Source of the DNA: Acidimicrobiia bacterium
GTDB taxonomy: Bacteria > Actinomycetota > Acidimicrobiia > Spongiisociales > Spongiisociaceae
Assembly (NCBI GenBank): GCA_011523635.1
Contig: WTGI01000088.1
Span: forward strand, 1-64,000
DNA length: 64,000 nucleotides
Reading direction: 5' to 3'
The notes under the pieces were generated by a model, which saw only the letters and a list, made by a program, of their open reading frames with translations, did not search any database and was not told where the DNA came from. The position numbers were made by a program, and so were the translations under genes. Of this stretch, positions 1 through 64,000 are shown in pieces. The number at the start of each line of letters is the position of its first letter. Position 1 is the stretch's first letter.

Positions 1-1593
1 CATATTGCCCACCGACCGTCGGAACCGTTCTTCCTGTACCTCCCGCTGGGGGCCGCCCACGCCCCGCATCACGCCCCGCCCGACTACATGGAGAGGGTCA
101 AGGGACGCTTCGACGCCGGTTGGGACAAGGTCCGTCGGGACCGCTACCGGCGCCAGATCGAGACCGGAGTCATCCCGCCGGGTACCGAGCTGCCTCCCGG
201 TAATCCCGACGTCCGACCGTGGGCGAGCCTTACTGCCGAGGAGCGTTTGGTGGCGGCCCGGCTGCAGGAGGCCTACGCCGCATTCATCGAGCACACAGAC
301 GCGGAGCTCGGTCGCCTGTTCGACCACCTGAAACGCGTGGGCCGCTGGGACAACACGCTCATCTTCGTGTGCTCGGACAACGGGGCGGCCATGGACGGCC
401 GGGATATCGGGGCCTTCGGGCGCATCCACTTCTTCAACGACATCGAACCCGGAGCGGCCGACATAATCGACCGGATCGACGAGATCGGAGGGCCCACCGC
501 CGACTCCCAGTACGCCCGCGGCTGGGCGCAGGCTTCGAACACGCCCCTCAAGTGGTACAAGCGCTACACGCACGGTGGAGGCATCAGGGTGCCGCTGATC
601 GTCAAGTGGGGGAACCGCATGGCCTCACCCGGCACGATGCTGAACCAGTTCCACCACATGATCGACATCGCACCCACCATCTACGAGGTGGCGGGCGTGA
701 AGCCACCGGCTGTGTACCAGGGCCGCCCGCAGATGCCGATCCACGGTCGCAGCATGGCCTACACGTTCGGCGATCCGATGGCAAGAACCCGGAAAGGACC
801 CCAGTACTTCGAGATGACCGGGCACCGGGGCATCTGGGCGGACGGGTGGAAGGCGGTAACCCGCCACGCGCCAGGCGACGCCTACGTCACCGAGGAGTGG
901 GAGCTCTACCACTTGGAGAATGACTTCTCCGAAGCGAAGGACCTGGCCTCTGCAGAGCCGGAGAAGCTGGCAGAACTCGACCGCCTGTTCTGGCAGGAGG
1001 CCGCGGCGAACGATGTCCTACCGCTTGACGACCGCTACATGGAGCTGTTCTGGTCCTACGGTACGGACGAGCGGTCGCCCCTCTACCGGCGCCGAGTCGA
1101 CTACTACCCGCCCCTGAGCCACATCGAGCGTCCGGCCACCCCACCGATCGAGTACTGCTCCTACACGATCGAGGCGGTCGCCTCCGGTCCGATGGAGGGC
1201 GTGGTCGTCGCCTACGGGCACCCCACCTCCGGTTTCGTCCTCTACATGCAGGACGGCCGCCTCCACTACGAGTACAACGCGGCCGGAGCCGTGATGGCCC
1301 ATAGCATCCGACTGCCGGACAGCGATCCGCTAACGGTGCGGTTCGACTTCGACCTCCTCGGGGAACGGGCCGGTAGGGGTCGCCTCAGCGCCGGTCATCA
1401 CCAAGGTCAATGGTTCGAGTTCGATCGGGTGCTCGTATGGATCTCCCTTGCCGGGATGGACCTGGGCCGGGACGCCTACGGTCCGGTCAGCCCCCGTTAC
1501 GACCCACCCTTCCCCTTCCAGGGGGATCTCCAGCGCGTCACTTTCCACCTCGGCTCTGAGATCAAGATCAACCGCCGGCGCGACGACTACTGA
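1..1593 (+). CDS. Sulfatase (arylsulfatase family), 5' end outside window
   Basis: This is the C-terminal part of a type I (alkaline phosphatase superfamily) sulfatase that hydrolyses sulfate esters. The frame is open from the first base, and residues such as FFLYLPLGAAHAPHH before the first ATG (88) match the sulfatase core, so the gene starts upstream. Visible core features are the metal-site segment LIFVCSDNGAA, the KWYKRYTHGGGIRVPLIVKW strand (Lys/His active-site region) and DIAPTIYEVAGV. The Cys/Ser-x-Pro-x-Arg formylglycine site is not in the window. After about residue 370 comes a C-terminal beta-rich extension (YTIEAVASGPMEGVVVAYG) that may sense or bind substrate. Family is certain; substrate is unknown. 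Confidence 0.9.
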   Translation, partial: HIAHRPSEPFFLYLPLGAAHAPHHAPPDYMERVKGRFDAGWDKVRRDRYRRQIETGVIPPGTELPPGNPDVRPWASLTAEERLVAARLQEAYAAFIEHTDAELGRLFDHLKRVGRWDNTLIFVCSDNGAAMDGRDIGAFGRIHFFNDIEPGAADIIDRIDEIGGPTADSQYARGWAQASNTPLKWYKRYTHGGGIRVPLIVKWGNRMASPGTMLNQFHHMIDIAPTIYEVAGVKPPAVYQGRPQMPIHGRSMAYTFGDPMARTRKGPQYFEMTGHRGIWADGWKAVTRHAPGDAYVTEEWELYHLENDFSEAKDLASAEPEKLAELDRLFWQEAAANDVLPLDDRYMELFWSYGTDERSPLYRRRVDYYPPLSHIERPATPPIEYCSYTIEAVASGPMEGVVVAYGHPTSGFVLYMQDGRLHYEYNAAGAVMAHSIRLPDSDPLTVRFDFDLLGERAGRGRLSAGHHQGQWFEFDRVLVWISLAGMDLGRDAYGPVSPRYDPPFPFQGDLQRVTFHLGSEIKINRRRDDY

Positions 1594-1662
1594 CGGGCAG
1601 GCACGCGGGACACTGATGGTCCTCCGGTGCGATTCAACCGGCCGCCTGTCAGCGGTCGGCGG

Positions 1663-2703
1663 TCAGTGGTTCGTTTCCGTTCCGAGAAGCGAGAACTGCG
1701 CCGATCCGGGCGCCGGTCGGCCCATGTGCTTGTATGTGAGCGCCGTGGCCATCCGTCCGCGGGGCGTGCGCGCCACCAGTCCCCTCTGGACGAGGAACGG
1801 CTCGTAGGCCGACTCGACGGTCTCCGGCTCCTCCCCCACGGCGATCGCCAGAGTGGTGAGCCCGACGGGACCGCCGCCGAACTTGGACACGATGGCGTCG
1901 AGGATCAGGCGGTCCACCTTGTCCAAACCCAGGTCATCCACCTCCCAGAGCGCCATTCCGGCCGCGGCGACAGCTTCGTCGACGCGCCCGTCCGCCCGCG
2001 CCACCGCGTACTCGCTCATCCTGGTCAGCAGGCGGTTGGCGATACGCGGCGTGCCCCGGCTCCGGACCGCCACGTAGCGGGCGGCATGGTCGGTCACGGG
2101 GACGCCGATGATGGCCGCCGACCTTGTCACGATCCGCTTCAACTCATCGGCTTCGTAGTAGTCGAGCCGGTCCACCATGCCGAAACGATCCCGCAGGGGG
2201 GCGGTCACCGTTCCGATGCGGGTGGTGGCCCCAACGAGGGTGAACCTAGGCAGGCTCAGGCGGAGGGACTGGGCGGTCGGGCCCTTTCCGACCACGATGT
2301 CGAGGGCGAAGTCCTCCATCGCCGAGTACAGGACCTCCTCGATGACCCGCGAAAGGCGGTGTATCTCGTCGATGAACAGCACGTCCCCGTACTCCAGCCC
2401 CGACAGGATGGCGGCCAGATCTCCGGGGCGCTCCACCGCCGGGCCGGAGGTCGAGCGGAGTTGTGCCCCCATCTCGGCGGCGATGATGCGGGCCAGGGTG
2501 GTCTTGCCGAGGCCGGGTGGACCCGAGAGCAGCAGGTGATCGAGAGGGCGACCCAGCTTGATCGAGGCATCCATGGAGACGGACAGACGCTGCTTGATCT
2601 TCCGCTGGCCGACGAACTCGTCCAGTGTCCTGGGACGGAGCAGTACCTCGCTGGCGTGGTCCTCCTCGGTGGGGTGGGTGGCCAGCACACCGTCCTCACG
2701 CAC
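1663..2703 (-). CDS. ruvB: Holliday junction branch migration ATPase RuvB
   Basis: RuvB is the AAA+ motor that drives branch migration of Holliday junctions together with RuvA. The 346-residue protein has normal family length. Walker A is GPPGLGKT (residues 61-68), Walker B is VLFIDEIH (Asp112), sensor 1 lies in LVGATTR, the arginine-finger region in LRDRFGM, and the winged-helix DNA-binding domain occupies the C-terminus (PRGRMATALTYKHMG). It overlaps the end of ruvA by 8 bases, so translation is probably coupled. It is last in the ruvC-ruvA-ruvB operon, which lies under a LexA-type operator at 3825-3836. Confidence 0.98.
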   Translation of the reverse strand: MREDGVLATHPTEEDHASEVLLRPRTLDEFVGQRKIKQRLSVSMDASIKLGRPLDHLLLSGPPGLGKTTLARIIAAEMGAQLRSTSGPAVERPGDLAAILSGLEYGDVLFIDEIHRLSRVIEEVLYSAMEDFALDIVVGKGPTAQSLRLSLPRFTLVGATTRIGTVTAPLRDRFGMVDRLDYYEADELKRIVTRSAAIIGVPVTDHAARYVAVRSRGTPRIANRLLTRMSEYAVARADGRVDEAVAAAGMALWEVDDLGLDKVDRLILDAIVSKFGGGPVGLTTLAIAVGEEPETVESAYEPFLVQRGLVARTPRGRMATALTYKHMGRPAPGSAQFSLLGTETNH

Positions 2704-3283
2704 CGGAGAGGCCCCTGTTCCGACCCATCACCTTGAGCGCGCTCCGGACCATCTCCTCGACCGGCCCGTCCAGCGATATCTCCTCGAGCGCCGCGCGAAC
2801 CTCGACCGGCAGATAGCCGAGTGATTCGAGGGCTTCCCGGACCCTCGCCACCTCCGACGAGGAAGCCACGCCCACCACCATGGAACCCAGCTTGGGACGG
2901 AGGTCGAGGATCAGCTTCTCGGCCTTGCGCTTGCCGATCCCGGGAGCCGCCACCAGCGCCACCACATCATCCGTGGCCACCGCCTGGCGCAGGTCGGCGG
3001 GACGCAATGTCGCCAGGATGGCCATGGCCAGGGCCGGCCCCACGCCGCTGGCGCCCAGGAGGATCCTGAACATGTCACGGCTGGCCTGCCCGTCGAAGCC
3101 GTAGAGGGACATGTTGTCCTCCCTCACCGCCAAGTGGGTATGCAGCACGACCTCCTCGCCCAGGCCGGGCAGCGAGGTCAGGTCACGAGGCGTCACGTTC
3201 ACCTCGTAACCGACTCCCCCGACCTCGATCACGACACCCGACTCGCCCTTGGCGACCAGCATGCCCCGGAGCCGGCCGATCAT
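2696..3283 (-). CDS. ruvA: Holliday junction DNA-binding protein RuvA
   Basis: RuvA binds four-way junctions as a tetramer and recruits RuvB. The 195-residue protein begins MIGRLRGMLVAKGESGVVIEVGG, the OB-fold domain I. Domain II carries helix-hairpin-helix motifs (VGPALAMAILATL and APGIGKRKAEKLILDL, about residues 75-140). Domain III, which contacts RuvB, is at the C-terminus (REALESLGYLPVEVRAALEEI). Its start overlaps the ruvC stop by 4 bases and its end overlaps ruvB by 8 bases, so the three genes form one translationally coupled unit. Confidence 0.97.
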   Translation of the reverse strand: MIGRLRGMLVAKGESGVVIEVGGVGYEVNVTPRDLTSLPGLGEEVVLHTHLAVREDNMSLYGFDGQASRDMFRILLGASGVGPALAMAILATLRPADLRQAVATDDVVALVAAPGIGKRKAEKLILDLRPKLGSMVVGVASSSEVARVREALESLGYLPVEVRAALEEISLDGPVEEMVRSALKVMGRNRGLSGA

Positions 3284-3795
3284 CCCACAGCCCCCCGCGC
3301 CGCCGCCTCGACACGGCCCAACCGGTTGCCCGTGCTCTGCATGTGGCAGAGGGCGATGGCCAGGGCATCGGCGGCGTCGGCCGGTCGGGGCGCCTCCCGC
3401 ATGCCGAGACGCCGCGCCACCATCTGCTGGACCTGTTTCTTCGAAGCCCGGCCGTCGCCGGTGACGATCGCCTTGACGGCGGTGGGGGAGTACTCAAAGA
3501 CCTCGAGCCCGGCCCGGGACGCCGCCAGCAGGATCACCCCCGAAGCCTGGCTCACCTGGGTGGCGGTGAGACGGTTCCGGTTGACGAAGACCCGCTCGAT
3601 GGCCATCACGTCCGGTCGGACTTCCTCGATCAACTCCCCGATGTCCTGGTAGAGGACGTCCAGCCGGGTGGCGGTGGGCAAGCCGGCCTCCGTCCTGATC
3701 ACGCCGACGGCCCTGACCTCCGGCGAGCCGCCGCCGCGGCGGACCACGCCGAACCCGGTGGTCGTGAGCCCGGGATCGATACCGATCACGAGCAC
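3280..3795 (-). CDS. ruvC: Crossover junction endodeoxyribonuclease RuvC
   Basis: RuvC resolves Holliday junctions by paired nicking. The 171-residue protein shows the expected acidic active site: Asp7 in VIGIDPGLTTTG, Glu67 in AIERVFVNRN, and Asp140/Asp143 in ADAADALAIALCHM. Length is typical. It is the first gene of ruvCAB, with a perfect GAAC-N4-GTTC palindrome 30 bp upstream of the start, so the operon is probably induced in the SOS response. Upstream of the operator lies a copy of a dispersed inverted-repeat element. Confidence 0.97.
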   Translation of the reverse strand: MLVIGIDPGLTTTGFGVVRRGGGSPEVRAVGVIRTEAGLPTATRLDVLYQDIGELIEEVRPDVMAIERVFVNRNRLTATQVSQASGVILLAASRAGLEVFEYSPTAVKAIVTGDGRASKKQVQQMVARRLGMREAPRPADAADALAIALCHMQSTGNRLGRVEAAARGAVG

Positions 3796-3824
3796 GGCGG
3801 TTCCACGGCCGGTACCTGTGATAC

Positions 3825-3836
3825 GAACATATGTTC
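3825..3836. promoter_or_regulatory. LexA (SOS) operator upstream of ruvCAB
   Basis: The sequence GAACATATGTTC is a perfect palindrome, flanked by C on the left (CGAAC). It matches the known Gram-positive/actinobacterial LexA box CGAAC-N4-GTTYG in all core positions. It is centred about 35 bp upstream of the ruvC start, a normal place for a repressor site over a promoter. That LexA acts here is inferred from this match and from the DNA-repair function of the operon. Confidence 0.8.
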
Positions 3837-3882
3837 TAGCTTAGCCCGCCGCAGGCACAGTTCCGGCTCTTTCCGGTCGGCG

Positions 3883-3988
3883 AGTGGTCCGTCTGCAGCG
3901 GTGTTCCTCGCAGGGTTCGCCGGCGAAGGCGCACCCGCGCCGGTACGTTGAGGATGCGGAACGCGGCGGGGGCCGCCGGTGGCACATG
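3883..3988. repeat. Family A dispersed repeat, copy 1 (partial)
   Basis: It begins AGTGGTCCGTCTG and continues CAGCGGTGTTCCTCGCAG. It aligns with the body of the complete element at 33400-33570 through CGGTACGTTGAGGA and GCGGAACGC to the block ending GGTGGCA. The right terminal repeat is absent or too diverged to see. It lies in the ruvC upstream spacer. Confidence 0.7.
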
Positions 3989-4337
3989 CGGCGCGGCGAT
4001 CCGATGCCTCGACTACGAGCCGTGGGCGACCCCCGGGCACCCGGCGGAATCAGGCGCACCGCCCCGTGGTACGGTGGCGGGAGGATCGAGGAGGTATCCG
4101 GTGCAAGACCCTGGGTGAAGCACTATCCTATCGTTCGGGTGCCCCGGGGCCGCAGTCATCGGCGTCCCTCTGATCAAGAGGCGAAGTGACGTTGAGTCCT
4201 CCGTAGGCGACTCGAACCAATACCCTCAAATCGCGTACCAATGGCAAACAGTCGATAGAGTGGAGAATTCCGGCAACTGATGCGTTCCGATACCTGCTAG
4301 GAAGCGTCGACACCAAACGATCCAGGAAAGGGTAACC

Positions 4338-4673
4338 ATGGAAATCAACACCGAACGGACCGACGGGGTGCTCGTGATCAATGCCGAGGGCCGCATTGAT
4401 GGATCGAACTCCGCCCAGTTCCTGGAGTCCATTCAGGCGGTGGTCAGCGACGACGACAACGGAGTCGTTCTAGATTTCGGCGGCATCAACTACATCAGCA
4501 GTGCCGGCCTGCGGGTAATCCTGCTCCTCGCCAAGGAACTCCGTCAGAAGCAGACCGGGTTCGGGGTGTGCTCGCTCTCCAGTTCCGTCAAGGAGATCTT
4601 CACCATAAGCGGGTTCGACCAGATCATCGCCATCTTCGACTCCGGGGCCGATGCTGTCAGTTCGCTCAAGTAG
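4338..4673 (+). CDS. STAS-domain anti-sigma factor antagonist
   Basis: This 111-residue protein is a single STAS domain of the SpoIIAA/RsbV type. In partner-switching systems such proteins bind and titrate an anti-sigma kinase and are inactivated by serine phosphorylation. The phosphorylation loop is NYISSAGLR, with candidate serines 54/55. The domain fills the whole protein. AGGAAAGGG precedes the ATG. It leads a co-oriented set with a PP2C phosphatase and a HATPase kinase, giving the complete switch. Its stop codon TAG is the first three bases of a family B repeat element, which separates it from the phosphatase gene. Confidence 0.93.
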   Translation: MEINTERTDGVLVINAEGRIDGSNSAQFLESIQAVVSDDDNGVVLDFGGINYISSAGLRVILLLAKELRQKQTGFGVCSLSSSVKEIFTISGFDQIIAIFDSGADAVSSLK

Positions 4674-4775
4674 GAGCATGCCGAAAAAGACGGGGATGGG
4701 TTGGTCCGCCACGCCTCGACCCGGGTTTCCATTACCACCATGGCGCCAACGGGACATTTTTCAGCACGCTCCTAG
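4671..4775. repeat. Family B inverted-repeat element, copy 1
   Basis: This roughly 105-bp element has imperfect terminal inverted repeats: TAGGAGCATGCCGAAAAA on the left and the complement of CTAGGAGCGTGCTGAAAAA on the right. It is in reverse orientation relative to the copies at 20309-20417 and 37032-37140. Its left end supplies the TAG stop of the STAS gene. It encodes nothing visible; it resembles a miniature inverted-repeat element or a mobile terminator-like hairpin. Confidence 0.75.
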
Positions 4776-4858
4776 GAAACGGGCGAACCCCGTTTCGGTG
4801 ACCGTAATACCCGGCTATCCGACCCTCCCCGGATAGCGAGCATCATCGAGGTCGAGTC

Positions 4859-6073
4859 ATGGCATCGGAAAAGCGATCCCGCCGGTCCGGCGATACAGGC
4901 CCGGAGCCGAGCCACACCTACCCGTACAAGATATTGGTCGTCGACGATGAGCCGGACCTGCAACCCCTCATCCTCCAGCGGATGCGCCGTCCGATCCGCT
5001 CCGGCAAGTACACGTTCGAATTCGCTCAGAACGGCATCGAGGCCCTCGAGAAACTGAACGAGCAACCCGACATCGACATGGTGGTGTCGGACATCAACAT
5101 GCCCCAGATGGACGGCCTGACGTTGCTGGAACAGATACCGAGCGTCAATCCGAACATCCGCTCCGTGATCATCTCCGCATACGGCGACATGCAGAACATC
5201 CGCACCGCCATGAACCGCGGCGCCTTCGACTTCGTTACCAAGCCCCTCGACTTCAAGGACCTGCGCCACACCATTGCGAGAACCCTCCGCAACCTGGTGG
5301 AGTGGCGGGAGGCTCTGGCTTCCCGCGACCAGCTGGTCGTGCTCCAGAACGAACTCGACGTGGCCAGCAAGATCCAGCAGTCCATCCTGCCGACCGAGTT
5401 CCCGCAGCACGAGAGGTACGGGATTCACGCCAGCATGGAACCCGCCCGCAACGTCGGCGGAGACTTCTACGACATCCTCATGCTGGAGCGAGACCACGTC
5501 GGACTCGCCATCGCCGACGTGTCCGACAAGGGCGTGCCCGCGTCGCTCTTCATGATGTCGAGCCGGACCCTCCTCAAGGGAACTGCTATCGGGTTGCCAC
5601 AGCCCGGAATGGTCCTGTCCGATGTCAACGACCTCCTGACCGAGGAGAACGAGACAGCCATGTTCGTGACGGTCTTCTACGCGGTGTACTCACCGATGAC
5701 CGGCGAAGTGACCTACGCGAACGGCGGCCACAACCCTCCCCTGCTCATCCACGCCGATGGGAGCTCGGAGCTCGTTCCTCGGGTCGGGGGGATCGCCCTT
5801 GGGATCCTCCAAGGGGCGCCCTTCGCGCAGGGAACCCTCACCTTGCAACCGGGCGACACGCTCCTGCTGTACACCGACGGTGTCACCGAGGCCATGAATG
5901 CCGAGAACGAGGAGTTCGGCGTGGAGCGCCTGCAGGCGATCTTCCAGGAAGACCCGCCCACGTCTGCCCGGCACACCAACGAGGCCGTCTTCGGAGCGGT
6001 TCACGCCTTCGCCGGCGGCACGCCCCAGTCGGACGACATAACCTGCCTGACCATCTCCAGGATTTCGGGGTAG
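4859..6073 (+). CDS. Response regulator fused to PP2C (SpoIIE/RsbU-type) serine phosphatase
   Basis: The 404-residue protein joins a receiver domain (about 24-140; acidic pair VVDDEPD, phospho-acceptor Asp78 in VVSDINMPQMDG, Lys128 in VTKP) to a coiled linker (about 140-170) and a PPM/SpoIIE phosphatase domain. The latter shows IQQSILP, GGDFYDI, ADVSDKGVPA, YANGGHNPP, LLLYTDGVTEA and SDDITCLTI, with the metal-binding aspartates in place. Such proteins dephosphorylate the STAS antagonist in response to a phosphorelay, freeing a sigma factor or other target. Upstream is the STAS protein, and 2 bp downstream the kinase. The histidine kinase at 7784 is the obvious candidate to phosphorylate the receiver, which is inference from position. 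Confidence 0.95.
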   Translation: MASEKRSRRSGDTGPEPSHTYPYKILVVDDEPDLQPLILQRMRRPIRSGKYTFEFAQNGIEALEKLNEQPDIDMVVSDINMPQMDGLTLLEQIPSVNPNIRSVIISAYGDMQNIRTAMNRGAFDFVTKPLDFKDLRHTIARTLRNLVEWREALASRDQLVVLQNELDVASKIQQSILPTEFPQHERYGIHASMEPARNVGGDFYDILMLERDHVGLAIADVSDKGVPASLFMMSSRTLLKGTAIGLPQPGMVLSDVNDLLTEENETAMFVTVFYAVYSPMTGEVTYANGGHNPPLLIHADGSSELVPRVGGIALGILQGAPFAQGTLTLQPGDTLLLYTDGVTEAMNAENEEFGVERLQAIFQEDPPTSARHTNEAVFGAVHAFAGGTPQSDDITCLTISRISG

Positions 6074-6075
6074 CG

Positions 6076-6513
6076 ATGACTTCGCGCTCACTGGTCCTGG
6101 ACTTCGAGCAGGGCGAGCAGCAGACCAACGCCGAGATGCTCGAGGGAATCTCCACTCAGATCGACGAGATGGCGGAGGCGGACGACTGGTCGCCCAAGCT
6201 GCTGTACCTGATCCAGCTATGCCTGGAGGAATTGGCGCTCAACGCCATGACCTACGGTCGGCAGAAGGGTCTGTCCGAGTTCCAGGTGTCGATCACTCCC
6301 GGCGTAGAGGAGGTCGTGCTCGAGCTGCACGACAACGGCGCGGCCTTCGACCCGACCAGGGACGCGCCGATTCCCGACCCCGATGCGCCCATGGAGGATC
6401 GACCGATAGGCGGTCTGGGAATCTTTCTCATCCGGGAGATGGTGGACGACCTTGCTTATCGAAGGGAAGAGGGTTGGAATCATCTGACCATCACGATAAG
6501 GCGCGCCCAATAG
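6076..6513 (+). CDS. HATPase anti-sigma (RsbW/SpoIIAB-type) serine kinase
   Basis: This 145-residue protein is a stand-alone GHKL ATPase domain of the RsbW type. The N box is EELALNAMTYG, the G1 box HDNGAAFDP and the G2 box GGLGIFLI. It would phosphorylate the STAS protein and sequester a partner sigma factor. The ATG at 6076 is chosen because it follows the phosphatase stop by 2 bp and starts the conserved domain; the open frame runs on upstream without meaning. No sigma factor gene is in the window, so the regulated target is unknown. Confidence 0.92.
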   Translation: MTSRSLVLDFEQGEQQTNAEMLEGISTQIDEMAEADDWSPKLLYLIQLCLEELALNAMTYGRQKGLSEFQVSITPGVEEVVLELHDNGAAFDPTRDAPIPDPDAPMEDRPIGGLGIFLIREMVDDLAYRREEGWNHLTITIRRAQ

Positions 6514-6527
6514 GGGTTTCCGGCCGG

Positions 6528-7781
6528 ATGGGGGTCAGGAGGCGCCGGCCACGGACTCTTCGGGCCATCGGTTGCGGCACTCTCGTCCTCGCACTGGCCG
6601 CTTGCGGGTCGACTCCCGGCGAGGGCCCGGGCAACACCGAGCCCACCACTACCTCCTCCGCCACCACGGTCCCTCAGAGCCAGGCCGCTCCCGGTGTGGA
6701 CGACCAGCGGGTCCTGTTCGGTCAGTCGGCGGCTCTCAGCGGCCCGGCCCAGGAACTCGGACTGGAGATGAGGCTCGGGATCAACGCCGCCTTCCACGAG
6801 GTGAACTCGAACGGAGGCGTGGCCGGTCGCCGCCTCGAACTGATCTCCCTCGACGACACCTACGAGCCGGAACTGGCCATCGCCAACACCCTCCAGCTCA
6901 TCGAGGAAGAGCAGGTGTTCGCCTTGATCGGAGAGGTGGGAACGCCGACGTCCCGCTCGGCCACGCCGGTGGCCGCGGAAGCGGGAATCCCATTCGTGGC
7001 GCCCTTCACCGGCGCCGCTTTCCTCCGGTCCGAGAGTTGGACCAACATCGTCAACCTCAGGGCGTCGTACGCCCAGGAGACGGAGGAGATGGTGGCCCGT
7101 CTCACCCAGGACCTGGAGATCGAACGCATCGCCATCATGTATCAGGACGACTCGTTCGGCCGGACCGGATTACAAGGTGCCCAGGCAGCGCTCGAACGCC
7201 GCGACATGCAGCCCGTTTCGGTGGGGATCTACCCTCGCAACACGACGGCCATCAAGACCGGCCTCATCGATCTCACCCTGGGCAACCCCGAGGCAGTCAT
7301 CGTGGTCGGCGCCTACCGGCCCGTGGCGGCCCTGATCGCCTGGTCCAGACACATCGGCTTCGATCCCATCTTCATCACCATCTCCTTCGTGGGAAGCAAC
7401 GCCCTGGCAAGAGAGCTCGGCCCGGACGGCAAGGGCGTGTTCGTCACCCAGGTGGTGCCGTTCCCTACGGATAGGTCCATACCGGTCGTGGCCTCCTACA
7501 TCGACGCCCTGGCGGCCTACGCCCCGGATGCGTCGCCCAGCTTCGTGTCCCTGGAGGGCTACCTGTCGGGGCGGCTCGCCATCTTCGGCCTGGAGACATG
7601 CGGACCCGAGCCGACCCGAGACTGCTTCCTGGACGGCCTTCTGGCCGGCGGCATCATGGACATCGACGGGTTCCCCCTCACGTTCGGCCCGGGTGACAAC
7701 CAGGGCTCGGACCGGGTCTTCCTCACCTTCATCAACAGCGAGGGTGAGTACGAACCGGCCCAAGAGATCAGGAGGATTTAG
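6528..7781 (+). CDS. LivK-type (branched-chain amino acid family) substrate-binding lipoprotein
   Basis: The 417-residue protein starts with a lipoprotein signal (MGVRRRRPRTLRA, then LVLALAAC with Cys about 26) and a Thr/Ser-rich spacer. A type 1 periplasmic-binding fold follows (VLFGQSAALSGPAQELGLEMRLGINAAFHEVNSNGGVAGR, then VFALIGEVGTPTSRSATPVA). The ATG at 6528 begins the signal peptide. No permease or ATPase genes are adjacent. It is instead followed, 2 bp downstream, by a histidine kinase and preceded by the partner-switch genes. A role as an extracellular ligand receptor for that kinase is therefore as likely as transport; this is inference from context. Confidence 0.9.
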   Translation: MGVRRRRPRTLRAIGCGTLVLALAACGSTPGEGPGNTEPTTTSSATTVPQSQAAPGVDDQRVLFGQSAALSGPAQELGLEMRLGINAAFHEVNSNGGVAGRRLELISLDDTYEPELAIANTLQLIEEEQVFALIGEVGTPTSRSATPVAAEAGIPFVAPFTGAAFLRSESWTNIVNLRASYAQETEEMVARLTQDLEIERIAIMYQDDSFGRTGLQGAQAALERRDMQPVSVGIYPRNTTAIKTGLIDLTLGNPEAVIVVGAYRPVAALIAWSRHIGFDPIFITISFVGSNALARELGPDGKGVFVTQVVPFPTDRSIPVVASYIDALAAYAPDASPSFVSLEGYLSGRLAIFGLETCGPEPTRDCFLDGLLAGGIMDIDGFPLTFGPGDNQGSDRVFLTFINSEGEYEPAQEIRRI

Positions 7782-7783
7782 CC

Positions 7784-10006
7784 GTGGCGCACTTGCTCGG
7801 CCGTCTCTGGGCGCTCCGCACCCTCATATCCACCCAGATGTACATCGGGATCGGATCCGTCGTCGCTCTGACCATCGCGGCCAGCTTCGTCGGTTGGGTC
7901 TCGTTCAACCGGGTCGGCGCCGCCCAGGCCAGGGTGGAGAACGAGAGCTTGCCCGAGATGGAAGCCGCTTTCCGGATGGCCGAGTACAGCCGGACCCTCG
8001 CCGCGGCAGCTCCCAGGCTGGTAGCCGCCCAACCGACCGAGGTCGACGCCATATCCGAGGAGATCAGCCAAGCCCAGCAGGGGTTCGAGGATCAGATCCT
8101 CCTCTTGCAAAGGCTGGCGAGAACCGAAGACCATCTCCGGACCTACATTCCCAACGCGCAAGCAGTCTTCTTCCAGTTGCTGTTCAACATCGACCGGATC
8201 CAGGGACAGCTCTCCCAGCATCACGCTCTTGTCCAGCGGGCGGAGGAGTTGAGGCTGCTGATCATCGACCTGCGCTCCCGACTCGACGACATAATCGTCC
8301 CCGCCATCGACGATCAGCTGTTCTACCAGCTGACGGGGTTTCGAGATCTGGGCGAACCGCCGGCCAGCCGGACCCTCTACCTGTCGGAGACCGAGTTCAA
8401 CCGGTACCGCCACCTTGCGGCGCTCAAGTCGGAGGCCACGCTGGCGACCCAACTCCTGTCCAGCGGCCTGAGCGTCTCGGACGCGGCCTACATCGAACCC
8501 CTCCAGGAGAGCTTCGAATCCACCTCCGGTCGCCTGGCGATCAGCCTGGGCGCCATAGAGGGGACCGATCTCCATGCCTCGCTGACCCCGCTCTTCGGTC
8601 AGCTGCTCAGTACGGCCACGACTGAGGGGGACGGCTTCGATCTCCTGATCGAGAAACTCAGGCTTGAGGAGAGCCAGGACGCCCTGTTGCTCCACACGAC
8701 CGAATTGGCCGCACAGCTGACCACGGAGGTCGATGGCCTGGTCACGTCCGCAAACCAAGCCGCTGATGCAGCCAATCAGGCCTCCGACAACGCCATCAAC
8801 ACGGGTCGCGCCCTGCTGGTGACGATCAGCATCCTCGGCGTGCTCGCAGCCTTCGCCATCAGCTACGGCTTCGTCGGCCGGGTCCTGCTCCGGCGTATCC
8901 ACATGCTCTCGGCGCGCATGCGCCAGATGGCCGACGGGGACCTCGAAGGCGAGGTCAACATCAAGGGCCGGGACGAGGTGGCGGACATGGCCGCCGCCCT
9001 GGAGGTCTTCCGCCGCCACGCGCTCGAGGTTCAGCGCCTGAACCTGGTCGAGAAGATGGCCGCGGAGCTGGTCGAGAAGAACAGCCAATTGGAAGAGGTC
9101 CTCTCCGAGCTGGAGCGAGCCCAGGACCAGATCGTGATGCAGGAGAAGCTGGCGGCTCTGGGCGAGGTGACCGCCGGGGTGGCACATGAGATCCGCAACC
9201 CGCTGAACTTCGTGAAGAACTTCTCGGAGGCCTCCGAGGAGTTGCTGGAGGAACTCGAGGAGATCCTCGAGGAGGACGACCTGGACGAGGACGAGATAGC
9301 CGAGATCGTCGAGGATCTGAACGACAACCTCGAACGGATCCGACGGCACAGCGAGCGGGCCAACCGGATCGTGCAGGACATGCTGATGATGGGCCGGGGC
9401 GGGGGAGAATGGCAGACCGTGGATCTGAACACGGTCTTCAACGAGCACGCCCAGCTGGCATACCACAGCGCCCGGGCGGTGGATCCCGACTTCCAGCTGA
9501 CCATCGAGCGTGACTTCGATCCCGCCGTGGGCGACATAGAGGCAATCCCGCAGGACTTGGGCCGGGTGTTCCTCAACATGGTCGGCAACTCCTGCCAGGC
9601 CACCGACTTCAAGCGGGTGTCGATCCAGGAAACACCTCGAGACGGCACGCCCTACATGCCCACCGTCTGGCTGAAGACCAAACGGGTCGGCGACCGGGCG
9701 CACGTCATTATTCGCGACAACGGGGACGGCATCCCTCCTGACGTGATCGACAAGATCTTCAACCCCTTCTTCACCACCAAGCCCACCGACAAGGGAACCG
9801 GCCTGGGCCTGGCGCTCTCGAGCGACATCGTGCGGACACACGGCGGTGCCATCTCGGTCGAATCGGAGGAGGGCGAGTACGCCCAGATGACGGTCGATCT
9901 ACCGCTCAGGCGGCCCGATGGAGCGGCCGAAGCCGATCAGGCGTACGCCGACCGGCTGGTCGACGAGGAGGATGATGATGACGACGACTACGACGAGGAC
10001 GAGTGA
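7784..10006 (+). CDS. Membrane sensor histidine kinase with HAMP domain
   Basis: The 740-residue protein starts at GTG with GGAGG at 7771. It has an N-terminal membrane helix (about 15-40), an extracellular helical sensor of roughly 290 residues, a second membrane helix (about 340-365), a HAMP domain ([23 protein letters not shown]) and a coiled coil. HisKA has the phospho-acceptor His468 in [12 protein letters not shown], interrupted by an acidic insert ([16 protein letters not shown]), and is followed by HATPase_c (N box [10 protein letters not shown]1 [14 protein letters not shown]2 GTGLGLALS). The C-terminal tail is almost pure Asp/Glu. It directly follows the binding lipoprotein, and its likely output is the receiver-phosphatase upstream. 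Confidence 0.95.
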
Positions 10007-10018
10007 GGCAACCCCTCG

Positions 10019-10264
10019 TCAGTGATCCAGCGCGCGGAGCATGCCGAGGAAACCGCCGCCGAAGACGCCGAACAGGACACCCGGGAGCAGGGAGGTAGCT
10101 ATCGAGGTCTCCCAGCTCTGATCGGTCATCAGCCAGACGGCAACGGTGATGAATACGACCATCAGGGGTAGACCGACGATGGCGCCCTTCATGATGGCCA
10201 CACCGAAGGCCAGATCACTACCGGCATCGTGCGATCCGCCGCCTTCTCGAACCTCACCCGACAT
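10019..10264 (-). CDS. Small two-helix membrane protein, unrecognised
   Basis: The 81-residue protein has a short polar N-terminus and two hydrophobic segments (IVGLPLMVVFITVAVWLM and LLPGVLFGVFGGGFLGML), so it should span the membrane twice. The ATG at 10264 is preferred because GAGAGG lies just upstream. The longer open frame runs into a dispersed repeat and has no coding character there. It is convergent with the histidine kinase gene. Function is unknown. Confidence 0.65.
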   Translation of the reverse strand: MSGEVREGGGSHDAGSDLAFGVAIMKGAIVGLPLMVVFITVAVWLMTDQSWETSIATSLLPGVLFGVFGGGFLGMLRALDH

Positions 10265-10704
10265 CTGCACCTCTCGACCTGGGAAGAACAGGTAACCCGT
10301 TACGGGCCGCCACCATACCGCGGCCGGCCGCACCCCCGACTCTAGTGGTCCGTCTGTGAACCAGCCTGCGTGCTCCGGCAGCCATCGGCGCCCCTGCCTC
10401 GTGAAGCGGGCAGAACGGTTCACGACGACCAGATGACACTGTACAAGACAACTAAGATAAATACCGATTGGTGGATGCTTTCAATGGAAGAGTATGTGCT
10501 ACACTTGTCGTGTGTGAGGCCCGATCCTGTACCAACAGGTAATACCCGCCAAGTTATGGTGGCAGGCGATGACCTCGGTTGTCGCCCCTACCATTCGATG
10601 GTTTATTCCAAACGCTACCTGGCTATGCCCGTGGGTGCGACAGCCACCACCCACCGAGTTGGAGTTCGGGTCTGCGGCGGCTCGGCGAGATACGCCGATC
10701 TACC
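10265..10704. other. Intergenic region with repeat and AT-richer stretch
   Basis: The left part carries family A repeat copy 2. From about 10430 to 10660 base composition drops below that of the neighbouring genes, and no convincing reading frame is present: conceptual translations are short and unlike known proteins. It could be the remnant of a decayed gene or mobile element. I see no tRNA or recognised riboswitch. Confidence 0.4.
10342..10397. repeat. Family A dispersed repeat, copy 2 (partial)
   Basis: It starts CTAGTGGTCCGTCTG and matches the reverse-oriented right end of the complete element at 33400-33570 over about 55 bp, including the blocks GTGCTCCGGC and GCCATCGG. Just beyond it, GTGAACC (10355) and GGTTCAC (10416) form a local inverted repeat that may be the remains of a shorter hairpin form. 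Confidence 0.65.
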
Positions 10705-12177
10705 TCAGAGGAAACGGGCCAAGTGCTCGATTCCGGGGCGGATCGCCTCCCGATCGATGGCGGCGAACCCCATCTGGAAGTAGTGAGCCGGGCGGTCCGG
10801 CCCTAGGAAGCAGGATCGGCCCGGTTCGATCACCACACCGTCATCCAGCGCCTGCTCCGCCAAGGAGGCTGCGTCCAGATCCTCCGGGCCGGCCACCCAC
10901 AGGCTCATCCCGCCGTCGGTGCTCGGTACCGGCCACGGAAACAGGTCCTCCACCGCCTCGGTGATGGCCTGCCACTTGGACCTGAGCACCCGGCGGTGCC
11001 TTCTGATCACCCTTCCGTAATCGCCGACCTCCATCATCAGGGCGGTGGTGCGCTGGATGATCCCTGGAGGATGCCTGAGCATGTGATGTCGCAGGCGGCG
11101 CAGGTGGTCGATCAGGACGGGATCGGCCACCACGAATCCGAGTCTCAGCCCGGGTGCCAGGAACTTGGAGAAGCTCCCGACGTAGACGACCCGCCCCGCT
11201 GTGTCGAGGGCCTTGAGGGCCGGCGGCGGCCGTCGGGAGTAGCAGTACTCCGAGTCGTAATCGTCCTCCACGATCAGCGCACCGTCGCGAGCGGCCTGAG
11301 CGAGGAGCTTTCGTCGGCGGCCGATCGTCATGGTCACGTTGGTAGGGAATTGGCGACCCGGGGTAACGAACACCATGTCCAACCCCGACAGGCCTTCGGG
11401 AGCGATCACGCCGAGGGCGTCGACCGGTAACGGCACCAGCTTCGCCTCCTGCTTGAGGAAAATCCTCCGGGCGTCGGGATAGCCGGGATCCTCGATGCCC
11501 ACCGTGGATCCGGCTCCGATCAGCGCCTCCACGACCAGGTGGAGCCCGTGCTGGGTTCCCAGCGTCACGAGAATCTGGTCAGGCGCGGCCTGGATACCCC
11601 TGCCGGGAAGGATGATGCGCCGGATCTGCTCTACGAGGAGCGGGTCGTCCTGGTCGTCCAGGTTGTGGAGGCTGGTGCCTCGGTGTTCCTCGCGCAGCGC
11701 CGTGCGCATGGCCCTGGTCCACGAACCTATCGGGAATCCCTCCGGACCGGGCCCGACCACGAACGGATAGGGGTAGGAGCGCCAACCGGCCGGCCGGGTC
11801 CGTTCGTCATCGCCGTCAGCCAGGGCGCCCAGCCTCTCATCCCAGCGGACCCGGGGCGCAATGGACGATCCATCCCTATCCGGTCCACCGGCAGCGCCGT
11901 CACCGAGCCCCTCATTCACCACGTAACCAACCCGTTCGATCGGCTCGATGAACCCCTCCACCGCCAGCTCCCGGTAGGCCCGGTTGACGGTGTTACGGGA
12001 GACGTCGAGGTGGTCGGCCAGCACCCGCGACGAGGGGAGCATCGCACCCCCGCGCAACTCCCCCCTCTCGATCGCACTGGTCAGTCCGTCCTTGAGACGC
12101 CGGTAGCGCGGCTTCGTGTCATCGCTCAGGGAATGGGACAGGCGGGCAACCGTCGCGTAATGCTGCTCAGACGTCAT
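10705..12177 (-). CDS. MocR-type transcription regulator (GntR HTH plus aminotransferase-like domain)
   Basis: The 490-residue protein has an N-terminal GntR winged helix (about 20-95; GAMLPSSRVLADHLDVSRNT) fused to a fold-type I aminotransferase domain. The PLP-binding lysine is Lys338 in YVGSFSKFLAPG. MocR proteins such as PdxR, GabR and TauR use PLP or a PLP-amine adduct as effector. It is divergent from, and 66 bp away from, a class III aminotransferase gene followed by alanine dehydrogenase. The same arrangement is known for TauR with taurine-pyruvate aminotransferase and ald. It probably controls that operon; the effector amine is unknown. Confidence 0.93.
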   Translation of the reverse strand: MTSEQHYATVARLSHSLSDDTKPRYRRLKDGLTSAIERGELRGGAMLPSSRVLADHLDVSRNTVNRAYRELAVEGFIEPIERVGYVVNEGLGDGAAGGPDRDGSSIAPRVRWDERLGALADGDDERTRPAGWRSYPYPFVVGPGPEGFPIGSWTRAMRTALREEHRGTSLHNLDDQDDPLLVEQIRRIILPGRGIQAAPDQILVTLGTQHGLHLVVEALIGAGSTVGIEDPGYPDARRIFLKQEAKLVPLPVDALGVIAPEGLSGLDMVFVTPGRQFPTNVTMTIGRRRKLLAQAARDGALIVEDDYDSEYCYSRRPPPALKALDTAGRVVYVGSFSKFLAPGLRLGFVVADPVLIDHLRRLRHHMLRHPPGIIQRTTALMMEVGDYGRVIRRHRRVLRSKWQAITEAVEDLFPWPVPSTDGGMSLWVAGPEDLDAASLAEQALDDGVVIEPGRSCFLGPDRPAHYFQMGFAAIDREAIRPGIEHLARFL

Positions 12178-12243
12178 CGTTCACCGCCCAGCCGATCGGC
12201 ATTATCACTCTACCCATGCCCGGCGGACAGGTAGACTTCCGGT
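12178..12243. promoter_or_regulatory. Divergent promoter region of MocR gene and aminotransferase operon
   Basis: This 66-bp spacer separates the two divergent starts and must carry both promoters and, by analogy with other MocR systems, the regulator binding site. TATCACTCTACCCAT is the least GC-rich part and could include a -10 element. GGACAGG before 12244 may act as ribosome binding site. No clear direct repeat operator is visible. Confidence 0.4.
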
Positions 12244-13572
12244 ATGACGAACCCGCCTGATCTCAGCCACCTCCTGCCGTCCTTCACCGGCGCCAAGTAC
12301 TGGCGCTCTGGAACCGTCCCGGTATTCGCCCGCGGCGAGGGGTGTTACCTCTGGGACCACGCGGGCAACAAGTACCTCGACACGCTGGCCGGGCTGTTCG
12401 TGGTTCAGATCGGGCACGGAAGAACCGACATCGCGAAGGCGATGAGCGAGCAAGCCGAGCAGCTCGCCTTCTTCCCCTCCTGGTCCGCCACCACTCCCAT
12501 CACTCTCGAGGCCGCCTCGTCGATCACCGACCTGGCGCCCGGCGATCTGGACTCGGTGTTCTTCGTCAGTTCGGGCTCCGAGGCGAATGAGTCAGCTATC
12601 AAGTTCGCCCGCCAGTACCACCGGGCCAATGGAGAGCCCACCAAGACCGGCGTGATCGCCCGGATGGACGCCTATCACGGCACCAGCATGGGCGCGCTCT
12701 CGGCCACCGGTCTGAAACCCATCAGAGATCCCTTCCTGCCACTCCTGCCGGGCTTCAGCCATGTGCCCAACACGCTCGGCTTCTCGGATGGGGTTGAAGC
12801 CGCCCGGGTGGTCGAGGAGGAGATCCTGCGCCGGGGGCCCGAGCAGGTGGGCATGGTCATTGCCGAACCGGTCCAGAACGGGGGCGGGTCCCTCGTTCCT
12901 CAGGTGGGTTACTGGCGCGAGCTGCGCCGCATCTGTGACCGGTACGGCGTCCTGCTGGTCGCCGACGAGGTGATCTGCGGGTTCGGGCGGCTGGGCGCCT
13001 GGTTCGGATCGGAGGTCGTGGACGCAGAACCCGACATGATCACGTTCGCGAAGGGCGCCACCTCCGGCTACGCGCCCATCGGCGGCCTTCTGGTGAGACG
13101 GCCGCTGGTCGAGAAAGTCCTGGACTCGGCGGCCGGGAGCTTCCTCCACGGCGCAACCTGGGGTGGTCATCCGGTGGTCATGGCAGCCGCGGTGTCCAAC
13201 CTCACCGCCATGCGGGAAGAGAGGGTGATCGAGAACGTCACCCGCCATGCATCGCTCTTCGAGGAGCGCCTTCACGATCTGGAGGGAACGCACGATGCGG
13301 TGATGGACGTCCGCGGAACCGGCTACCTGTACGCACTCGCACTCGGGCATAGCCGCGAGGAAGGACGGGAATACTCCGAAGAGGAGGCCAAGCGCGCCGT
13401 CTACGAGGTTCTACCCCCGTTGGCCCTCGAAGCCGGCCTGCACCTCCGGGTTGACGACCGGGGCGGCGCCAAGATCATGCTCTCTCCCCCACTTGTCGCC
13501 ACCACCACCGAGTTGGACGAGATAACCCAGGGCGTGTCGCAGGTCCTGGATCGGCTCGCCGCCAGCTTCTAG
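12244..13572 (+). CDS. Class III (omega) PLP-dependent aminotransferase
   Basis: The 442-residue protein is a full-length class III aminotransferase. It shows the small-domain motif GEGCYLWDHAGNKYLDTLAG, the cofactor-phosphate segment SGSEANESAIKFAR, the Asp/Gln stretch LLVADEVICGFGR and the PLP lysine Lys270 in TFAKGATSGYAP. Such enzymes move an amino group from an omega-amine or amino acid to pyruvate or 2-oxoglutarate. Alanine dehydrogenase follows 29 bp downstream and would regenerate pyruvate from the alanine formed, so a pyruvate-dependent enzyme (taurine, beta-alanine or putrescine type) is the best guess. The sequence does not decide the amine donor. Confidence 0.92.
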   Translation: MTNPPDLSHLLPSFTGAKYWRSGTVPVFARGEGCYLWDHAGNKYLDTLAGLFVVQIGHGRTDIAKAMSEQAEQLAFFPSWSATTPITLEAASSITDLAPGDLDSVFFVSSGSEANESAIKFARQYHRANGEPTKTGVIARMDAYHGTSMGALSATGLKPIRDPFLPLLPGFSHVPNTLGFSDGVEAARVVEEEILRRGPEQVGMVIAEPVQNGGGSLVPQVGYWRELRRICDRYGVLLVADEVICGFGRLGAWFGSEVVDAEPDMITFAKGATSGYAPIGGLLVRRPLVEKVLDSAAGSFLHGATWGGHPVVMAAAVSNLTAMREERVIENVTRHASLFEERLHDLEGTHDAVMDVRGTGYLYALALGHSREEGREYSEEEAKRAVYEVLPPLALEAGLHLRVDDRGGAKIMLSPPLVATTTELDEITQGVSQVLDRLAASF

Positions 13573-13601
13573 CGGGTCCGGCACGACCATGGAGGGATCG
13601 C

Positions 13602-14687
13602 GTGAGGATCGGGATACCCACCGAAACCAAGCCGGATGAGTCCCGAGTAGCTCTCACGCCGGCCGGCGTGGAAGCCCTGACCCGGTCCGGCCATCAGGTC
13701 CTGGTTCAGGAGAACGCCGGGATGGGTTCCTACATTTCCGATGACGACTACGCCAGAGCGGGTGCGTCCATCGTCGGCACCGCTACCGATGTCTGGTCGA
13801 GCGCCGACCTGATCGTCAAGGTCAAGGAACCTCAGGAGGAGGAGCTGCCCCACCTCTCCCACGACCAGATCCTGTTCACGTACCTCCATCTGGCCGCCTA
13901 TCCCAAAGTCGCCTCGGCACTCTGCCGGGCAGGCACCACCTCGGTGGCCTACGAGACGGTGAGACTCCCCAGCGGCGACCTACCCCTGCTGGCGCCGATG
14001 TCGGAGATAGCGGGGCGCATGGCCACCCAGGTCGGGGCCCGGTTTCTCGAGAAGTCGGGTGGAGGCCGTGGTGTACTCCTTGGCGGGGTTCCCGGCGTCG
14101 CGCCGGCCGAGGTGGTTGTGATCGGCGGTGGAATGGCCGGCGCCAATGCGCTCCGGGTGGCGGTGGGGATGGGCGCCAACATCAAGGTCTTCGACCTGAA
14201 CCCGGCGCGCCTGCGCGAGATCGACAACCTGTACCGCCGGGAGGTGACGACCTTGATGGCCAATCGAGCCGATGTTCGGGCCGCGGTGCTGCGTGCGGAT
14301 CTGGTCATCGGGGCGGTCCTGTTACCCGGCGCCCGCGCTCCGCGCGTCCTGACCGCCGAGGATGTCAGGGACATGAAGCCGGGCTCCGTGGTGGTCGACA
14401 TCGCGATCGACCAGGGAGGATGCTTCGAGACCTCACGGGAGACGAGGCACTCCGATCCCACGTACATGATCGACGAGGTGGTGCACTATGCGGTCGGCAA
14501 CATCCCGGGCGCGGTGCCCCGCACCGCTACCTTCGCATTGGCCAACTCCACCATCCCGTACGTCCTCCTGCTGGCCGATCATGGAGTCGACGCCGCCATC
14601 GAGCGACGTCCCGAGCTGGCAGAGGGCCTCAACACCCGGAGCGGCTCCATCACCAACGAGGCGGTGAGGAACGCGCTCGGTGGCTGA
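13602..14687 (+). CDS. ald: Alanine dehydrogenase
   Basis: The 361-residue enzyme converts L-alanine to pyruvate and ammonia with NAD. It has the N-terminal AlaDh/PNT domain (MRIGIPTETKPDESRVALTPAG, with the pyruvate-site Arg15 and a Lys near residue 74 in KVKEP) and a Rossmann NAD site (VVVIGGGMAGANALRVAVGMGA). The catalytic-loop segment HLAAYP contains the active-site His, and SMSEIAGR/IDQGG-type motifs are present. The GTG start directly precedes the conserved first strand. With the aminotransferase upstream it forms a deamination cycle releasing ammonia; with the flavoenzyme downstream (12-bp gap) it is probably in one transcript. Confidence 0.95.
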   Translation: MRIGIPTETKPDESRVALTPAGVEALTRSGHQVLVQENAGMGSYISDDDYARAGASIVGTATDVWSSADLIVKVKEPQEEELPHLSHDQILFTYLHLAAYPKVASALCRAGTTSVAYETVRLPSGDLPLLAPMSEIAGRMATQVGARFLEKSGGGRGVLLGGVPGVAPAEVVVIGGGMAGANALRVAVGMGANIKVFDLNPARLREIDNLYRREVTTLMANRADVRAAVLRADLVIGAVLLPGARAPRVLTAEDVRDMKPGSVVVDIAIDQGGCFETSRETRHSDPTYMIDEVVHYAVGNIPGAVPRTATFALANSTIPYVLLLADHGVDAAIERRPELAEGLNTRSGSITNEAVRNALGG

Positions 14688-14699
14688 ATACGAGGGCCG

Positions 14700-17183
14700 A
14701 TGACGGATCCCGGCCACCCCGCAGCCGCGCCGCCACCGGATAGCCCGTCCGGCGGAGCGCTCCCCGACCGGGTCCAGGTGGTAGTGGTCGGTGGCGGGAT
14801 CGTCGGGTGCTCGATCGCCTATCACCTGGCAAGGCGGGGCATCACCGACGTGTTGCTCCTGGAGCAGAACACCCTGACCGGGGGGACCACCTGGCACGCG
14901 GCCGGGCTGGTAAGCCAGCTCAAGTCCAGCCACAGCCTGACCAGACTGGCGACGTACACCGCCCGCCTCTTCGAAGAACTAGAGGACGAGACCGGCCAGT
15001 CCACCGGATACCGCACCACCGGATCGATCTCGGTGGCCTCGGACGAGGAGCGGTGGGAGGAGATCCTGCGCGGCATGTCGATGGCCAGGACGGCCGGCGT
15101 GGAAATGGAGGTGATCGACCCCGAGCGGGCGCGGGAGTTGTGGCCTCTGCTGCGCATCGACGATCTGGTGGGCACGGTCTACATACCCGGGGACGGCCAG
15201 ACCAGCCCGGTGGACACCACGATGGCGCTGGCCAAGGGCGCCAGGGACCGGGGGGTCACGATCCGCGAGGGCATCGCGGTGGAGCGGGTGCGGGTGGAGA
15301 ACGAGGCGGCGGTCGGGGTCGAGACCGAGGCGGGCTACGTGGAGGCGGAGACGGTGGTCCTGGCCTGCGGTATCTGGACCCGCCAGCTGGCGGCATCCGC
15401 AGGCGTGAACGTGCCGCTCCATGCGTGCGAGCACTTCTACGTGGTGACCGAACCGCTCGACGGGATGCTGCCGGGGATGCCCACGCTGCGCGACCCGACC
15501 AACTACACCTACTTCAAGGAAGAGACCGGAAAGCTGATGGCCGGGTTCTTCGAGCCGAGGGCCAAGACCTGGAAGTACGAGGTCCCACGGGACTTCACCT
15601 TCGGCACCCTTCCGGACGACTGGGACCACATCGGGCCGATCTTCGAGAGGTCCATCCACCGCATCCCGGCCCTGGCCGAGTGCGGGATCCAACTCTTCCT
15701 CAACGGACCCGAGGCCTTCACACCCGACGGCGTCTACTACCTGGGTGAGTCTCCGGAGGTGGACAGCCTCTACGTCGCCGCCGGGTTCAATTCGGTCGGA
15801 ATCCAGTCGGCCGGTGGGGCGGGCTGGGTGCTGGCGGACTGGATCGCCGAGCGGCACCCTCCGATGGACCTGGCGGCGGTGGACCTCCGCCGGGCCTTCC
15901 CGTTCCAGGGCGGCAAGGCTTACCTGGAGGACCGCATCTCGGAGAGCCTCGGGCTGCTCTACGCCATGCACTGGCCCTTCCGCCAGTTCGAGTCGGCCCG
16001 CGACGTGTTCCGGTCGGTCCTCCACGACCGCCTGGACGACCTGGGCGCCGTCTTCGGGGAGGTGGCCGGATGGGAACGACCCAACTGGTTCGCCATCGGT
16101 GATATGGAACGTGAGTACCGGTACTCGTACGGCAAGCAGAACTGGTATTCGGCCTCCGCCCCCGAGTGCGCGGCCACCCGCAGGAGGGTGGCGCTGTACG
16201 ACCAGTCCTCCTTCGCGAAGTTCCGTGTCGAGGGACCTGGCGCCCTGGCCGTCCTGAACCGCATCGGAGGCGCGGACGTGGACACGCCGATCGGAAAGGT
16301 CGTCTACACGCAGTGGCTCAACGACCGGGGCGGCATCGAGGCGGATCTCACCGTTACCCGCACCGGTCGGGAGGAGTTCATGGTGGTGACGGGCGCCGCG
16401 GTGGCCAACCGGGACTACCACACCCTGCGACGGGCGCTGCGGGGCCATGACGCCGACCTGGCCGACATCACGATGGAACTACCCACCATCGGGGTCATGG
16501 GGCCGCGGTCCCGAGCCCTGCTGAGCGCCCTGACCGACACCCCGCTCGACAACGCATCCTTCCCGTTCGGATGGTCACGGGAGATGACAATGACCGGCAT
16601 ACCCGTACGGGCGCTGCGGGTCAGCTACGTCGGCGAGCTGGGCTGGGAGCTCTACGTCGCCCGCGAAGCGGCCGTAGACCTGTTCGACGCGGTGATGGAG
16701 GAGGGAAGGGCACACGGCATCCATCCGGCCGGATACCACACGATGAACACGCTACGGCTGGAAGCGGGCTACCGGCACTGGGGCCACGACATCACCGACG
16801 AGGACACCCCGCTGGAGGCCGGGCTCGGCTTCGCGGTGGCATGGGACAAGGAAGGCGGATTCCTCGGGCGTCAAGCCCTCCTCGCCCAACGGGCCGCCAC
16901 CCCGTTGCCAAAGCGGCTCGTCCAGTTCAAGCTGGAGGACCCGGAGGCCATCGCGTACCACGACGAGCCGATCCACCGCGACGGTGTCCTGGTGGGCCGC
17001 ACCACCTCCGGCATGTACGGACACACCTTCGGCGCTTGCCTGGCCATGGGATACGTACTCCGCGATGAAGGCGTGACCCGCGAGTGGATCGAGTCGGGAA
17101 CATGGGACATCGAGCTGGCCGGAGTCCGCATCCCCGCCACCGCCCAGTTGAGGCCGTTCTATTCCGCCCGAACCCGCACCTGA
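14700..17183 (+). CDS. FAD-dependent dimethylglycine/sarcosine dehydrogenase-like protein with GcvT domain
   Basis: The 827-residue protein has the layout of dimethylglycine and sarcosine dehydrogenases. A DAO flavin domain (about 20-390) has the dinucleotide motif VVVVGGGIVGCSIAYHLARRG and the likely covalent-FAD histidine in GGTTWHAAGL. A short FAO_M linker follows, then a GcvT-like folate-binding domain (about 450-810), including LEAGYRHWGHDITDEDTPLEAGLGF. It would oxidatively demethylate an N-methyl amino acid, passing the one-carbon unit to tetrahydrofolate. It is last in the aminotransferase-ald operon. The actual N-methyl substrate cannot be told from sequence. Confidence 0.9.
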   Translation: MTDPGHPAAAPPPDSPSGGALPDRVQVVVVGGGIVGCSIAYHLARRGITDVLLLEQNTLTGGTTWHAAGLVSQLKSSHSLTRLATYTARLFEELEDETGQSTGYRTTGSISVASDEERWEEILRGMSMARTAGVEMEVIDPERARELWPLLRIDDLVGTVYIPGDGQTSPVDTTMALAKGARDRGVTIREGIAVERVRVENEAAVGVETEAGYVEAETVVLACGIWTRQLAASAGVNVPLHACEHFYVVTEPLDGMLPGMPTLRDPTNYTYFKEETGKLMAGFFEPRAKTWKYEVPRDFTFGTLPDDWDHIGPIFERSIHRIPALAECGIQLFLNGPEAFTPDGVYYLGESPEVDSLYVAAGFNSVGIQSAGGAGWVLADWIAERHPPMDLAAVDLRRAFPFQGGKAYLEDRISESLGLLYAMHWPFRQFESARDVFRSVLHDRLDDLGAVFGEVAGWERPNWFAIGDMEREYRYSYGKQNWYSASAPECAATRRRVALYDQSSFAKFRVEGPGALAVLNRIGGADVDTPIGKVVYTQWLNDRGGIEADLTVTRTGREEFMVVTGAAVANRDYHTLRRALRGHDADLADITMELPTIGVMGPRSRALLSALTDTPLDNASFPFGWSREMTMTGIPVRALRVSYVGELGWELYVAREAAVDLFDAVMEEGRAHGIHPAGYHTMNTLRLEAGYRHWGHDITDEDTPLEAGLGFAVAWDKEGGFLGRQALLAQRAATPLPKRLVQFKLEDPEAIAYHDEPIHRDGVLVGRTTSGMYGHTFGACLAMGYVLRDEGVTREWIESGTWDIELAGVRIPATAQLRPFYSARTRT

Positions 17184-17522
17184 CCCGCGAGCAGAGACCA
17201 TGTATCTGATGGCTAGGGCTACTAGGATTAGTTATACCATTTCACGGATGGGTAGAATGCGAAACGGCGGCCTGCCGGGTGCGACCCCCAGGGATCGGCC
17301 AGACTCTCGGCGTGGCCACCATTTGCTTACGCTCTAACTGTCGGAGACAACTGGCGTTGTTGCCAGCATACGGGCCCCCTCAAGCATACGAGGCTGGTCG
17401 GTCGGAAATGTAACTCTGCGTTCCTGGCTGTTTCGAGTAACTTGTTTGCTCGATGTGACAGGTCGTGATCGCATGCGCCAACCCATTCCCTTGGGATCCT
17501 CGCCGGTACCGGTGCTTGGCCG
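17184..17522. other. Intergenic region upstream of the imidazolonepropionase-like gene
   Basis: This 339-bp gap is less GC-rich than the genes around it, notably 17205-17250 (TTAGTTATACCATTTCA) and 17405-17465. The second stretch includes CGAGTAACTTGTTTGCTCG, an imperfect inverted repeat (CGAGTAA/TTGCTCG) that could be an operator or hairpin for the gene at 17523. No coding signal, tRNA or known riboswitch is recognisable. Confidence 0.4.
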
Positions 17523-18854
17523 ATGATCTGTAGCTTCTGCGGGACCCGGGCGGAAGATGCCGGGAACCTGGTCATGGGCGAGGCGGGCGCCGCCATCTGT
17601 GATGCCTGCGTGGACCTCGCGGTCGGCCTGGTGCGGGAGCAGGCCACGCCGATCGGCAACATGGTGCTGGACAACATCGGCACCCTGGCCACCAACGATC
17701 GGCGTTTCCCCGGTCTGCTGGGTCTCGTAACGGATGCCGCGGTGGCGATCCGCCGCGGCCAGGTGGTCTGGGCGGGGCCCTCGGAAAGAACGCCCCAGGG
17801 ACTCCGGTCTCTGCCCAGCCTGGACTGCGGGGGCCGGGCGGTTCTTCCGGGACTGGTGGACGCCCACACCCATCTGGCGTTCGCGGGCGACCGGAGCGAG
17901 GAGTTCGTGCTCAGAAGCACCGGCATGCCCGAAGCCCGCGCGGTAGCCCACTCCGGCAGCGCCACAACGGCCCGCCTCAATCACCTCGCTGACGCCTCCC
18001 GGATCACCAGCGTCATCGGCCGGCGGCTGAACCGCATGCTCGACTTCGGCGTCACCACGGTCGAAGCGTCCGCCGGGTACTCGAACGACTACGGACGGGA
18101 GCTAGCCCTCATTGACATGGTGGTAGAAGCGGGCCGGCGTCACGTTGTGGACCTGGTACCCACGTTCGACGTGCGGGGGTTGCCGGTCACCGCATCCGAC
18201 CGTGCGAGGACTCTGGATGAAGTGGCCGAGCTACACCTTCCCGGGGCGGCGAGGCTGGGAGCCGCGGTGCGGCTGTCACTCGGAGCAGACGCCCTGACAC
18301 CGGACGAAGCACGTCGCCTCATCGGGGTAGCGGCCGGCCTCGGGACCCGGACCCGGATTCACCATCGGGGCCAGACCCCGGATGTGTACAAGTTGGCATT
18401 GGAAGCCTCGGTCCCGGTGGTCGACCACGCCGGGTATCCCGACCGGGACCAGGCCGAACAGATGGCGGAGATGGGAATCAGCGTGGTCATCACCCCCACT
18501 GCGGTGCTCGGGACCCGCCGGTCACCTGCTTCGCTTCGCAAGCTCATGGAGCGAGGCGTCCCGTTGGGGCTGGGAACCGACTGCAGCCCGGCGCCGGTCA
18601 TGGTGGAGTCGTTACCGCTCGCCATCACGCTGGCCGTCACCGAGATGGGGCTCACCTCCGACCAGGCCATATGGGCGGCCACGATGGGCAGCGCCCAGGC
18701 ACTGGGCCTGGGCGACCGGGGCTGGCTGGGCCACGGCGCCGCGGCTGATCTGATCGTTCTCGACGCCCCCAGCCCGACCCACCTTCCCTACCGGCCGGGC
18801 ACCAACCTGGTGTGGAAGGTGCTCAAGGCGGGCGAGGTGGTGGTGAGCAGATAA
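17523..18854 (+). CDS. Imidazolonepropionase-like amidohydrolase with N-terminal ClpX-type zinc finger
   Basis: The 443-residue protein begins with a four-cysteine module (Cys3, Cys6, Cys26, Cys29; CSFCG, then ICDACVDLAVGLVRE) that matches the zinc-binding domain of the chaperone ClpX. From Met47 it continues as an amidohydrolase of the HutI type: NIGTLATND, the metal pair HTH in VDAHTHLAFAGD, HH in RIHHRG and the metal Asp in GLGTDCSPAP. HutI opens imidazolone-5-propionate in histidine breakdown. Several HutI loops are changed (ASAGYSNDYGRE, TDCSPAP), so the substrate may differ. No other hut gene is nearby. The zinc finger is in frame without a break. A true fusion is likely, but Met47 is an alternative start. 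Confidence 0.82.
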   Translation: MICSFCGTRAEDAGNLVMGEAGAAICDACVDLAVGLVREQATPIGNMVLDNIGTLATNDRRFPGLLGLVTDAAVAIRRGQVVWAGPSERTPQGLRSLPSLDCGGRAVLPGLVDAHTHLAFAGDRSEEFVLRSTGMPEARAVAHSGSATTARLNHLADASRITSVIGRRLNRMLDFGVTTVEASAGYSNDYGRELALIDMVVEAGRRHVVDLVPTFDVRGLPVTASDRARTLDEVAELHLPGAARLGAAVRLSLGADALTPDEARRLIGVAAGLGTRTRIHHRGQTPDVYKLALEASVPVVDHAGYPDRDQAEQMAEMGISVVITPTAVLGTRRSPASLRKLMERGVPLGLGTDCSPAPVMVESLPLAITLAVTEMGLTSDQAIWAATMGSAQALGLGDRGWLGHGAAADLIVLDAPSPTHLPYRPGTNLVWKVLKAGEVVVSR

Positions 18855-18896
18855 CCGAAGGGCCTGTGCGAGGAATCAGGGGTAACCTCCCGGCCG

Positions 18897-19715
18897 ATGT
18901 CCCTTCCCGTCGCTCTCACACACGAGCACCCGATCGCCATGGCGCACCGGGGATCGGGGTTGCTGTGGCCCGAGAACACGATGGTCGCCTTCCAGGGCGC
19001 GGTCGATCTCGGCTACAGATACTTGGAGACCGACCTCCAGATCACCCGGGACGGCGTGCTGGTCACCATCCACGACGACACGGTCGACCGCACTACCGAC
19101 GGCACCGGCCTCGTGTCCGACTACTCCCTGGAGGAGCTCCGGGCCCTCGACGCCGGCTACCGATTCGAGCGCGAGGGCGGTTACCCCCATCGAGGACAGG
19201 GAATCCAAGTGCCAACGCTCGAAGAACTGGCCGTCACCTATCCCGCCGGCGTACTCGCCGTCGACCTGAAGAGCGACGGCATGGAGGCGGCCCTGGTGGA
19301 CCTCATCCGCCGTCTCGACCTGTGGGATCGGTTAATAGTCGGTTCGTTCAGCGGGTCCCGCCTGCGCCGGTTCCGGGCGCTGGTCGACCGGCCGGTGGCA
19401 ACCTCGGCCGGCCCCTCCGAGATTGTCAGGTTTCTGGCCGCAGCGCGGGCTCGCATGCCGTACCGGCCTCGGGCCGACTCCTTCCAGGTGCCCGTCAGGG
19501 ATCGTGGGATCACCATCGTCAGCGCCCAGACGGTCCGGGCCGCTAGGAGGTTAGGGGTTCCGTTAATAGTATGGACGGTCAACCATCCGGCTGAGATGGA
19601 AGGGCTGCTGGACCTGGGAGTCGACGGTCTCATCACCGACCGTCCGGACCTGCTACGAACCCTCCTGGCCGAGCGCAGCCGGAACGCAAACCGGAAGGAA
19701 CCACGTGATGGGTGA
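18897..19715 (+). CDS. Glycerophosphodiester phosphodiesterase
   Basis: The 272-residue protein is a GDPD-family TIM barrel that releases glycerol-3-phosphate from glycerophosphodiesters. Motifs are the catalytic His in MAHRGSGLLWPENT, the metal-binding ETDLQITRDGVLVTIHDDTVDRTTDG broken across two strands, and the C-terminal IVWTVNHPAEM with GVDGLITDRPD. There is no signal peptide, so it should be cytoplasmic. It overlaps the next gene by 8 bases, and sits 42 bp after the amidohydrolase gene, so the three may be cotranscribed. Confidence 0.93.
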   Translation: MSLPVALTHEHPIAMAHRGSGLLWPENTMVAFQGAVDLGYRYLETDLQITRDGVLVTIHDDTVDRTTDGTGLVSDYSLEELRALDAGYRFEREGGYPHRGQGIQVPTLEELAVTYPAGVLAVDLKSDGMEAALVDLIRRLDLWDRLIVGSFSGSRLRRFRALVDRPVATSAGPSEIVRFLAAARARMPYRPRADSFQVPVRDRGITIVSAQTVRAARRLGVPLIVWTVNHPAEMEGLLDLGVDGLITDRPDLLRTLLAERSRNANRKEPRDG

Positions 19716-20286
19716 CTGGGTAGAGGTCGGTCAGGTCGTCAAGCTCCAGATCCACCGGCGACACCAGCGTGACGAAGGGATATACCGGCTCGATCCCCTA
19801 GCCGAAGTGTCCACCTTGCGGCTCACCCCGAACGGGCCGATCGGATTCGACGGCAACTCGTGGATCGTGGACTGCCACCACCGATATCACCCGCAGGCCA
19901 GCACCCACCGCCCGGGCCGGGCGCTCTCGATCGGATTCACCTCTCACTACGAGGACATCTGGAAGCGGTTCACACCGATCCCGCTCGGCGCGAGCGGGGA
20001 AAACGTAATCGTCTCCAGCGACGAGGTCATCTCCGAAGCCGAATTGGATGGAGGGATCCGCATCGGGACTCCCGAGGCCTCGGTCATGGTCGCGGGCCCC
20101 AAGGTGGCAGAACCGTGCGTGGCCTTCACGCGTCTGGTGACCGGTCGGGCCGAGGCCTCGGCGAGCGACCTGGCCGAGGATCGGGAGCGGCTCCGCAACG
20201 GAATCAGGGGCTTCGTCATGCCCCTTGATGGAATCGACCTCTTCGACGTGGTACCCGGCATGCCGGTTGCGATCCGAGCCGCCTGA
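19708..20286 (+). CDS. MOSC-like domain protein
   Basis: The 192-residue protein has a beta-rich character and segments reminiscent of MOSC domains: RALSIGFTSHYEDIWKRF followed by PLGASGENVIV, where MOSC proteins have a similar GEN motif. MOSC proteins act in sulfur-carrier and molybdenum cofactor chemistry. The usual conserved cysteine is not evident, so the assignment is tentative. The ATG at 19708 is preferred over the GTG at 19705 because AAGGAA is well placed. It overlaps the glycerophosphodiesterase gene. A family B repeat begins 22 bp after its stop. Confidence 0.5.
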   Translation: MGDWVEVGQVVKLQIHRRHQRDEGIYRLDPLAEVSTLRLTPNGPIGFDGNSWIVDCHHRYHPQASTHRPGRALSIGFTSHYEDIWKRFTPIPLGASGENVIVSSDEVISEAELDGGIRIGTPEASVMVAGPKVAEPCVAFTRLVTGRAEASASDLAEDRERLRNGIRGFVMPLDGIDLFDVVPGMPVAIRAA

Positions 20287-20655
20287 ACCGGTACTTGTCC
20301 CTGGTGACGAGGAGCGTACCGAAGATGCCCGGTTGGTCACTGGGCCGGCAACGGAACCCCGGATCGAGGAGTAACGACGGACCTCGCCATTCCCGTCTTT
20401 CTCAGCACCCTCCTAGTGTCCTGACTCGGGGATTCGCCATCCACACGCGAGACTACGAGAACGCGAAAAACGCGGGAACACACCTCTACCCGGCGGGCCC
20501 ATCTCCCAGCCACCACCTCCTTCGGTCCGAACGCGTTCCGCCATCCCCTGACGGGTCCGCTCCCGAATTGATCCCGGTTCCGGTTCCCTCGACGTCGAAC
20601 AGCAAGGAACCGGTGGTGCTTGTGGCTGCCGCACAGTATGCGACGGGTCCGTGAC
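20287..20655. other. Intergenic region with family B repeat
   Basis: The left third is family B repeat copy 2. The rest (about 20418-20655) must hold the promoter of the thioredoxin-fold lipoprotein gene; I see no clear -35/-10 pair, coding frame or structured RNA. GTTCCGGTTCCCTCGACG around 20577 is a minor local repeat. Confidence 0.4.
20309..20417. repeat. Family B inverted-repeat element, copy 2
   Basis: It begins GAGGAGCGTACCGAAG and ends CCCGTCTTTCTCAGCACC then CTCCTAG. Ends match those of the copies at 4671-4775 (inverted) and 37032-37140; the interior is less conserved. It lies 22 bp after a gene end. Confidence 0.7.
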
Positions 20656-21642
20656 ATGTTCAACCCCCTTGTTCGAGCTCCCTGGCCATGTCCGGCCGGC
20701 CTGCGCTGCCCACCACGGCCACAGGTCACGGAACGCGCCGAACCAAGAACGCAGGACACCGGGAAGCGTCTCTTCTCCGGTCCCGACCCTCGGAGACATC
20801 CGTCCGGCGGAACCGTCGCACTGTGGCTGCTGATCGTTATCGCCACCGGCCTCCTGGCGTGTGGGGGCAGCAGTTCCGATCCGCTGGAGGACGCACTGGT
20901 GCTGGTCGTTTCCTCGGACCTGGCTGTGGGTAGAGAGCGGGTCCTGGTCTCCGCCATCGATGCCGAGAACCGATCACTGGTCACCGACCAACCGATAGAG
21001 CTTGTCTTCGTGGCTCCTGACGGCTCGCCGTCGGAAGAGGTGCCGGGCCGGTTCATCTGGGCCGTGCCGGACGTCCGGGGGTTGTGGGTGGCCGAGGTCG
21101 ACTTCGACCGGGCCGGTGCGTGGACCTTCCGGATCCGGACGGGGGATGATCGGGTGATCGAAGGCGCCCCGTTCTCGGTCAGCCCCGAGCCTCGCACGGT
21201 CGGGATCGGGGAACGGGCGCCACCCTCCGATTCCAAGACCCTCCCGGACACGCCGTTGGAGTCCTTGACCACCGACCCGGCACCCGACCTCCGTCTCTAC
21301 CGGACCACCGTCGCGCAGGCTGTCGGTTCCGGTCGGCCGTCGGTCATCGTCTTCGCCACTCCCGCCTTCTGCACCAGCGAGACCTGCGGCCCGGTACTCG
21401 ACGCCGCCAAGCCTCTGATCGACGCCTACCCCGGAGTCAACTGGATCCATGTGGAGATCTACGAGAACCTGTACGCTTCCAGCCTCGACGACCTCGAACT
21501 GACCAGGGCGGTCGTCGAGTGGGGACTGCCCAACGAGCCCTGGGTCTTCGTGGTTGACGGCGCGGGTATCGTGACCCACCGATTCGAGGGCGTGCTCGAT
21601 GGCGCCGAACTGGTGGCTGCCCTGGATAGAGTGACCTCCTGA
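20656..21642 (+). CDS. Thioredoxin-fold lipoprotein upstream of cytochrome oxidase
   Basis: The protein has a lipoprotein signal (ALWLLIVIATGLLAC) and a beta-sandwich region about 90-200 (LVLVVSSDLAVGRERVLVSAID). A C-terminal thioredoxin-like domain has a CX4C pair in FATPAFCTSETCGPVLD. It is probably anchored outside the membrane and could act in thiol or copper handling for the oxidase subunit II encoded 112 bp downstream, a role like that of Sco or TlpA proteins. The start is uncertain: ATGs at 20620, 20638 and 20656 all give an unusually long N-terminus before the hydrophobic stretch. I took the last ATG. Confidence 0.75.
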   Translation: MFNPLVRAPWPCPAGLRCPPRPQVTERAEPRTQDTGKRLFSGPDPRRHPSGGTVALWLLIVIATGLLACGGSSSDPLEDALVLVVSSDLAVGRERVLVSAIDAENRSLVTDQPIELVFVAPDGSPSEEVPGRFIWAVPDVRGLWVAEVDFDRAGAWTFRIRTGDDRVIEGAPFSVSPEPRTVGIGERAPPSDSKTLPDTPLESLTTDPAPDLRLYRTTVAQAVGSGRPSVIVFATPAFCTSETCGPVLDAAKPLIDAYPGVNWIHVEIYENLYASSLDDLELTRAVVEWGLPNEPWVFVVDGAGIVTHRFEGVLDGAELVAALDRVTS

Positions 21643-21754
21643 GACGCCGGAAGCCGTGGCGCACGTCGAGGTCCCCGGCTTGTTGGCCGGATACCCGAAC
21701 CCGTAACATATAGAGGTCTGCGCGGTACCCCGCGGCCCGGCTTGGAAGGGAGAC

Positions 21755-22825
21755 ATGGAACGACGCGAGCGGCCGGTCCTTTGGCTGTCCAGACGTCTGC
21801 CGATCGCTCTCCTGACCGCAATCCTGCTTGCGAGTTGCGGGAGGGTGGAACAGCCGCTCAACACCTTCGACTCCCGGGGGCCCATAGCCGAGCGGATCAA
21901 CGAGCTGTTCTGGCCCGTTTTCTGGGGCGCAGCGGTGATCTTCGTGCTGGTCCAGGGCGCGCTCTTGCTGGCGGTCTTCCTCTTCAGAGAGCGGAAGGGG
22001 AAGGAACGTCCCGAGCCCAAGCAGGTCGCCGGCAACACGCGCCTGGAGTTGATCTGGACGGTGGTTCCGACCATCATCCTCGCCGCCATCGCCGTACCCA
22101 CCATCTCGACACTGTTCGACCTGGCCGAGTGCCCCGGCGACGCCATGGAGGTGGAGGTGATCGGGCACCAATGGTGGTTCGAGTTCCGGTATCCCGACTC
22201 CGGCGTGGTGACCGCCAACGTGATGGTGATCCCCGAGGACACCGAGGTCTGCGCCAAGATGACCTCCGACGACGTCTTGCACAACTTCTGGATTCCGAAG
22301 CTGGCCGGCAAGCGCTACCTCGTCCCCGGGCAGGAGACCGAGCAGCGGCTGTACGCCGACGACCCGGGCGAATACTGGGGTCACTGCGCCGAGTTCTGCG
22401 GTCTCAGCCACGCGCGGATGCGGGCCCGGGTGGTAGCCATGACCAGGGCAGACTACGACGCCTGGACGGCCGGTCAACTCCTTCCAGCCGTGACGCCGGC
22501 ACCGGGTTCGGAGGCCGAGCGCGGTATGGAGGTGTTCCTGGCCGGGGCCTGCATCGGCTGCCACATCATCGACGGCGTCAACAACCCCGACCCGGAGACG
22601 CTGACCGTACCCGCCCCCGACCTCACGCACTTCGCCAGCCGGGGCGTGTTCGCCGGCGCCACCCTGCCCGCCCAACTCGACCCCACACCGGCCGATTGGG
22701 AGGAAGGCCTCCGGCTGTGGCTGGCGGATCCGCCCACCTGGAAGCCGGGCTCGTTCATGCCCGAACTCGGCCTGACCGCCGACGAGATAGACGCCCTGGT
22801 CGTCTACCTATCAACTCTGGAATGA
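21755..22825 (+). CDS. ctaC: Cytochrome c oxidase subunit II with fused cytochrome c domain (caa3 type)
   Basis: The 356-residue subunit has a lipoprotein signal (LTAILLASC), two membrane helices (WPVFWGAAVIFVLVQGALLLAVFLF and LELIWTVVPTIILAAIAVPTI) and a cupredoxin domain with the CuA site: GHQWWFEFRYP, His in VLHNFWIPKL, and HCAEFCGLSHARM (two Cys, His, Met). A C-terminal class I cytochrome c domain follows, with heme motif CIGCH (266-270) and axial Met in GSFMPELGL. It accepts electrons from cytochrome c or an upstream complex and passes them to subunit I. First gene of ctaC-D-E-F, with GGAAGGGAG before the ATG. Confidence 0.97.
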   Translation: MERRERPVLWLSRRLPIALLTAILLASCGRVEQPLNTFDSRGPIAERINELFWPVFWGAAVIFVLVQGALLLAVFLFRERKGKERPEPKQVAGNTRLELIWTVVPTIILAAIAVPTISTLFDLAECPGDAMEVEVIGHQWWFEFRYPDSGVVTANVMVIPEDTEVCAKMTSDDVLHNFWIPKLAGKRYLVPGQETEQRLYADDPGEYWGHCAEFCGLSHARMRARVVAMTRADYDAWTAGQLLPAVTPAPGSEAERGMEVFLAGACIGCHIIDGVNNPDPETLTVPAPDLTHFASRGVFAGATLPAQLDPTPADWEEGLRLWLADPPTWKPGSFMPELGLTADEIDALVVYLSTLE

Positions 22826-22835
22826 GGAGGGCCTG

Positions 22836-24884
22836 ATGGCAATCGACGTAGCGCCCGACACGGTCGAGCGGCCCGAGACCACCCTCTTCCGGCGTCCCCG
22901 GCTCACCTACGGGTTCTGGTCGTGGATCACCACCGCCGACCACAAGAAGATCGGCCTCATGTATGGCTACACCGCCTTCATCTTCTTCCTCGCCGGCGGC
23001 ATCGAGGCCCTGCTGCTCCGTATCCAGCTGGCAGGTCCGGACGGGGCCTTCCTGACCGCGGCCGAGTACAACGGCCTGTTCACCACGCACGCCGTGACGA
23101 TGATCTTCCTCTTCGTGATGCCTATCTCGGCAGCGTTCTTCAACTACCTGCTGCCCCTGATGATCGGCGCCCGCGATGTGGCCTTCCCCCGGATGAACGC
23201 GGTGAGCTTCTGGATCTTCCTCTTCGGGGGCCTCTTCATCTACTCGTCCCTCATCTTCGGGACCTCCCCGCCGCCGGTGGGCGGCAGCCTCCCGGGCGGC
23301 GCCACCGACGCCAGCGCTCTCGGCTCGATCCCGAACAGCGGGTGGTTCATCTACGCCCCCAACAGCGGCGCCACCTACTCCCCCGGCACGTCGGTCGACT
23401 ACGCGGCCCTGGGACTGCAGATCCTGGGCGTCGCCTCGCTCATCTCGGCGGTGAACTTCATCGTCACCATCCTCAACATGCGGGCCAAGGGGATGCGGCT
23501 CCTCAGGATGCCGGTGTTCGTCTGGATGACCCTGGTGGTGGCGCTGCTGCTGCTCTTCTCGCTCCCCATCATCGCCATAGCCCTGTTCATGCTCACCTTC
23601 GACCGGCAGTTCGGCACGTTGTTCTTCGTGGCGGAAGCCGGTGGCGATCCCATCCTCTGGCAACACCTGTTCTGGCTATTCGGACACCCCGAGGTGTACA
23701 TCCTGATCCTGCCGGCCATGGGCATCGTCTCCGAGACCCTGCCGGTCTTCTCCAAGAAGCCGCTCTTCGGTTACCCGGCGGTGGTGTTCGCCGGCGCCGC
23801 CATCGCCTTCCTGGGCTTCGGGGTCTGGGCCCACCACATGTTCTCCTCCGGTATTCCCACCGTCGCCCAGGCCGCCTTCGGCCTGTCCACCATGACCATC
23901 GCCATTCCCACCGGGATAAAGATCTTCAACTGGCTGGGAACCGTCTGGGGCGGCAGGGTGCGGTTGACCACGCCCATGCTGTTCTCGCTGGGCTTCGTGG
24001 CCCTGTTCGTCATCGGGGGCCTGTCGGGGGTCACCCACGCCGTGGTCCCGTCCGACTGGCAGCAGACCGACACCTACTACATCGTGGCCCACTTCCATTA
24101 CGTGCTCTTCGGGGGCGCCCTCTTCGGCCTCTTCGCCGGCATCTACTACTGGTTCCCGAAGGTGTGGGGCCGTATGTACAACGAGGCGCTGGGCAAGTGG
24201 CACTTCTGGCTGATGTTCATCGGCATGAACATGACGTTCGGTCCCATGCACTGGCTGGGACTGCAGGGCATGGTGCGGCGGACCTGGGTCTATCCCGAGG
24301 AGGCGGGCCTAGGCGCTGGCAACTTCGTGGTGACCGTCGGCGCCTTCGTCATCGCCGTCGGGGTGCTGGTCTTCATGATCAACTGGAGCTACTCGAAGCG
24401 GCGCGGGCGGGTGGCGCCCAATGACCCGTGGGATGCCCGCACCCTGGAGTGGACCATGCCCTCCCCCACTCCCGAATACAACTTCGCGGTGGAGCCGACC
24501 GTCACCTCCCTGGACGACTTCTGGCACCTCAAGTACGACGAGGACGAGGACGGCCGGGCGGTGCGCAAGGAGAAGGCGGACGAGTTGGTCGACGAACTGA
24601 TCCAGTCCAACGGTAACCCTGACCATGAGATCCACCTACCGGCGCCCTCCTACTTCCCCTTCATAGTCGGGCTGGGCATCATGTTCATCGCCTACGGGAT
24701 CATGTACCACACGCGTCCGTACGGCATCCCCATGCTGGCGGCGGGCGCCTTCGTCGCCATCGGCGCGCTGTTCGCCTGGGGGTCCGAACCGCTCGAGGAG
24801 GTCCACGACGAGGAGCACGGGGACCACGACGGCGACCCGCATGAGGAGGACACCGAACAGGCGATGAGCGAGGGAGACCTCTGA
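22836..24884 (+). CDS. ctaD: Cytochrome c oxidase subunit I
   Basis: The 682-residue protein is the catalytic heme-copper subunit. It has at least twelve membrane helices and the expected metal ligands: FTTHAVTMIFLF (low-spin heme His), WQHLFWLFGHPEVYILILP (CuB His with cross-linked Tyr and the proton-channel Glu), AHHMF (CuB His pair) and AHFHYVLFGG (high-spin and low-spin heme His). A hydrophilic stretch near the C-terminus (about 520-590) and two further hydrophobic segments, with a His/Glu/Asp tail, extend it beyond the usual 550 residues. That suggests part of another subunit is fused at the C-terminus. It overlaps ctaE by one base. Confidence 0.97.
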   Translation: MAIDVAPDTVERPETTLFRRPRLTYGFWSWITTADHKKIGLMYGYTAFIFFLAGGIEALLLRIQLAGPDGAFLTAAEYNGLFTTHAVTMIFLFVMPISAAFFNYLLPLMIGARDVAFPRMNAVSFWIFLFGGLFIYSSLIFGTSPPPVGGSLPGGATDASALGSIPNSGWFIYAPNSGATYSPGTSVDYAALGLQILGVASLISAVNFIVTILNMRAKGMRLLRMPVFVWMTLVVALLLLFSLPIIAIALFMLTFDRQFGTLFFVAEAGGDPILWQHLFWLFGHPEVYILILPAMGIVSETLPVFSKKPLFGYPAVVFAGAAIAFLGFGVWAHHMFSSGIPTVAQAAFGLSTMTIAIPTGIKIFNWLGTVWGGRVRLTTPMLFSLGFVALFVIGGLSGVTHAVVPSDWQQTDTYYIVAHFHYVLFGGALFGLFAGIYYWFPKVWGRMYNEALGKWHFWLMFIGMNMTFGPMHWLGLQGMVRRTWVYPEEAGLGAGNFVVTVGAFVIAVGVLVFMINWSYSKRRGRVAPNDPWDARTLEWTMPSPTPEYNFAVEPTVTSLDDFWHLKYDEDEDGRAVRKEKADELVDELIQSNGNPDHEIHLPAPSYFPFIVGLGIMFIAYGIMYHTRPYGIPMLAAGAFVAIGALFAWGSEPLEEVHDEEHGDHDGDPHEEDTEQAMSEGDL

Positions 24885-25495
24885 TGGCGGACCTCGCCCA
24901 CGGCCACGAGGAGGGTGGGGGACACCACCAGCTGACCGGCATCGACAGCCGCAAGCTCGGAATGTGGGTGTTTCTCAGCTCGGAGTTCCTGTTCTTCGGC
25001 GCCCTGATCAACAACTACCTGCTGTTCAAGGGCCGTGACTTCGGGCCGGGCACCCTGTATCCGGTCGAGCTCTACGACATTCCGTTCACATCGATCAGCT
25101 CGTTCGTCCTGCTGATGAGCTCGCTGACGATGGTCCTGGCCCATTCGGCCCTGGCCCGCGGTGACCAGGACCAGACCAAGACCTGGCTGTTCGCAACAGC
25201 CTTCCTGGGAACGGTCTTCGTATCCGGCCAGTTCTTCGAGTTCGGGGAGTTCATCCTCCACGGCTTGAAGCTCAACATCAACCCGGCCGCCAGCGCCTTC
25301 TACATGCTGACCGGATTCCATGGGCTCCACGTGGTTCTCGGGATCCTCATGCTGCTGGTGCTGGCCTTCAAGTCGATGCGCACCGGCGGCCTGTCCGAAG
25401 CCGAAGGGCTCAACGTCGAGTTGGTAGGCTTGTACTGGCACTTCGTCGACATCATCTGGATCATCATCTTCGTGCTCGTCTACCTGATCCAATGA
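24884..25495 (+). CDS. ctaE: Cytochrome c oxidase subunit III
   Basis: The 203-residue protein is a five-helix subunit III, the short form found in many bacteria. Recognisable segments are SRKLGMWVFLSSEFLFFGALINNY, ARGDQDQTKTWLFATAFLGTVFVSGQ, TGFHGLHVVLGI and GLYWHFVDIIWIIIFVLVYL. Subunit III stabilises proton uptake and the active site. Its ATG overlaps the ctaD stop (TGATGG), so the two are translationally coupled. Confidence 0.96.
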   Translation: MADLAHGHEEGGGHHQLTGIDSRKLGMWVFLSSEFLFFGALINNYLLFKGRDFGPGTLYPVELYDIPFTSISSFVLLMSSLTMVLAHSALARGDQDQTKTWLFATAFLGTVFVSGQFFEFGEFILHGLKLNINPAASAFYMLTGFHGLHVVLGILMLLVLAFKSMRTGGLSEAEGLNVELVGLYWHFVDIIWIIIFVLVYLIQ

Positions 25496-25514
25496 GAGAA
25501 GCAGGGCATTAGGA

Positions 25515-25823
25515 ATGGCCGGCGGCGCACACCATCCCCAGCCTCGGCAGTACGTGTCAATAGCGATCGTGCTGGCGGTCCTGACCGCCGCCGAGGTCGG
25601 CCTCTTCTACCTGGAGGCCGGCGTGGACGCTGTCGGGCAGTCCCTGACCGTCCCTGCCCTGCTGATCCTGAGCGCCCTCAAGTTCTACCTGGTGGTTGCC
25701 ATGTTCATGCACCTCCGGTTCGAGAAGCGGCTGCTGTCCCGCTTCTTCACCTCCGGCGCCATCCTGGCCGGCGCGCTCTACCTGATCACCCTCGCCGCGC
25801 TGGGTGCGGTCGTCATCTTCTAG
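25515..25823 (+). CDS. Cytochrome c oxidase subunit IV family protein
   Basis: The 102-residue protein has three membrane helices (YVSIAIVLAVLTAAEVGLFYL, ALLILSALKFYLVVAMFMHL and LAGALYLITLAALGAVVIF). It matches the small COX4_pro/CyoD-type subunit that follows subunit III in caa3 and bo3 operons and aids assembly. It is the last gene before a strong hairpin at 25825-25872. Confidence 0.9.
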   Translation: MAGGAHHPQPRQYVSIAIVLAVLTAAEVGLFYLEAGVDAVGQSLTVPALLILSALKFYLVVAMFMHLRFEKRLLSRFFTSGAILAGALYLITLAALGAVVIF

Positions 25824-25824
25824 G

Positions 25825-25872
25825 AGTGGCCGGTGGCCACTGGCCACTACAAGCCCCCGGCCACCGGCCACT
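25825..25872 (+). terminator. Strong hairpin after the cytochrome oxidase genes
   Basis: AGTGGCCGGTGGCC and its exact complement GGCCACCGGCCACT form a 14-bp stem around a 20-nt loop, starting 2 bp after the subunit IV stop. There is no following T tract, so it may slow or end transcription by another route or protect the 3' end of the message. Confidence 0.6.
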
Positions 25873-25943
25873 GACAGCGACATTTACACTGGCCTGATCC
25901 CGAACGACACCTGCTCCGATGAATCGCCCCGAGCCGCAAACGC

Positions 25944-26774
25944 GTGGACCGATGGATCGCTGAGATGATCCCGGCCTGGCACCCCCACTTCGACGTGTGG
26001 GCCTTCGTGTTCGTGGTCGGCTTCGGGTACGTCTACACCATCCGCCGTATCGGACCCTATCTGGAGGTCGACGGACCGCTCGTCACGCGGCGCCAGGTCG
26101 CCCTCTTCGCCGCGGGGCTGGCATCGCTGTGGGTGGTGTCGGACTGGCCGTTCCACGACATCGCCGAACAGCGCCTGTTCCTGTTCCACATGATCGAACA
26201 CATGACCCTGGCCCTGGTGTCGGCCCCGTTGATGATCGCAGGTACACCGGCCTGGATGCTCCGCCGGATCTTCACCAACCCACGCTTCTTCCCCGTACTG
26301 CGCCCGCTCACCCGGCCGCTCGCCGCCTTCTTCGTGTTCAACGGCATCCTGGTCGGCATCCACTGGCCGGAGATCGTGAACCTGATGGTCACCTCCGGTA
26401 TCTACCACTTCGCGATTCACGCCCTGCTGATGGCGGCGGCCGTCGTGATGTGGATCCCGGTGCTGAGCCCGGTGCCGGAACTGAAGCGGCTCACTCCTCC
26501 GCTACGCATGCTGTACCTGTTCGCCCACTCGTTGCTGCCCACCATCCCGGCCTCGTTCCTGACATTCGGAAAGGAACCTCTCTACCGCTTCTACGCCGAG
26601 GCGCCTCGCCTGTGGGGTATCGACGCCATCACCGACCAGACCCTGGCCGGGCTGGTGATGAAGCTCGGCGGCGGAGCCATCCTCTGGGGCGTCCTGGTGG
26701 TGATCTGGTTCCGGTGGTATGCCTACGAGCAGCGCTGGGAGGCACTGGAACGGGAACTGCGCAAGGGATCATGA
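25944..26774 (+). CDS. ctaG: CtaG-type cytochrome c oxidase assembly protein (caa3_CtaG family)
   Basis: The 276-residue multi-pass membrane protein matches the caa3-type CtaG family needed for oxidase maturation. It has about seven hydrophobic segments and characteristic paired histidines: FHMIEHMTLALVSAPLM, GIYHFAIHALLM and WPFHDIAEQRLFLFH, candidate copper ligands. Start GTG at 25944. It follows the oxidase operon after a hairpin and overlaps the next lipoprotein gene (ATGA). Confidence 0.9.
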   Translation: MDRWIAEMIPAWHPHFDVWAFVFVVGFGYVYTIRRIGPYLEVDGPLVTRRQVALFAAGLASLWVVSDWPFHDIAEQRLFLFHMIEHMTLALVSAPLMIAGTPAWMLRRIFTNPRFFPVLRPLTRPLAAFFVFNGILVGIHWPEIVNLMVTSGIYHFAIHALLMAAAVVMWIPVLSPVPELKRLTPPLRMLYLFAHSLLPTIPASFLTFGKEPLYRFYAEAPRLWGIDAITDQTLAGLVMKLGGGAILWGVLVVIWFRWYAYEQRWEALERELRKGS

Positions 26775-27469
26775 GATACGCTCCGGCGCTGGCGGGCGTG
26801 CTCCTGGTCATCGCAGCTTGCGGTGACTCCGGCAACGGACCTTCCGTCGAGACCGTCGAGGGGGTGGTCGTCGAGGTCAACGGCGACCTGGAAGGAATCG
26901 ATTCGTTCGTGCTGCGAACCGACGACGGCGAGGTCCTGGAGATCGTTCCGGCGCCCGATGGCGACTTCCGCTTCCCACTCGCTCACCTGTACGACCATCT
27001 GCGGACATCGGAACCCCTGTCGGTCGGATTGGACCGGTCGGTGGATCCGCCCCTGGCGATCTCCATGAGGGACGCCGACAGCTCAGCCTGGCACGCCGGC
27101 GAATCCCATCCGGACACCACGACCGGAACAACGGCTCCGACGACCACCACGGTGGCGACGATCGCCTCCACCACCACGAAGGTTCCGCCGACCTCCGAGG
27201 CCGATCCGCCCGGAGTGGTGATCGATCTGACGATCACGGACGGCTCGGTGGAGGGGGGAGTTCGGCGCGAGGATGCGCGAGTCGGTCAATGGGTGACGCT
27301 CCGGGTGAGCGGGAACGCGTCGGACGAGGTGCACATCCATGGCTACGACCTCTACATCGAACTGATCGAGGGCCAGGGTCGACTGACCTTCGAGGCATCG
27401 ATCCCCGGTGTCTTCGAGGTGGAGTTGGAACGGACCCACACCCTGATCCTCCAGCTGGAAGTATCTTGA
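26771..27469 (+). CDS. Lipoprotein with C-terminal cupredoxin-like domain
   Basis: The 232-residue protein has a lipoprotein signal (LAGVLLVIAAC), an N-terminal domain of about 90 residues (VEGVVVEVNGDLEGIDSF), a Thr-rich spacer and a C-terminal domain. The last resembles a cupredoxin fold: GQWVTLRVSGNASDEVHIHGYD, then FEVELERTHTLILQLEV. Two histidines sit in VHIHGYD; a full type 1 copper site is not evident. Overlaps with the genes on both sides (ATGA and TTGA) suggest it works with CtaG and the following membrane protein, perhaps in copper delivery. Function is inferred from context only. Confidence 0.78.
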   Translation: MRYAPALAGVLLVIAACGDSGNGPSVETVEGVVVEVNGDLEGIDSFVLRTDDGEVLEIVPAPDGDFRFPLAHLYDHLRTSEPLSVGLDRSVDPPLAISMRDADSSAWHAGESHPDTTTGTTAPTTTTVATIASTTTKVPPTSEADPPGVVIDLTITDGSVEGGVRREDARVGQWVTLRVSGNASDEVHIHGYDLYIELIEGQGRLTFEASIPGVFEVELERTHTLILQLEVS

Positions 27470-28830
27470 CCCGCCTCGCAGCCTGGCCCGTCGCGGCTGT
27501 GCTGCTGCTGGCTTTGGCGGTACCCGCCCACGCCCACGGACTGGGCGGCCGTCTCGACCTGCCGATCCCGATCTGGCAGTTTGCCTGGGCGGCCGCGTTC
27601 GCGGTCCTGGTCTCGTTTGCCGTGCTGGGACGCTACTGGACCCACGCCCGCCTGGCGCCCGCCTCTCTCGGTGTCCCCCTCCCGCCCGGACTCGAGTCGG
27701 TAGCGCGAGCTCTCCTGCCGGTCACGCGCTTGATCGGGGTGGCGGTGCTGGCAGTGACCATCCACGCCGCTCTTCGGGGCAATCCTGATACAGCCTCCAA
27801 CCTGGCGCCCTACGTCGCCTTCGTGCTCGTATGGGTGGGTGTCGCAGTGGCGTCCGCCTTCGTAGGTGACCTGTGGGCCACCGTCAACCCCTTGGCAACC
27901 CTGACCTATCTAGCCAGGCGGGTTCGCCGTCCGGTTCGTCCCGGCATCGAGCCTGAGCCGGCCCAGGACGGTGAATCGATCGCCCTCCTCGGAATCGTGG
28001 TGTTCCTCTGGATGGAGCTGGCTTTCCACCAGGGTGCGGCGCCACGGACGATCGGCGCCTATCTGGTGCTCTACACGGTCGCGTTGGTGGCGGGCGCGAT
28101 GAACAACGGACCGGCCTGGGTCCGGCAAGCTGACGGTTTCTCCGTCCTGTTCCGCACGGTCAGCGCCCTGGCGCCCCTGCACAAGGACGCCGGCGGAACA
28201 TTGCGGCTCCGGTACCCCGTGACCGGGCTCGCAGGAATGAGCATGGGCCCGGGCACCGTGCGGCTGGTTCTGGTCGTCATAGGCGCCACCACGTTCGACG
28301 GCTTCTCGCGGAGTTCCTTGTGGCTCGACATCATCTCCAACCGATCGGGGTGGGAACTGACGGCCGTGAACTCCGGCGGGTTGGTATTCGGGATCGGCGC
28401 GGTCATGGCACTGTATCGAGTGGCCATCGCGGCCATGGCGCGGATAACCGGCGAGCCCGAGTACGAGTTGGGAGACCTCTTCGGGCCGTCACTGGTCCCG
28501 ATCATGGTGGCCTACACCGTGGCCCACTATTTCAGCTTCCTGGTCTTCGAGGGGCAGAACCTGATCAGGCTGGCCTCGGATCCGTACGGGCTCGGATGGA
28601 ACCTGTTCGGTACGGCTGGGTGGCAAGTCGACTACACGATCCTGTCGACCGGAGCCATCGCATGGACCCAGACAACTGCCATCGCCATCGGTCACATGGT
28701 GGCGGTGCTGGTGGCCCATGATCGGGCGCTGGAGAGATTCCCCCCGGAGATGGCGGTCCGGTCCCAGTATCCGATGCTGGCGGCGATGATCGCCTTCACC
28801 ATCGGGGGCTTGGTACTGCTGCTCGGTTGA
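27466..28830 (+). CDS. Multi-pass membrane protein of oxidase cluster, unrecognised
   Basis: The 454-residue protein has an N-terminal signal-like helix ending AHAHGLGG, then about ten hydrophobic segments. His-rich motifs include FHQGAAPR and VAYTVAHYFSFLVFEGQN. The TTG at 27466 is chosen because it overlaps the upstream stop as TTGA and begins the hydrophobic leader; the open frame extends upstream without a signal. Its place directly after ctaG and a cupredoxin-like lipoprotein suggests a respiratory or metal-related membrane role. I do not recognise a characterised family with confidence. Confidence 0.8.
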   Translation: MTRLAAWPVAAVLLLALAVPAHAHGLGGRLDLPIPIWQFAWAAAFAVLVSFAVLGRYWTHARLAPASLGVPLPPGLESVARALLPVTRLIGVAVLAVTIHAALRGNPDTASNLAPYVAFVLVWVGVAVASAFVGDLWATVNPLATLTYLARRVRRPVRPGIEPEPAQDGESIALLGIVVFLWMELAFHQGAAPRTIGAYLVLYTVALVAGAMNNGPAWVRQADGFSVLFRTVSALAPLHKDAGGTLRLRYPVTGLAGMSMGPGTVRLVLVVIGATTFDGFSRSSLWLDIISNRSGWELTAVNSGGLVFGIGAVMALYRVAIAAMARITGEPEYELGDLFGPSLVPIMVAYTVAHYFSFLVFEGQNLIRLASDPYGLGWNLFGTAGWQVDYTILSTGAIAWTQTTAIAIGHMVAVLVAHDRALERFPPEMAVRSQYPMLAAMIAFTIGGLVLLLG

Positions 28831-28858
28831 CGGAGCCCGCGCCCCGCATCAAGGATCG

Positions 28859-30049
28859 TTAACGGTTCGCCGGATCCGTGATGACGTACTCCAGAGCATG
28901 CCCGGCGGGCTCTCCGGCTCCTCCCTCGTCGCCCTCGCCCGACACCGCCGCCGCGATCAACGCCAGCATGGTCAGCACTACCCCGACACCGGCCGCCGCC
29001 ACCAAGAACTCTGCCTTGGTGACCCGCAGGTTGGGCCGCGATGACATCAGCGCCGCGAAACCGATCGTTCCGACGGAGACCAGTATTGCGATCAGCGGGG
29101 CGAACCCTGAGTAGCGAAGCAGCAAGGACCCGAAGGCAACCACTATCACCGCGATGACCAGCGTCGCGAGCACCGGCATGGCCAACCCATCCGTGAGACG
29201 CTTGCGGACCGCGCGGGCCTCCTCGGCCTCGGTACCGGCCAGGGCGGCCGGTTGCGCCATGGCCTGGCCGAGCCCGCCGATCAGCGCCCCCAGCACCGTC
29301 CAGCCCAACCAGGTCCACATGATCGATAGGGGGCTGACGGCAAGGAGTTGGGTCCCCGACAAGGATGCCTCACCGGTGGCAAACAGGACGCCTCCGAACG
29401 CGGCGCCCACCACCAGACCCAGGAAACCCCCCGAGAACACCGAACCGACCCAACCGGTCTCGGTATCGAAGGCCGGTGACCTGAAACGCCCCATCCCCCG
29501 CGAGGCCAGGTTGATGATGGCACCCGCCACCGTCCAGACCACGGCTGTGGCAGCCACGTAGGTCCAGGTGACCTCGCCGGCCGGGGCGCCCGCCGCCGTG
29601 GTCTGCGAGAGTCGGGTCAGCATCAGCGGCGCCATCGCCGCGAACGACACCAGACCGAGGACCGCGCCGAAGCCGGCTCCCACCTTGGCGCCCAGACGAA
29701 CCCGATCCGCCAGCGGCGCCGGGTCGACCGGTTCAATCTCTTCCTCGTCCTCGACGACCTCGACCACCGCAACGGCTACCGGCTCGAGCGCATGCTGCGG
29801 CACCTCGTGAGGGGTCGGATCTGCCGGCGCCGGTACCGGCGCCGGAGGAGCTTCGGTTTCTGCCAAGACCGGATCGGATGCCGGGGGTGGAGCCGCAGGG
29901 GCCAAGACCGCCCCGCCGGACCAGGCGCTCAGCACCTCATCGACCGTTATCCCCTGTGCCGCTGCGCGAGCCTCTGCCGATCGCTCCACCAGATGGTCGG
30001 GAGCGCCTCCCAGTATCTCGCCGATAGCAGCCACGCGTGAATCGGACAT
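28859..30049 (-). CDS. Multi-pass membrane protein with N-terminal helical segment, unrecognised
   Basis: The 396-residue protein has a soluble N-terminus (RVAAIGEILGGAPDHLVERSAEARAAAQGITVDEVL, a small helical module), a Pro/Ala-rich spacer, and about eight membrane helices arranged as similar repeated blocks (for example GSVFSGGFLGLVVGAAFGGVLF and GWTVLGALIGGLGQAM). Gly-rich helix pairs recall glycine-zipper membrane proteins. It is convergent with the oxidase cluster. Function is unknown. Confidence 0.75.
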   Translation of the reverse strand: MSDSRVAAIGEILGGAPDHLVERSAEARAAAQGITVDEVLSAWSGGAVLAPAAPPPASDPVLAETEAPPAPVPAPADPTPHEVPQHALEPVAVAVVEVVEDEEEIEPVDPAPLADRVRLGAKVGAGFGAVLGLVSFAAMAPLMLTRLSQTTAAGAPAGEVTWTYVAATAVVWTVAGAIINLASRGMGRFRSPAFDTETGWVGSVFSGGFLGLVVGAAFGGVLFATGEASLSGTQLLAVSPLSIMWTWLGWTVLGALIGGLGQAMAQPAALAGTEAEEARAVRKRLTDGLAMPVLATLVIAVIVVAFGSLLLRYSGFAPLIAILVSVGTIGFAALMSSRPNLRVTKAEFLVAAAGVGVVLTMLALIAAAVSGEGDEGGAGEPAGHALEYVITDPANR

Positions 30050-30059
30050 CGGCGGGATG

Positions 30060-30257
30060 TTAGTGGTCTATGGGTGGGCGGGACCCGCCGGTGGCCGGCT
30101 GGCGATCCGGTGGCGCGGATTGGCTTTCGCCCTGGCGCCGCGCCCTGGCCCGTCTCTCGGCCCACATGATCAGGACTATCCCCGCCAGGGCAATCGAAAA
30201 ACCCAGAACGGTGTCGTAGGGGTGGTGGGCCAGCAAGGTCACGAGGGACACGATCAC
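30060..30257 (-). CDS. Small single-helix membrane protein, hypothetical
   Basis: The 65-residue frame starts GTG and has two hydrophobic stretches (MIVSLVTLLAHH and TVLGFSIALAGIVLIMWAE) followed by a basic segment RRARARRQ and a polar tail, as in small membrane proteins with a cytoplasmic C-terminus. It ends 10 bp before the next gene on the same strand. No family is recognised. It may be expressed with the 28859-30049 gene. Confidence 0.45.
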   Translation of the reverse strand: MIVSLVTLLAHHPYDTVLGFSIALAGIVLIMWAERRARARRQGESQSAPPDRQPATGGSRPPIDH

Positions 30258-30321
30258 ACACTCTCGAGTCGATCTCCGGTGGGCCTGAGGGGTCGCACGC
30301 GGCCCCGGTCAGCTCCCCGTC

Positions 30322-30397
30322 CTGGCGGTCTGTCTGCGCAACAGCCCGGCGTGCTCCGGCGGCCACACCAAACCGCCCCTCCGTAGACACACCGCTA
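30322..30397. repeat. Family A inverted-repeat element, copy 3 (short form)
   Basis: This 76-bp element has both ends: CTGGCGGTCTGTCTGCG on the left and the complement of CTAGCGGTGTGTCTACG on the right. The interior AACAGCCCGGCGTGCTCCGG matches the other copies. It looks like an internally deleted version of the 171-bp element at 33400-33570, and lies just upstream of the lipoprotein gene at 30448. Confidence 0.75.
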
Positions 30398-30447
30398 GCG
30401 TAGAATACCCCGACGGCGCTAACCACACGGCGAGGACAGCAAGACCC

Positions 30448-31086
30448 ATGAGAGCACACTCGAGGAGCGCGATCCTTGTACTGGTCGGGGCCATGCTGCT
30501 GACCGCCTGCGGTGGGGGCGATCCCGACATCACCGTCTACCGGGACACGGAGAACCGCTCGCTCTTCGAGTTGCCCAAGGATTGGAACCTCTACCGGGCC
30601 GACGAGTTGTCCCAGATCGCCCCGGTGCCGTTCGTGCCGGACCTCGGAGGGTACCGGCCGATCAGCTTCGTGGCGTTCGACGGCGCGGCGGGACGCGACC
30701 TGAACAACCTGTCACTCGATGCGGCGAGCTCCCCGTTCCCGGTGGGCGCTCAGATAATCCGCCAGATCAGCCCTGAGGAGAAGGACCTGCTCTCACGCCG
30801 CTTGATGGCGGTCTCGGCCTATGACATCACCGACCCGGGCCAGGGGGTGGAGATCGACACGTGGGACTTCACGTTCGGAAGGGACTTCGAGGGCATCGCC
30901 GCCACGGTAGGGCTGACCGCTCAAGACGGCCAGAGCCAGGGACTCGTCTACGTGCTGGCGGTCACCAACCCGGAAGCCACCGAGTTGTACTCGATGGCGG
31001 CGGGCTGCTCCCTGGAATGCTTCGCCCGGGAGGGTGACCAGATCGTGGCGGCAGTCGAGTCGTGGATTGTGAACACCCGGCGATAA
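30448..31086 (+). CDS. Small lipoprotein, unrecognised
   Basis: The 212-residue protein has a lipoprotein signal (SAILVLVGAMLLTAC) and a single alpha/beta domain that includes the cysteine pair GCSLECF near the C-terminus. It lies 10 bp upstream of the FtsH-like protease gene on the same strand. It is thus probably cotranscribed and possibly an extracytoplasmic partner or substrate presenter; this is inference. No family recognised. Confidence 0.75.
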   Translation: MRAHSRSAILVLVGAMLLTACGGGDPDITVYRDTENRSLFELPKDWNLYRADELSQIAPVPFVPDLGGYRPISFVAFDGAAGRDLNNLSLDAASSPFPVGAQIIRQISPEEKDLLSRRLMAVSAYDITDPGQGVEIDTWDFTFGRDFEGIAATVGLTAQDGQSQGLVYVLAVTNPEATELYSMAAGCSLECFAREGDQIVAAVESWIVNTRR

Positions 31087-31096
31087 GGAAGCCAGC

Positions 31097-33403
31097 ATGA
31101 AGACAGACGTCCGCAGGCGCTCCCCGACGTGGGACCGGATGAAGTTCGTGGTGCTGATCCTGTTCTTCCTCGGAATCCTGATCAGCGCCAAGGTCACCGC
31201 CCCGTTCACCACCTTCGGCCAAGCGCTCCAGGACACTTGGAACGAGACATTCGGTCGGGTGCTGATGATCGCCCTGCCGCTCGAAATCCTCCGCCAGATC
31301 CACTACTTCGTGTCCGAGAAATGGGGTAGATACAACCGGTTCTGGGCGCAAGGGTTCTTCGGGGGGATGGAACGCCAGGCCCATCGGCGCTTCAAGCCAT
31401 GGACCCGATTCCGTCTGGGCCGCTACGTCCGGATCCTGATCTTCCTGCTGATCCTGGGCTCGGTGGTGGACTACTTCGTGGCCGACGTGAACGGACCGAT
31501 CGAGGCAGTGATCCAACTCCCCCGCATCCTGGCCCGCAACCTGCAGCAGTTCATCATGTTCCTGTTCTATCCCCTCTTCCTGATCATGCAATTCGCCGCC
31601 CTCTTCTGGTTCCTGTCCCGAGGGGGCGTCGACACGATCATGCCGGAGGAGATAGAGACCAGGTACTCCGATGTCTGGGGTCAGGACCATGTGCTCGAGT
31701 TGGTCCGGGAGAACGTCGGGTTCCTCGAGAGACCGGATGAGATCGAAGCCAAGGGTGGCTATGTACCCGGCGGAATCCTGCTGTGGGGTCCCCCGGGAAC
31801 GGGGAAAACCCTCATCGCCGAGGCCACCTCGGGTGAGGTCGGCCTCCCCTTCGTCTTCGTCGATCCCGGCGCCTTCCAAGCCATGTTCATGGGGGTCGGC
31901 ATCCTGAAGGTCAAGGGTCTGTTCCGGAAGCTCCGCAAGCTGGCCCTGCGCCATGGGGGCGTGGTGGTCTTCTTCGACGAGGCCGACGCCCTCGGTAACC
32001 GGGGCGCCCTCGCTCAGGGAGGAGGACCGCCACAGCCCGCCACGCCGCTCAACGCCGGGATGGGTTGCAACGCTTCCGCTTACCTGAGCCCGCAGTCCCT
32101 CAGCATCATCGAAGGGGACGGGGCCCGGACGAGCCCGGCTTCCGGCGAACCGGAAGAGCTTCCCGGAACTTGGATCAACCGAGTGATGATGATGGGCGGC
32201 GGAGGCGGCGGTATGGGTACCCTCCAAGCCCTCCTGACCGAGATATCCGGGCTGAAGAAGCCCCGCGGGATCACCAACAAGGCCCGCAAGATGCTCGGCA
32301 TGAAGCCCAAGCCTCCACCCAAGTACCGCATCTTCATCATGATGGCCACCAACCTGCCCAGCGTGCTCGACCAGGCCCTGCTGCGGCCCGGACGGATCGA
32401 CCGCATCTACAAAGTCGGATTCCCGACTAAGGAGGGCCGTGCTCGCACGTTCGAGGGCTATCTGGCCAAGGTCAGCCACAACATCAGTGACGAACAGGTC
32501 GATGAGCTCGCTGCCAAGACTCCGTACTACTCCGGCGCCAAGATCAAGGATCTGGTCAATGAGGCGCTCATCCTGGCCCAGCGGGGTGACCGCGACATCA
32601 TCGAGTGGGATGACATCTGGAAGGCCAAGACCCTCAAGGAGATGGGCCCGGCCGAAGGCTTCGAGTACGTGGAGCGGGAGGAGTTCGCCGTCGCCATCCA
32701 CGAGTCCAGCCACGCGGTAGCCGCCCACCTTCTCAAGTCCCACGCCAACGTCGATGTCGCCACCATCGAGCGCCGGGGTGATGTCGGCGGCTTCGTCTCA
32801 TACATCTCCCTCGAGGACCGGTTCGTCCAATGGAAGACCGAGCTGGAGGTGGACATAAAGGTGTCGCTGGCCAGCCTTGCCGGAGAGCGCATGTTCTTCG
32901 AGGGCGACAACTCGATGGGGGTAGGGGGCGATCTCCGGAACGCCACCACTATCGAGAGCCGCATGATCGGGGTCTGGGGAATGGGCGACAATATCGCTTC
33001 AAGCGCCGGTATGCCCCGCCATGCACTCGACCAGCCGCCCGACCCGAGCGGCGAGATAGCCAAGACCATGGCCTCCCAGGTGGAGCGGAGGCTTCAGCGG
33101 CTCTACGACGAGGTCTACGAGATGCTCGAAGAGCACAAGGCGGCGGTGTTCAACGTGGCAGTCCGGCTCCAGGAGAAGAAGACCATCTCGGGTGACGAAG
33201 TTGCCGAGATCATCGGCCTCGAAGCAGGGGTGATAACCAAGGAGAATCCCGTCGGGTTCGCGGCGGTAAGCGTGGAGGATCATCGCTCCGCCCTCGGTCT
33301 GACCGCTCCGGAGGACGTGGAAGGCAACGGAGGCCTCCCGGTCACAGCCCCGGCGCCCGAGGCCGTTGGCGCTGAGAAACCGAGTAGCCCGGGGACCGAC
33401 TAG
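31097..33403 (+). CDS. Divergent FtsH-like membrane AAA+ metalloprotease
   Basis: The 768-residue protein has three or four N-terminal membrane helices (about 15-35, 50-70, 108-128, 150-175) instead of the usual two flanking a small outside domain. The AAA+ domain has Walker A GPPGTGKT (231-238), pore loop MFMGVG, Walker B VVVFFDEADAL, and RPGRIDRI (arginine fingers). The zinc protease domain has HESSH (535-539) and the third-ligand region GVGGDLRNAT. Between Walker B and sensor 1 there are about 80 extra residues, Gly/Met-rich (MMMGGGGGGM) and Pro/Lys-rich. Membrane protein quality control is likely. Its TAG stop is inside a family A repeat. Confidence 0.9.
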   Translation: MKTDVRRRSPTWDRMKFVVLILFFLGILISAKVTAPFTTFGQALQDTWNETFGRVLMIALPLEILRQIHYFVSEKWGRYNRFWAQGFFGGMERQAHRRFKPWTRFRLGRYVRILIFLLILGSVVDYFVADVNGPIEAVIQLPRILARNLQQFIMFLFYPLFLIMQFAALFWFLSRGGVDTIMPEEIETRYSDVWGQDHVLELVRENVGFLERPDEIEAKGGYVPGGILLWGPPGTGKTLIAEATSGEVGLPFVFVDPGAFQAMFMGVGILKVKGLFRKLRKLALRHGGVVVFFDEADALGNRGALAQGGGPPQPATPLNAGMGCNASAYLSPQSLSIIEGDGARTSPASGEPEELPGTWINRVMMMGGGGGGMGTLQALLTEISGLKKPRGITNKARKMLGMKPKPPPKYRIFIMMATNLPSVLDQALLRPGRIDRIYKVGFPTKEGRARTFEGYLAKVSHNISDEQVDELAAKTPYYSGAKIKDLVNEALILAQRGDRDIIEWDDIWKAKTLKEMGPAEGFEYVEREEFAVAIHESSHAVAAHLLKSHANVDVATIERRGDVGGFVSYISLEDRFVQWKTELEVDIKVSLASLAGERMFFEGDNSMGVGGDLRNATTIESRMIGVWGMGDNIASSAGMPRHALDQPPDPSGEIAKTMASQVERRLQRLYDEVYEMLEEHKAAVFNVAVRLQEKKTISGDEVAEIIGLEAGVITKENPVGFAAVSVEDHRSALGLTAPEDVEGNGGLPVTAPAPEAVGAEKPSSPGTD

Positions 33404-33570
33404 TGGTCTGTCTGTGTAATGGCGGTGTGGTATGGCGTCGGCAGCGGTGTTCCTCGCAAGGCCCGCTGACGAAGGCGTACCCGCAGCGGTACGTTGAGGA
33501 AGCGGAACGCAGCGACGGGACACCGATGGCAGCCAGAACACACCTGGCTGTTGCGGAGACAGACCACTAG
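33400..33570. repeat. Family A inverted-repeat element, copy 4 (complete)
   Basis: This 171-bp element has perfect 14-bp terminal inverted repeats: CTAGTGGTCTGTCT at 33400-33413 and AGACAGACCACTAG at 33557-33570. It fills the whole gap between two convergent genes, and each terminal CTAG provides the TAG stop codon of the gene entering it. It has no coding capacity. Related copies are at 3883, 10342 and 30322. The palindromic ends could also act as a two-way terminator. Confidence 0.85.
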
Positions 33571-34919
33571 CCCAGGTTCATGCCTTCGACGGGCACGTGC
33601 CGGCATCCCCGGGAAATCAGGCGGGTGAGTTCGGGGCGGTTCACGTCAACCAGAAATACCTCGCCGTCGCGCACCTCCACGATGTGCTCTCCGTCCCCTA
33701 CCGGAAACGCCGCACGCAGGCTGAAGGCCTCCTCAGCCGTATACGACCTGAGCAGGGTGTGCTCGCCGGTGCCCAACGACCACAGGACTATCTGCGGAAC
33801 CTCGATATCGACCAGGTAGATGAGCGAGTCTTCGTCGTACCAGCCGGTCACGCCGTCGGTGGGGAAGAACTGATCGATGCCGGGAGGACCCACCGTCCCC
33901 TCGCCCTCCTCATCCACCAGGTAGTAGTTGAACAGCTCCGATCCGCCACCCTCCACGTCATGCTCGACGAGCGCAACCAGCGCACGATCTCCGGAGGGGC
34001 TCCGGTAGGCATCGGTGGCCGCCAGCGTATTCCCGGCATCCGACAGACCCAGGGGGCGGATCCACTCCACCGTCGCCTTTACGGGATCGACCCCGTGGAC
34101 CGCCGCGGCGGTATCTCCGGGCCCGGCCTCCGCCTCACCGGCTATGAGCAACAACCCTCCCACCGATCCGACCACCTCGTCGAATCCGGAGGCCACCACC
34201 TCGAGGGGGCCTACCGGCGTCTCGTAGACGACCGGCCCGGGATCGATGGCGATCGGCTCCTCGTCACCCACCCGAACAAGGGAGAGAGGCTCCTCGGCTG
34301 CCACGGTGTAGATATCGGAGCCCAACTCCGCCATATGCTCGGCGGGGATCCCCGGATAGGGTGTCCAGACCGCGCCCAGGGGCACGTACCGGTAGATCCC
34401 GCCGTCCACGATCACCGGGCGGGCCAGTTGGTCGTCGATGACCGCATCGGGAAGGCTCGCCGGCCGGACAGCCTCCAGCCTGGTCTCGGTGATGACGCCG
34501 AGGATGGCCCGTCCCGCCTGGCCGGGAACCGGAGAGAGGGCAATCGAAACGCTGAACGGGGCCCCGACCCGAGTTCCTTCCACAACCAGTCGCTCCCCTA
34601 CCCGCCGACCCTCGAGCACCTGGAGAAGAATCTCCCGGGAGCTGACCGTCACGCCATCGACCGAGGTCATGATGTCGCCCGGCCGCAGCGCACCGGAGGC
34701 ACCCGTACCGTCCACCACGTCCAGCACCCGCACGCCGCTTCCAACCGCCAGCAGGCAACCGCCACCGAGCGGGAACATCTTGTCCACATCCGCCGGGTTG
34801 ACGAGGTCAGGAACGACTTCGGCGGGGACATCGACCGGTGGAAGCTCCGGCGAACGCTGGGAGCAGCCCGAGACCGCCAAGGCCAGTGCGATGACCGGGA
34901 CGGCTACACGGAGACGCAT
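33567..34919 (-). CDS. PDZ-domain lipoprotein
   Basis: The 450-residue protein has a lipoprotein signal (VPVIALALAVSGC) and an N-terminal PDZ-like domain (about 60-140; GSGVRVLDVVDGTGASGALRPGDIMTSVDGVTV). The rest is beta-rich and could form a propeller (repeated segments such as DEDSLIYLVDIEVPQIVLWSLGTGEHTLL). The ATG at 34919 follows directly on the ferredoxin-like gene stop (TGATG). The C-terminal codons and stop overlap a family A repeat, so the natural C-terminus may have been altered by insertion. Third gene of the selD operon; role unknown. Confidence 0.78.
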   Translation of the reverse strand: MRLRVAVPVIALALAVSGCSQRSPELPPVDVPAEVVPDLVNPADVDKMFPLGGGCLLAVGSGVRVLDVVDGTGASGALRPGDIMTSVDGVTVSSREILLQVLEGRRVGERLVVEGTRVGAPFSVSIALSPVPGQAGRAILGVITETRLEAVRPASLPDAVIDDQLARPVIVDGGIYRYVPLGAVWTPYPGIPAEHMAELGSDIYTVAAEEPLSLVRVGDEEPIAIDPGPVVYETPVGPLEVVASGFDEVVGSVGGLLLIAGEAEAGPGDTAAAVHGVDPVKATVEWIRPLGLSDAGNTLAATDAYRSPSGDRALVALVEHDVEGGGSELFNYYLVDEEGEGTVGPPGIDQFFPTDGVTGWYDEDSLIYLVDIEVPQIVLWSLGTGEHTLLRSYTAEEAFSLRAAFPVGDGEHIVEVRDGEVFLVDVNRPELTRLISRGCRHVPVEGMNLG

Positions 34920-35368
34920 CACGCTCTGGAGGGGGCCGACAGGTCGTCCACCGCGAATACGTATTCGTCGACCGTACGGCCCTCCACCAGATGCTCATGG
35001 ATGATCCGGTCGAGTACCTCGCCCGCCACCGAGTGGTACCACACCCCGTCCGGATAGACCACCGCTATCGGTCCCTGCTCGCAAACCCGCAGGCAGTCCA
35101 CCTTGGACCGCAGGATCGTACCGTTGCCCTGCTCCACCGGTGTTACCGGGCGGGAGAGATCCCCCTGCCATGCCGGGGGCGCCGAGGCGATGTCGAGCGC
35201 CTTGGCGGTCCGCTTCAGCTGCAACCACGCCTGGAGGCTCTCCTCGTAGGTCGAGCAGCGGGGATTGGCTTGCTGGGCGCACAGGAAGATGTGGCGCTGC
35301 AGGCCCCCGATCGACAGGGAGGAAGCGATCATCCGCAGCCGCTCCGGACCACTGGCCACGTCGGTCAT
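34919..35368 (-). CDS. Thioredoxin-like [2Fe-2S] ferredoxin-type protein
   Basis: The 149-residue protein matches thioredoxin-fold 2Fe-2S ferredoxins (Shethna/NuoE-like). Likely cluster ligands are Cys30 and Cys38 (HIFLCAQQANPRC) and Cys92 and Cys96 (DCLRVCEQGP), followed by AVVYPDGVWYHSV and the C-terminal helix IIHEHLVEGR typical of the family. It overlaps selD by 4 bases. A redox role tied to selenium metabolism is suggested by the gene pair but is not established. Confidence 0.88.
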   Translation of the reverse strand: MTDVASGPERLRMIASSLSIGGLQRHIFLCAQQANPRCSTYEESLQAWLQLKRTAKALDIASAPPAWQGDLSRPVTPVEQGNGTILRSKVDCLRVCEQGPIAVVYPDGVWYHSVAGEVLDRIIHEHLVEGRTVDEYVFAVDDLSAPSRA

Positions 35369-36408
35369 ACCACCTCGATCACCGGTTCTCCGCCGGCCGC
35401 CGTGAACTCACCTATCACGGTAGCCGCCGGCGCAACCGACCGGAGGTCCTCCAGCACCCGTCCCGCCCGGTCCGGGGGAACCGCCATCAGCAAGCCCCCG
35501 CTGGTCTGAGCATCCGCCAGGATCTTCTGCTCCGTACTGCTCCGAGACGTCCTCAGGTAAGTTCGCGCCGACTCCAGGTTGCGCCGGCTACCGCCCGGAT
35601 AGACCCCCGCTTCGATCAGGTCGGCAATCCCGTCGAGTACCGGAACCGCGTCCATGTCCAGGCGCGCCGACACCCCGGATGCGGTCACTATTTCCCGGAG
35701 GTGACCTGCCAGCCCGTAGCCCGTTACATCGGTAGCACACGTCACGCCCGCCTCCACCATCACCGTGGAGGCCGGCCCGTTGAGCGCCACCATGGTCTCC
35801 ACCGCCGCGTCCCGCAGGGCAGGATCGGCCAACCCGGCCTTGAGGGCGGAAGCAGCGACACCCGTTCCGAGGGGTTTGGTCAGCACCATCGACTCGCCCG
35901 GTTGGGCGGTGCCGTTGGTCACGACCCGGGCCGGAGACACCGTTCCGGTAACCGCGAACCCGTACACGGGTGTCTCGTTGTCTATCGAGTGCCCACCCGT
36001 GATCGTGGCCCCGGCGGTGGCCATCACGTCAGCCCCTCCGGCCATGACCTCGCTCAATGCATCGAGCGGCAGCGCGGATCTGGGCCATCCCACCAGCTGG
36101 AGGGCCGTAAGCGGCCGCCCGCCCATCGCGTAGATGTCCGACAGGGCGTTGGCGGCCGCGATCCTTCCCCAGTCGTAGGGCTCATCCACGATCGGGGTGA
36201 AGAAGTCCACCGTCTGGACCAGTGCGCGGTCGTCGTCCAGGCGGAATACTCCCCCATCGTCCGAGGTGGCAGCTCCCACCAGGAGGTCGGGGTGTGAGGT
36301 AGCGAGGTGAGTCATGAGAGGGCGCAGGACCTGCGCCAGCTCGTCAGCGCCGAGCTTGGACGCTCAGCCACCACCCGGCGAGAAGGACGTAAGTCGTATC
36401 TCGGACAT
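35365..36408 (-). CDS. selD: Selenide, water dikinase SelD, predicted selenoprotein (Sec15 encoded by UGA)
   Basis: SelD makes selenophosphate from selenide and ATP. The apparent frame begins at ATG 36315, giving 316 residues and lacking the catalytic segment. Reading upstream in the same frame to ATG 36408 restores it: MSEIRLTSFSPGGG, then UGA (36366-36364), then ASKLGADELAQVL. This aligns with E. coli RLTQYSHGAG-C17-GCK, so UGA is exactly at catalytic Cys17. The ATG has a near-perfect AAGGAGGTGAG site. A hairpin with GGUC apex lies 3' of the UGA. The rest is standard (TDFF-type VDFFTPIVD, GGHSID, DPQTSGG-like DAQTSGG). Full product 347 residues. First gene of a three-gene overlapping operon. 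Confidence 0.93.
36321..36337 (-). promoter_or_regulatory. Candidate bacterial SECIS hairpin in selD mRNA
   Basis: In the mRNA strand GGCGCAGGTCCTGCGCC folds into a perfect 7-bp stem with a GUC loop, or a GGUC apex. The E. coli fdhF SECIS upper stem-loop has the same GCAGGUC core. The apex lies about 33 nt after the selD UGA, within the 16-37 nt spacing reported for bacterial SECIS elements. Binding by SelB is inferred. Confidence 0.7.
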
Positions 36409-36553
36409 GTCTCACCTCCTTCCACGGCTCTTCCGGCCGGACAATTCAGCCCAGGGCAGGAGTCTGGCACGATGCAGAGCGAACCTGGCCGGGGTGTCCC
36501 GGCTGGTCTGGCGCCCGGCCGGCGCGGCCATCCCAACGGGTATCCTGGCCGGT

Positions 36554-37030
36554 ATGAGCACCCCTGAGACCTGGCTGACGCCTGCCGCGTACCGGAAACT
36601 CCAAGAAGAATACGGCATGCTGACCACCGAAGGGCGGACCCACATCGCCGCGCGCCTGGCCGAGGCGAGGTCACACGGCGACATCCGGGAGAATGCCGAC
36701 TATGACGCCGCCAAGACCGAGCAAGGCCTCATGGAAGCCCGGATCCGCAAGCTCCGGCATCTACTCGACCACTCCACCGTCGGCGAGGCCGCCAGCGACG
36801 GCACCGTGCAGATCGGATCGATCGTCACGCTGGTGGACGAAGACGGGTTCGAGGAGGACTACCTAGTAGCCATTCCCGAGAACCGAGTTCCCGGCTTCTT
36901 GCTGGCGTCTCCGGAGGGTCCCTTGGGTACCGCACTGGTGGGTGCGGTAGCGGGCGATGATGTCACCTACGAGGCGCCAGGAGGCATGTTCAAAGTCACG
37001 GTGCTCGCGGTACGGCCCTACGACGGCTGA
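36554..37030 (+). CDS. greA: Transcription elongation factor GreA
   Basis: The 158-residue factor stimulates transcript cleavage by stalled RNA polymerase. The N-terminal coiled coil (LTPAAYRKLQEEYGML to about residue 75) carries the tip motif GDIRENADYDAAK with the acidic residues needed for cleavage. The C-terminal FKBP-like domain contains VQIGSIVTLVDEDG and SPEGPLGTALVG. ATG 36554 is chosen because it gives the normal length and start; the longer open frame overlaps the divergent selD leader. A family B repeat begins right after its stop. Confidence 0.95.
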   Translation: MSTPETWLTPAAYRKLQEEYGMLTTEGRTHIAARLAEARSHGDIRENADYDAAKTEQGLMEARIRKLRHLLDHSTVGEAASDGTVQIGSIVTLVDEDGFEEDYLVAIPENRVPGFLLASPEGPLGTALVGAVAGDDVTYEAPGGMFKVTVLAVRPYDG

Positions 37031-37031
37031 A

Positions 37032-37140
37032 TCTCGGGGGGTACTGAAGAATGTCCGGTTCGCCCGAAGGCCTCAAAGTGAACCCCCCGGTCAAGGGATC
37101 GCGGGCCTACCCATCCCCGTCTTTGTCAGCACGCTTCTAG
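37032..37140. repeat. Family B inverted-repeat element, copy 3
   Basis: It begins CTCGGGGGGTACTGAAGAA and ends CCCGTCTTTGTCAGCACG then CTTCTAG, the same ends as the copies at 4671-4775 (inverted) and 20309-20417. It starts 2 bp after the greA stop and could serve as its terminator or be a non-autonomous mobile element. Confidence 0.7.
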
Positions 37141-37192
37141 AGGTCCCCATCATGCTCCGGCAGCAGGATCCGACCCCGGAGGAGACAAACCG

Positions 37193-38575
37193 TTGCGAAT
37201 AAGGCTGCCCAGGCCAAGGGAACTCGCCCAGCGGTTGCGGAGCACGGCCCGGGTCCAGCCGGATGAGGTCGAGCAGTACCTGGACACCCATACGGCCGAG
37301 TGGCAGGAACTGGCCAGCGCCGACCCCCATGACGCAGCGGACATCCTCGAGGAACTCGACGCCGACGCGGCTACCGACCTGCTCTCCGACCTCGACATCG
37401 CTGACGCGGCCGGGATCCTCAACGAGATGCGCCCCGAGTTGGGCGTCGATGTTCTTGAAGGGCTTGACCAGGCTCGGAGTTCGGACCTTGTCGCCGCCAT
37501 GGATGCCGATATGGCGGCCGACCTGCTCGGACAACTGGACGAGAGGAACCGGGAACAGGTACTAGCAGACCTTGATCCCGAGCTATCCCAGGAGTTGCTC
37601 GCCCTCCTCCAGCACGCCCCCGATTCGGCAGGCGGGCTGATGACGACCGATGTAGCGGTCCTGCAGGTAGGGATTACCGCGGGCGAGGCCATCGAGCGGC
37701 TCCGGCAGCTCCACGACCAGATCGAGGACCTCTCGTACGTCTACGTGGTCGACCTTCGGCGCCAGCTGGTCGGCGTGGTGTCGTTCCGGGATCTGGTGTT
37801 CGCGCGCCCCGGGGTGGGACTCGACGAGACCATGGTGCACCAACCGGTTGCCGTTCGTCCCGAAACTGATCGGGAAGAGGTCTCCGAGCTGGCGCAACGC
37901 TACGGCCTGTTCGGACTACCGGTGGTCGATCACTCGGGTGTCCTGCTGGGCATGGTCACCCATGAGGCCGTGGTGGATTCGGTCCAGGCCGAGGCTTCCG
38001 AGGACTTCGCCGCCGCTATGGGCGCCGGGCCCGAGGAGACGGTGTTCACGCCCGTAACACGAGCGGCCGGCATGCGCCTTCCCTGGATGCTGGTGAACCT
38101 GGCCATGGCGCTGGTTGTAGCCCTGGTCATCGAGCGACAATCCGCGGTGATCGACGACATCGGGCCGGTCCTGGCTGCGCTGATGCCGGTGGTGGCGCTC
38201 ATGGGCGGCAACGCCGGGGCACAGAGCCTGGCCGTGGTAATCCGGTCGATGGCGATTGACGGCGTCACCCCGAGTCGAGCCGGGCGCGTTCTCATGAATC
38301 AGGTGGCCGTCGGCGCGATCAACTCGATACCGGTCGGTTTGCTCGCCGGGACCGTAGGGCTCGTGTTCGGGGGCACGGTGAACTTTGCCGTGACCATGGG
38401 AATCGCAACGGTTGTCAACCTCGTCATAGGCACGCTGTCCGGCACCGGCATCCCCCTGTTGCTTCGCAAGTTGGGCCTGGACCCGGCACTGGCCTCGAAC
38501 ATATTCCTGACGCTGGTGACCGATGTGGTCGGGTTCGGCGGGTTCCTGATGGTCGCCACTCTGCTGATTCGATAG
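37193..38575 (+). CDS. mgtE: Magnesium transporter MgtE
   Basis: The 460-residue protein has the MgtE layout: an N-terminal superhelical Mg-sensing domain (about 20-140; DAADILEELDADAATDLL repeats), a CBS pair (about 145-265; FRDLVFARPG and VVDHSGVLLGMVTHEAV), and five membrane helices with the pore-domain segments PVVALMGGNAGAQSLAVVIR and TDVVGFGGFLMVATLLI. It is a Mg2+-gated channel or importer. The TTG start is supported by GGAGGAG about 9 bp upstream. No Mg-sensing riboswitch is seen upstream, where a family B repeat lies. Confidence 0.95.
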   Translation: MRIRLPRPRELAQRLRSTARVQPDEVEQYLDTHTAEWQELASADPHDAADILEELDADAATDLLSDLDIADAAGILNEMRPELGVDVLEGLDQARSSDLVAAMDADMAADLLGQLDERNREQVLADLDPELSQELLALLQHAPDSAGGLMTTDVAVLQVGITAGEAIERLRQLHDQIEDLSYVYVVDLRRQLVGVVSFRDLVFARPGVGLDETMVHQPVAVRPETDREEVSELAQRYGLFGLPVVDHSGVLLGMVTHEAVVDSVQAEASEDFAAAMGAGPEETVFTPVTRAAGMRLPWMLVNLAMALVVALVIERQSAVIDDIGPVLAALMPVVALMGGNAGAQSLAVVIRSMAIDGVTPSRAGRVLMNQVAVGAINSIPVGLLAGTVGLVFGGTVNFAVTMGIATVVNLVIGTLSGTGIPLLLRKLGLDPALASNIFLTLVTDVVGFGGFLMVATLLIR

Positions 38576-38755
38576 TTGGTAGTTGGTAGTTTGAAACTAG
38601 ATGTCCATAGCCGACTGTATCAGTCCGGAACTGGGCCGATCCCAACAGCCGACCGGTGCTATCGACGGCCGCCCCAACGTGGGTATCCCTATGCGTGTCC
38701 ACCCCACGGACACAACCTTGCCATCGGCTCGACCTTCCGAGGCAGGACCGAGGCC

Positions 38756-39175
38756 CTACACCTCCATGTTTATAACTATGTTGTCCGGTCCGCGGGCCAG
38801 GAACTGTTCCGACGGTACGTCGTAGGGGTTTTCCTCGATGTGCCACATGTGGGCAGGCACGAATAGAAAGTCGCCTGGTCCGGCCTCTACCCATTCCTTG
38901 AAGTCCTCGCCGTAGTAGACCCGGACGTGGCCGGAAATGACGTACGCGGCGGTTTCGGCCTCACCGTGCATGTGGGGCGGACCCGTGTGATTGGGCTCTG
39001 AGGTGACCGTACCGAACCAGATCTTGCTGGCGCCTACCGCTGCCGCGTCGATTGCGGGACGGCGGACCAGGCCGGGAGTCTGTGCCGTGTCGCTTGGCGG
39101 CCGGGTGCCGCGAACCACCATCGGGACGGCGCCTGGGACCACCTTCGGAACTAGGAGCTCAGTCTTCGCTTCCAA
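38756..39175 (-). CDS. Cupin-domain protein
   Basis: The 139-residue protein is a single cupin barrel. Cupin motif 1 is HTGPPHMHGEAETAAYVISG, with the metal-binding His residues and Glu. Motif 2 is AGPGDFLFVPAHMWHIEEN, with the last metal His. Such small cupins act as dioxygenases, isomerases or ligand sensors, and the sequence does not decide. It stands alone between mgtE (convergent) and an SDR gene on the same strand 176 bp upstream. Confidence 0.88.
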   Translation of the reverse strand: MEAKTELLVPKVVPGAVPMVVRGTRPPSDTAQTPGLVRRPAIDAAAVGASKIWFGTVTSEPNHTGPPHMHGEAETAAYVISGHVRVYYGEDFKEWVEAGPGDFLFVPAHMWHIEENPYDVPSEQFLARGPDNIVINMEV

Positions 39176-39351
39176 TGTTGGCCTCCTCGTTGGGATGCGC
39201 CGCTACCGACGCGGGGTTACCGTATGTTCGCTTCGATGGTTAGGTTACAGGCACTCGCCGCACAGGTTTTAAGAATGCGCGGTGAATTGCGGATGGAGCG
39301 ACACGAGGGCGGGTCTCGAAAGGTGATTCGTCGGTATCGCGATCGAACGAT

Positions 39352-40203
39352 TCACAAGTCTTGTCCCGGGAATATGCCCTGCATGCCAAGTTGCGGCCAG
39401 GCGGCGGGCGAGGCGGCCTGGTCGAGCCGTTGGTCGAGGGGCAAGCTTTCGTCCCAATAGTGGGCGATCAGGCGCATGCCGTTGATCCCGTCCGACTCCT
39501 CTGACGCGAGCCACACTGCGGGCCCGTTCATCACTTCCGGCCGTATGAGGATCGCCCGTTCCACCGCGATGCCATCGGGGATCATGTGGGTGTCGGTCTG
39601 GCCGCCGGGGACGAGTACATTGGCGGTTACTCCGGTCCCCTCCAATTCACGGGACATGAGAGCGACCAGCGCCTCGTGGCTTGCCTTGGACGGACCGTAG
39701 GGGCAGAAGCCTGGCCGATACATGGTGTCGACGCTGGTCGTGACTCCTATTATCCGGCCCCATCCCTGGTCGAGCATGTGGCCCACTGCCGCCCGGGCCA
39801 TGAAGAACGATCCGCTGGAATTGACAGCGATTATCCGGCTCCACGTCTCGGGAGTGATTTCCCAAAACTTGGGAAGATTGCCGCCGGCGAGGTCCGCAAG
39901 GTTCATCGTTCCAGCGTTGTTGATCAGCACGTGGAGCCCGCCCAGCCCGGCTATCGTCTTGCGGACAGCGTCATCCACGCTTTCGGGGTCTGAGATATCG
40001 CAGACCAAGTCCAGGACACAGTCGTCCCCACCGGCCGCTCGCACCTCGCCTGCGGACTGCTCCAGCCACTCCTCGTTGATGTCCAGCATCGCGACGCGTG
40101 CCCCGGCCTGCACCAGGGCAAACGTCATGGCGCGGCCCATGCCGATGGGGCTGCCGGCGCCGGTAACGATTGCCACTTTTCCGTTTAGCGGTTTGGGTTG
40201 CAT
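39352..40203 (-). CDS. Short-chain dehydrogenase/reductase
   Basis: The 283-residue protein is a classical SDR with cofactor motif TGAGSPIGMGRA, the NNAG motif (LINNAGT), a Ser in GVTTSVDTM and the catalytic YGPSK. About 35 C-terminal residues (LPLDQRLDQAASPAAWPQLG) extend past the usual SDR core. The substrate is unknown. It could be expressed with the cupin gene downstream. Confidence 0.9.
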   Translation of the reverse strand: MQPKPLNGKVAIVTGAGSPIGMGRAMTFALVQAGARVAMLDINEEWLEQSAGEVRAAGGDDCVLDLVCDISDPESVDDAVRKTIAGLGGLHVLINNAGTMNLADLAGGNLPKFWEITPETWSRIIAVNSSGSFFMARAAVGHMLDQGWGRIIGVTTSVDTMYRPGFCPYGPSKASHEALVALMSRELEGTGVTANVLVPGGQTDTHMIPDGIAVERAILIRPEVMNGPAVWLASEESDGINGMRLIAHYWDESLPLDQRLDQAASPAAWPQLGMQGIFPGQDL

Positions 40204-40375
40204 GTCGACTTCTCAGTTCGTGTGCGTATTCGAATACTTGACTTGCCGTCACCGATGCTCGAGAAGAGGCGACCAAAGGGCCACCCACGGAATGAGCCCT
40301 AATTCAGTTTACGAGGGTGGGACGGCGGCGTGACCAACAGCCACGCCCCCCACCAACCCATCGGTGGATCCAGGC

Positions 40376-41233
40376 TTAACGGTCGGTGCGGTAGGGGTTG
40401 AGGAGGTCGGTGAGGGTGTCGCCGAGGAGGGTGAAGACCAGCACCGTTATGAATATGGCGCTTCCCGCTCCCAACGCCAGGTAGGGATTGGTGGAGACCA
40501 GGGCCTTGCCGGCCAGCAGCATGGCGCCCCAGGACGGGGCGGGAGGCTGAGCGCCCAGACCCAGGAAACTGAGGGCGGCTTCGGTTAGCACCGCGGTGGC
40601 GAAGGTGAGAGTGAACTGCACCAGGATGATCGAGGTCAGGTTGGGCAGGAGCGACCGCTGCATCAGATATACATGACTGGCGCCCAAGGCTCTGCCGGCG
40701 GTGATGAATTCGCTCTCTTTGAGGGAGAGGGCCATTCCTCGCACCAGACGGGCGAAGCGGGGGATCTGAACTACCCCGATGGCGATGATGGTATTGCGCA
40801 GGTTGGTTCCCAGCACCGCCACCATGGCCATGGCCAGGATGATGGGGGGAAACGCCAGCAAGCCGTCGGTGGTGCGCATCATTATGGTGTCGGTGAGCTT
40901 CCCGAAGTACCCGCTGACCACGCCCATCGGCACCCCGAACACCACCGCGATGGCGGTGGAGGCAAAGCCCACGTACAGGGAGACTCGCGACCCGTGGATG
41001 AGACGACTGAAGATGTCCCTTCCTATCGAGTCGGTGCCAAGCCAGAACTGTGCGGTGGGCAACTCGAAGGGATAGGCGACCACTTCGGTGGCGCCGTAAG
41101 GCGCCAGGAGATCGGCGAACAGCGCGGTCAGCACCAGTAGCGCCACCATGCTGAGCGTGAAGAGGTGAAGGGGATTGCGGACGATCCTCCTCCAGATCTT
41201 GCGTCTCTCCGAGAACTGTGCGGCAGATGTCAT
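40376..41233 (-). CDS. Dipeptide/oligopeptide-type ABC transporter permease (DppC family)
   Basis: The 285-residue membrane protein has the OppC N-terminal helix (LHLFTLSMVALLVLTALFADLLAPY), the extracytoplasmic segment FWLGTDSIGRDIFSRLIHGSR, and five further helices with the EAA loop (FITAGRALGASHVYLMQRSLLPNL) that couples to the ATPases. It is the last gene of a minus-strand operon: binding protein, two ATPases, DppB-like, DppC-like. Substrate may be a peptide or another small amide; see the neighbouring dimethylformamidase-like genes. Confidence 0.94.
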   Translation of the reverse strand: MTSAAQFSERRKIWRRIVRNPLHLFTLSMVALLVLTALFADLLAPYGATEVVAYPFELPTAQFWLGTDSIGRDIFSRLIHGSRVSLYVGFASTAIAVVFGVPMGVVSGYFGKLTDTIMMRTTDGLLAFPPIILAMAMVAVLGTNLRNTIIAIGVVQIPRFARLVRGMALSLKESEFITAGRALGASHVYLMQRSLLPNLTSIILVQFTLTFATAVLTEAALSFLGLGAQPPAPSWGAMLLAGKALVSTNPYLALGAGSAIFITVLVFTLLGDTLTDLLNPYRTDR

Positions 41234-41255
41234 ATCCGCGTTGGTCCTTGTGCGC

Positions 41256-42203
41256 TCATGAACGGGCGATCCTCGGGTCGAGCCAGGAATAGGTCAGGTC
41301 CACCAGCAGGTTGACGATCACGAAGGTGGCGGCCGAGACCAGCACGGCTATCTGAACCACGTCGAACGCCCGGGTGAGGATGGACTGGATCATAAGCCAT
41401 CCCAACCCCGGCCAAATGAAGATCTGCTCGATAACCACCATCCCTCCCACCAGCAATCCGAAGTTGACGCCCACCTCGGTGACCAGCGGGATGGCGGCGT
41501 TCCGGAAGGCATGCCAGTAGTTGACCCGACGCTCCGTCAGGCCCTTGGCGCGGGCGGTGCGCACGTAGTCGGCGCTGAGCACTTCCAACATCCCCGCTCT
41601 CATGAACCGGGTCAGCCGGGCGGCGGTCACCGACGCGATGGTGAGCACCGGCATTATCAGTTGACTGAGGTGCTTGACGGGATCTTCTCCAAAGGGAACG
41701 TACCCCCCGGGAGGTAGAAGGGGGAACACTTCCGCCAGCAGGATGAGCAAGCCGATTCCCATCACATAGGTGGGCATGCTGAATCCCAGGGTGGTGAACA
41801 CCCGGGCGACGTGGTCCACCCATGTCCCTTCCCGGATGGCCGAGATCATCCCCAGGGGCACGGCCACAATCACGGCCAGGAGTATGGAGAGAGCAGCCAG
41901 TTCCAAGGTTCTCCCCAAGGCGGGAAAGACCAGGCTGGACACCTCGGCGTAGCCATGAGTGATCGACTTCCCGAAGTCGCCGCGGGCCAGGTTCCCCATC
42001 CAGCGCAGGTATTGGACGTGGATGGGGTCGTTGAGGCCCAACTCCTCTCGGAGTGCTTCGTAGTCCGCCGGTGAGGCGTCGAAGCCGAGTGTCATGGCGG
42101 CGGGGTCGCCTGGGACCAGCCGGAAGATCACGAACACGGCGGTCGAGACGATCCACATGACCAGGATCCCGTGCAACAGGCGGCGGGCAACGTATCTGGT
42201 CAT
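41256..42203 (-). CDS. Dipeptide/oligopeptide-type ABC transporter permease (DppB family)
   Basis: The 315-residue protein begins MTRYVARRLLHGILVMWIVSTAVF, the usual DppB/OppB first helix, and has VIFRLVPGDPA, GLNDPIHVQYLRW and the EAA loop DYVRTARAKGLTERRV. The ATG at 42203 is chosen because it overlaps the upstream ATPase stop by 4 bases (ATGA); the frame extends upstream without meaning. It forms the channel with the DppC-like permease encoded 22 bp downstream. Confidence 0.94.
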   Translation of the reverse strand: MTRYVARRLLHGILVMWIVSTAVFVIFRLVPGDPAAMTLGFDASPADYEALREELGLNDPIHVQYLRWMGNLARGDFGKSITHGYAEVSSLVFPALGRTLELAALSILLAVIVAVPLGMISAIREGTWVDHVARVFTTLGFSMPTYVMGIGLLILLAEVFPLLPPGGYVPFGEDPVKHLSQLIMPVLTIASVTAARLTRFMRAGMLEVLSADYVRTARAKGLTERRVNYWHAFRNAAIPLVTEVGVNFGLLVGGMVVIEQIFIWPGLGWLMIQSILTRAFDVVQIAVLVSAATFVIVNLLVDLTYSWLDPRIARS

Positions 42204-43210
42204 GATCGAGCGCTCCAGTGGTTTTCGGCGCCCGGGTAATGGCAGGCCACCAAGCTGTCGGAGACAGGCGCCAATGGGGGGTCCTGTTCGACGCAGAGTT
42301 GGTCGCCTCGCCAGCACCGGGTTCTAAACCGGCAGCCGGAGGGCGGATCGAGGGGATTGGGCAGGTCGCCAACGAGAATTATCCGCTCCCGGGTCTGTCG
42401 ACCCTGGGCGGCGGAAATATCGGGGATCGCCGACAGGAGGGCGATCGTGTAGGGATGCTGGGGGGAGTTGAAAACCGCGTCCCGGGGGCCTTCTTCCACG
42501 ATCCGGCCGAGGTACATGACCGCCACGCGATCGGAGACTTGGCCCACCACCGACAGATCGTGGGCGATGAAGAGATACGCCAAGCCGAGTTCGGTTTGCA
42601 GGTCCTCCAGCAAGTTGAGAATCTGGGCCTGGATGGAGACGTCCAGCGCCGACACCGGTTCGTCCAGCACCAGAAAAGAGGGCTCCAGAGCCAGGGCTCG
42701 GGCGATGGCGATCCGCTGTCGCTGCCCGCCGGAGAACTCGTGGGGGAACCGGCGCAGCGAGTCGGGTGGCAACTGGACCAGGGACAGGAGTTCGGGGATC
42801 TTTTGGCTGGCCACCGCTTTGGAGATGCCATGGATCCGGAAGGGCTCGTACAGGATCTGGCGGACTCTGAACCGGGGATTCAGGGAGGCGTAGGGATCCT
42901 GGAAGACGATCTGCATCTCCTGGCGCAGGGGACGCATCTCTTGGTGATTGAAGTGGGTGATGTCCTGTCCCGCGAAACTCACCATTCCGGCCGAGGGCTC
43001 CAGCAGTCGGATGATGGTTCTTCCCAGGGTGGACTTGCCGCACCCCGACTCACCCACCAGCCCCACAGTCTCCCCGGGCTTGATGGACAGGGTGACGTCC
43101 TCCACCGCCACCAGGGTGGTGGCCTTCTGGGCGCCGCTGCGGCGGATGTGGTAACTGGTGGTGATGTCCCGGATGTCAAGAATCGGCTTCCGGGCGGCGT
43201 CGGTTTTCAT
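42200..43210 (-). CDS. Oligopeptide-type ABC transporter ATP-binding protein (OppF/DppF family)
   Basis: The 336-residue ATPase has Walker A GESGCGKST, signature FSGGQRQRIAIARAL, Walker B FLVLDEPVSALD and the C-terminal oligopeptide-transporter extension with cysteines (SGCRFRTRCWRGDQLCVEQ), a pattern known to hold an Fe-S cluster in related DppD/F proteins. The ATG at 43210 overlaps the upstream ATPase gene by 4 bases. It pairs with the OppD-like ATPase. Confidence 0.95.
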   Translation of the reverse strand: MKTDAARKPILDIRDITTSYHIRRSGAQKATTLVAVEDVTLSIKPGETVGLVGESGCGKSTLGRTIIRLLEPSAGMVSFAGQDITHFNHQEMRPLRQEMQIVFQDPYASLNPRFRVRQILYEPFRIHGISKAVASQKIPELLSLVQLPPDSLRRFPHEFSGGQRQRIAIARALALEPSFLVLDEPVSALDVSIQAQILNLLEDLQTELGLAYLFIAHDLSVVGQVSDRVAVMYLGRIVEEGPRDAVFNSPQHPYTIALLSAIPDISAAQGRQTRERIILVGDLPNPLDPPSGCRFRTRCWRGDQLCVEQDPPLAPVSDSLVACHYPGAENHWSARS

Positions 43211-44217
43211 GTGCCCCTCTCCCTGGCCCAAATGGCAGCCTCGTCCGTGAAATGGCAGGCCGCCCGCTGGCCGGCGCCGACATCCAGGAGTGAGGGCGAA
43301 TCGGATCGGCAGGCCGACCGATCCCCTCCGATGGCGCACCGGGGGTGGAAGGGACAGCCGGGCGGCACGTTGGCCATGTCGGGAGGCTGCCCGGGGATCG
43401 AGTAGAGCTTGGTTCGCCTTTGCTGTATCGACGGGATGGATGCCAGCAGGCTGATGGTGTACGGATGACGGGGGCGGGAAAAGATGTCACCTATACGTCC
43501 CTCCTCCATTATCCGACCGGCGTACATCACTATCACCCGGTCGGCAATCTGGGAGACCAGCCCCAGGTCGTGGGTGATCAGGATGGAAGCCGCCCCCGTC
43601 TCCTGGCGGGCTGCCTTGAGGGTTTCGATCACCTGCGCCTGGATGGTCACGTCCAGGGCCGTGGTGGGTTCGTCGGCGATAAGCAGCTTGGGCCGGTTGG
43701 CCATGGCCATGGCGATCATGGCGCGCTGGCGCATTCCGCCGGAATACTCGTGGGGAAACTGGTTGTAGCGCCGTTCCGGTTGCGGGATCCCCACCATGTC
43801 CAGCAATTCGATGCCGCGCCGGCGGTGATTGGACTTGGAATCGGAAGGATTGTGGGTCCACAGAGCTTCCCGCAGTTGCTCCCCCACCTTGATAACCGGG
43901 TTCAGCGAGGTCATGGGATCCTGGAACACCATGGAGATCTCCTGTCCCCGGATGGAGCGGAGCGCTTCCGTGGACAGGGGTAGCAGGTCCTGGCCTTCGA
44001 AGAGAGCCCTTCCGCCGGCAATCTCCCCCGGGGGTTTGGGGATGAGTCCCAGGATGCTCAGCACCGTCACCGTCTTGCCGGACCCGGACTCGCCGACTAT
44101 TCCGAGGGTCTCCCCGGTGTTGAGGGAGAAGCTCACGCCATTGACGGCATTGATCACCTGATCAGGCATATTGAACCGGACCGAGAGGTTCTCGACGGTT
44201 AGCAACGGAACTGGCAT
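43207..44217 (-). CDS. Oligopeptide-type ABC transporter ATP-binding protein (OppD/DppD family)
   Basis: The 336-residue ATPase has Walker A GESGSGKTV, signature YSGGMRQRAMIAMAMA, Walker B LLIADEPTTALD, and the C-terminal peptide-transporter extension GCPFHPRCAIGGDRSAC with its cysteines. It is the first of two ATPase genes and follows the binding protein after a 95-bp gap with a strong hairpin. Confidence 0.95.
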   Translation of the reverse strand: MPVPLLTVENLSVRFNMPDQVINAVNGVSFSLNTGETLGIVGESGSGKTVTVLSILGLIPKPPGEIAGGRALFEGQDLLPLSTEALRSIRGQEISMVFQDPMTSLNPVIKVGEQLREALWTHNPSDSKSNHRRRGIELLDMVGIPQPERRYNQFPHEYSGGMRQRAMIAMAMANRPKLLIADEPTTALDVTIQAQVIETLKAARQETGAASILITHDLGLVSQIADRVIVMYAGRIMEEGRIGDIFSRPRHPYTISLLASIPSIQQRRTKLYSIPGQPPDMANVPPGCPFHPRCAIGGDRSACRSDSPSLLDVGAGQRAACHFTDEAAIWARERGT

Positions 44218-44262
44218 CGGGATTGAAGATACCTTGCTGTGCGAAGTTTGGGCGGGAGGAGG

Positions 44263-44288
44263 GGAGGGGACGCCGGAACGTCCCCTCC
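44263..44288 (-). terminator. Hairpin between binding-protein gene and transporter genes
   Basis: GGAGGGGACG and CGTCCCCTCC form a perfect 10-bp stem with a 6-nt loop in the gap after the binding-protein stop. No T tract follows. In ABC operons such hairpins often protect the binding-protein message or cut down transcription of the membrane genes, giving excess binding protein. Confidence 0.65.
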
Positions 44289-44312
44289 TTCCTCAGTTGC
44301 CTTTAGCGGGAT

Positions 44313-46244
44313 TTAGCCACCGTCTGCCAGGTAGACATTGGTGAGGTAGAGGGTCCCTTGTGTGTGCGAGATGAAGCCTTTCACGTCGGGACTGTGGGGT
44401 ATGGGGTTCAGTCGCCCTCCGAGGACGATCTGGGGCTGTTCCTCCATGGCCCACACCTGCAACTGGTAGATGGCTTCCTTGTACTCGGTGTTGGAGGCGA
44501 TGGATCGGGCACTGGCCAGCAACTCGAAGAACTCGGGCTTGTGGTCGATCCATCCCATGGTCTCAACGAAGAGCTTGTTGTAGGGATGGTTCAGCAGGTC
44601 ATACTCGTCCGGCTTGGGCACCATTGCGCACTGGGCCAGGTCGTACAGGTAAAGCTGGTCAGGGTTCTTCGTATGCGTGGGGAGCGTTCTGTCAACATAG
44701 GTCGCCACGTCCATGATGTTCAGCTCGATCTGGATGTTCAAGCCGGTTTTCAGTTGCTCCTGAACGGCCTCGGCCAGCCAGGTGTGCTCGATGTTAGTAG
44801 CGCAAACTATCATCTCCCCGCCGTCGAAGCCGTCGGCATACCCCGCACTCGCGAGAAGGGCCTTCGCTCCCTCGACGTCAGGAGCGTTGTATGAGGCCGC
44901 GTCCGGGTTGAAGAACTGCGCGTTGCTCTCCATGGGGTTGGAAATAACCTGCATGTGGCCCAGCAGGGTTCGTTGCAGCGCAGGGCGATCAATCGCCATG
45001 CTGACCGCCTGGCGCACCAGGGGATTCGACCAGATGTCCCTGCGGGTGTTGACGTGGAAGTGATACAGGCCGGTGTTCCCCGATGGAGGACTGGCGATTA
45101 CCATGCCCGCTTCGCTGAGGGCTGCCAACTCGGGCAACGGACCCTGGGCCAGCATGTGGACCTCGCCGGATCGAAGCTGAAGCGACTGGACGCTCTCATC
45201 AGGAACGGTGACGTACTCGATCCTGTCCAGGTAAGCCTCGCCCCAGTAGTCGGGGAAGCGCTCTATGACAACCTTTTGGTTTTTCTCCCAGGAGACGAAC
45301 CTGTACGGGCCGGTGCCGATAGGCGTCGCGTTCAAGTCGATGTCCTCGGCAGGCGATATATACACGTCGATCAGCGTGCTGTGCAATATGCGATCCGGCT
45401 CTGAGAGTCGAACCTCCACGGTGAGGTCGCCAGTCGCTACGACTTCCGCGACTCGAGTCAGCAAGGAAGATGTCCTTCCCGCCCCGGGCTCCTGCGCGCG
45501 TTCGATTGAGCGAACAACGTCAACGGCGTCCAGATCCGAGCCGTCGTGAAAGACCACGTCCTGACGAATATGGAATTCATGCGTCAGACCGTCTTCTGAG
45601 ACATTCCAGTGAGTGGCCAGCAAAGGCCTGATCTCGTAGGTGTTCAGGTCGAACTCAACCAGGGTTTCATACATGTTGGTGACGACGTTGCGGCCAGCTG
45701 TGGATCCGTACCGGTTGGGATGCATTTGGTTTGGATCGGCCGTTTGGGCGATGACGAGAGTCCCACCACGGGGAATCTCCGCTGCCATGGCGGCCTCTTC
45801 CAACTCCTTCTCGGCCATGGCCGCTGCCTCTTCGGCTTCGGCTACCATCGCTTCGGCTTCGGCTGCGGCCGCTTCGGCTTCGGCTGCGGCCGCTTCGGCT
45901 TCGGCTGCGGCCGCTTCGGCCTCAGCCAACGCTTCCATGGCTGCTTCATCGCCTTCTTCGGCGGCCATCTTGGTGTCTTCCAGTTCCGCCATGGCCGCAT
46001 CCAGGGCAGCTTGCGCTTCGGCAGCTTCCTCGGCCGCGGCTTCGGCTTCGGCCGCCGCGGCGGCGGCTGCCGCCTGTGCTTCGCTTGCCTGTGCTTCGGC
46101 CGCGGCGCGGGCTTCGGCTTCGGCTTCGGCCGCCGCTTCGGCTGATGCCGCCGCCGCAGCCGCGGCATCAGCTTCCGAAGTGTCCTCTCCACAGGCCATC
46201 GCAACCATGGCCAGGACCGCCAGCAGTGCGATAAGTCTCTTCAT
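44313..46244 (-). CDS. Peptide/nickel-type solute-binding lipoprotein with Ala/Glu coiled-coil spacer
   Basis: The 643-residue protein has a lipoprotein signal (MKRLIALLAVLAMVAMAC). Then come about 130 residues made almost only of Ala and Glu with a few Met, Asp and Lys (about 22-155), forming an uninterrupted helix or coiled coil. An SBP_bac_5 domain follows (about 160-640; GGTLVIAQTADPNQMHPNRYG, AVSMAIDRPAL). The DNA of the spacer has a 21-bp tandem repeat. The ATG at 46244 has AAAGGAG upstream. It heads the ABC operon and is divergent from the dimethylformamidase-like genes. Ligand unknown. Confidence 0.93.
   Translation of the reverse strand: MKRLIALLAVLAMVAMACGEDTSEADAAAAAAASAEAAAEAEAEARAAAEAQASEAQAAAAAAAAEAEAAAEEAAEAQAALDAAMAELEDTKMAAEEGDEAAMEALAEAEAAAAEAEAAAAEAEAAAAEAEAMVAEAEEAAAMAEKELEEAAMAAEIPRGGTLVIAQTADPNQMHPNRYGSTAGRNVVTNMYETLVEFDLNTYEIRPLLATHWNVSEDGLTHEFHIRQDVVFHDGSDLDAVDVVRSIERAQEPGAGRTSSLLTRVAEVVATGDLTVEVRLSEPDRILHSTLIDVYISPAEDIDLNATPIGTGPYRFVSWEKNQKVVIERFPDYWGEAYLDRIEYVTVPDESVQSLQLRSGEVHMLAQGPLPELAALSEAGMVIASPPSGNTGLYHFHVNTRRDIWSNPLVRQAVSMAIDRPALQRTLLGHMQVISNPMESNAQFFNPDAASYNAPDVEGAKALLASAGYADGFDGGEMIVCATNIEHTWLAEAVQEQLKTGLNIQIELNIMDVATYVDRTLPTHTKNPDQLYLYDLAQCAMVPKPDEYDLLNHPYNKLFVETMGWIDHKPEFFELLASARSIASNTEYKEAIYQLQVWAMEEQPQIVLGGRLNPIPHSPDVKGFISHTQGTLYLTNVYLADGG
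45850..45923. repeat. 21-bp tandem repeat within binding-protein coiled coil
   Basis: Three exact 21-bp units (45850-45870, 45871-45891, 45892-45912) plus a partial fourth, each reading GCTTCGGCTTCGGC then TGCGGCC on the plus strand. They encode identical heptads of Ala and Glu on the minus strand. The unit of seven residues fits a coiled-coil heptad, so repeat number could vary while keeping the frame and helix phase. Confidence 0.85.
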
Positions 46245-46411
46245 CAGAATGCTCCTTTGTCGTCGTTCATGTCCATACGCGACAAGACATCTGAGAGCCA
46301 GGATAGGCAATTTGGAGTTTGCGCTTCCCGAAAAAGGGCAAAAAATTACCAAAGCGGCAATTCCCCAGAAAAGGGGGATCCGCCAAAATGTGTACCATGG
46401 GAGGGTAAGAG
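46245..46411. promoter_or_regulatory. Divergent promoter region of ABC operon and formamidase operon
   Basis: This 167-bp spacer lies between divergent starts. It contains two short inverted repeats on an A-rich background: CCCGAAAAAGGG near 46328 and TCCCCAGAAAAGGGGGA near 46362. GGGAGGGTAAGAG is the ribosome binding site before 46412. The hairpins could be operators or transcript leader structures; no known riboswitch is recognised. Confidence 0.45.
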
Positions 46412-46750
46412 ATGTCCGACTTTCTGAAACGCCCCAGACTTCCTGCCGGCATCGACGGTTCCCGCCGCGATCTGTGGGAGGAATTCCGGCGACAGCCGTT
46501 CGGCAAGCACTCTCCCGACCTGCATGCGCTGCTGGAATACATGCGCGGCGGTCCCATCACCGGCAAGTACTTCCTGAAGCTGACCGGCCCTCATTCGGAG
46601 TGGACGCTGGCCCGTTTCAGCGACACCTACCCATTGACCACCGAGACTCTGCCCGAGCACGTCTTCACCACCATCGAAGACGCCGAGTACTTCGTGTTCC
46701 GCCGCCGCTGGGAGGAGATGTTCGGCGCCGACCCGGGAGCGGAGTCGTGA
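46412..46750 (+). CDS. N,N-dimethylformamidase small subunit-like protein
   Basis: This 112-residue protein (SPDLHALLEYMRGGPITGKYFLKLTGPHSEWTLARFSDTYPL, then FRRRWEEMFG) matches in size and position the small alpha subunit of N,N-dimethylformamidase, about 130 residues in Paracoccus and Alcaligenes. Its stop overlaps the start of the large subunit gene (GTGA). The identification rests mainly on the large subunit. The small subunit is helical and packs against the large one in the known enzyme. Confidence 0.75.
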   Translation: MSDFLKRPRLPAGIDGSRRDLWEEFRRQPFGKHSPDLHALLEYMRGGPITGKYFLKLTGPHSEWTLARFSDTYPLTTETLPEHVFTTIEDAEYFVFRRRWEEMFGADPGAES

Positions 46751-49032
46751 GCTTCAAGGCCGCGGTCATGGGATATGCGGACCGCCAGAGCCTGCGGCCG
46801 GGAGAGCGCATCGAGTTCAAGGTGAGCGCCCTGGGTCCCGAGACCTACCGGGCTGACATCGTGCGGCTGATCGCTCCGGAGGTGGGTCTGGGCGACGACT
46901 GTCCGGACTTCTGCGAGATCGAACTCGGTACCGAGGTCTGCGGTGACTATCCAACGGAGTGGCAGCCCATCCATCCCGGCTCGGCGATCCGGGTCCCGAT
47001 GCCGGAGGGTCTTCCCCTGGGTGGGGGCATCACCCTCAGCGCCAACATCTTTCCCACCCTGGCATCGGCGGGTCGCCAGGGCATCCTGGGCACCCACAGT
47101 CCCACCGACGATTCGGGCCTCAGCCTGATCCTTGAGGACGGGGCGCTTGCCCTGGCGGTCGGAGGTGGGCGGTCCACGGCCATCGTGACCAGTTCGATTG
47201 CCCCGGTGGAGCACCGCTGGACGGCGGTGGCCGTCACCTATGAGCCTGACGGCGGCACGGTGGAGTTCCACGCCCGGGGAATGGAGACCCATCGCCTCGA
47301 ATCCGCCCTGTCATCCCGAGAGCGGATGGAGGGGGCGGCGCCTGGCGCATCGGGAGGAAGCCACTTCCACATAGGCGCCGTCCGGGCCGTGGACGACCGC
47401 GGCGTTGAGCACACCGTGCTCTCTTTCAATGGCCGGATCGAGAGGCCCCGGGTCTACGCCCGACTGCTGGATGGTGAGGACATCTCCCTCCTTTCGCAGG
47501 TGGCCGGTCCGGCGCCGGTGGGAGGAGCGCATGCAGACTGGGACTTCTCGATCGGTATCGACACCGATTCGGTCACCGACGTGTCGGGCAACGGCCGTCA
47601 CGGAGAGACGGTCAACCTGCCCACCCGCGCGGTGGGAGGGTCCAACTGGGCCGGTGAGACCGACAACTGGCAACTGCGGACCGAGCAGTACGGCGCCATC
47701 CACTTCCACGACGACGACGTCGATGACGCCCGGTGGCGGACCAGTTTCACGCTGGTGGTACCCGAGGACTGGAAGAGCGGATGCTATGCGGCCCGCCTGC
47801 GGGCCGAGGACGCCGAGTTCTACGTGCCCTTCGTGGTGCGGCCGACTCCCGGCAGGGAGGCCGATGCGGTGTTGCTGCTGGCCACCGCCACCTACGGCGC
47901 CTACGCCAACCTGAGGCTTCGGGTCGTCTTCCCCTGGAACGAGTTGATCCACGGCCGGTTGACGGTGCTGGACGACACCGATCTGCTGATGCTCCGGTTC
48001 CCCGAGATCGGCTCCTCCACCTACGACAGCCACACCGACGGGAGCACCGTTGTCTATGCCTCGATGCGGCGCCCGGTCACCAATTTCCGTCCGAAGGGCC
48101 GCATCTACAAGTTCTGCCAGGACATGCTGCTGGTCTCCTGGCTCGAGGAGGACGGATACGAATACGACGTGATCACCGACGAGGACGTGCACCGCGAGGG
48201 CCTGTCTGCCCTGGAACCCTACCGGGTGGTCATCACCAGTTCCCATCCCGAATATTTCAGCACCCGGATGTTCGACGCCACCGAGGACCATGTCAGGCAG
48301 GGAGGGCGGATGATGTACCTTGGAGGCAACGGCTGGTACTGGGTGACCGGTTATCACCCCACCCGCTCGGGAATCGTGGAGGTCCGCCGGCCCGACGCTC
48401 CCCGCCTGTGGGCGGCCGACGTCAGCCAGGGGCATCTCTCGTTCACCGGGGAGCGGGCCGGTACCTGGTCCTGGGCGGGCCGTCCCCCCGAGACCTTACT
48501 GGGGGTGTGTTTCATCACCCAGGGGTTCGACGAGTGCTCCTACTACCGGCGCACCCCTGCTTCCCAGGACGAGCGGGCCGCCTTCATCTTCGAGGGAGTG
48601 GACGACGAACTCATCGGCGACTTCGGTTTGCTCATGGGCGGGGCGGCCGGATACGAGATCGACCGCGCCGACGCCCTGATGGGCACCCCCCGGCACGCAT
48701 TGGTGGTCGCCTCCTCGGAGGGGCACTCTAACCTGTACGACCTGATGGTTACCTCCCTGGTCGATACGTTGCCGCCCAGCAATCCCGATGATCCCGACCG
48801 CATCCGGGCCGACATGGTGTTCTACGAGACCGCCGGGGGCGGTGCGGTGTTCTCGGTGGGCTCGATCGCCTGGTCTGGGAGCCTCAGCGCCGCGGGCTAC
48901 GACAACAACGTGGCGGCGGTGAGCCGTAACGTCCTCAACCGCTTCCTGGATCCCGAGCCCTTCCAGATGCCCGCCGAAATGATCTCGGGCTTCGGGTCCG
49001 AAGAAACCGCCGACGGATGGGGACCGGTATGA
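46747..49032 (+). CDS. N,N-dimethylformamidase large (beta) subunit-like protein
   Basis: The 761-residue protein has almost the same length as DmfA2 (762). It has an N-terminal concanavalin-type sandwich (about 150-260; FHIGAVRAVDDRG, FNGRIERPRVYARLLDGED, WDFSIGIDTDSVTDVSGNGRHG) and a C-terminal alpha/beta glutaminase-like domain (TATYGAYANLR, GGRMMYLGGNGWYWV). Known DMFase binds iron through two Tyr and one Glu. Candidates here are Tyr386 (or 383), Tyr426 in TYDSHTDGS and Glu502 in SHPEYFSTRMF, with spacing close to that reported. The enzyme hydrolyses N-alkylformamides to amine and formate; the natural substrate here may differ. GTG start overlaps the small subunit gene. Confidence 0.85.
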   Translation: MSFKAAVMGYADRQSLRPGERIEFKVSALGPETYRADIVRLIAPEVGLGDDCPDFCEIELGTEVCGDYPTEWQPIHPGSAIRVPMPEGLPLGGGITLSANIFPTLASAGRQGILGTHSPTDDSGLSLILEDGALALAVGGGRSTAIVTSSIAPVEHRWTAVAVTYEPDGGTVEFHARGMETHRLESALSSRERMEGAAPGASGGSHFHIGAVRAVDDRGVEHTVLSFNGRIERPRVYARLLDGEDISLLSQVAGPAPVGGAHADWDFSIGIDTDSVTDVSGNGRHGETVNLPTRAVGGSNWAGETDNWQLRTEQYGAIHFHDDDVDDARWRTSFTLVVPEDWKSGCYAARLRAEDAEFYVPFVVRPTPGREADAVLLLATATYGAYANLRLRVVFPWNELIHGRLTVLDDTDLLMLRFPEIGSSTYDSHTDGSTVVYASMRRPVTNFRPKGRIYKFCQDMLLVSWLEEDGYEYDVITDEDVHREGLSALEPYRVVITSSHPEYFSTRMFDATEDHVRQGGRMMYLGGNGWYWVTGYHPTRSGIVEVRRPDAPRLWAADVSQGHLSFTGERAGTWSWAGRPPETLLGVCFITQGFDECSYYRRTPASQDERAAFIFEGVDDELIGDFGLLMGGAAGYEIDRADALMGTPRHALVVASSEGHSNLYDLMVTSLVDTLPPSNPDDPDRIRADMVFYETAGGGAVFSVGSIAWSGSLSAAGYDNNVAAVSRNVLNRFLDPEPFQMPAEMISGFGSEETADGWGPV

Positions 49033-49802
49033 CTGCACAGGACTGGTCGCTGGGCGCAGGTCTCCAAGACCGGGCAGTGCTGGTGACCGGAGCGGCGAGC
49101 GGCATCGGTAGGGCGACCGCCCAGGTCATGGCCACCCTGGGCGCCAGGGTGGCGGCATTGGACGTTCAGGAAACGGTGCGGGAGGTGGTGGCAGAACTGG
49201 AGGACCCCGGGAGACATCTGCCGCTGGTCTTCGATCTGGCTGACAGCGGGTCGATGCCGACGATGGTGGCCGACATCGAGGCACGGCTGGGCCCTCTGTG
49301 GGTGCTGGCTCATGTGGCGGCGTACCTGAGGCGCAAGGATTTGGGAGATGTGACCGAGGAGGACTGGGACGCTCAACTGGATGTGAACCTGAAGGGGTCG
49401 TTCTTTCTCAACAAGGCGGTTGGAGAGGCGATGATCGCCACCGGCAGAGGGGGGCGCATCATCAACTTCACCTCCGGAGCTTGGCTGACCGGACCGGTGC
49501 ATGGCAGCCACATCTACGTGGCCAGCAAGGGGGGCGTGGTCTCCATGACCCGGGGGTTTGCCCGGGCCTACGGTCCTCATGACATTCTGGTGAACTGCGT
49601 GGCGCCCGGGCAGGTAGACACGCCCATGCAGCACATTGACGCTCCCCCCGAAATCGTGGCGGCCGGAGTCGAGCAATGCCCACTGGGGCGGATGGGACGA
49701 CCCGAGGAGTTGGCCCGGGTGGTGGCCTTCCTGGCTTCCGAACACGCCAGTTTCGTCAGTGGCGCCACCATCAACGTGAGCGGCGCGCTGACGATGTACT
49801 AG
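49029..49802 (+). CDS. Short-chain dehydrogenase/reductase of the formamidase operon
   Basis: The 257-residue SDR has TGAASGIGRATA, the NxA(G)-region AHVAAYLRRKD, the active-site Ser in INFTSGAW, YVASK and PGQVDTPM. The ATG at 49029 overlaps the large subunit stop (ATGA), so it is coupled to the formamidase genes and probably acts on a linked metabolite. Its stop TAG abuts the stop of the convergent lipoprotein gene (TAGCTA), with no spacer. Confidence 0.92.
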   Translation: MTAQDWSLGAGLQDRAVLVTGAASGIGRATAQVMATLGARVAALDVQETVREVVAELEDPGRHLPLVFDLADSGSMPTMVADIEARLGPLWVLAHVAAYLRRKDLGDVTEEDWDAQLDVNLKGSFFLNKAVGEAMIATGRGGRIINFTSGAWLTGPVHGSHIYVASKGGVVSMTRGFARAYGPHDILVNCVAPGQVDTPMQHIDAPPEIVAAGVEQCPLGRMGRPEELARVVAFLASEHASFVSGATINVSGALTMY

Positions 49803-50372
49803 CTAGCTGCCGACTGTCATGCCCCCGGCATCGGCATACGGCCCGTGGAACGTCACGTCCACCCCGTTCTCGATCCTGAGGAAGGTCCGATCGTCGAGGG
49901 TCGACTGCTCCTCAGAGGTGAGATCGTCCTTGATGGCCAGGTCGGCGGCCGCCCGATCGTCCACGACGATGGCCGTGTTGGGGGAATACGTATCCACGAT
50001 GTCGTAGACCAGGTTCTCCAACTGGACGGTGGAATAGGCGCCGGGCTCGACCAGGATCACAAGAGTGGTGCGATCATCGACAATGAGTCGGTGTATCACC
50101 TCGTAGGGTGGGATGGCCGGTGGCAGGGTGGTGTCCGGCCCCTCCTCCTGAGAGTCGTCCCCACCCTCCGGCTCGACAGCGTCCTCCGCGGCAGACACCG
50201 TGGTGACCGACGTATCGGCGCCGGATTCCACCATTTCGGTTACCGAGGTACTGGTGGTGAGAGAAGCGCCTGCTGGAGCTGCGGTCGTTTCGGACGTGGA
50301 GTCATCCCCGCCGCAGGCGGCGAGCGCCAGGACAACCGCGATAACCGGTACGGCCCTTCGAGCAGCCATCAT
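49803..50372 (-). CDS. Lipoprotein with Thr/Ser/Glu-rich spacer, unrecognised
   Basis: The 189-residue protein has a lipoprotein signal (VPVIAVVLALAAC), a long low-complexity spacer rich in Thr, Ser, Glu and Asp, and a C-terminal domain of about 100 residues (YEVIHRLIVDDRTTLVILVEPGAYSTVQLENLVYDIV broken by Pro-rich turns). The C-terminal domain looks like a compact alpha/beta fold. The ATG at 50372 is preferred; an upstream start would add ten residues. Function unknown. Confidence 0.72.
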   Translation of the reverse strand: MMAARRAVPVIAVVLALAACGGDDSTSETTAAPAGASLTTSTSVTEMVESGADTSVTTVSAAEDAVEPEGGDDSQEEGPDTTLPPAIPPYEVIHRLIVDDRTTLVILVEPGAYSTVQLENLVYDIVDTYSPNTAIVVDDRAAADLAIKDDLTSEEQSTLDDRTFLRIENGVDVTFHGPYADAGGMTVGS

Positions 50373-50484
50373 CGCATCAGTCCTTGATCGCCTTCCGCCC
50401 AAAGGCTAACCCTGTCCGGTGCCGTATTGACACACTTCGGTGACTCGAACTCCCAGGACCCGCCATGCCGGGCAAAGACCTTGG

Positions 50485-52197
50485 TCAACCACCCCGCCAT
50501 CCGTTGGTGATCGGCAGGCGACGATCACGCCCGAACGCCTTGGGGGTTATCTTCACTCCCGGCGGGGCTTGGCGGCGCTTGTACTCGTTGCGATCCACCA
50601 TGGCCGCGACCCGGGTGACGATCTCCCGGTCGAACCCGGCATCCACTATCGCATCGATGGAGCGATCCTCCTCGATGTAGGCGGTGAGCACCTGATCGAG
50701 CACCTCGTAGGGCGGAAGGCTGTCGGTGTCGAGCTGGCCGGGCCTCAGTTCGGCGGACGGCGGCTTCCGGATTATCTCTTCGGGGATCACCTCTTCGGCG
50801 CGGTTGCGCCAGTCGGCCAGTTCGTAGACGGTGGTCTTCAAGACATCCTTCAGGACCGCGTAGCCGCCGGCCATGTCGCCGTACAGCGTCGCATAGCCCA
50901 CCGCCATCTCGGACTTGTTCCCCGTGGCGATGACCATCTCGCCGTGCTTGTTGGATATGCCCATCAGCAGGGTGCCGCGGATCCGGGGCTGGAGGTTCTC
51001 CTCCGCGACCCCGAACTCGCTGCTCGCGAACACGGCTTCGAGCGCGTCCCGGTATCCGTCGAACAAGTCGCCGATGGCGATACGATCAAGACGGATTCCC
51101 AGCCGGCGCGCCAGCTCCTCGGAGTCGCGTATCGATCCCTGGGAGCTGAACTCGGAGGGCATGGTGACGCCCCGGACCGAATCCCGACCGAGCGCATCGA
51201 CGGCGATCACTGCCGTCAGCGCCGAGTCGATGCCCCCCGAGAGACCCACCACCACCTTCGAGAAACCGTTCTTCCTCACGTAGTCACCAAGCCCGAGCAC
51301 GAGCGCTCGATAGATGAGCTCGATGGGTTTCAGGGCGGAAGCGGATCCGGGAGAACGTAGTTCGGAAGGGGGAGCCAGCGGATCAGCCCGGACAACGGTA
51401 GCCTCCGGCTGGCTGCCGACCGCCTCACACACCTCGACGTCGACCACGAACAGGTCCTCCTCGAAGCGCGGGGCCCGGTACTGGATGGAACCCCCCCGGT
51501 CCATCACGATCGACCCGCCGTCGAAGACCAGTTCATCCTGCCCGCCCACCAGGTTGAGATAGACGACGGGCACTCCGGCATTGACCGCTTCCCGCTCGAT
51601 GTGCCGAACCCGCTCAGCGTCCTTAGAGACGTGGAAGGGCGATCCGTTGATGTTGAGAAGCACCTGAGCACCCGCGGCGACCTGAGCAGAAGGTGGTCCA
51701 TCGGGAACCCATATGTCCTCACATATGGAAACTCCTACCACCACACCACCCACGTTCCAGACCGCCCCCGGTACGGAGCCCGCCACGAAGTAGCGTTGTT
51801 CATCGAACACGCCGTAGTTGGGTAAGAGGACTTTGTTGTAGATGCCTCTGATCTGACCTTGGTGGAGTAGGGCCGCCGCGTTCGCTACCGGAAAAGAGTC
51901 ACGACCGTCGGTCGCCGAACCGCCGGGCCGTACCCGATTCACGACCCCCACCACGGTGACCGTCGACCCCGCATAGCCGGCAAGCCGCTCCAGCACGGCC
52001 AGGTTGGCGTCCACGAAACCCCTGCGGATCACCAGGTCCTCGGGTGGATAGCCGGGAATGGCCAACTCGGGCAGGAGCAGCACGTCCGCATGCTCTGCAT
52101 CCGCCCATCTCATAGCGTCTCGAATCCGGGCTTCGTTATAGGCGAGGTCTCCGACCCGGAGGTTGATCTGCGCTCCGGCAACCCGGATGGTCTTCAT
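50485..52197 (-). CDS. nadE: Glutamine-dependent NAD+ synthetase
   Basis: The 570-residue enzyme amidates deamido-NAD using glutamine. The N-terminal nitrilase-type glutaminase domain (1-260) has the Glu in LLLPELAIPGYPPEDL, Lys in GIYNKVLLPNYGVFDE and nucleophilic Cys in VGVSICEDIWVPDG. The C-terminal synthetase domain has the PP-loop GLSGGIDSALTAVIA (Ser320 in SGGIDS) and GNKSEMAVGYATLYGD. Both domains are complete. It stands alone on the minus strand, divergent from hicAB. Confidence 0.97.
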   Translation of the reverse strand: MKTIRVAGAQINLRVGDLAYNEARIRDAMRWADAEHADVLLLPELAIPGYPPEDLVIRRGFVDANLAVLERLAGYAGSTVTVVGVVNRVRPGGSATDGRDSFPVANAAALLHQGQIRGIYNKVLLPNYGVFDEQRYFVAGSVPGAVWNVGGVVVGVSICEDIWVPDGPPSAQVAAGAQVLLNINGSPFHVSKDAERVRHIEREAVNAGVPVVYLNLVGGQDELVFDGGSIVMDRGGSIQYRAPRFEEDLFVVDVEVCEAVGSQPEATVVRADPLAPPSELRSPGSASALKPIELIYRALVLGLGDYVRKNGFSKVVVGLSGGIDSALTAVIAVDALGRDSVRGVTMPSEFSSQGSIRDSEELARRLGIRLDRIAIGDLFDGYRDALEAVFASSEFGVAEENLQPRIRGTLLMGISNKHGEMVIATGNKSEMAVGYATLYGDMAGGYAVLKDVLKTTVYELADWRNRAEEVIPEEIIRKPPSAELRPGQLDTDSLPPYEVLDQVLTAYIEEDRSIDAIVDAGFDREIVTRVAAMVDRNEYKRRQAPPGVKITPKAFGRDRRLPITNGWRGG

Positions 52198-52431
52198 AGT
52201 CCGCGGAGTCTAGGAGCCGCTACGGAGCCGGAGCTTCTGCGTCGCTGGGCACCAGGTTCCCGGCAGCCGCTTCGCGGTATCCCAAAGCTGTCCTCGCGAC
52301 ACCATGATTCTTCCGAATAATATATCGATTAGCTGATGTATCGGTCTGTTTATGTCACATCCATGTCTTAGCATTCGAACAAATGTACGGATATCTACTC
52401 AACTTCGCAGACCACCCGTGGGAACTCGGAT
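52198..52431. promoter_or_regulatory. AT-rich divergent spacer of nadE and hicAB
   Basis: This 234-bp spacer includes an AT-rich segment (about 52308-52400; AATAATATATCGATT) likely to hold the hicAB promoter and operator. CGAACAAATGTACG at 52376-52389 differs by one base in the core from a LexA box (GTAC instead of GTTC). No Shine-Dalgarno sequence is evident before hicA. Confidence 0.4.
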
Positions 52432-52635
52432 ATGCCGCCGAAGGTTAGAGACGTGATCCGGATACTCAAGCGCGATGGTTGGTACCTCGTGCGGACCCGC
52501 GGAAGTCACCGCCAATACAAGCACCCGCACAAGCCAGGCACCGTTACGATTGCTGGGCACATGGGCAAAGACCTCTCGCCGGACATGAGAGCCAGCATCG
52601 TCAAGCAAGCCGGCCTCGAGAAAGGGTCCCTATGA
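52432..52635 (+). CDS. hicA: HicA-family mRNA interferase toxin
   Basis: The 67-residue protein has the HicA double-stranded RNA-binding-like fold: VRDVIRILKRDGWYLVRTRGSHRQYKHP, with the catalytic His in GSHRQYK, followed by TVTIAGHMGKDLSPDMRASIVKQAGL. HicA toxins cleave mRNA and arrest growth until neutralised. Its stop overlaps the hicB start (ATGA). The toxin-first order is usual for hicAB. Confidence 0.92.
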   Translation: MPPKVRDVIRILKRDGWYLVRTRGSHRQYKHPHKPGTVTIAGHMGKDLSPDMRASIVKQAGLEKGSL

Positions 52636-52841
52636 CGAGCTACATCGCGGTCATCGAACGAACCGGCAACGGCTACGGCGCGTACGTGCCTGACCTGCCG
52701 GGATGCATCGCCGCCGGCGACACCTTGGAGGAGACAGAGTCCCTGATCCGTGAGGCCGTCGGCTACCACATCGAGATGCTCCACGAGAACGGTGATCCCG
52801 TTCCCGATCCTCAGGCCACCGCCCATCTCGTGTCGGCCTAA
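52632..52841 (+). CDS. hicB: HicB-family antitoxin (short form)
   Basis: The 69-residue protein is the partial RNase H-fold domain of HicB: YIAVIERTGNGYGAYVPDLPGCIAAGDTLEETESLIREAVGYHIEMLHENGDPVP. It binds and blocks HicA. It lacks the C-terminal DNA-binding (ribbon-helix-helix or HTH) domain that many HicB proteins have, so operon autoregulation may need another factor or be weak. It is convergent with tyrA. Confidence 0.92.
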   Translation: MTSYIAVIERTGNGYGAYVPDLPGCIAAGDTLEETESLIREAVGYHIEMLHENGDPVPDPQATAHLVSA

Positions 52842-52857
52842 GCCGGCCTCGGGCCGA

Positions 52858-53880
52858 CTACTCCAGCGAGAAGTCCGCCTCCAGGAGCGCGGCGCGTAGC
52901 AGGTCCGCCTCCGCCGGCCGTACTGACAGAGTCAGGATTCCGCCTCCCCCGTGGAGGGCATGCCGCAGCTGGAGGTCGCGGACATCCACACCGCTCCGCT
53001 CCAGTGCCCGACCCACCTTGGCGATCTCGCCCGGGCGGTCCTGGAGCACCACTCCTACCCTCACCACCGGGGGCGCCATGGCCTGCCGCCTGCTCCTGGC
53101 CTCCTCGATCCGGGTGGTCAGCGGGCCGGAGGCGCCACGCGCCACCTCCTCCCGAACCTCGTCAAGCAGGCCCATCAGCCGTTCGATGGAGTCGCTGACG
53201 TTGGCCTCGTTGGCGGCCAATACCTCCGGCCACCAGCGCGGCTCGGAGGCGGCCACCCGGGTCAGGTCGCGAAACGACCCGGCTACCAGGCGCTCGGCGG
53301 CCGGGTCCTGGCGCGTGACCAGGTTGATCAACGAAACGGCGATTATCTGGGGAAGGTGCGAGATGTCGGCCACCACCCGGTCGTGCTCGGCGGCCTGAAG
53401 CCGGTACGGTATGGCTCCCACCGACTCGACTATCGACTCCAGGGTCTCGACATCGTCCGGAACAGCCTTATCGGGACATATGACCCAGGCGGCGCCTTTG
53501 AAGAGAGAGGGCGAGGCCGCGGCCGGACCGGCCTGCTCGAGACCCGCCATCGGATGCCCGGCCACCATTCGTAGGCCCGCCGGCCGCGCATCGACCACCG
53601 GTCGCTTCACCCCGGCCACATCCGTCACCAAGGCTTCGGTACGCAAGCCCGGGAGGGTCTCGAGCGTGGCTGTCAGGGGACCGGCCAGGACCACCAGGTC
53701 CGATCCCTCCAGAGCGTCCTCCTGGCTCCCGTACGGGTCATCCACCGCGCCGCGTTCCGTTGCCACTTCCAGCGCAGTCGGGTCGGGGTCCCATCCGGCG
53801 ACCGTCCAGCCGACCCGCCGGAGGGCCATGCCGAGCGAAGCACCGATCAACCCCGTGCCGAAGATAGCGGCGCGACGCAT
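52858..53880 (-). CDS. tyrA: Prephenate dehydrogenase with ACT domain
   Basis: The 340-residue enzyme makes 4-hydroxyphenylpyruvate for tyrosine. The Rossmann motif is IFGTGLIGASLGMALRRVGW. Substrate-site segments are VTDVAGVKRPVVD, GHPMAGLEQAGP and HDRVVADISHLPQIIAVSL (catalytic His). A C-terminal ACT domain (about 262-340; VRVGVVLQDRPGEIAKVGRAL) suggests feedback control by tyrosine. It follows aroF by 18 bp, forming an aromatic amino acid pair. Confidence 0.95.
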   Translation of the reverse strand: MRRAAIFGTGLIGASLGMALRRVGWTVAGWDPDPTALEVATERGAVDDPYGSQEDALEGSDLVVLAGPLTATLETLPGLRTEALVTDVAGVKRPVVDARPAGLRMVAGHPMAGLEQAGPAAASPSLFKGAAWVICPDKAVPDDVETLESIVESVGAIPYRLQAAEHDRVVADISHLPQIIAVSLINLVTRQDPAAERLVAGSFRDLTRVAASEPRWWPEVLAANEANVSDSIERLMGLLDEVREEVARGASGPLTTRIEEARSRRQAMAPPVVRVGVVLQDRPGEIAKVGRALERSGVDVRDLQLRHALHGGGGILTLSVRPAEADLLRAALLEADFSLE

Positions 53881-53898
53881 CGGGACTGCTGGTCAGAC

Positions 53899-54912
53899 CT
53901 ATATGGTGACGCCGAGAGCGGTGGCCAGACCTCGCATCTGGTCCATCAACTCGGCGAATTCGGCCGGTAACAAGGCCTGATCGCCGTCGACCTGGGCAGT
54001 CTCGGGGGCGGGATGCACGTCCACGATGAAGCCATCGGCGCCCACCGCGATGGCGGCTCGAGCCAGGGGGGCAACCAGATGGCGGCGCCCTGACGAATGG
54101 GACGGATCGATGATCACCGGCAGGTGGGACATGTGCTTGATGACCGGCGCCGCCGATATGTCGAGCGTGTTCCGGGTGGCGGTCTCGAAGGTTCGGATGC
54201 CCCTTTCCACCAGGACGACTTCGTGGTTCCCTTCCTTGTATATGTACTCGGCGGCGTTGAGCCACTCATCGATGGTGGCCGTGAACCCACGCTTGAGCTG
54301 CACCGGCTTGTGGACCCGGCCTACTTCCGAGAGCAACGCGAAGTTCGCCATATTCCGGGTACCGATTCGCAGCATGTCGGCGTAGCCGGCGACCAGGTCC
54401 ACATCCCGCGGGTCGAGGACCTCGGCAACGAAAGGCATGCCGAACTCCTCACGGGCCTCGGCCATGAGCTGGAGACCGTCCTCCGCCAAGCCCTGGAAGG
54501 AGAAGGGGCTGGTCCGGGGCTTGAAGGCATCCCCTCGCAGGATGGTTGCGCCCGCATCGAGCACCGCTTCGGCGGTCTCGAACAGCTGGTCCCGGGTCTC
54601 GACCGCGCAAGGACCGGCGATCGGAGCGAAGACGCCGCCACCGATCTGGGCGTTCCTCACCTTTATGACCGTGTCCTCGGCCTGGAACTCGCGGGACACG
54701 AACTTGTACGGCTTCAGCACCGGCACGGCCCGCTCCACTCCGGGCATGGCCAGCCACGGCTGTTGCTGGATTATCTCTCGATCCCCGATCGCCCCGATGA
54801 CCGTCCGGACCTGTCCCACCGATATGTGGGCTTCGCATCCGATCTCGGCCAGGCGTCGCACCACCCGGTCGATATGTTCCTGTGAAACCCCCGACTTCAT
54901 GACGATGATCAT
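53899..54912 (-). CDS. aroF: 3-deoxy-7-phosphoheptulonate synthase (DAHP synthase)
   Basis: The 337-residue enzyme condenses PEP and erythrose-4-phosphate, the first step of the shikimate pathway. It is the type I-beta form with an N-terminal ferredoxin-like regulatory domain (MIIVMKSGVSQEHIDRVVRRL) as in Thermotoga. Core motifs are IAGPCAVET, LRGDAFKPRTSPFSFQG, VLVERGIRTFE and PVIIDPSHSSGRRHLV, with metal ligands Cys, His, Glu and Asp. The ATG at 54912 has GGAGG upstream. The regulatory domain and the tyrA partner suggest tyrosine or phenylalanine feedback. Confidence 0.96.
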   Translation of the reverse strand: MIIVMKSGVSQEHIDRVVRRLAEIGCEAHISVGQVRTVIGAIGDREIIQQQPWLAMPGVERAVPVLKPYKFVSREFQAEDTVIKVRNAQIGGGVFAPIAGPCAVETRDQLFETAEAVLDAGATILRGDAFKPRTSPFSFQGLAEDGLQLMAEAREEFGMPFVAEVLDPRDVDLVAGYADMLRIGTRNMANFALLSEVGRVHKPVQLKRGFTATIDEWLNAAEYIYKEGNHEVVLVERGIRTFETATRNTLDISAAPVIKHMSHLPVIIDPSHSSGRRHLVAPLARAAIAVGADGFIVDVHPAPETAQVDGDQALLPAEFAELMDQMRGLATALGVTI

Positions 54913-55031
54913 CAAGCATCCTCCGCGCGTTATCCCGAGAGGATAGACCCGATGGGAGCAATCGAGATCGCTGACCCCATCCATGGTGTATTGGCCCGGC
55001 CGGTCGGGGGCGTCGCGACGTGGCCTGGCTG

Positions 55032-55625
55032 TCAGGATCTGTCGATGCGGCGGAGATCCGCGGGCGTGTCGACGTCGCCGGGAGGCATACCTTCCACGAA
55101 CACCTCCTCCACCCACTCGGGATGGGTCAGGAAGAGATTTCGCGCTCCCCGGTCACCGCTCAGCCCGGTAATCAGGGCGGGCCACAGCGAACGATGGACC
55201 AGCACCGGGTGCCCGCGCGTGAACCGGTACCGGGGGATGACCACCGGCCGCCGGGAGCGCCTCCGGGCCTCGAGAAGCCGTGGCACGACATCACCGGGCA
55301 CGTTCGGTTGGTCCCCGAGCACCACCAAGGCCTGATCTACCGAACGCTCGCCGATCAGGAAGTCCAGGCCGACCCGTAGTGAGGAACCCATCCCCTCCTG
55401 CCATTCGAGGTTCTCTATGACCGCGGCATCCCCGAGATCGACCGCCTCCATGATCTGCTCGGCGCCGGCGCCCAGCACCACATAGACCGCGTCCACCTGG
55501 GGCCAACCCCGCACGCGGGCCACCACATGCGCCAGGAGCGGCTTGCCTCTCCAGTCGGCGAGCTGCTTGGGACTGCCGAAGCGCCGCGACTCACCTCCGG
55601 CCAGGACGAGCGCCGCAGTCATCAC
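55032..55625 (-). CDS. MobA/MocA-like nucleotidyltransferase
   Basis: The 197-residue protein is a MobA-like NTP transferase: ALVLAGGESRRFGSPKQLADWRGKPLLAHV (nucleotide-binding loop with PKQL), VVLGDQPNV (metal Asp) and the C-terminal DVDTPADL. In molybdenum hydroxylase clusters such proteins (MocA type) make molybdopterin cytosine dinucleotide, the cofactor of CoxL. Its place at the end of the cox/xdhC group fits that role. Confidence 0.9.
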   Translation of the reverse strand: MMTAALVLAGGESRRFGSPKQLADWRGKPLLAHVVARVRGWPQVDAVYVVLGAGAEQIMEAVDLGDAAVIENLEWQEGMGSSLRVGLDFLIGERSVDQALVVLGDQPNVPGDVVPRLLEARRRSRRPVVIPRYRFTRGHPVLVHRSLWPALITGLSGDRGARNLFLTHPEWVEEVFVEGMPPGDVDTPADLRRIDRS

Positions 55626-55674
55626 GAACGGGCGGTTGCGCGTTGATGGTTGGACGGAACCCGACCAGGAACGG

Positions 55675-56463
55675 TCATAGGTCTCCGGCGTCCTCCGTGC
55701 GTTGGAGGTGGACGCGGCCCTTCCGTCCGACGAGAGACTCCCCGCTCCCCGATCCGTACCGGACCTGGATCATCTCCGCCAGGATGGATATGGCCACCTC
55801 GCCGGGTTGCTCGGCGCCGATGTCGAGCCCGACCGGGCCGCGGATCCGGGCGATCTGGTTCTTCGGGAACCCGGCCTTTCGCAGCCGTTCCACCCGCTTC
55901 CGGTGGGTACGGCGACTTCCCATCACGCCGATGTACTTGACGTCGCTGGGTAGCACGAGGGGCAGCATCGGATCCTCGAACCGGGCGTCATGGCTGAGCA
56001 TCACCACGTAGGTACGGCCGTCGATGTCCAGCTGGTCCTCGATCTCACCCGGCCACCCGACGATCACCTGATGCGCCTCGGGAAAGCGCTCGGGCGTGGT
56101 GAAGAACGGACGGGAGTCGGTGACGACGACCCTGAAGCCCAGGCCATGAGCAATCCGGCATAGCTCCTGCGCGATGTGAACGGCGCCGATGATGAGGAGC
56201 CGGGGCTGCGGAGCAACCGTCTCGATGTAGACCTCGTGCTCCCCGTATCCGAGGGTACGGCTCTGCTCACGGTCCATCAGGCTGGCCGCGTCGGCGATCA
56301 CGGCATCGAGTATCTCGCCGGGGATGGTCCCGGTCACCAGCCCGTCCGCCCGATCCAGCACCGCCTTGGCGCCGGTGGCGGGACCCTCGACCACGGTGAT
56401 GACCGCCCCCAGCCGCTCCTCCTCGACAAGGCTACGGACCGCCTCCAGGTGAGCACCTACCAT
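55675..56463 (-). CDS. XdhC C-terminal (Rossmann) domain protein
   Basis: The 262-residue protein is the C-terminal half of XdhC/CoxF-type accessory proteins. It has a Rossmann core, [32 protein letters not shown], then [31 protein letters not shown] and [23 protein letters not shown]. XdhC binds molybdenum cofactor, helps its sulfuration or equivalent modification, and hands it to the apoenzyme. The N-terminal half is a separate gene that overlaps it by 7 bases. The ATG at 56463 gives this overlap. Confidence 0.92.
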
Positions 56464-56765
56464 TTCTCGACCAGCACCTGGATGGTCCCTCCGCAGGCCA
56501 GGCCCACCTCGAAGGCGTCCTCGTCGGCGATGCCGTACGTCACCAGGCGAGGTTCGCCCGTGGCGAGCACCTCCTGGGCGTGCAGGAACACGTCGTTCTC
56601 CACGCATCCGCCGCTGACCGAGCCCTCCATGTCACCGTCGGATGACACCAGGAACTTGGCGCCCTCCGGCCGGGGAGCCGAACCCTTGACCCGCACCACC
56701 GTCGCCACCGCGACCTGCTTGCCTTCGTCGATCCACCGGTTGTAGACACTCAGCGCATCCTTCAT
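56457..56765 (-). CDS. XdhC N-terminal (XdhC_CoxI) domain protein
   Basis: The 102-residue protein is the N-terminal XdhC_CoxI domain: [25 protein letters not shown], then [20 protein letters not shown]. It matches the first third of XdhC proteins and carries the conserved GSVSGGCVE cysteine implicated in cofactor binding. In most relatives this domain is fused to the Rossmann domain; here the two are separate overlapping genes. Its start overlaps the coxE-like gene stop by 4 bases. Confidence 0.92.
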
Positions 56766-57931
56766 GATGCCCGGGCTCCTCGTCTAGATGTTCGTCTTGC
56801 GGCCTGGCTCGGGTGGGGCGGCATCGACTCGAGGAGCCGGATGACCCCTCCGAGATCCACCAGCCGGGCGGCGGGCAGGAAGTCGTCCACGTACGGCAAC
56901 GCCGCCTTGAGTCCCCTCGTCTCAGGCGCGTACCCCTTGCGGCCCGCCAGGGGATTCAACCAGATGGTTCGATGGACGGAACGCGAGAATCGCGCCATCT
57001 CCTGGCTCAGCAGAGCCGGATCTCCTCGATCCCATCCGTCGCTGATGATCATTCCGATCGGACCACCTCTAGCCACCCGTCGACTCCAGAGCCGATTGTA
57101 GGTTGCCAGAGCCTCTCCGATCCGCGTGCCTCCCGACCAGTCGTGGACGCGGCCCGCCACCAGCCGGAGCGCCATGGCCGGATCCCGCCTGCGGAGCTCG
57201 TGGGTGATGCGGGTCAACCTGGTGGAGAACACGAAGGTCTCGACCCGGCCCATGCGGGCCGGGGCGGAGTGGGCGAAGTACAGCAGCAGCTCCACGTACT
57301 TCTCCATCGATCCGCTCACGTCCGCGATGATCACCAGCGGGCGCCGGCGAGGCCGGCGGGACCGGAACTCCATCTCCAGCAGCTCGCCGCGGGGACCGAC
57401 CGCATTACGCAGGGTCCTCCGCATGTCGGGACGGCGTCCCATCGAGTCGGGCATCCAGCGGCGGCTCAGCGCCTCGGCGGGTCTCCACACCATGCGAGAG
57501 ATCAGCCTCCGCACCTCGGCCATCTCGTCGGGTGTCAGCTCGCCGAAGTCGCGGGTGCCGAGCCTCTCCGCGTGAGAAGCCCCCATCTGCTCGCTGCTGT
57601 CCTCCGTATCCTCCTCGTCGAGCTGGCCGGCCGAGGTCAGCACGGGCAGGTAGGACTGAACCATCCGGTCCGACTCCGCCTCCACGGGGGGTCGCTTGCG
57701 CCCTCCCGACCCGAAGAACAGGTCGAACGCGTCCTCGAACACCGGTAGCTGATCGGGACGGGTCACCACCAGTGACCGGAACCCGCACCTGATGTCCCGA
57801 ACGTCATCGAGACCCAGCACGTGGGCCGAGGTGAGCAACTCCATGCCGGTACGCGGATCGACCTCGAGGCCCTTGGCGCGCAGGTAGCGCGCGAAGTGGA
57901 TCACATTCTGGGCGAACACACCTACGGGCAT
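56762..57931 (-). CDS. coxE: CoxE-like VWA-domain protein
   Basis: The 389-residue protein belongs to the VWA CoxE family. The N-terminal region includes [22 protein letters not shown], and the C-terminal von Willebrand A domain has the metal-site motif [17 protein letters not shown] (DxSxS) and the later Asp in [12 protein letters not shown]. In CO dehydrogenase clusters CoxE acts with the CoxD AAA+ ATPase in assembly of the active site. The coxD-like gene lies directly upstream, 6 bp away. Confidence 0.93.
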
Positions 57932-57937
57932 CAGGGA

Positions 57938-58822
<885 letters not shown>

Positions 58823-58863
58823 CGAAAAGAGGATACACGTCCCCGGCTAGGGGACGACCGCGC

Positions 58864-60090
58864 CTATGCCCACAGCGTGCTGATCGGCGCCGCGATGATC
58901 CGGTCGTCGATCAGATACGGCCAGGGCCCGGTGTGCAAGACCACCCCGCCCACGAACCTCTCGCCCATCTGATCGCGTAGCCAGATCAGGTGCCTGGCGT
59001 CGCCGCGGTCCGGTGCGGACGTCGCCTTGATCTCGATGCCGAGGACCTGCCAGGCGTCTATCTCGACGATCAGATCGATCTCATGCCGCCCGTTCCCGGA
59101 CCGTAGATGATGCAGTGCCGGTTTACCCGTGACCGCCACCGACTCGCCTCGGATCTGCGCCACCACGAAGGTCTCGAGGACCCGTCCCAGCAGATCTCCG
59201 TGGCGAAGCACCCCTTCCGAGTCCGCGCCCAGAGCCGCGGCCAGCAGGCCGGAATCGGTGAGATACCGCTTAGGGGATCGGGCCAGTCGCTTCAGCCGGT
59301 TCGTGTGCCATGCCGGTAGCTCGTCGGCCACCATCAGGTTCAGGAGGTGCCGACCGTAGGCCTGGACGGTTCGGTGGTTGATCCGGGCCGACTCACGGAT
59401 CTTCTGATCGGTGATCACGCCCGCGGAGTTGGCTGCGTATACGTTGAAGAAGTTGCGGTACAACGCGGGGTTGCGGCTACCCGACACATCCCGGACGATC
59501 AGCCCGTCGACATACCCGTCAAGCCACGCCCGCCGCTCGGATTCGGGCACGACCAGTGCAACCTCGGGAAAACCGCCCAGAACGGCGAGAGCCACGTAGT
59601 CACGGATGTCCAACTGGGGATCGGCCGGTCTCAGGTCGTCTCCATCGACGATGCGCTCGATCAGCGGCTTGGTGGCGGTTGCCTTCTGTTCGGACACCGT
59701 GAGCGGCCAGATCTCCAGGCTCACGACCCGCCCCACCCCGGGCCATCCGCCCGGAGTCCCAAGGGTCGTGTGTAGCGATCCGGCCAGGATGAACCGTCCG
59801 GGTCGGGAATCACGATCGACAGCCCGTTTCACCGCTCCCAGCACCTCGGGAACCACCTGCCACTCGTCCAGCAACACCGGTTCAGGAAGGTCACGGCCAA
59901 GGGCGGCGTCCGGGTCGGCTTGGAACACGGCAGCCTCCGCAGGCCTGTCCATCCGTACCACTGTCCGGGCGTGTCTGACCGCGGTCGTAGTCTTGCCCGT
60001 CGCTCTGGGCCCTACCAGCATAACCGCAGGTAAACCAGCCAATCGCTGTGCCAGGACCCGGTCGATCAGACGCTTCCGATACTCAACCAT
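58864..60090 (-). CDS. AAA_14/DUF4143-type ATPase with nuclease-like C-terminus
   Basis: The 408-residue protein has an AAA ATPase domain with Walker A GPRATGKT (27-34), Walker B PVLLDEWQ and sensor FILAGS, then a DUF4143 domain. The C-terminal segment GNGRHEIDLIVEI plus VLGIEIKAT has the spacing of a PD-(D/E)XK nuclease core. Function of the family is unclear; genes of this sort are mobile and often patchy. It separates coxM from coxD and is preceded by four 23-bp iterons. ATG 60090 is chosen; a TTG at 60105 would lie inside the first iteron. Confidence 0.9.
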   Translation of the reverse strand: MVEYRKRLIDRVLAQRLAGLPAVMLVGPRATGKTTTAVRHARTVVRMDRPAEAAVFQADPDAALGRDLPEPVLLDEWQVVPEVLGAVKRAVDRDSRPGRFILAGSLHTTLGTPGGWPGVGRVVSLEIWPLTVSEQKATATKPLIERIVDGDDLRPADPQLDIRDYVALAVLGGFPEVALVVPESERRAWLDGYVDGLIVRDVSGSRNPALYRNFFNVYAANSAGVITDQKIRESARINHRTVQAYGRHLLNLMVADELPAWHTNRLKRLARSPKRYLTDSGLLAAALGADSEGVLRHGDLLGRVLETFVVAQIRGESVAVTGKPALHHLRSGNGRHEIDLIVEIDAWQVLGIEIKATSAPDRGDARHLIWLRDQMGERFVGGVVLHTGPWPYLIDDRIIAAPISTLWA

Positions 60091-60100
60091 CTCACCATGA

Positions 60101-60181
60101 TACAACTATTTCACAGCTTCTAGTACAACTTTTTCGCCATCCGGAGTACAACTATTTCACAGCTTCTAGTACATTTTTTGC
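60101..60181. repeat. Four 23-bp iterons upstream of the DUF4143 ATPase gene
   Basis: The motif TACAACTATTTCAC starts at 60101 and 60147, TACAACTTTTTCGC at 60124 and TACATTTTTTGCAC at 60170, giving an exact 23-bp period. The 60101 and 60147 units share 27 identical bases. The array reaches to 11 bp before the likely start codon, so it overlaps the promoter. This layout fits an operator bound by several copies of a protein, perhaps the ATPase itself or its regulator. Confidence 0.8.
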
Positions 60182-60273
60182 ACCGCCGGCTTCTCCGGGA
60201 AGCACCGGGAACACCTTACGTGGCGGGGCGGAGCGAGTTGACCCCGGCTGCTCCGGCTCGCACGCCAGACGCG

Positions 60274-60309
60274 AACCGGCCGCCTCGGAGTCTTGTGGGG
60301 CGGCCGGTT
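60274..60309. terminator. Hairpin downstream of coxM
   Basis: AACCGGCCGCC and GGCGGCCGGTT form a perfect 11-bp stem with a 14-nt loop, 31 bp after the coxM stop (60341) on its strand. No T tract follows, so it is a candidate factor-dependent terminator or mRNA 3' end. It marks a break between coxSLM and the ATPase gene. Confidence 0.55.
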
Positions 60310-60340
60310 GTGTTGGCTGTGTTGTCTTCGGTCCTGCGGG

Positions 60341-61207
60341 CTACCCGGCGGCGGCCAAGGCTGCCTTCACTGCACGGGCTGCGAACAGCTGGGCGAGGTG
60401 GGTCTTGTAGCCCACCGACCCGTACAGGTCCTCCAGCACGTCGATCCCGTCGGTTGCGTGGGCCGCAGCCGCCTCGACGGCGGCGTCGGAACCGTCGGAA
60501 CCGACCAGTGCATCGGCCACGCCGGCGGCCAGAACCGGACGGCTGCCCACGCCGGTCACCGCGACGGTGGCCGCGCTGACCGAACCGTTGGAGCAGGTCA
60601 CCGAAGCAGCCACCCCGGCTACCGCATAGTCGGTATGGCCACCCCGTCGGCCCAGCTTGTCATAAGCCGAGCCGGTACCGGCGCCGACCTTGGGAATCCG
60701 CATCTCGGTGAGGATCTCGCCGGGCTCCAACGCGGACATCAAGGTGTCCACGAAGAAGTCGGCGGCCGCGATCTCGCGCGTGCCTCCCGACGACGCCGCC
60801 ACCATCGTGGCGCCCAGAGCGAGCGCCGCGACCGGCTGGTCGGCCGCCACATCGGCGTGCGCCATCGACCCGCAACACGTACCACGGTTACGGACCTGGC
60901 GGTCACCCGTCCAGGAAGCAGCCGTGGCCAGCGCGGCGCCGTGGTCCTGGACCAGGCCGCTGGCCGCAACCTCGGCATGGGTCACCAGCGCACCGATCGA
61001 GATGGAATCACCGTTGTCGGTGATGTCACCCAACCCGGCGATCCGGCCGATGTCCACCACCATCTCGGGCGACAGCAGCCGCATCTTCATCATCGGCAGC
61101 AGGCTCATGCCACCGGCCAGCACCTTGGCTCCCGGATTGGCATCGAGAGCAGCCAGCGCCTCATCCAGGCTGGAGGGTGCTACGTAATCGAACTGTCGTG
61201 GATACAT
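60341..61207 (-). CDS. coxM: Molybdenum hydroxylase FAD subunit (CoxM family)
   Basis: The 288-residue subunit carries FAD and passes electrons from the Fe-S subunit to the quinone pool or another acceptor. It has the VAO-type FAD motifs VLAGGMSLLPMMKMRL and CCGSMAHADVAADQPVAALALGA, with IGALVTHAEVA between them, and the CO_deh_flav_C domain (GGHTDYAVAGVAASV). It lies 13 bp after coxL in the order coxS-coxL-coxM. Confidence 0.95.
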   Translation of the reverse strand: MYPRQFDYVAPSSLDEALAALDANPGAKVLAGGMSLLPMMKMRLLSPEMVVDIGRIAGLGDITDNGDSISIGALVTHAEVAASGLVQDHGAALATAASWTGDRQVRNRGTCCGSMAHADVAADQPVAALALGATMVAASSGGTREIAAADFFVDTLMSALEPGEILTEMRIPKVGAGTGSAYDKLGRRGGHTDYAVAGVAASVTCSNGSVSAATVAVTGVGSRPVLAAGVADALVGSDGSDAAVEAAAAHATDGIDVLEDLYGSVGYKTHLAQLFAARAVKAALAAAG

Positions 61208-61220
61208 GGGCTCCTCCTCC

Positions 61221-63596
61221 CTACGCCTGGGCGTCCTGGATCGCCTGCCACACCCGCTGAGGACGTAACGGCATGTCGATATGGGTCACACCCAACGACT
61301 CCAAGGCGTCCACCACCGCGTTGACAACCGTCTGCGCGGCGCCGATCGTGCCCGCCTCGCCGATGCCCTTCACCCCGAGCGGGTTGATGTCGGTAGGCGT
61401 CACCGTGCGGCCCAACTCGAACGAAGGCAGGTCGACTGCGGTGGGCACGATGTAGTCCACCAGCGAGGCCGACAGCAGGTTCCCGTCCATGTCGTAGATC
61501 GCATCCTCGAACATGGCCTGGCCGACACCCTGGGCAATGCCGCCGTGGATCTGACCGTCCACGATCATCGGGCTGATCACATTGCCGCAGTCGTCCATCC
61601 CGATGTATCGCAAGAGCCTCACGTCCCCGGTATCGGCATCGACCTCCACCATGGCGATGTGCGTCCCGAACGGCCAGGTGGCGTTGCCGGGGCTGAAGAT
61701 GGCGTGCGCCTCCAAGCCCCCCTCCATACCTTCCGGCAGGAGATGAGGCTGGTAGGCCGTCTTGGCGATCTCGCCCCAACTCACCGAACTGTCGGTCCCC
61801 GCCACATGGGCGCCTCCGTCAGCGAACTCGATGTCATCCTCGGACGCCTCGAGCAGGTGAGCCGCGATTCTGGCGGCCTTGGCCTGGACCTTCTGGGTGG
61901 CCTCGTAGCAGGCGGAACCATCCACCGCCGCGGACCTGGACCCGAAGGTGCCGATGCTGGGCGGGGATTCCTCGGTGTCGCCGTGGATCACCCGGATCCG
62001 GTCGACATCCATTCCGAGGCCGTCTCCGACTATCTGCGCCCAGGTCGTCTGGTGGCCCTGGCCGGAGGGTCCGGTGCCGATCGACACGGTGGCCGACCCG
62101 TCCGGATGCACTCTCACCAGGCTCGAACCGTTGAATGCCGACGGCATCTGGTACTCGGCCCACGAGAAGCCGAGGTCCACCAGGCCCGAGGGTCCGAAGC
62201 CGCACACCTCGACGTAGGTTGCGATCCCGACGCCGACATGGCGACCCTCGGCGCGGGCGGCGTCCCGCTCGGCCAGCAGGCCGGACCATCCGGCCGATTC
62301 GAGGGCGGCATCCAGGTTGGCCTCGTAGTCCCCGGTGTCCATGGGGAAGCCCATGGGCGACACCGCGCCGGGGAACTCGGAAGCCGGGATGTAGTTCTTG
62401 CGGCGCACTTCGGCCGGGTCCATCCCGATCTTCCTCGAGTACATGTCGAGGATCCGCTCCAGGTAGTAGGCGGCCTCCGGCCGACCGGCGCCCCGGTAGG
62501 CATCGGTGGTCATCGTGTGGGTGGTGACGCAGTCCATCTTCCAGTGCGTGGGGAAGGAGTACTGGCCCGACCCGACGAACACCCCGAGGAACGGGATCGC
62601 GACGGTGAAGTTCTGGGAGTAGGCGCCCATGTCGGCGATGCCTTCCAGTTCGAATCCGAGGATCTCGCCGTCCGTCGTGCCGGTCATGGTGGCGGTGGCT
62701 ATCCAGCCGCGTCCCTGGATGGTCGAGTTGGCCGCCTCGCGGCGGGTCTCGGTCCACTTGACCGGGCACCCCAGTTGCTTGGAGGCGAAGGCCACCAGCA
62801 CCTCGTCGTTGTAGACGTTCAGCTTGCAGCCGAATCCGCCGCCCACCTCCATCGCCTTGACGGTCACCTGGTTGAGGGCCAGACCGAAGTACTTGCCGAT
62901 GGCCCCGGCCAGTGCCGACGGGATCTGGGTGGACGAGTACACGTCGAACCGTCCGTAGCCGGCCTGGTAGTCGGCCAGGACCGAGCGGGGCTCGATCGGA
63001 ACCGGTATGAGCCGCTGGTTGATCATCTCCTGGGAGACCACCACCACATCGTCCCTGGACTTCTCGGCGTCGATACCCGCCTTGACGGCCGCCAGGGCAT
63101 CGGCATCCGCGCCGAACGGGCCCGTCCAGGAAACCAGGGTGTTCGACTCCGTGTCCTCATGGACAAGCGCCTCGTCGCTGAGCGAGTGCTTGAGGTCCAC
63201 GACGGCCGCCAGGGCGTCGTAGTCGACATCGACCGCATCGGCGGCGTCACGGGCCACGTACGGATCTACCGCGACCACCATCGCCACCGCTTCGCCCACG
63301 TGCTTCACGGTGCCGTTGTTGAGCAGCGGCCGCAGGGCCCCGACCGGCGCCTGAGCCACCAGCGGTCCCAGGTGCTCCGTATCGGCTGCGGTGTAGACGG
63401 CCAGCACCCCGTCCATCGCCTCGGCGGCGGAGGTGTCGACCGACAGAACGTTGGCGTGGGCGAACGGGCTCCGGACGAAGGCCGCATGGGCGGTGCCCAG
63501 CAGCTTCACATCGTCGGTGTAGCGGCCGCCGCCCTGGATCAGAGCAGGATCTTCACGGCGCCGTACGACCCCGCCAAGCACACTCGTTGAGCTCAT
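61221..63596 (-). CDS. coxL: Molybdenum hydroxylase large subunit (CoxL family, form II)
   Basis: The 791-residue subunit binds molybdopterin cytosine dinucleotide. Motifs are [51 protein letters not shown] and the base Glu in [15 protein letters not shown]. The active-site loop reads AYRGAGR (366-372), the form II signature, not the AYXCSFR loop whose Cys binds copper in true form I CO dehydrogenase. It may therefore oxidise another small substrate as well as or instead of CO. The ATG at 63596 overlaps the coxS stop (ATGA). Confidence 0.95.
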
Positions 63597-64000
63597 GCGT
63601 TCTCCCATTCGGCCGGGGCGGGCTCATCGCCGCGCATCTTGGCGCCGGCGTATTCGATTGCCCGCACGATGTTGTGGTACCCGGTGCAACGGCACAGGTT
63701 GCCCTCGATGCCGCGCCGGATCTCCTCTTCTGAAGGATCGTCGTTCTCCTCGAGGAGGGTCACGGCCGACATGATCATCCCGGGGGTGCAGAAGCCGCAC
63801 TGGAGGCCGTGGCGCTCCCAGAAGCCCTCCTGGACCGGATGCAGTTCGCCGTTGCGAGCCAGGCCCTCGACGGTAGTGATATCCGCACCATCGGCCTGGG
63901 CGGCCAGCATGGTGCAGGAGAGCACGGCCTTGCCTTCGAGGCTGATGGTGCAGGCACCGCAATAGGACGACTCGCATCCCACGTGCGTGCCCGTCAACCC
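63593..64000 (-). CDS. coxS: Molybdenum hydroxylase [2Fe-2S] subunit (CoxS family), 5' end outside window
   Basis: The frame is open to the window edge, so the N-terminus is missing. The visible part has the end of the plant-type cluster motif ([22 protein letters not shown]) and the C-terminal cluster motif ([19 protein letters not shown], then [21 protein letters not shown]). It carries electrons from the molybdenum centre in CoxL to FAD in CoxM. The stop overlaps the coxL start. Confidence 0.95.

Follow-up and report, generated by a model that had tools for sequence, protein, structure and literature searches.

In an uncultured Acidimicrobiia bacterium, a zinc finger of the ClpX type stands in frame before an enzyme that resembles HutI, the imidazolonepropionase of histidine degradation. 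The question is whether the two form one protein, whether that protein is still a HutI, and what the finger does for it. The window, i.e. the whole stretch of DNA analysed, comprises 64,000 nucleotides (contig WTGI01000088.1, assembly GCA_011523635.1). The fused gene, here termed ZFAH, occupies 17523..18854 on the forward strand, as do its domains and motifs, the gap before it and the GDPD and MOSC genes after it, and encodes an open reading frame of 443 aa. Residues 3-38 form the zf-C4_ClpX domain (PF06689; 17529..17636) with the codons for Cys3, Cys6, Cys26 and Cys29 at 17529, 17538, 17598 and 17607. Residues 39-46 (17637..17660) constitute a linker, which varies more than the rest of the N-terminal region (dN/dS 0.22). 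The HutI-like amidohydrolase domain identified with Pfam extends from Met47 (17661..18851). The entire protein scores 41.2 bits against PF06689 (E 1.6e-10, Pfam cut-off 27) and residues 1-46 alone 46.7 bits, a match far above chance, which bears out the finger and its in-frame position as first read from the letters. AlphaFold2 models the finger as a folded unit with a block pLDDT of 90-92. Upstream lies an intergenic gap of 339 bp (17184..17522), in agreement with the sequence-only reading, and the genome has a single further PF06689 match, the true clpX, which lies on a different contig. The gene before the gap is of the DAO/GcvT type. It codes for an 827-aa protein (14700-17183) similar to dimethylglycine/sarcosine dehydrogenases or a TMAO demethylase and adjoins a gene of the alanine dehydrogenase type. 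The DAO + GcvT gene precedes ZFAH in most loci of the window's family examined with enough flanking sequence, not in genome G011. No RNA family was detected in the window with Rfam.

A clpX fragment captured by chance and left untranslated, with Met47 as the true start, had been considered as an alternative. Met47 is indeed conserved in the window's family (f1), and no strong ribosome-binding site precedes the window ATG, judged by eye. Genome G004 lacks an in-frame ATG. Where its fused gene starts (L041:9930-9980), 17 bp (TGATATGTAGTTTCTGC) are duplicated in tandem; the ATG is thereby shifted out of frame and a CTG left, which represents either a real change of the start or an assembly error. 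However, a full-length protein with the finger is present in eight of the nine other species of the genus, with identities of 86-99%. Within the genus, dN/dS amounts to 0.086-0.10 for the finger and 0.145 for the enzyme. The 300 bp 5' of the ATG share 34-61% identity, compared with 86-96% for the finger, and the DNA of the gap diverges freely. Two further genera of f1 possess a fused protein with finger at 55-56% identity. Among 138 genomes of the order, the finger is joined to the N-terminus of HutI in the families f1, f3, f4 and f6 only, while f2, f5, f7 and f8 have HutI without finger. The search for the same domain order in related genomes and the substitution pattern of the finger, both suggested in the sequence-only reading, thus speak for a genuine domain. 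That reading had also called Met47 the usual HutI start. This holds for the conservation of the residue in f1, but in f4 and f6 the fused proteins lack a Met around position 47, and translation there must start upstream of the finger. For the family, conservation, codon pattern and the missing Met in f4 and f6 rule out a stray fragment or a start at Met47, and for the window itself the captured fragment retains next to no probability. The exception in the genus, G009, is without ZFAH. It also lacks hutU and is with 2.3 Mb the smallest genome of the genus.

The carriers are uncultured Acidimicrobiia represented by metagenome-assembled genomes. Outside the order, the fusion was found neither in 296 genomes of the class nor in 396 genomes of the phylum, nor among the non-Acidimicrobiia contig matches inspected. 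G302, a candidate for a fused member outside the order, proved to encode an unfused HutI. No report of a zf-C4_ClpX domain on HutI or another amidohydrolase was found in the literature. The architecture is new, the domains are known, and the history is unusual and well documented.

The fused finger resembles the zinc-binding domain (ZBD) of ClpX in its arrangement C-x2-C-x(18/19)-C-x2-C and in the CSFC...ICD.CV pattern. The four cysteines are invariant in all 33 complete fused sequences (residue table). In contrast to ClpX, ZFAH has no AAA+ domain; amidohydrolase domains alone follow the finger. The second and the third cysteine are separated by 19 residues in 33 of 33 complete fused fingers and by 18 in the 16 ClpX fingers compared, due to one extra residue before the third cysteine. 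A tyrosine conserved in all 16 ClpX fingers is Ala, Gly or Ser in each of the 33 fused fingers, and the LC of ClpX is LA or LF in most of them. Most genomes of the order have one clpX finger; in the fused families, ZFAH provides the second.

The enzyme part matches the amidohydrolase superfamily above the cut-off (PF01979 and PF07969, 65.1 and 72.5 bits), and the barrel fold agrees. Against the hutI equivalog model TIGR01224 with its cut-off of 298.15 bits, the window protein reaches 216.9 bits only. Fused proteins encoded in hut operons pass (f4, 410.8 bits; f3 genus g56, 426.7 bits). Fused proteins decoupled from the operon fail (f1g3, 244.8; f6, 289.3; f3g51, 99.5 bits). The window genome harbors in addition an unfused HutI paralog, which passes with 340 bits. 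Imidazolonepropionase-like, as first proposed, is thus the right name for the enzyme half and HutI the wrong one.

In HutI of Bacillus subtilis, the metal is bound by H80, H82, H249 and D324, and the substrate by R89, Y152, H185, N326, G328 and T329. Residue comparison showed that the corresponding metal residues of the window protein are all kept: His115 and His117 in the HxH motif (17865..17873), His280 as third metal histidine (18360..18362) and Asp353 (18579..18596). In the latter segment, the HutI substrate motif N-P-G-T/S has become S-P-A-P. All f1 proteins retain the metal residues and His272 and have lost H185, N326, G328 and T329 (B. subtilis numbering); in window numbering, f1 keeps His302. 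Every listed metal and substrate residue is present in the hut-operon fused proteins of f4 and of the f3 genera g52 and g56. In the fused proteins of f6, R89, H185 and the NGT residues are missing. In the f3 genera g13, g23, g50, g51, g54, g57 and g60 and in genome G051, the HxH motif and/or most other active-site residues are gone. Loss at the position of E252 (B. subtilis) was dropped as a sign of inactivity; unfused hut-operon HutIs vary there (HAEQ, HANQ, HADE).

The AlphaFold2 model of the window protein (pLDDT 92.4, pTM 0.88) aligns with imidazolonepropionases at a TM score of 0.82, the nearest structures being 2g3f and 2bb0 of B. subtilis. The f3g51 protein without metal site is also predicted to fold in barrel and finger (pLDDT 88.2, pTM 0.84), again with HutI structures as nearest neighbors. 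ZFAH shares with the imidazolonepropionases (TIGR01224; 2bb0/2g3f, Agrobacterium tumefaciens 2gok) the fold, the HxH motif, the third histidine, His302 and the metal aspartate, besides descent and the old operon position. It differs in the N-terminal ClpX finger, the score below the equivalog cut-off, the replaced positions H185, N326, G328 and T329, and the location away from hutU. A class-wide type of unfused HutI, found in f1, several members of f3 and families of the class, has Asn in place of the metal ligand Asp324 (S/T-N-C-N-P-G-S). Examples are L033:6379-7548, L223, L199, L194, L195, L196, L220 and L222, among others. These genes lie in the neighborhood of hutU, and L033, the copy scored against the hutI model, is above its cut-off.

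The gene order records the origin of ZFAH. Unfused genes in f2, f5 and f8 are arranged as hutU-HutI-GDPD-MOSC. In f4 and the f3 genera g52 and g56, the order is hutU-[ZF-HutI]-GDPD, with hutU 28-49 bp 5' of the fused gene in f4 and g56. ZFAH of f1 (the window included) and of most f3 members is followed by GDPD without an adjoining hutU, and in genus g9 of f6 the fused gene stands apart. The GDPD gene of the window (18897..19715) marks where the hut operon once was, since most families of the order have GDPD 3' of (ZF-)HutI; the MOSC-domain gene (19705..20286) follows it here as in the unfused operons. Since the ZFAH-GDPD order is kept, the window gene occupies the former place of hutI. A functional partnership of GDPD with the fusion was weakened as a candidate explanation. 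The linkage is an inherited position, because GDPD also follows the unfused HutI of f2, f5 and f8.

One assignment would leave ZFAH an imidazolonepropionase of histidine degradation with the finger as an accessory. It is right for the relatives in f4, g52 and g56, with their full residue set, their scores and, in f4 and g56, the closely preceding hutU. The window gene, however, is not beside hutU; the hutU of this genome sits on another contig (G000:C31) with the unfused HutI that passes the cut-off. The window protein stays below that cut-off and lacks the residues matching H185, N326, G328 and T329. In seven relatives (G010, G011, G023, G111, G113, G115 and G116), no hutU was found, though the fused gene is kept. 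For the window, a persisting role in the histidine pathway is very improbable. Residues, family cut-off and context together strongly suggest that its protein is no longer a HutI. An annotation as HutI would be correct in f4 and the f3 genera g52 and g56, and wrong in the family of the window. In the tree, the unfused HutI that took over in f1 and in several members of f3 clusters with class-wide sequences. The unfused HutI of f6 (L197, L198, L215) groups with proteobacterial HutI from Ruegeria and Shewanella, which suggests a lateral replacement.

Selection was estimated from pairwise sums of dN/dS and pN, and the intervals given are approximate. In the groups decoupled from the operon, the finger varies less than the enzyme, as in f3g51 (dN/dS 0.056 vs. 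0.169; pN ratio 0.43, 95% 0.15-0.82) and in f6 (0.057 vs. 0.113; 0.40, 0.09-0.85). The values for f3g54 are 0.032 and 0.123 (pN ratio 0.53, 95% 0.14-1.03), those for f1g1 0.094 and 0.148 (0.63, 0.23-1.18). Within the window's genus, the lower rate of the finger does not reach significance. An exception is f1g2, where the finger has 0.239 and the enzyme 0.208. In the hut-operon proteins of f4, both parts evolve equally (0.060 vs. 0.070; pN ratio 1.01). Finger and fold are under purifying selection. Together with the confident predicted folds, including that of f3g51 without metal site, this indicates kept proteins and not decaying genes. ZFAH descends from a hut-operon HutI, has lost HutI residues, and retains finger and fold, also in genomes without hutU. 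The sequence-only reading had missed that the window protein ceased to be a HutI, that the fusion in sister families is the HutI of the hut operon, and that members without metal site carry the finger.

The favored interpretation, which we consider probable, is a HutI repurposed around its finger: the protein would no longer serve as HutI and would act mainly through the finger as a protein-docking or dimerizing module. The hutI gene in the hut operon of this order is the ancestor of ZFAH, and the finger was fused to its 5' end, probably once in an ancestor of several families. In the family of the window, the adjoining hutU has disappeared, a separate hut cluster with unfused HutI has taken over or the pathway is absent, and the fused protein has been kept. 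Loss of the residues that hold imidazolonepropionate, with the metal site retained, would have ended the HutI function; in several f3 relatives, the metal site has vanished altogether and the finger has remained. In the simplest form of the proposal, the finger would, as in ClpX, dock a partner or dimerize, acting on another protein or on ZFAH itself. The barrel may be a scaffold, a ligand pocket or an altered hydrolase. We infer that the present role depends on the finger.

In the main competing explanation, ZFAH still works as an amidohydrolase but acts on a new substrate, and the finger merely stabilizes or dimerizes the protein without a link to Clp proteolysis. The f1 proteins with their complete metal site and His302 fit this proposal, as do the alignment of the model with imidazolonepropionases and the clear purifying selection on the enzyme domain (dN/dS about 0.15). 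With metal ligands and His302 intact, the window protein may still hydrolyze a new substrate. Yet most f3 relatives and G051 kept finger and fold after the loss of HxH and most active-site residues, and a plain stabilizer leaves unexplained that constraint is strongest on the finger in f6 and in two genera of f3 (pN ratio 0.40-0.53). As a full account, this explanation appears rather unlikely.

For a role through the finger, ClpX offers a precedent. Its ZBD forms dimers and is where adaptors dock, and in E. coli the isolated ZBD dimerizes and blocks the delivery by RssB to ClpXP (PMC7226468). A finger outside of intact ClpX can thus engage a ClpX adaptor. The isolated ZBD is an experimental fragment, whereas ZFAH is a natural gene. 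The sequence-only reading had named targeting to ClpXP among the possible effects, besides dimerization and control by adaptor proteins; the finger would here be a mark for ClpXP or a degron-like element. Dimerization and adaptor binding of ClpX ZBDs agree with such targeting (PMC7226468). However, the ClpX ZBD is a docking platform and not a degron, and degradation targeting alone gives no reason for the retention of the finger in proteins without metal site; this use of the finger is hardly plausible. In the repurposing interpretation, ZFAH could dock to ClpX or its adaptors, or compete with ClpX for them, which is conceivable but on balance doubtful. An engagement in the ClpXP/adaptor network would be the most specific variant of this interpretation, suggested by the identity of the finger. 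The replaced tyrosine means that docking of the ClpX type may not carry over to the fused fingers. More speculative still is the complete course of events: a fingered HutI that, after replacement or loss of the histidine pathway, became a finger scaffold docking or decoying ClpX adaptors, a regulator of ClpXP that persists without active site. If the finger indeed binds ClpX adaptors, evolution would have made a natural competitor of the unfoldase out of a metabolic enzyme.

A second precedent concerns the architecture. A report on cyanobacterial sigma-70 factors describes zf-C4_ClpX as accessory fusion, i.e. an add-on at the protein end as in ZFAH (PMC11119718). The partner there is a transcription factor, the partner in ZFAH a metabolic enzyme, and the passage on these fusions describes neither an operon exit nor a loss of active-site residues.

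It was further asked whether the fusion arose once or twice. A tree of 79 rows places the fused proteins in one clade with one change (SH-aLRT 81). A careful tree of 52 rows separates the hut-operon fused proteins from those of f1 and f6, and two changes are needed. The AU test did not reject a single fused clade (p 0.449). The topology is uncertain, since the fused proteins outside the operon sit on long stems, of 1.03 in f1, 0.80 in f6 and 1.52 in f3g51, compared with 0.15-0.34 in the hut-operon fused proteins. A single fusion event is suggested by the one-residue insertion, which the fused fingers share and which none of the 16 ClpX fingers in the comparison has. A single origin is thus supported as the likelier course, although not proven.

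The lineage preserves the stages side by side: unfused HutI, fingered HutI in the hut operon, fingered proteins that left the operon and have a changed pocket, and others that lack the metal site. The stages allow a test of what a captured docking domain did for an enzyme and of whether a second function gained through it outlived catalysis. Genome G133 (L225, G133:C174) encodes two more proteins with a ClpX finger in adjoining genes; a helix-turn-helix region accompanies the finger in one of them, a Clp_N domain in the other. The finger has been reused elsewhere too, possibly around further Clp functions.
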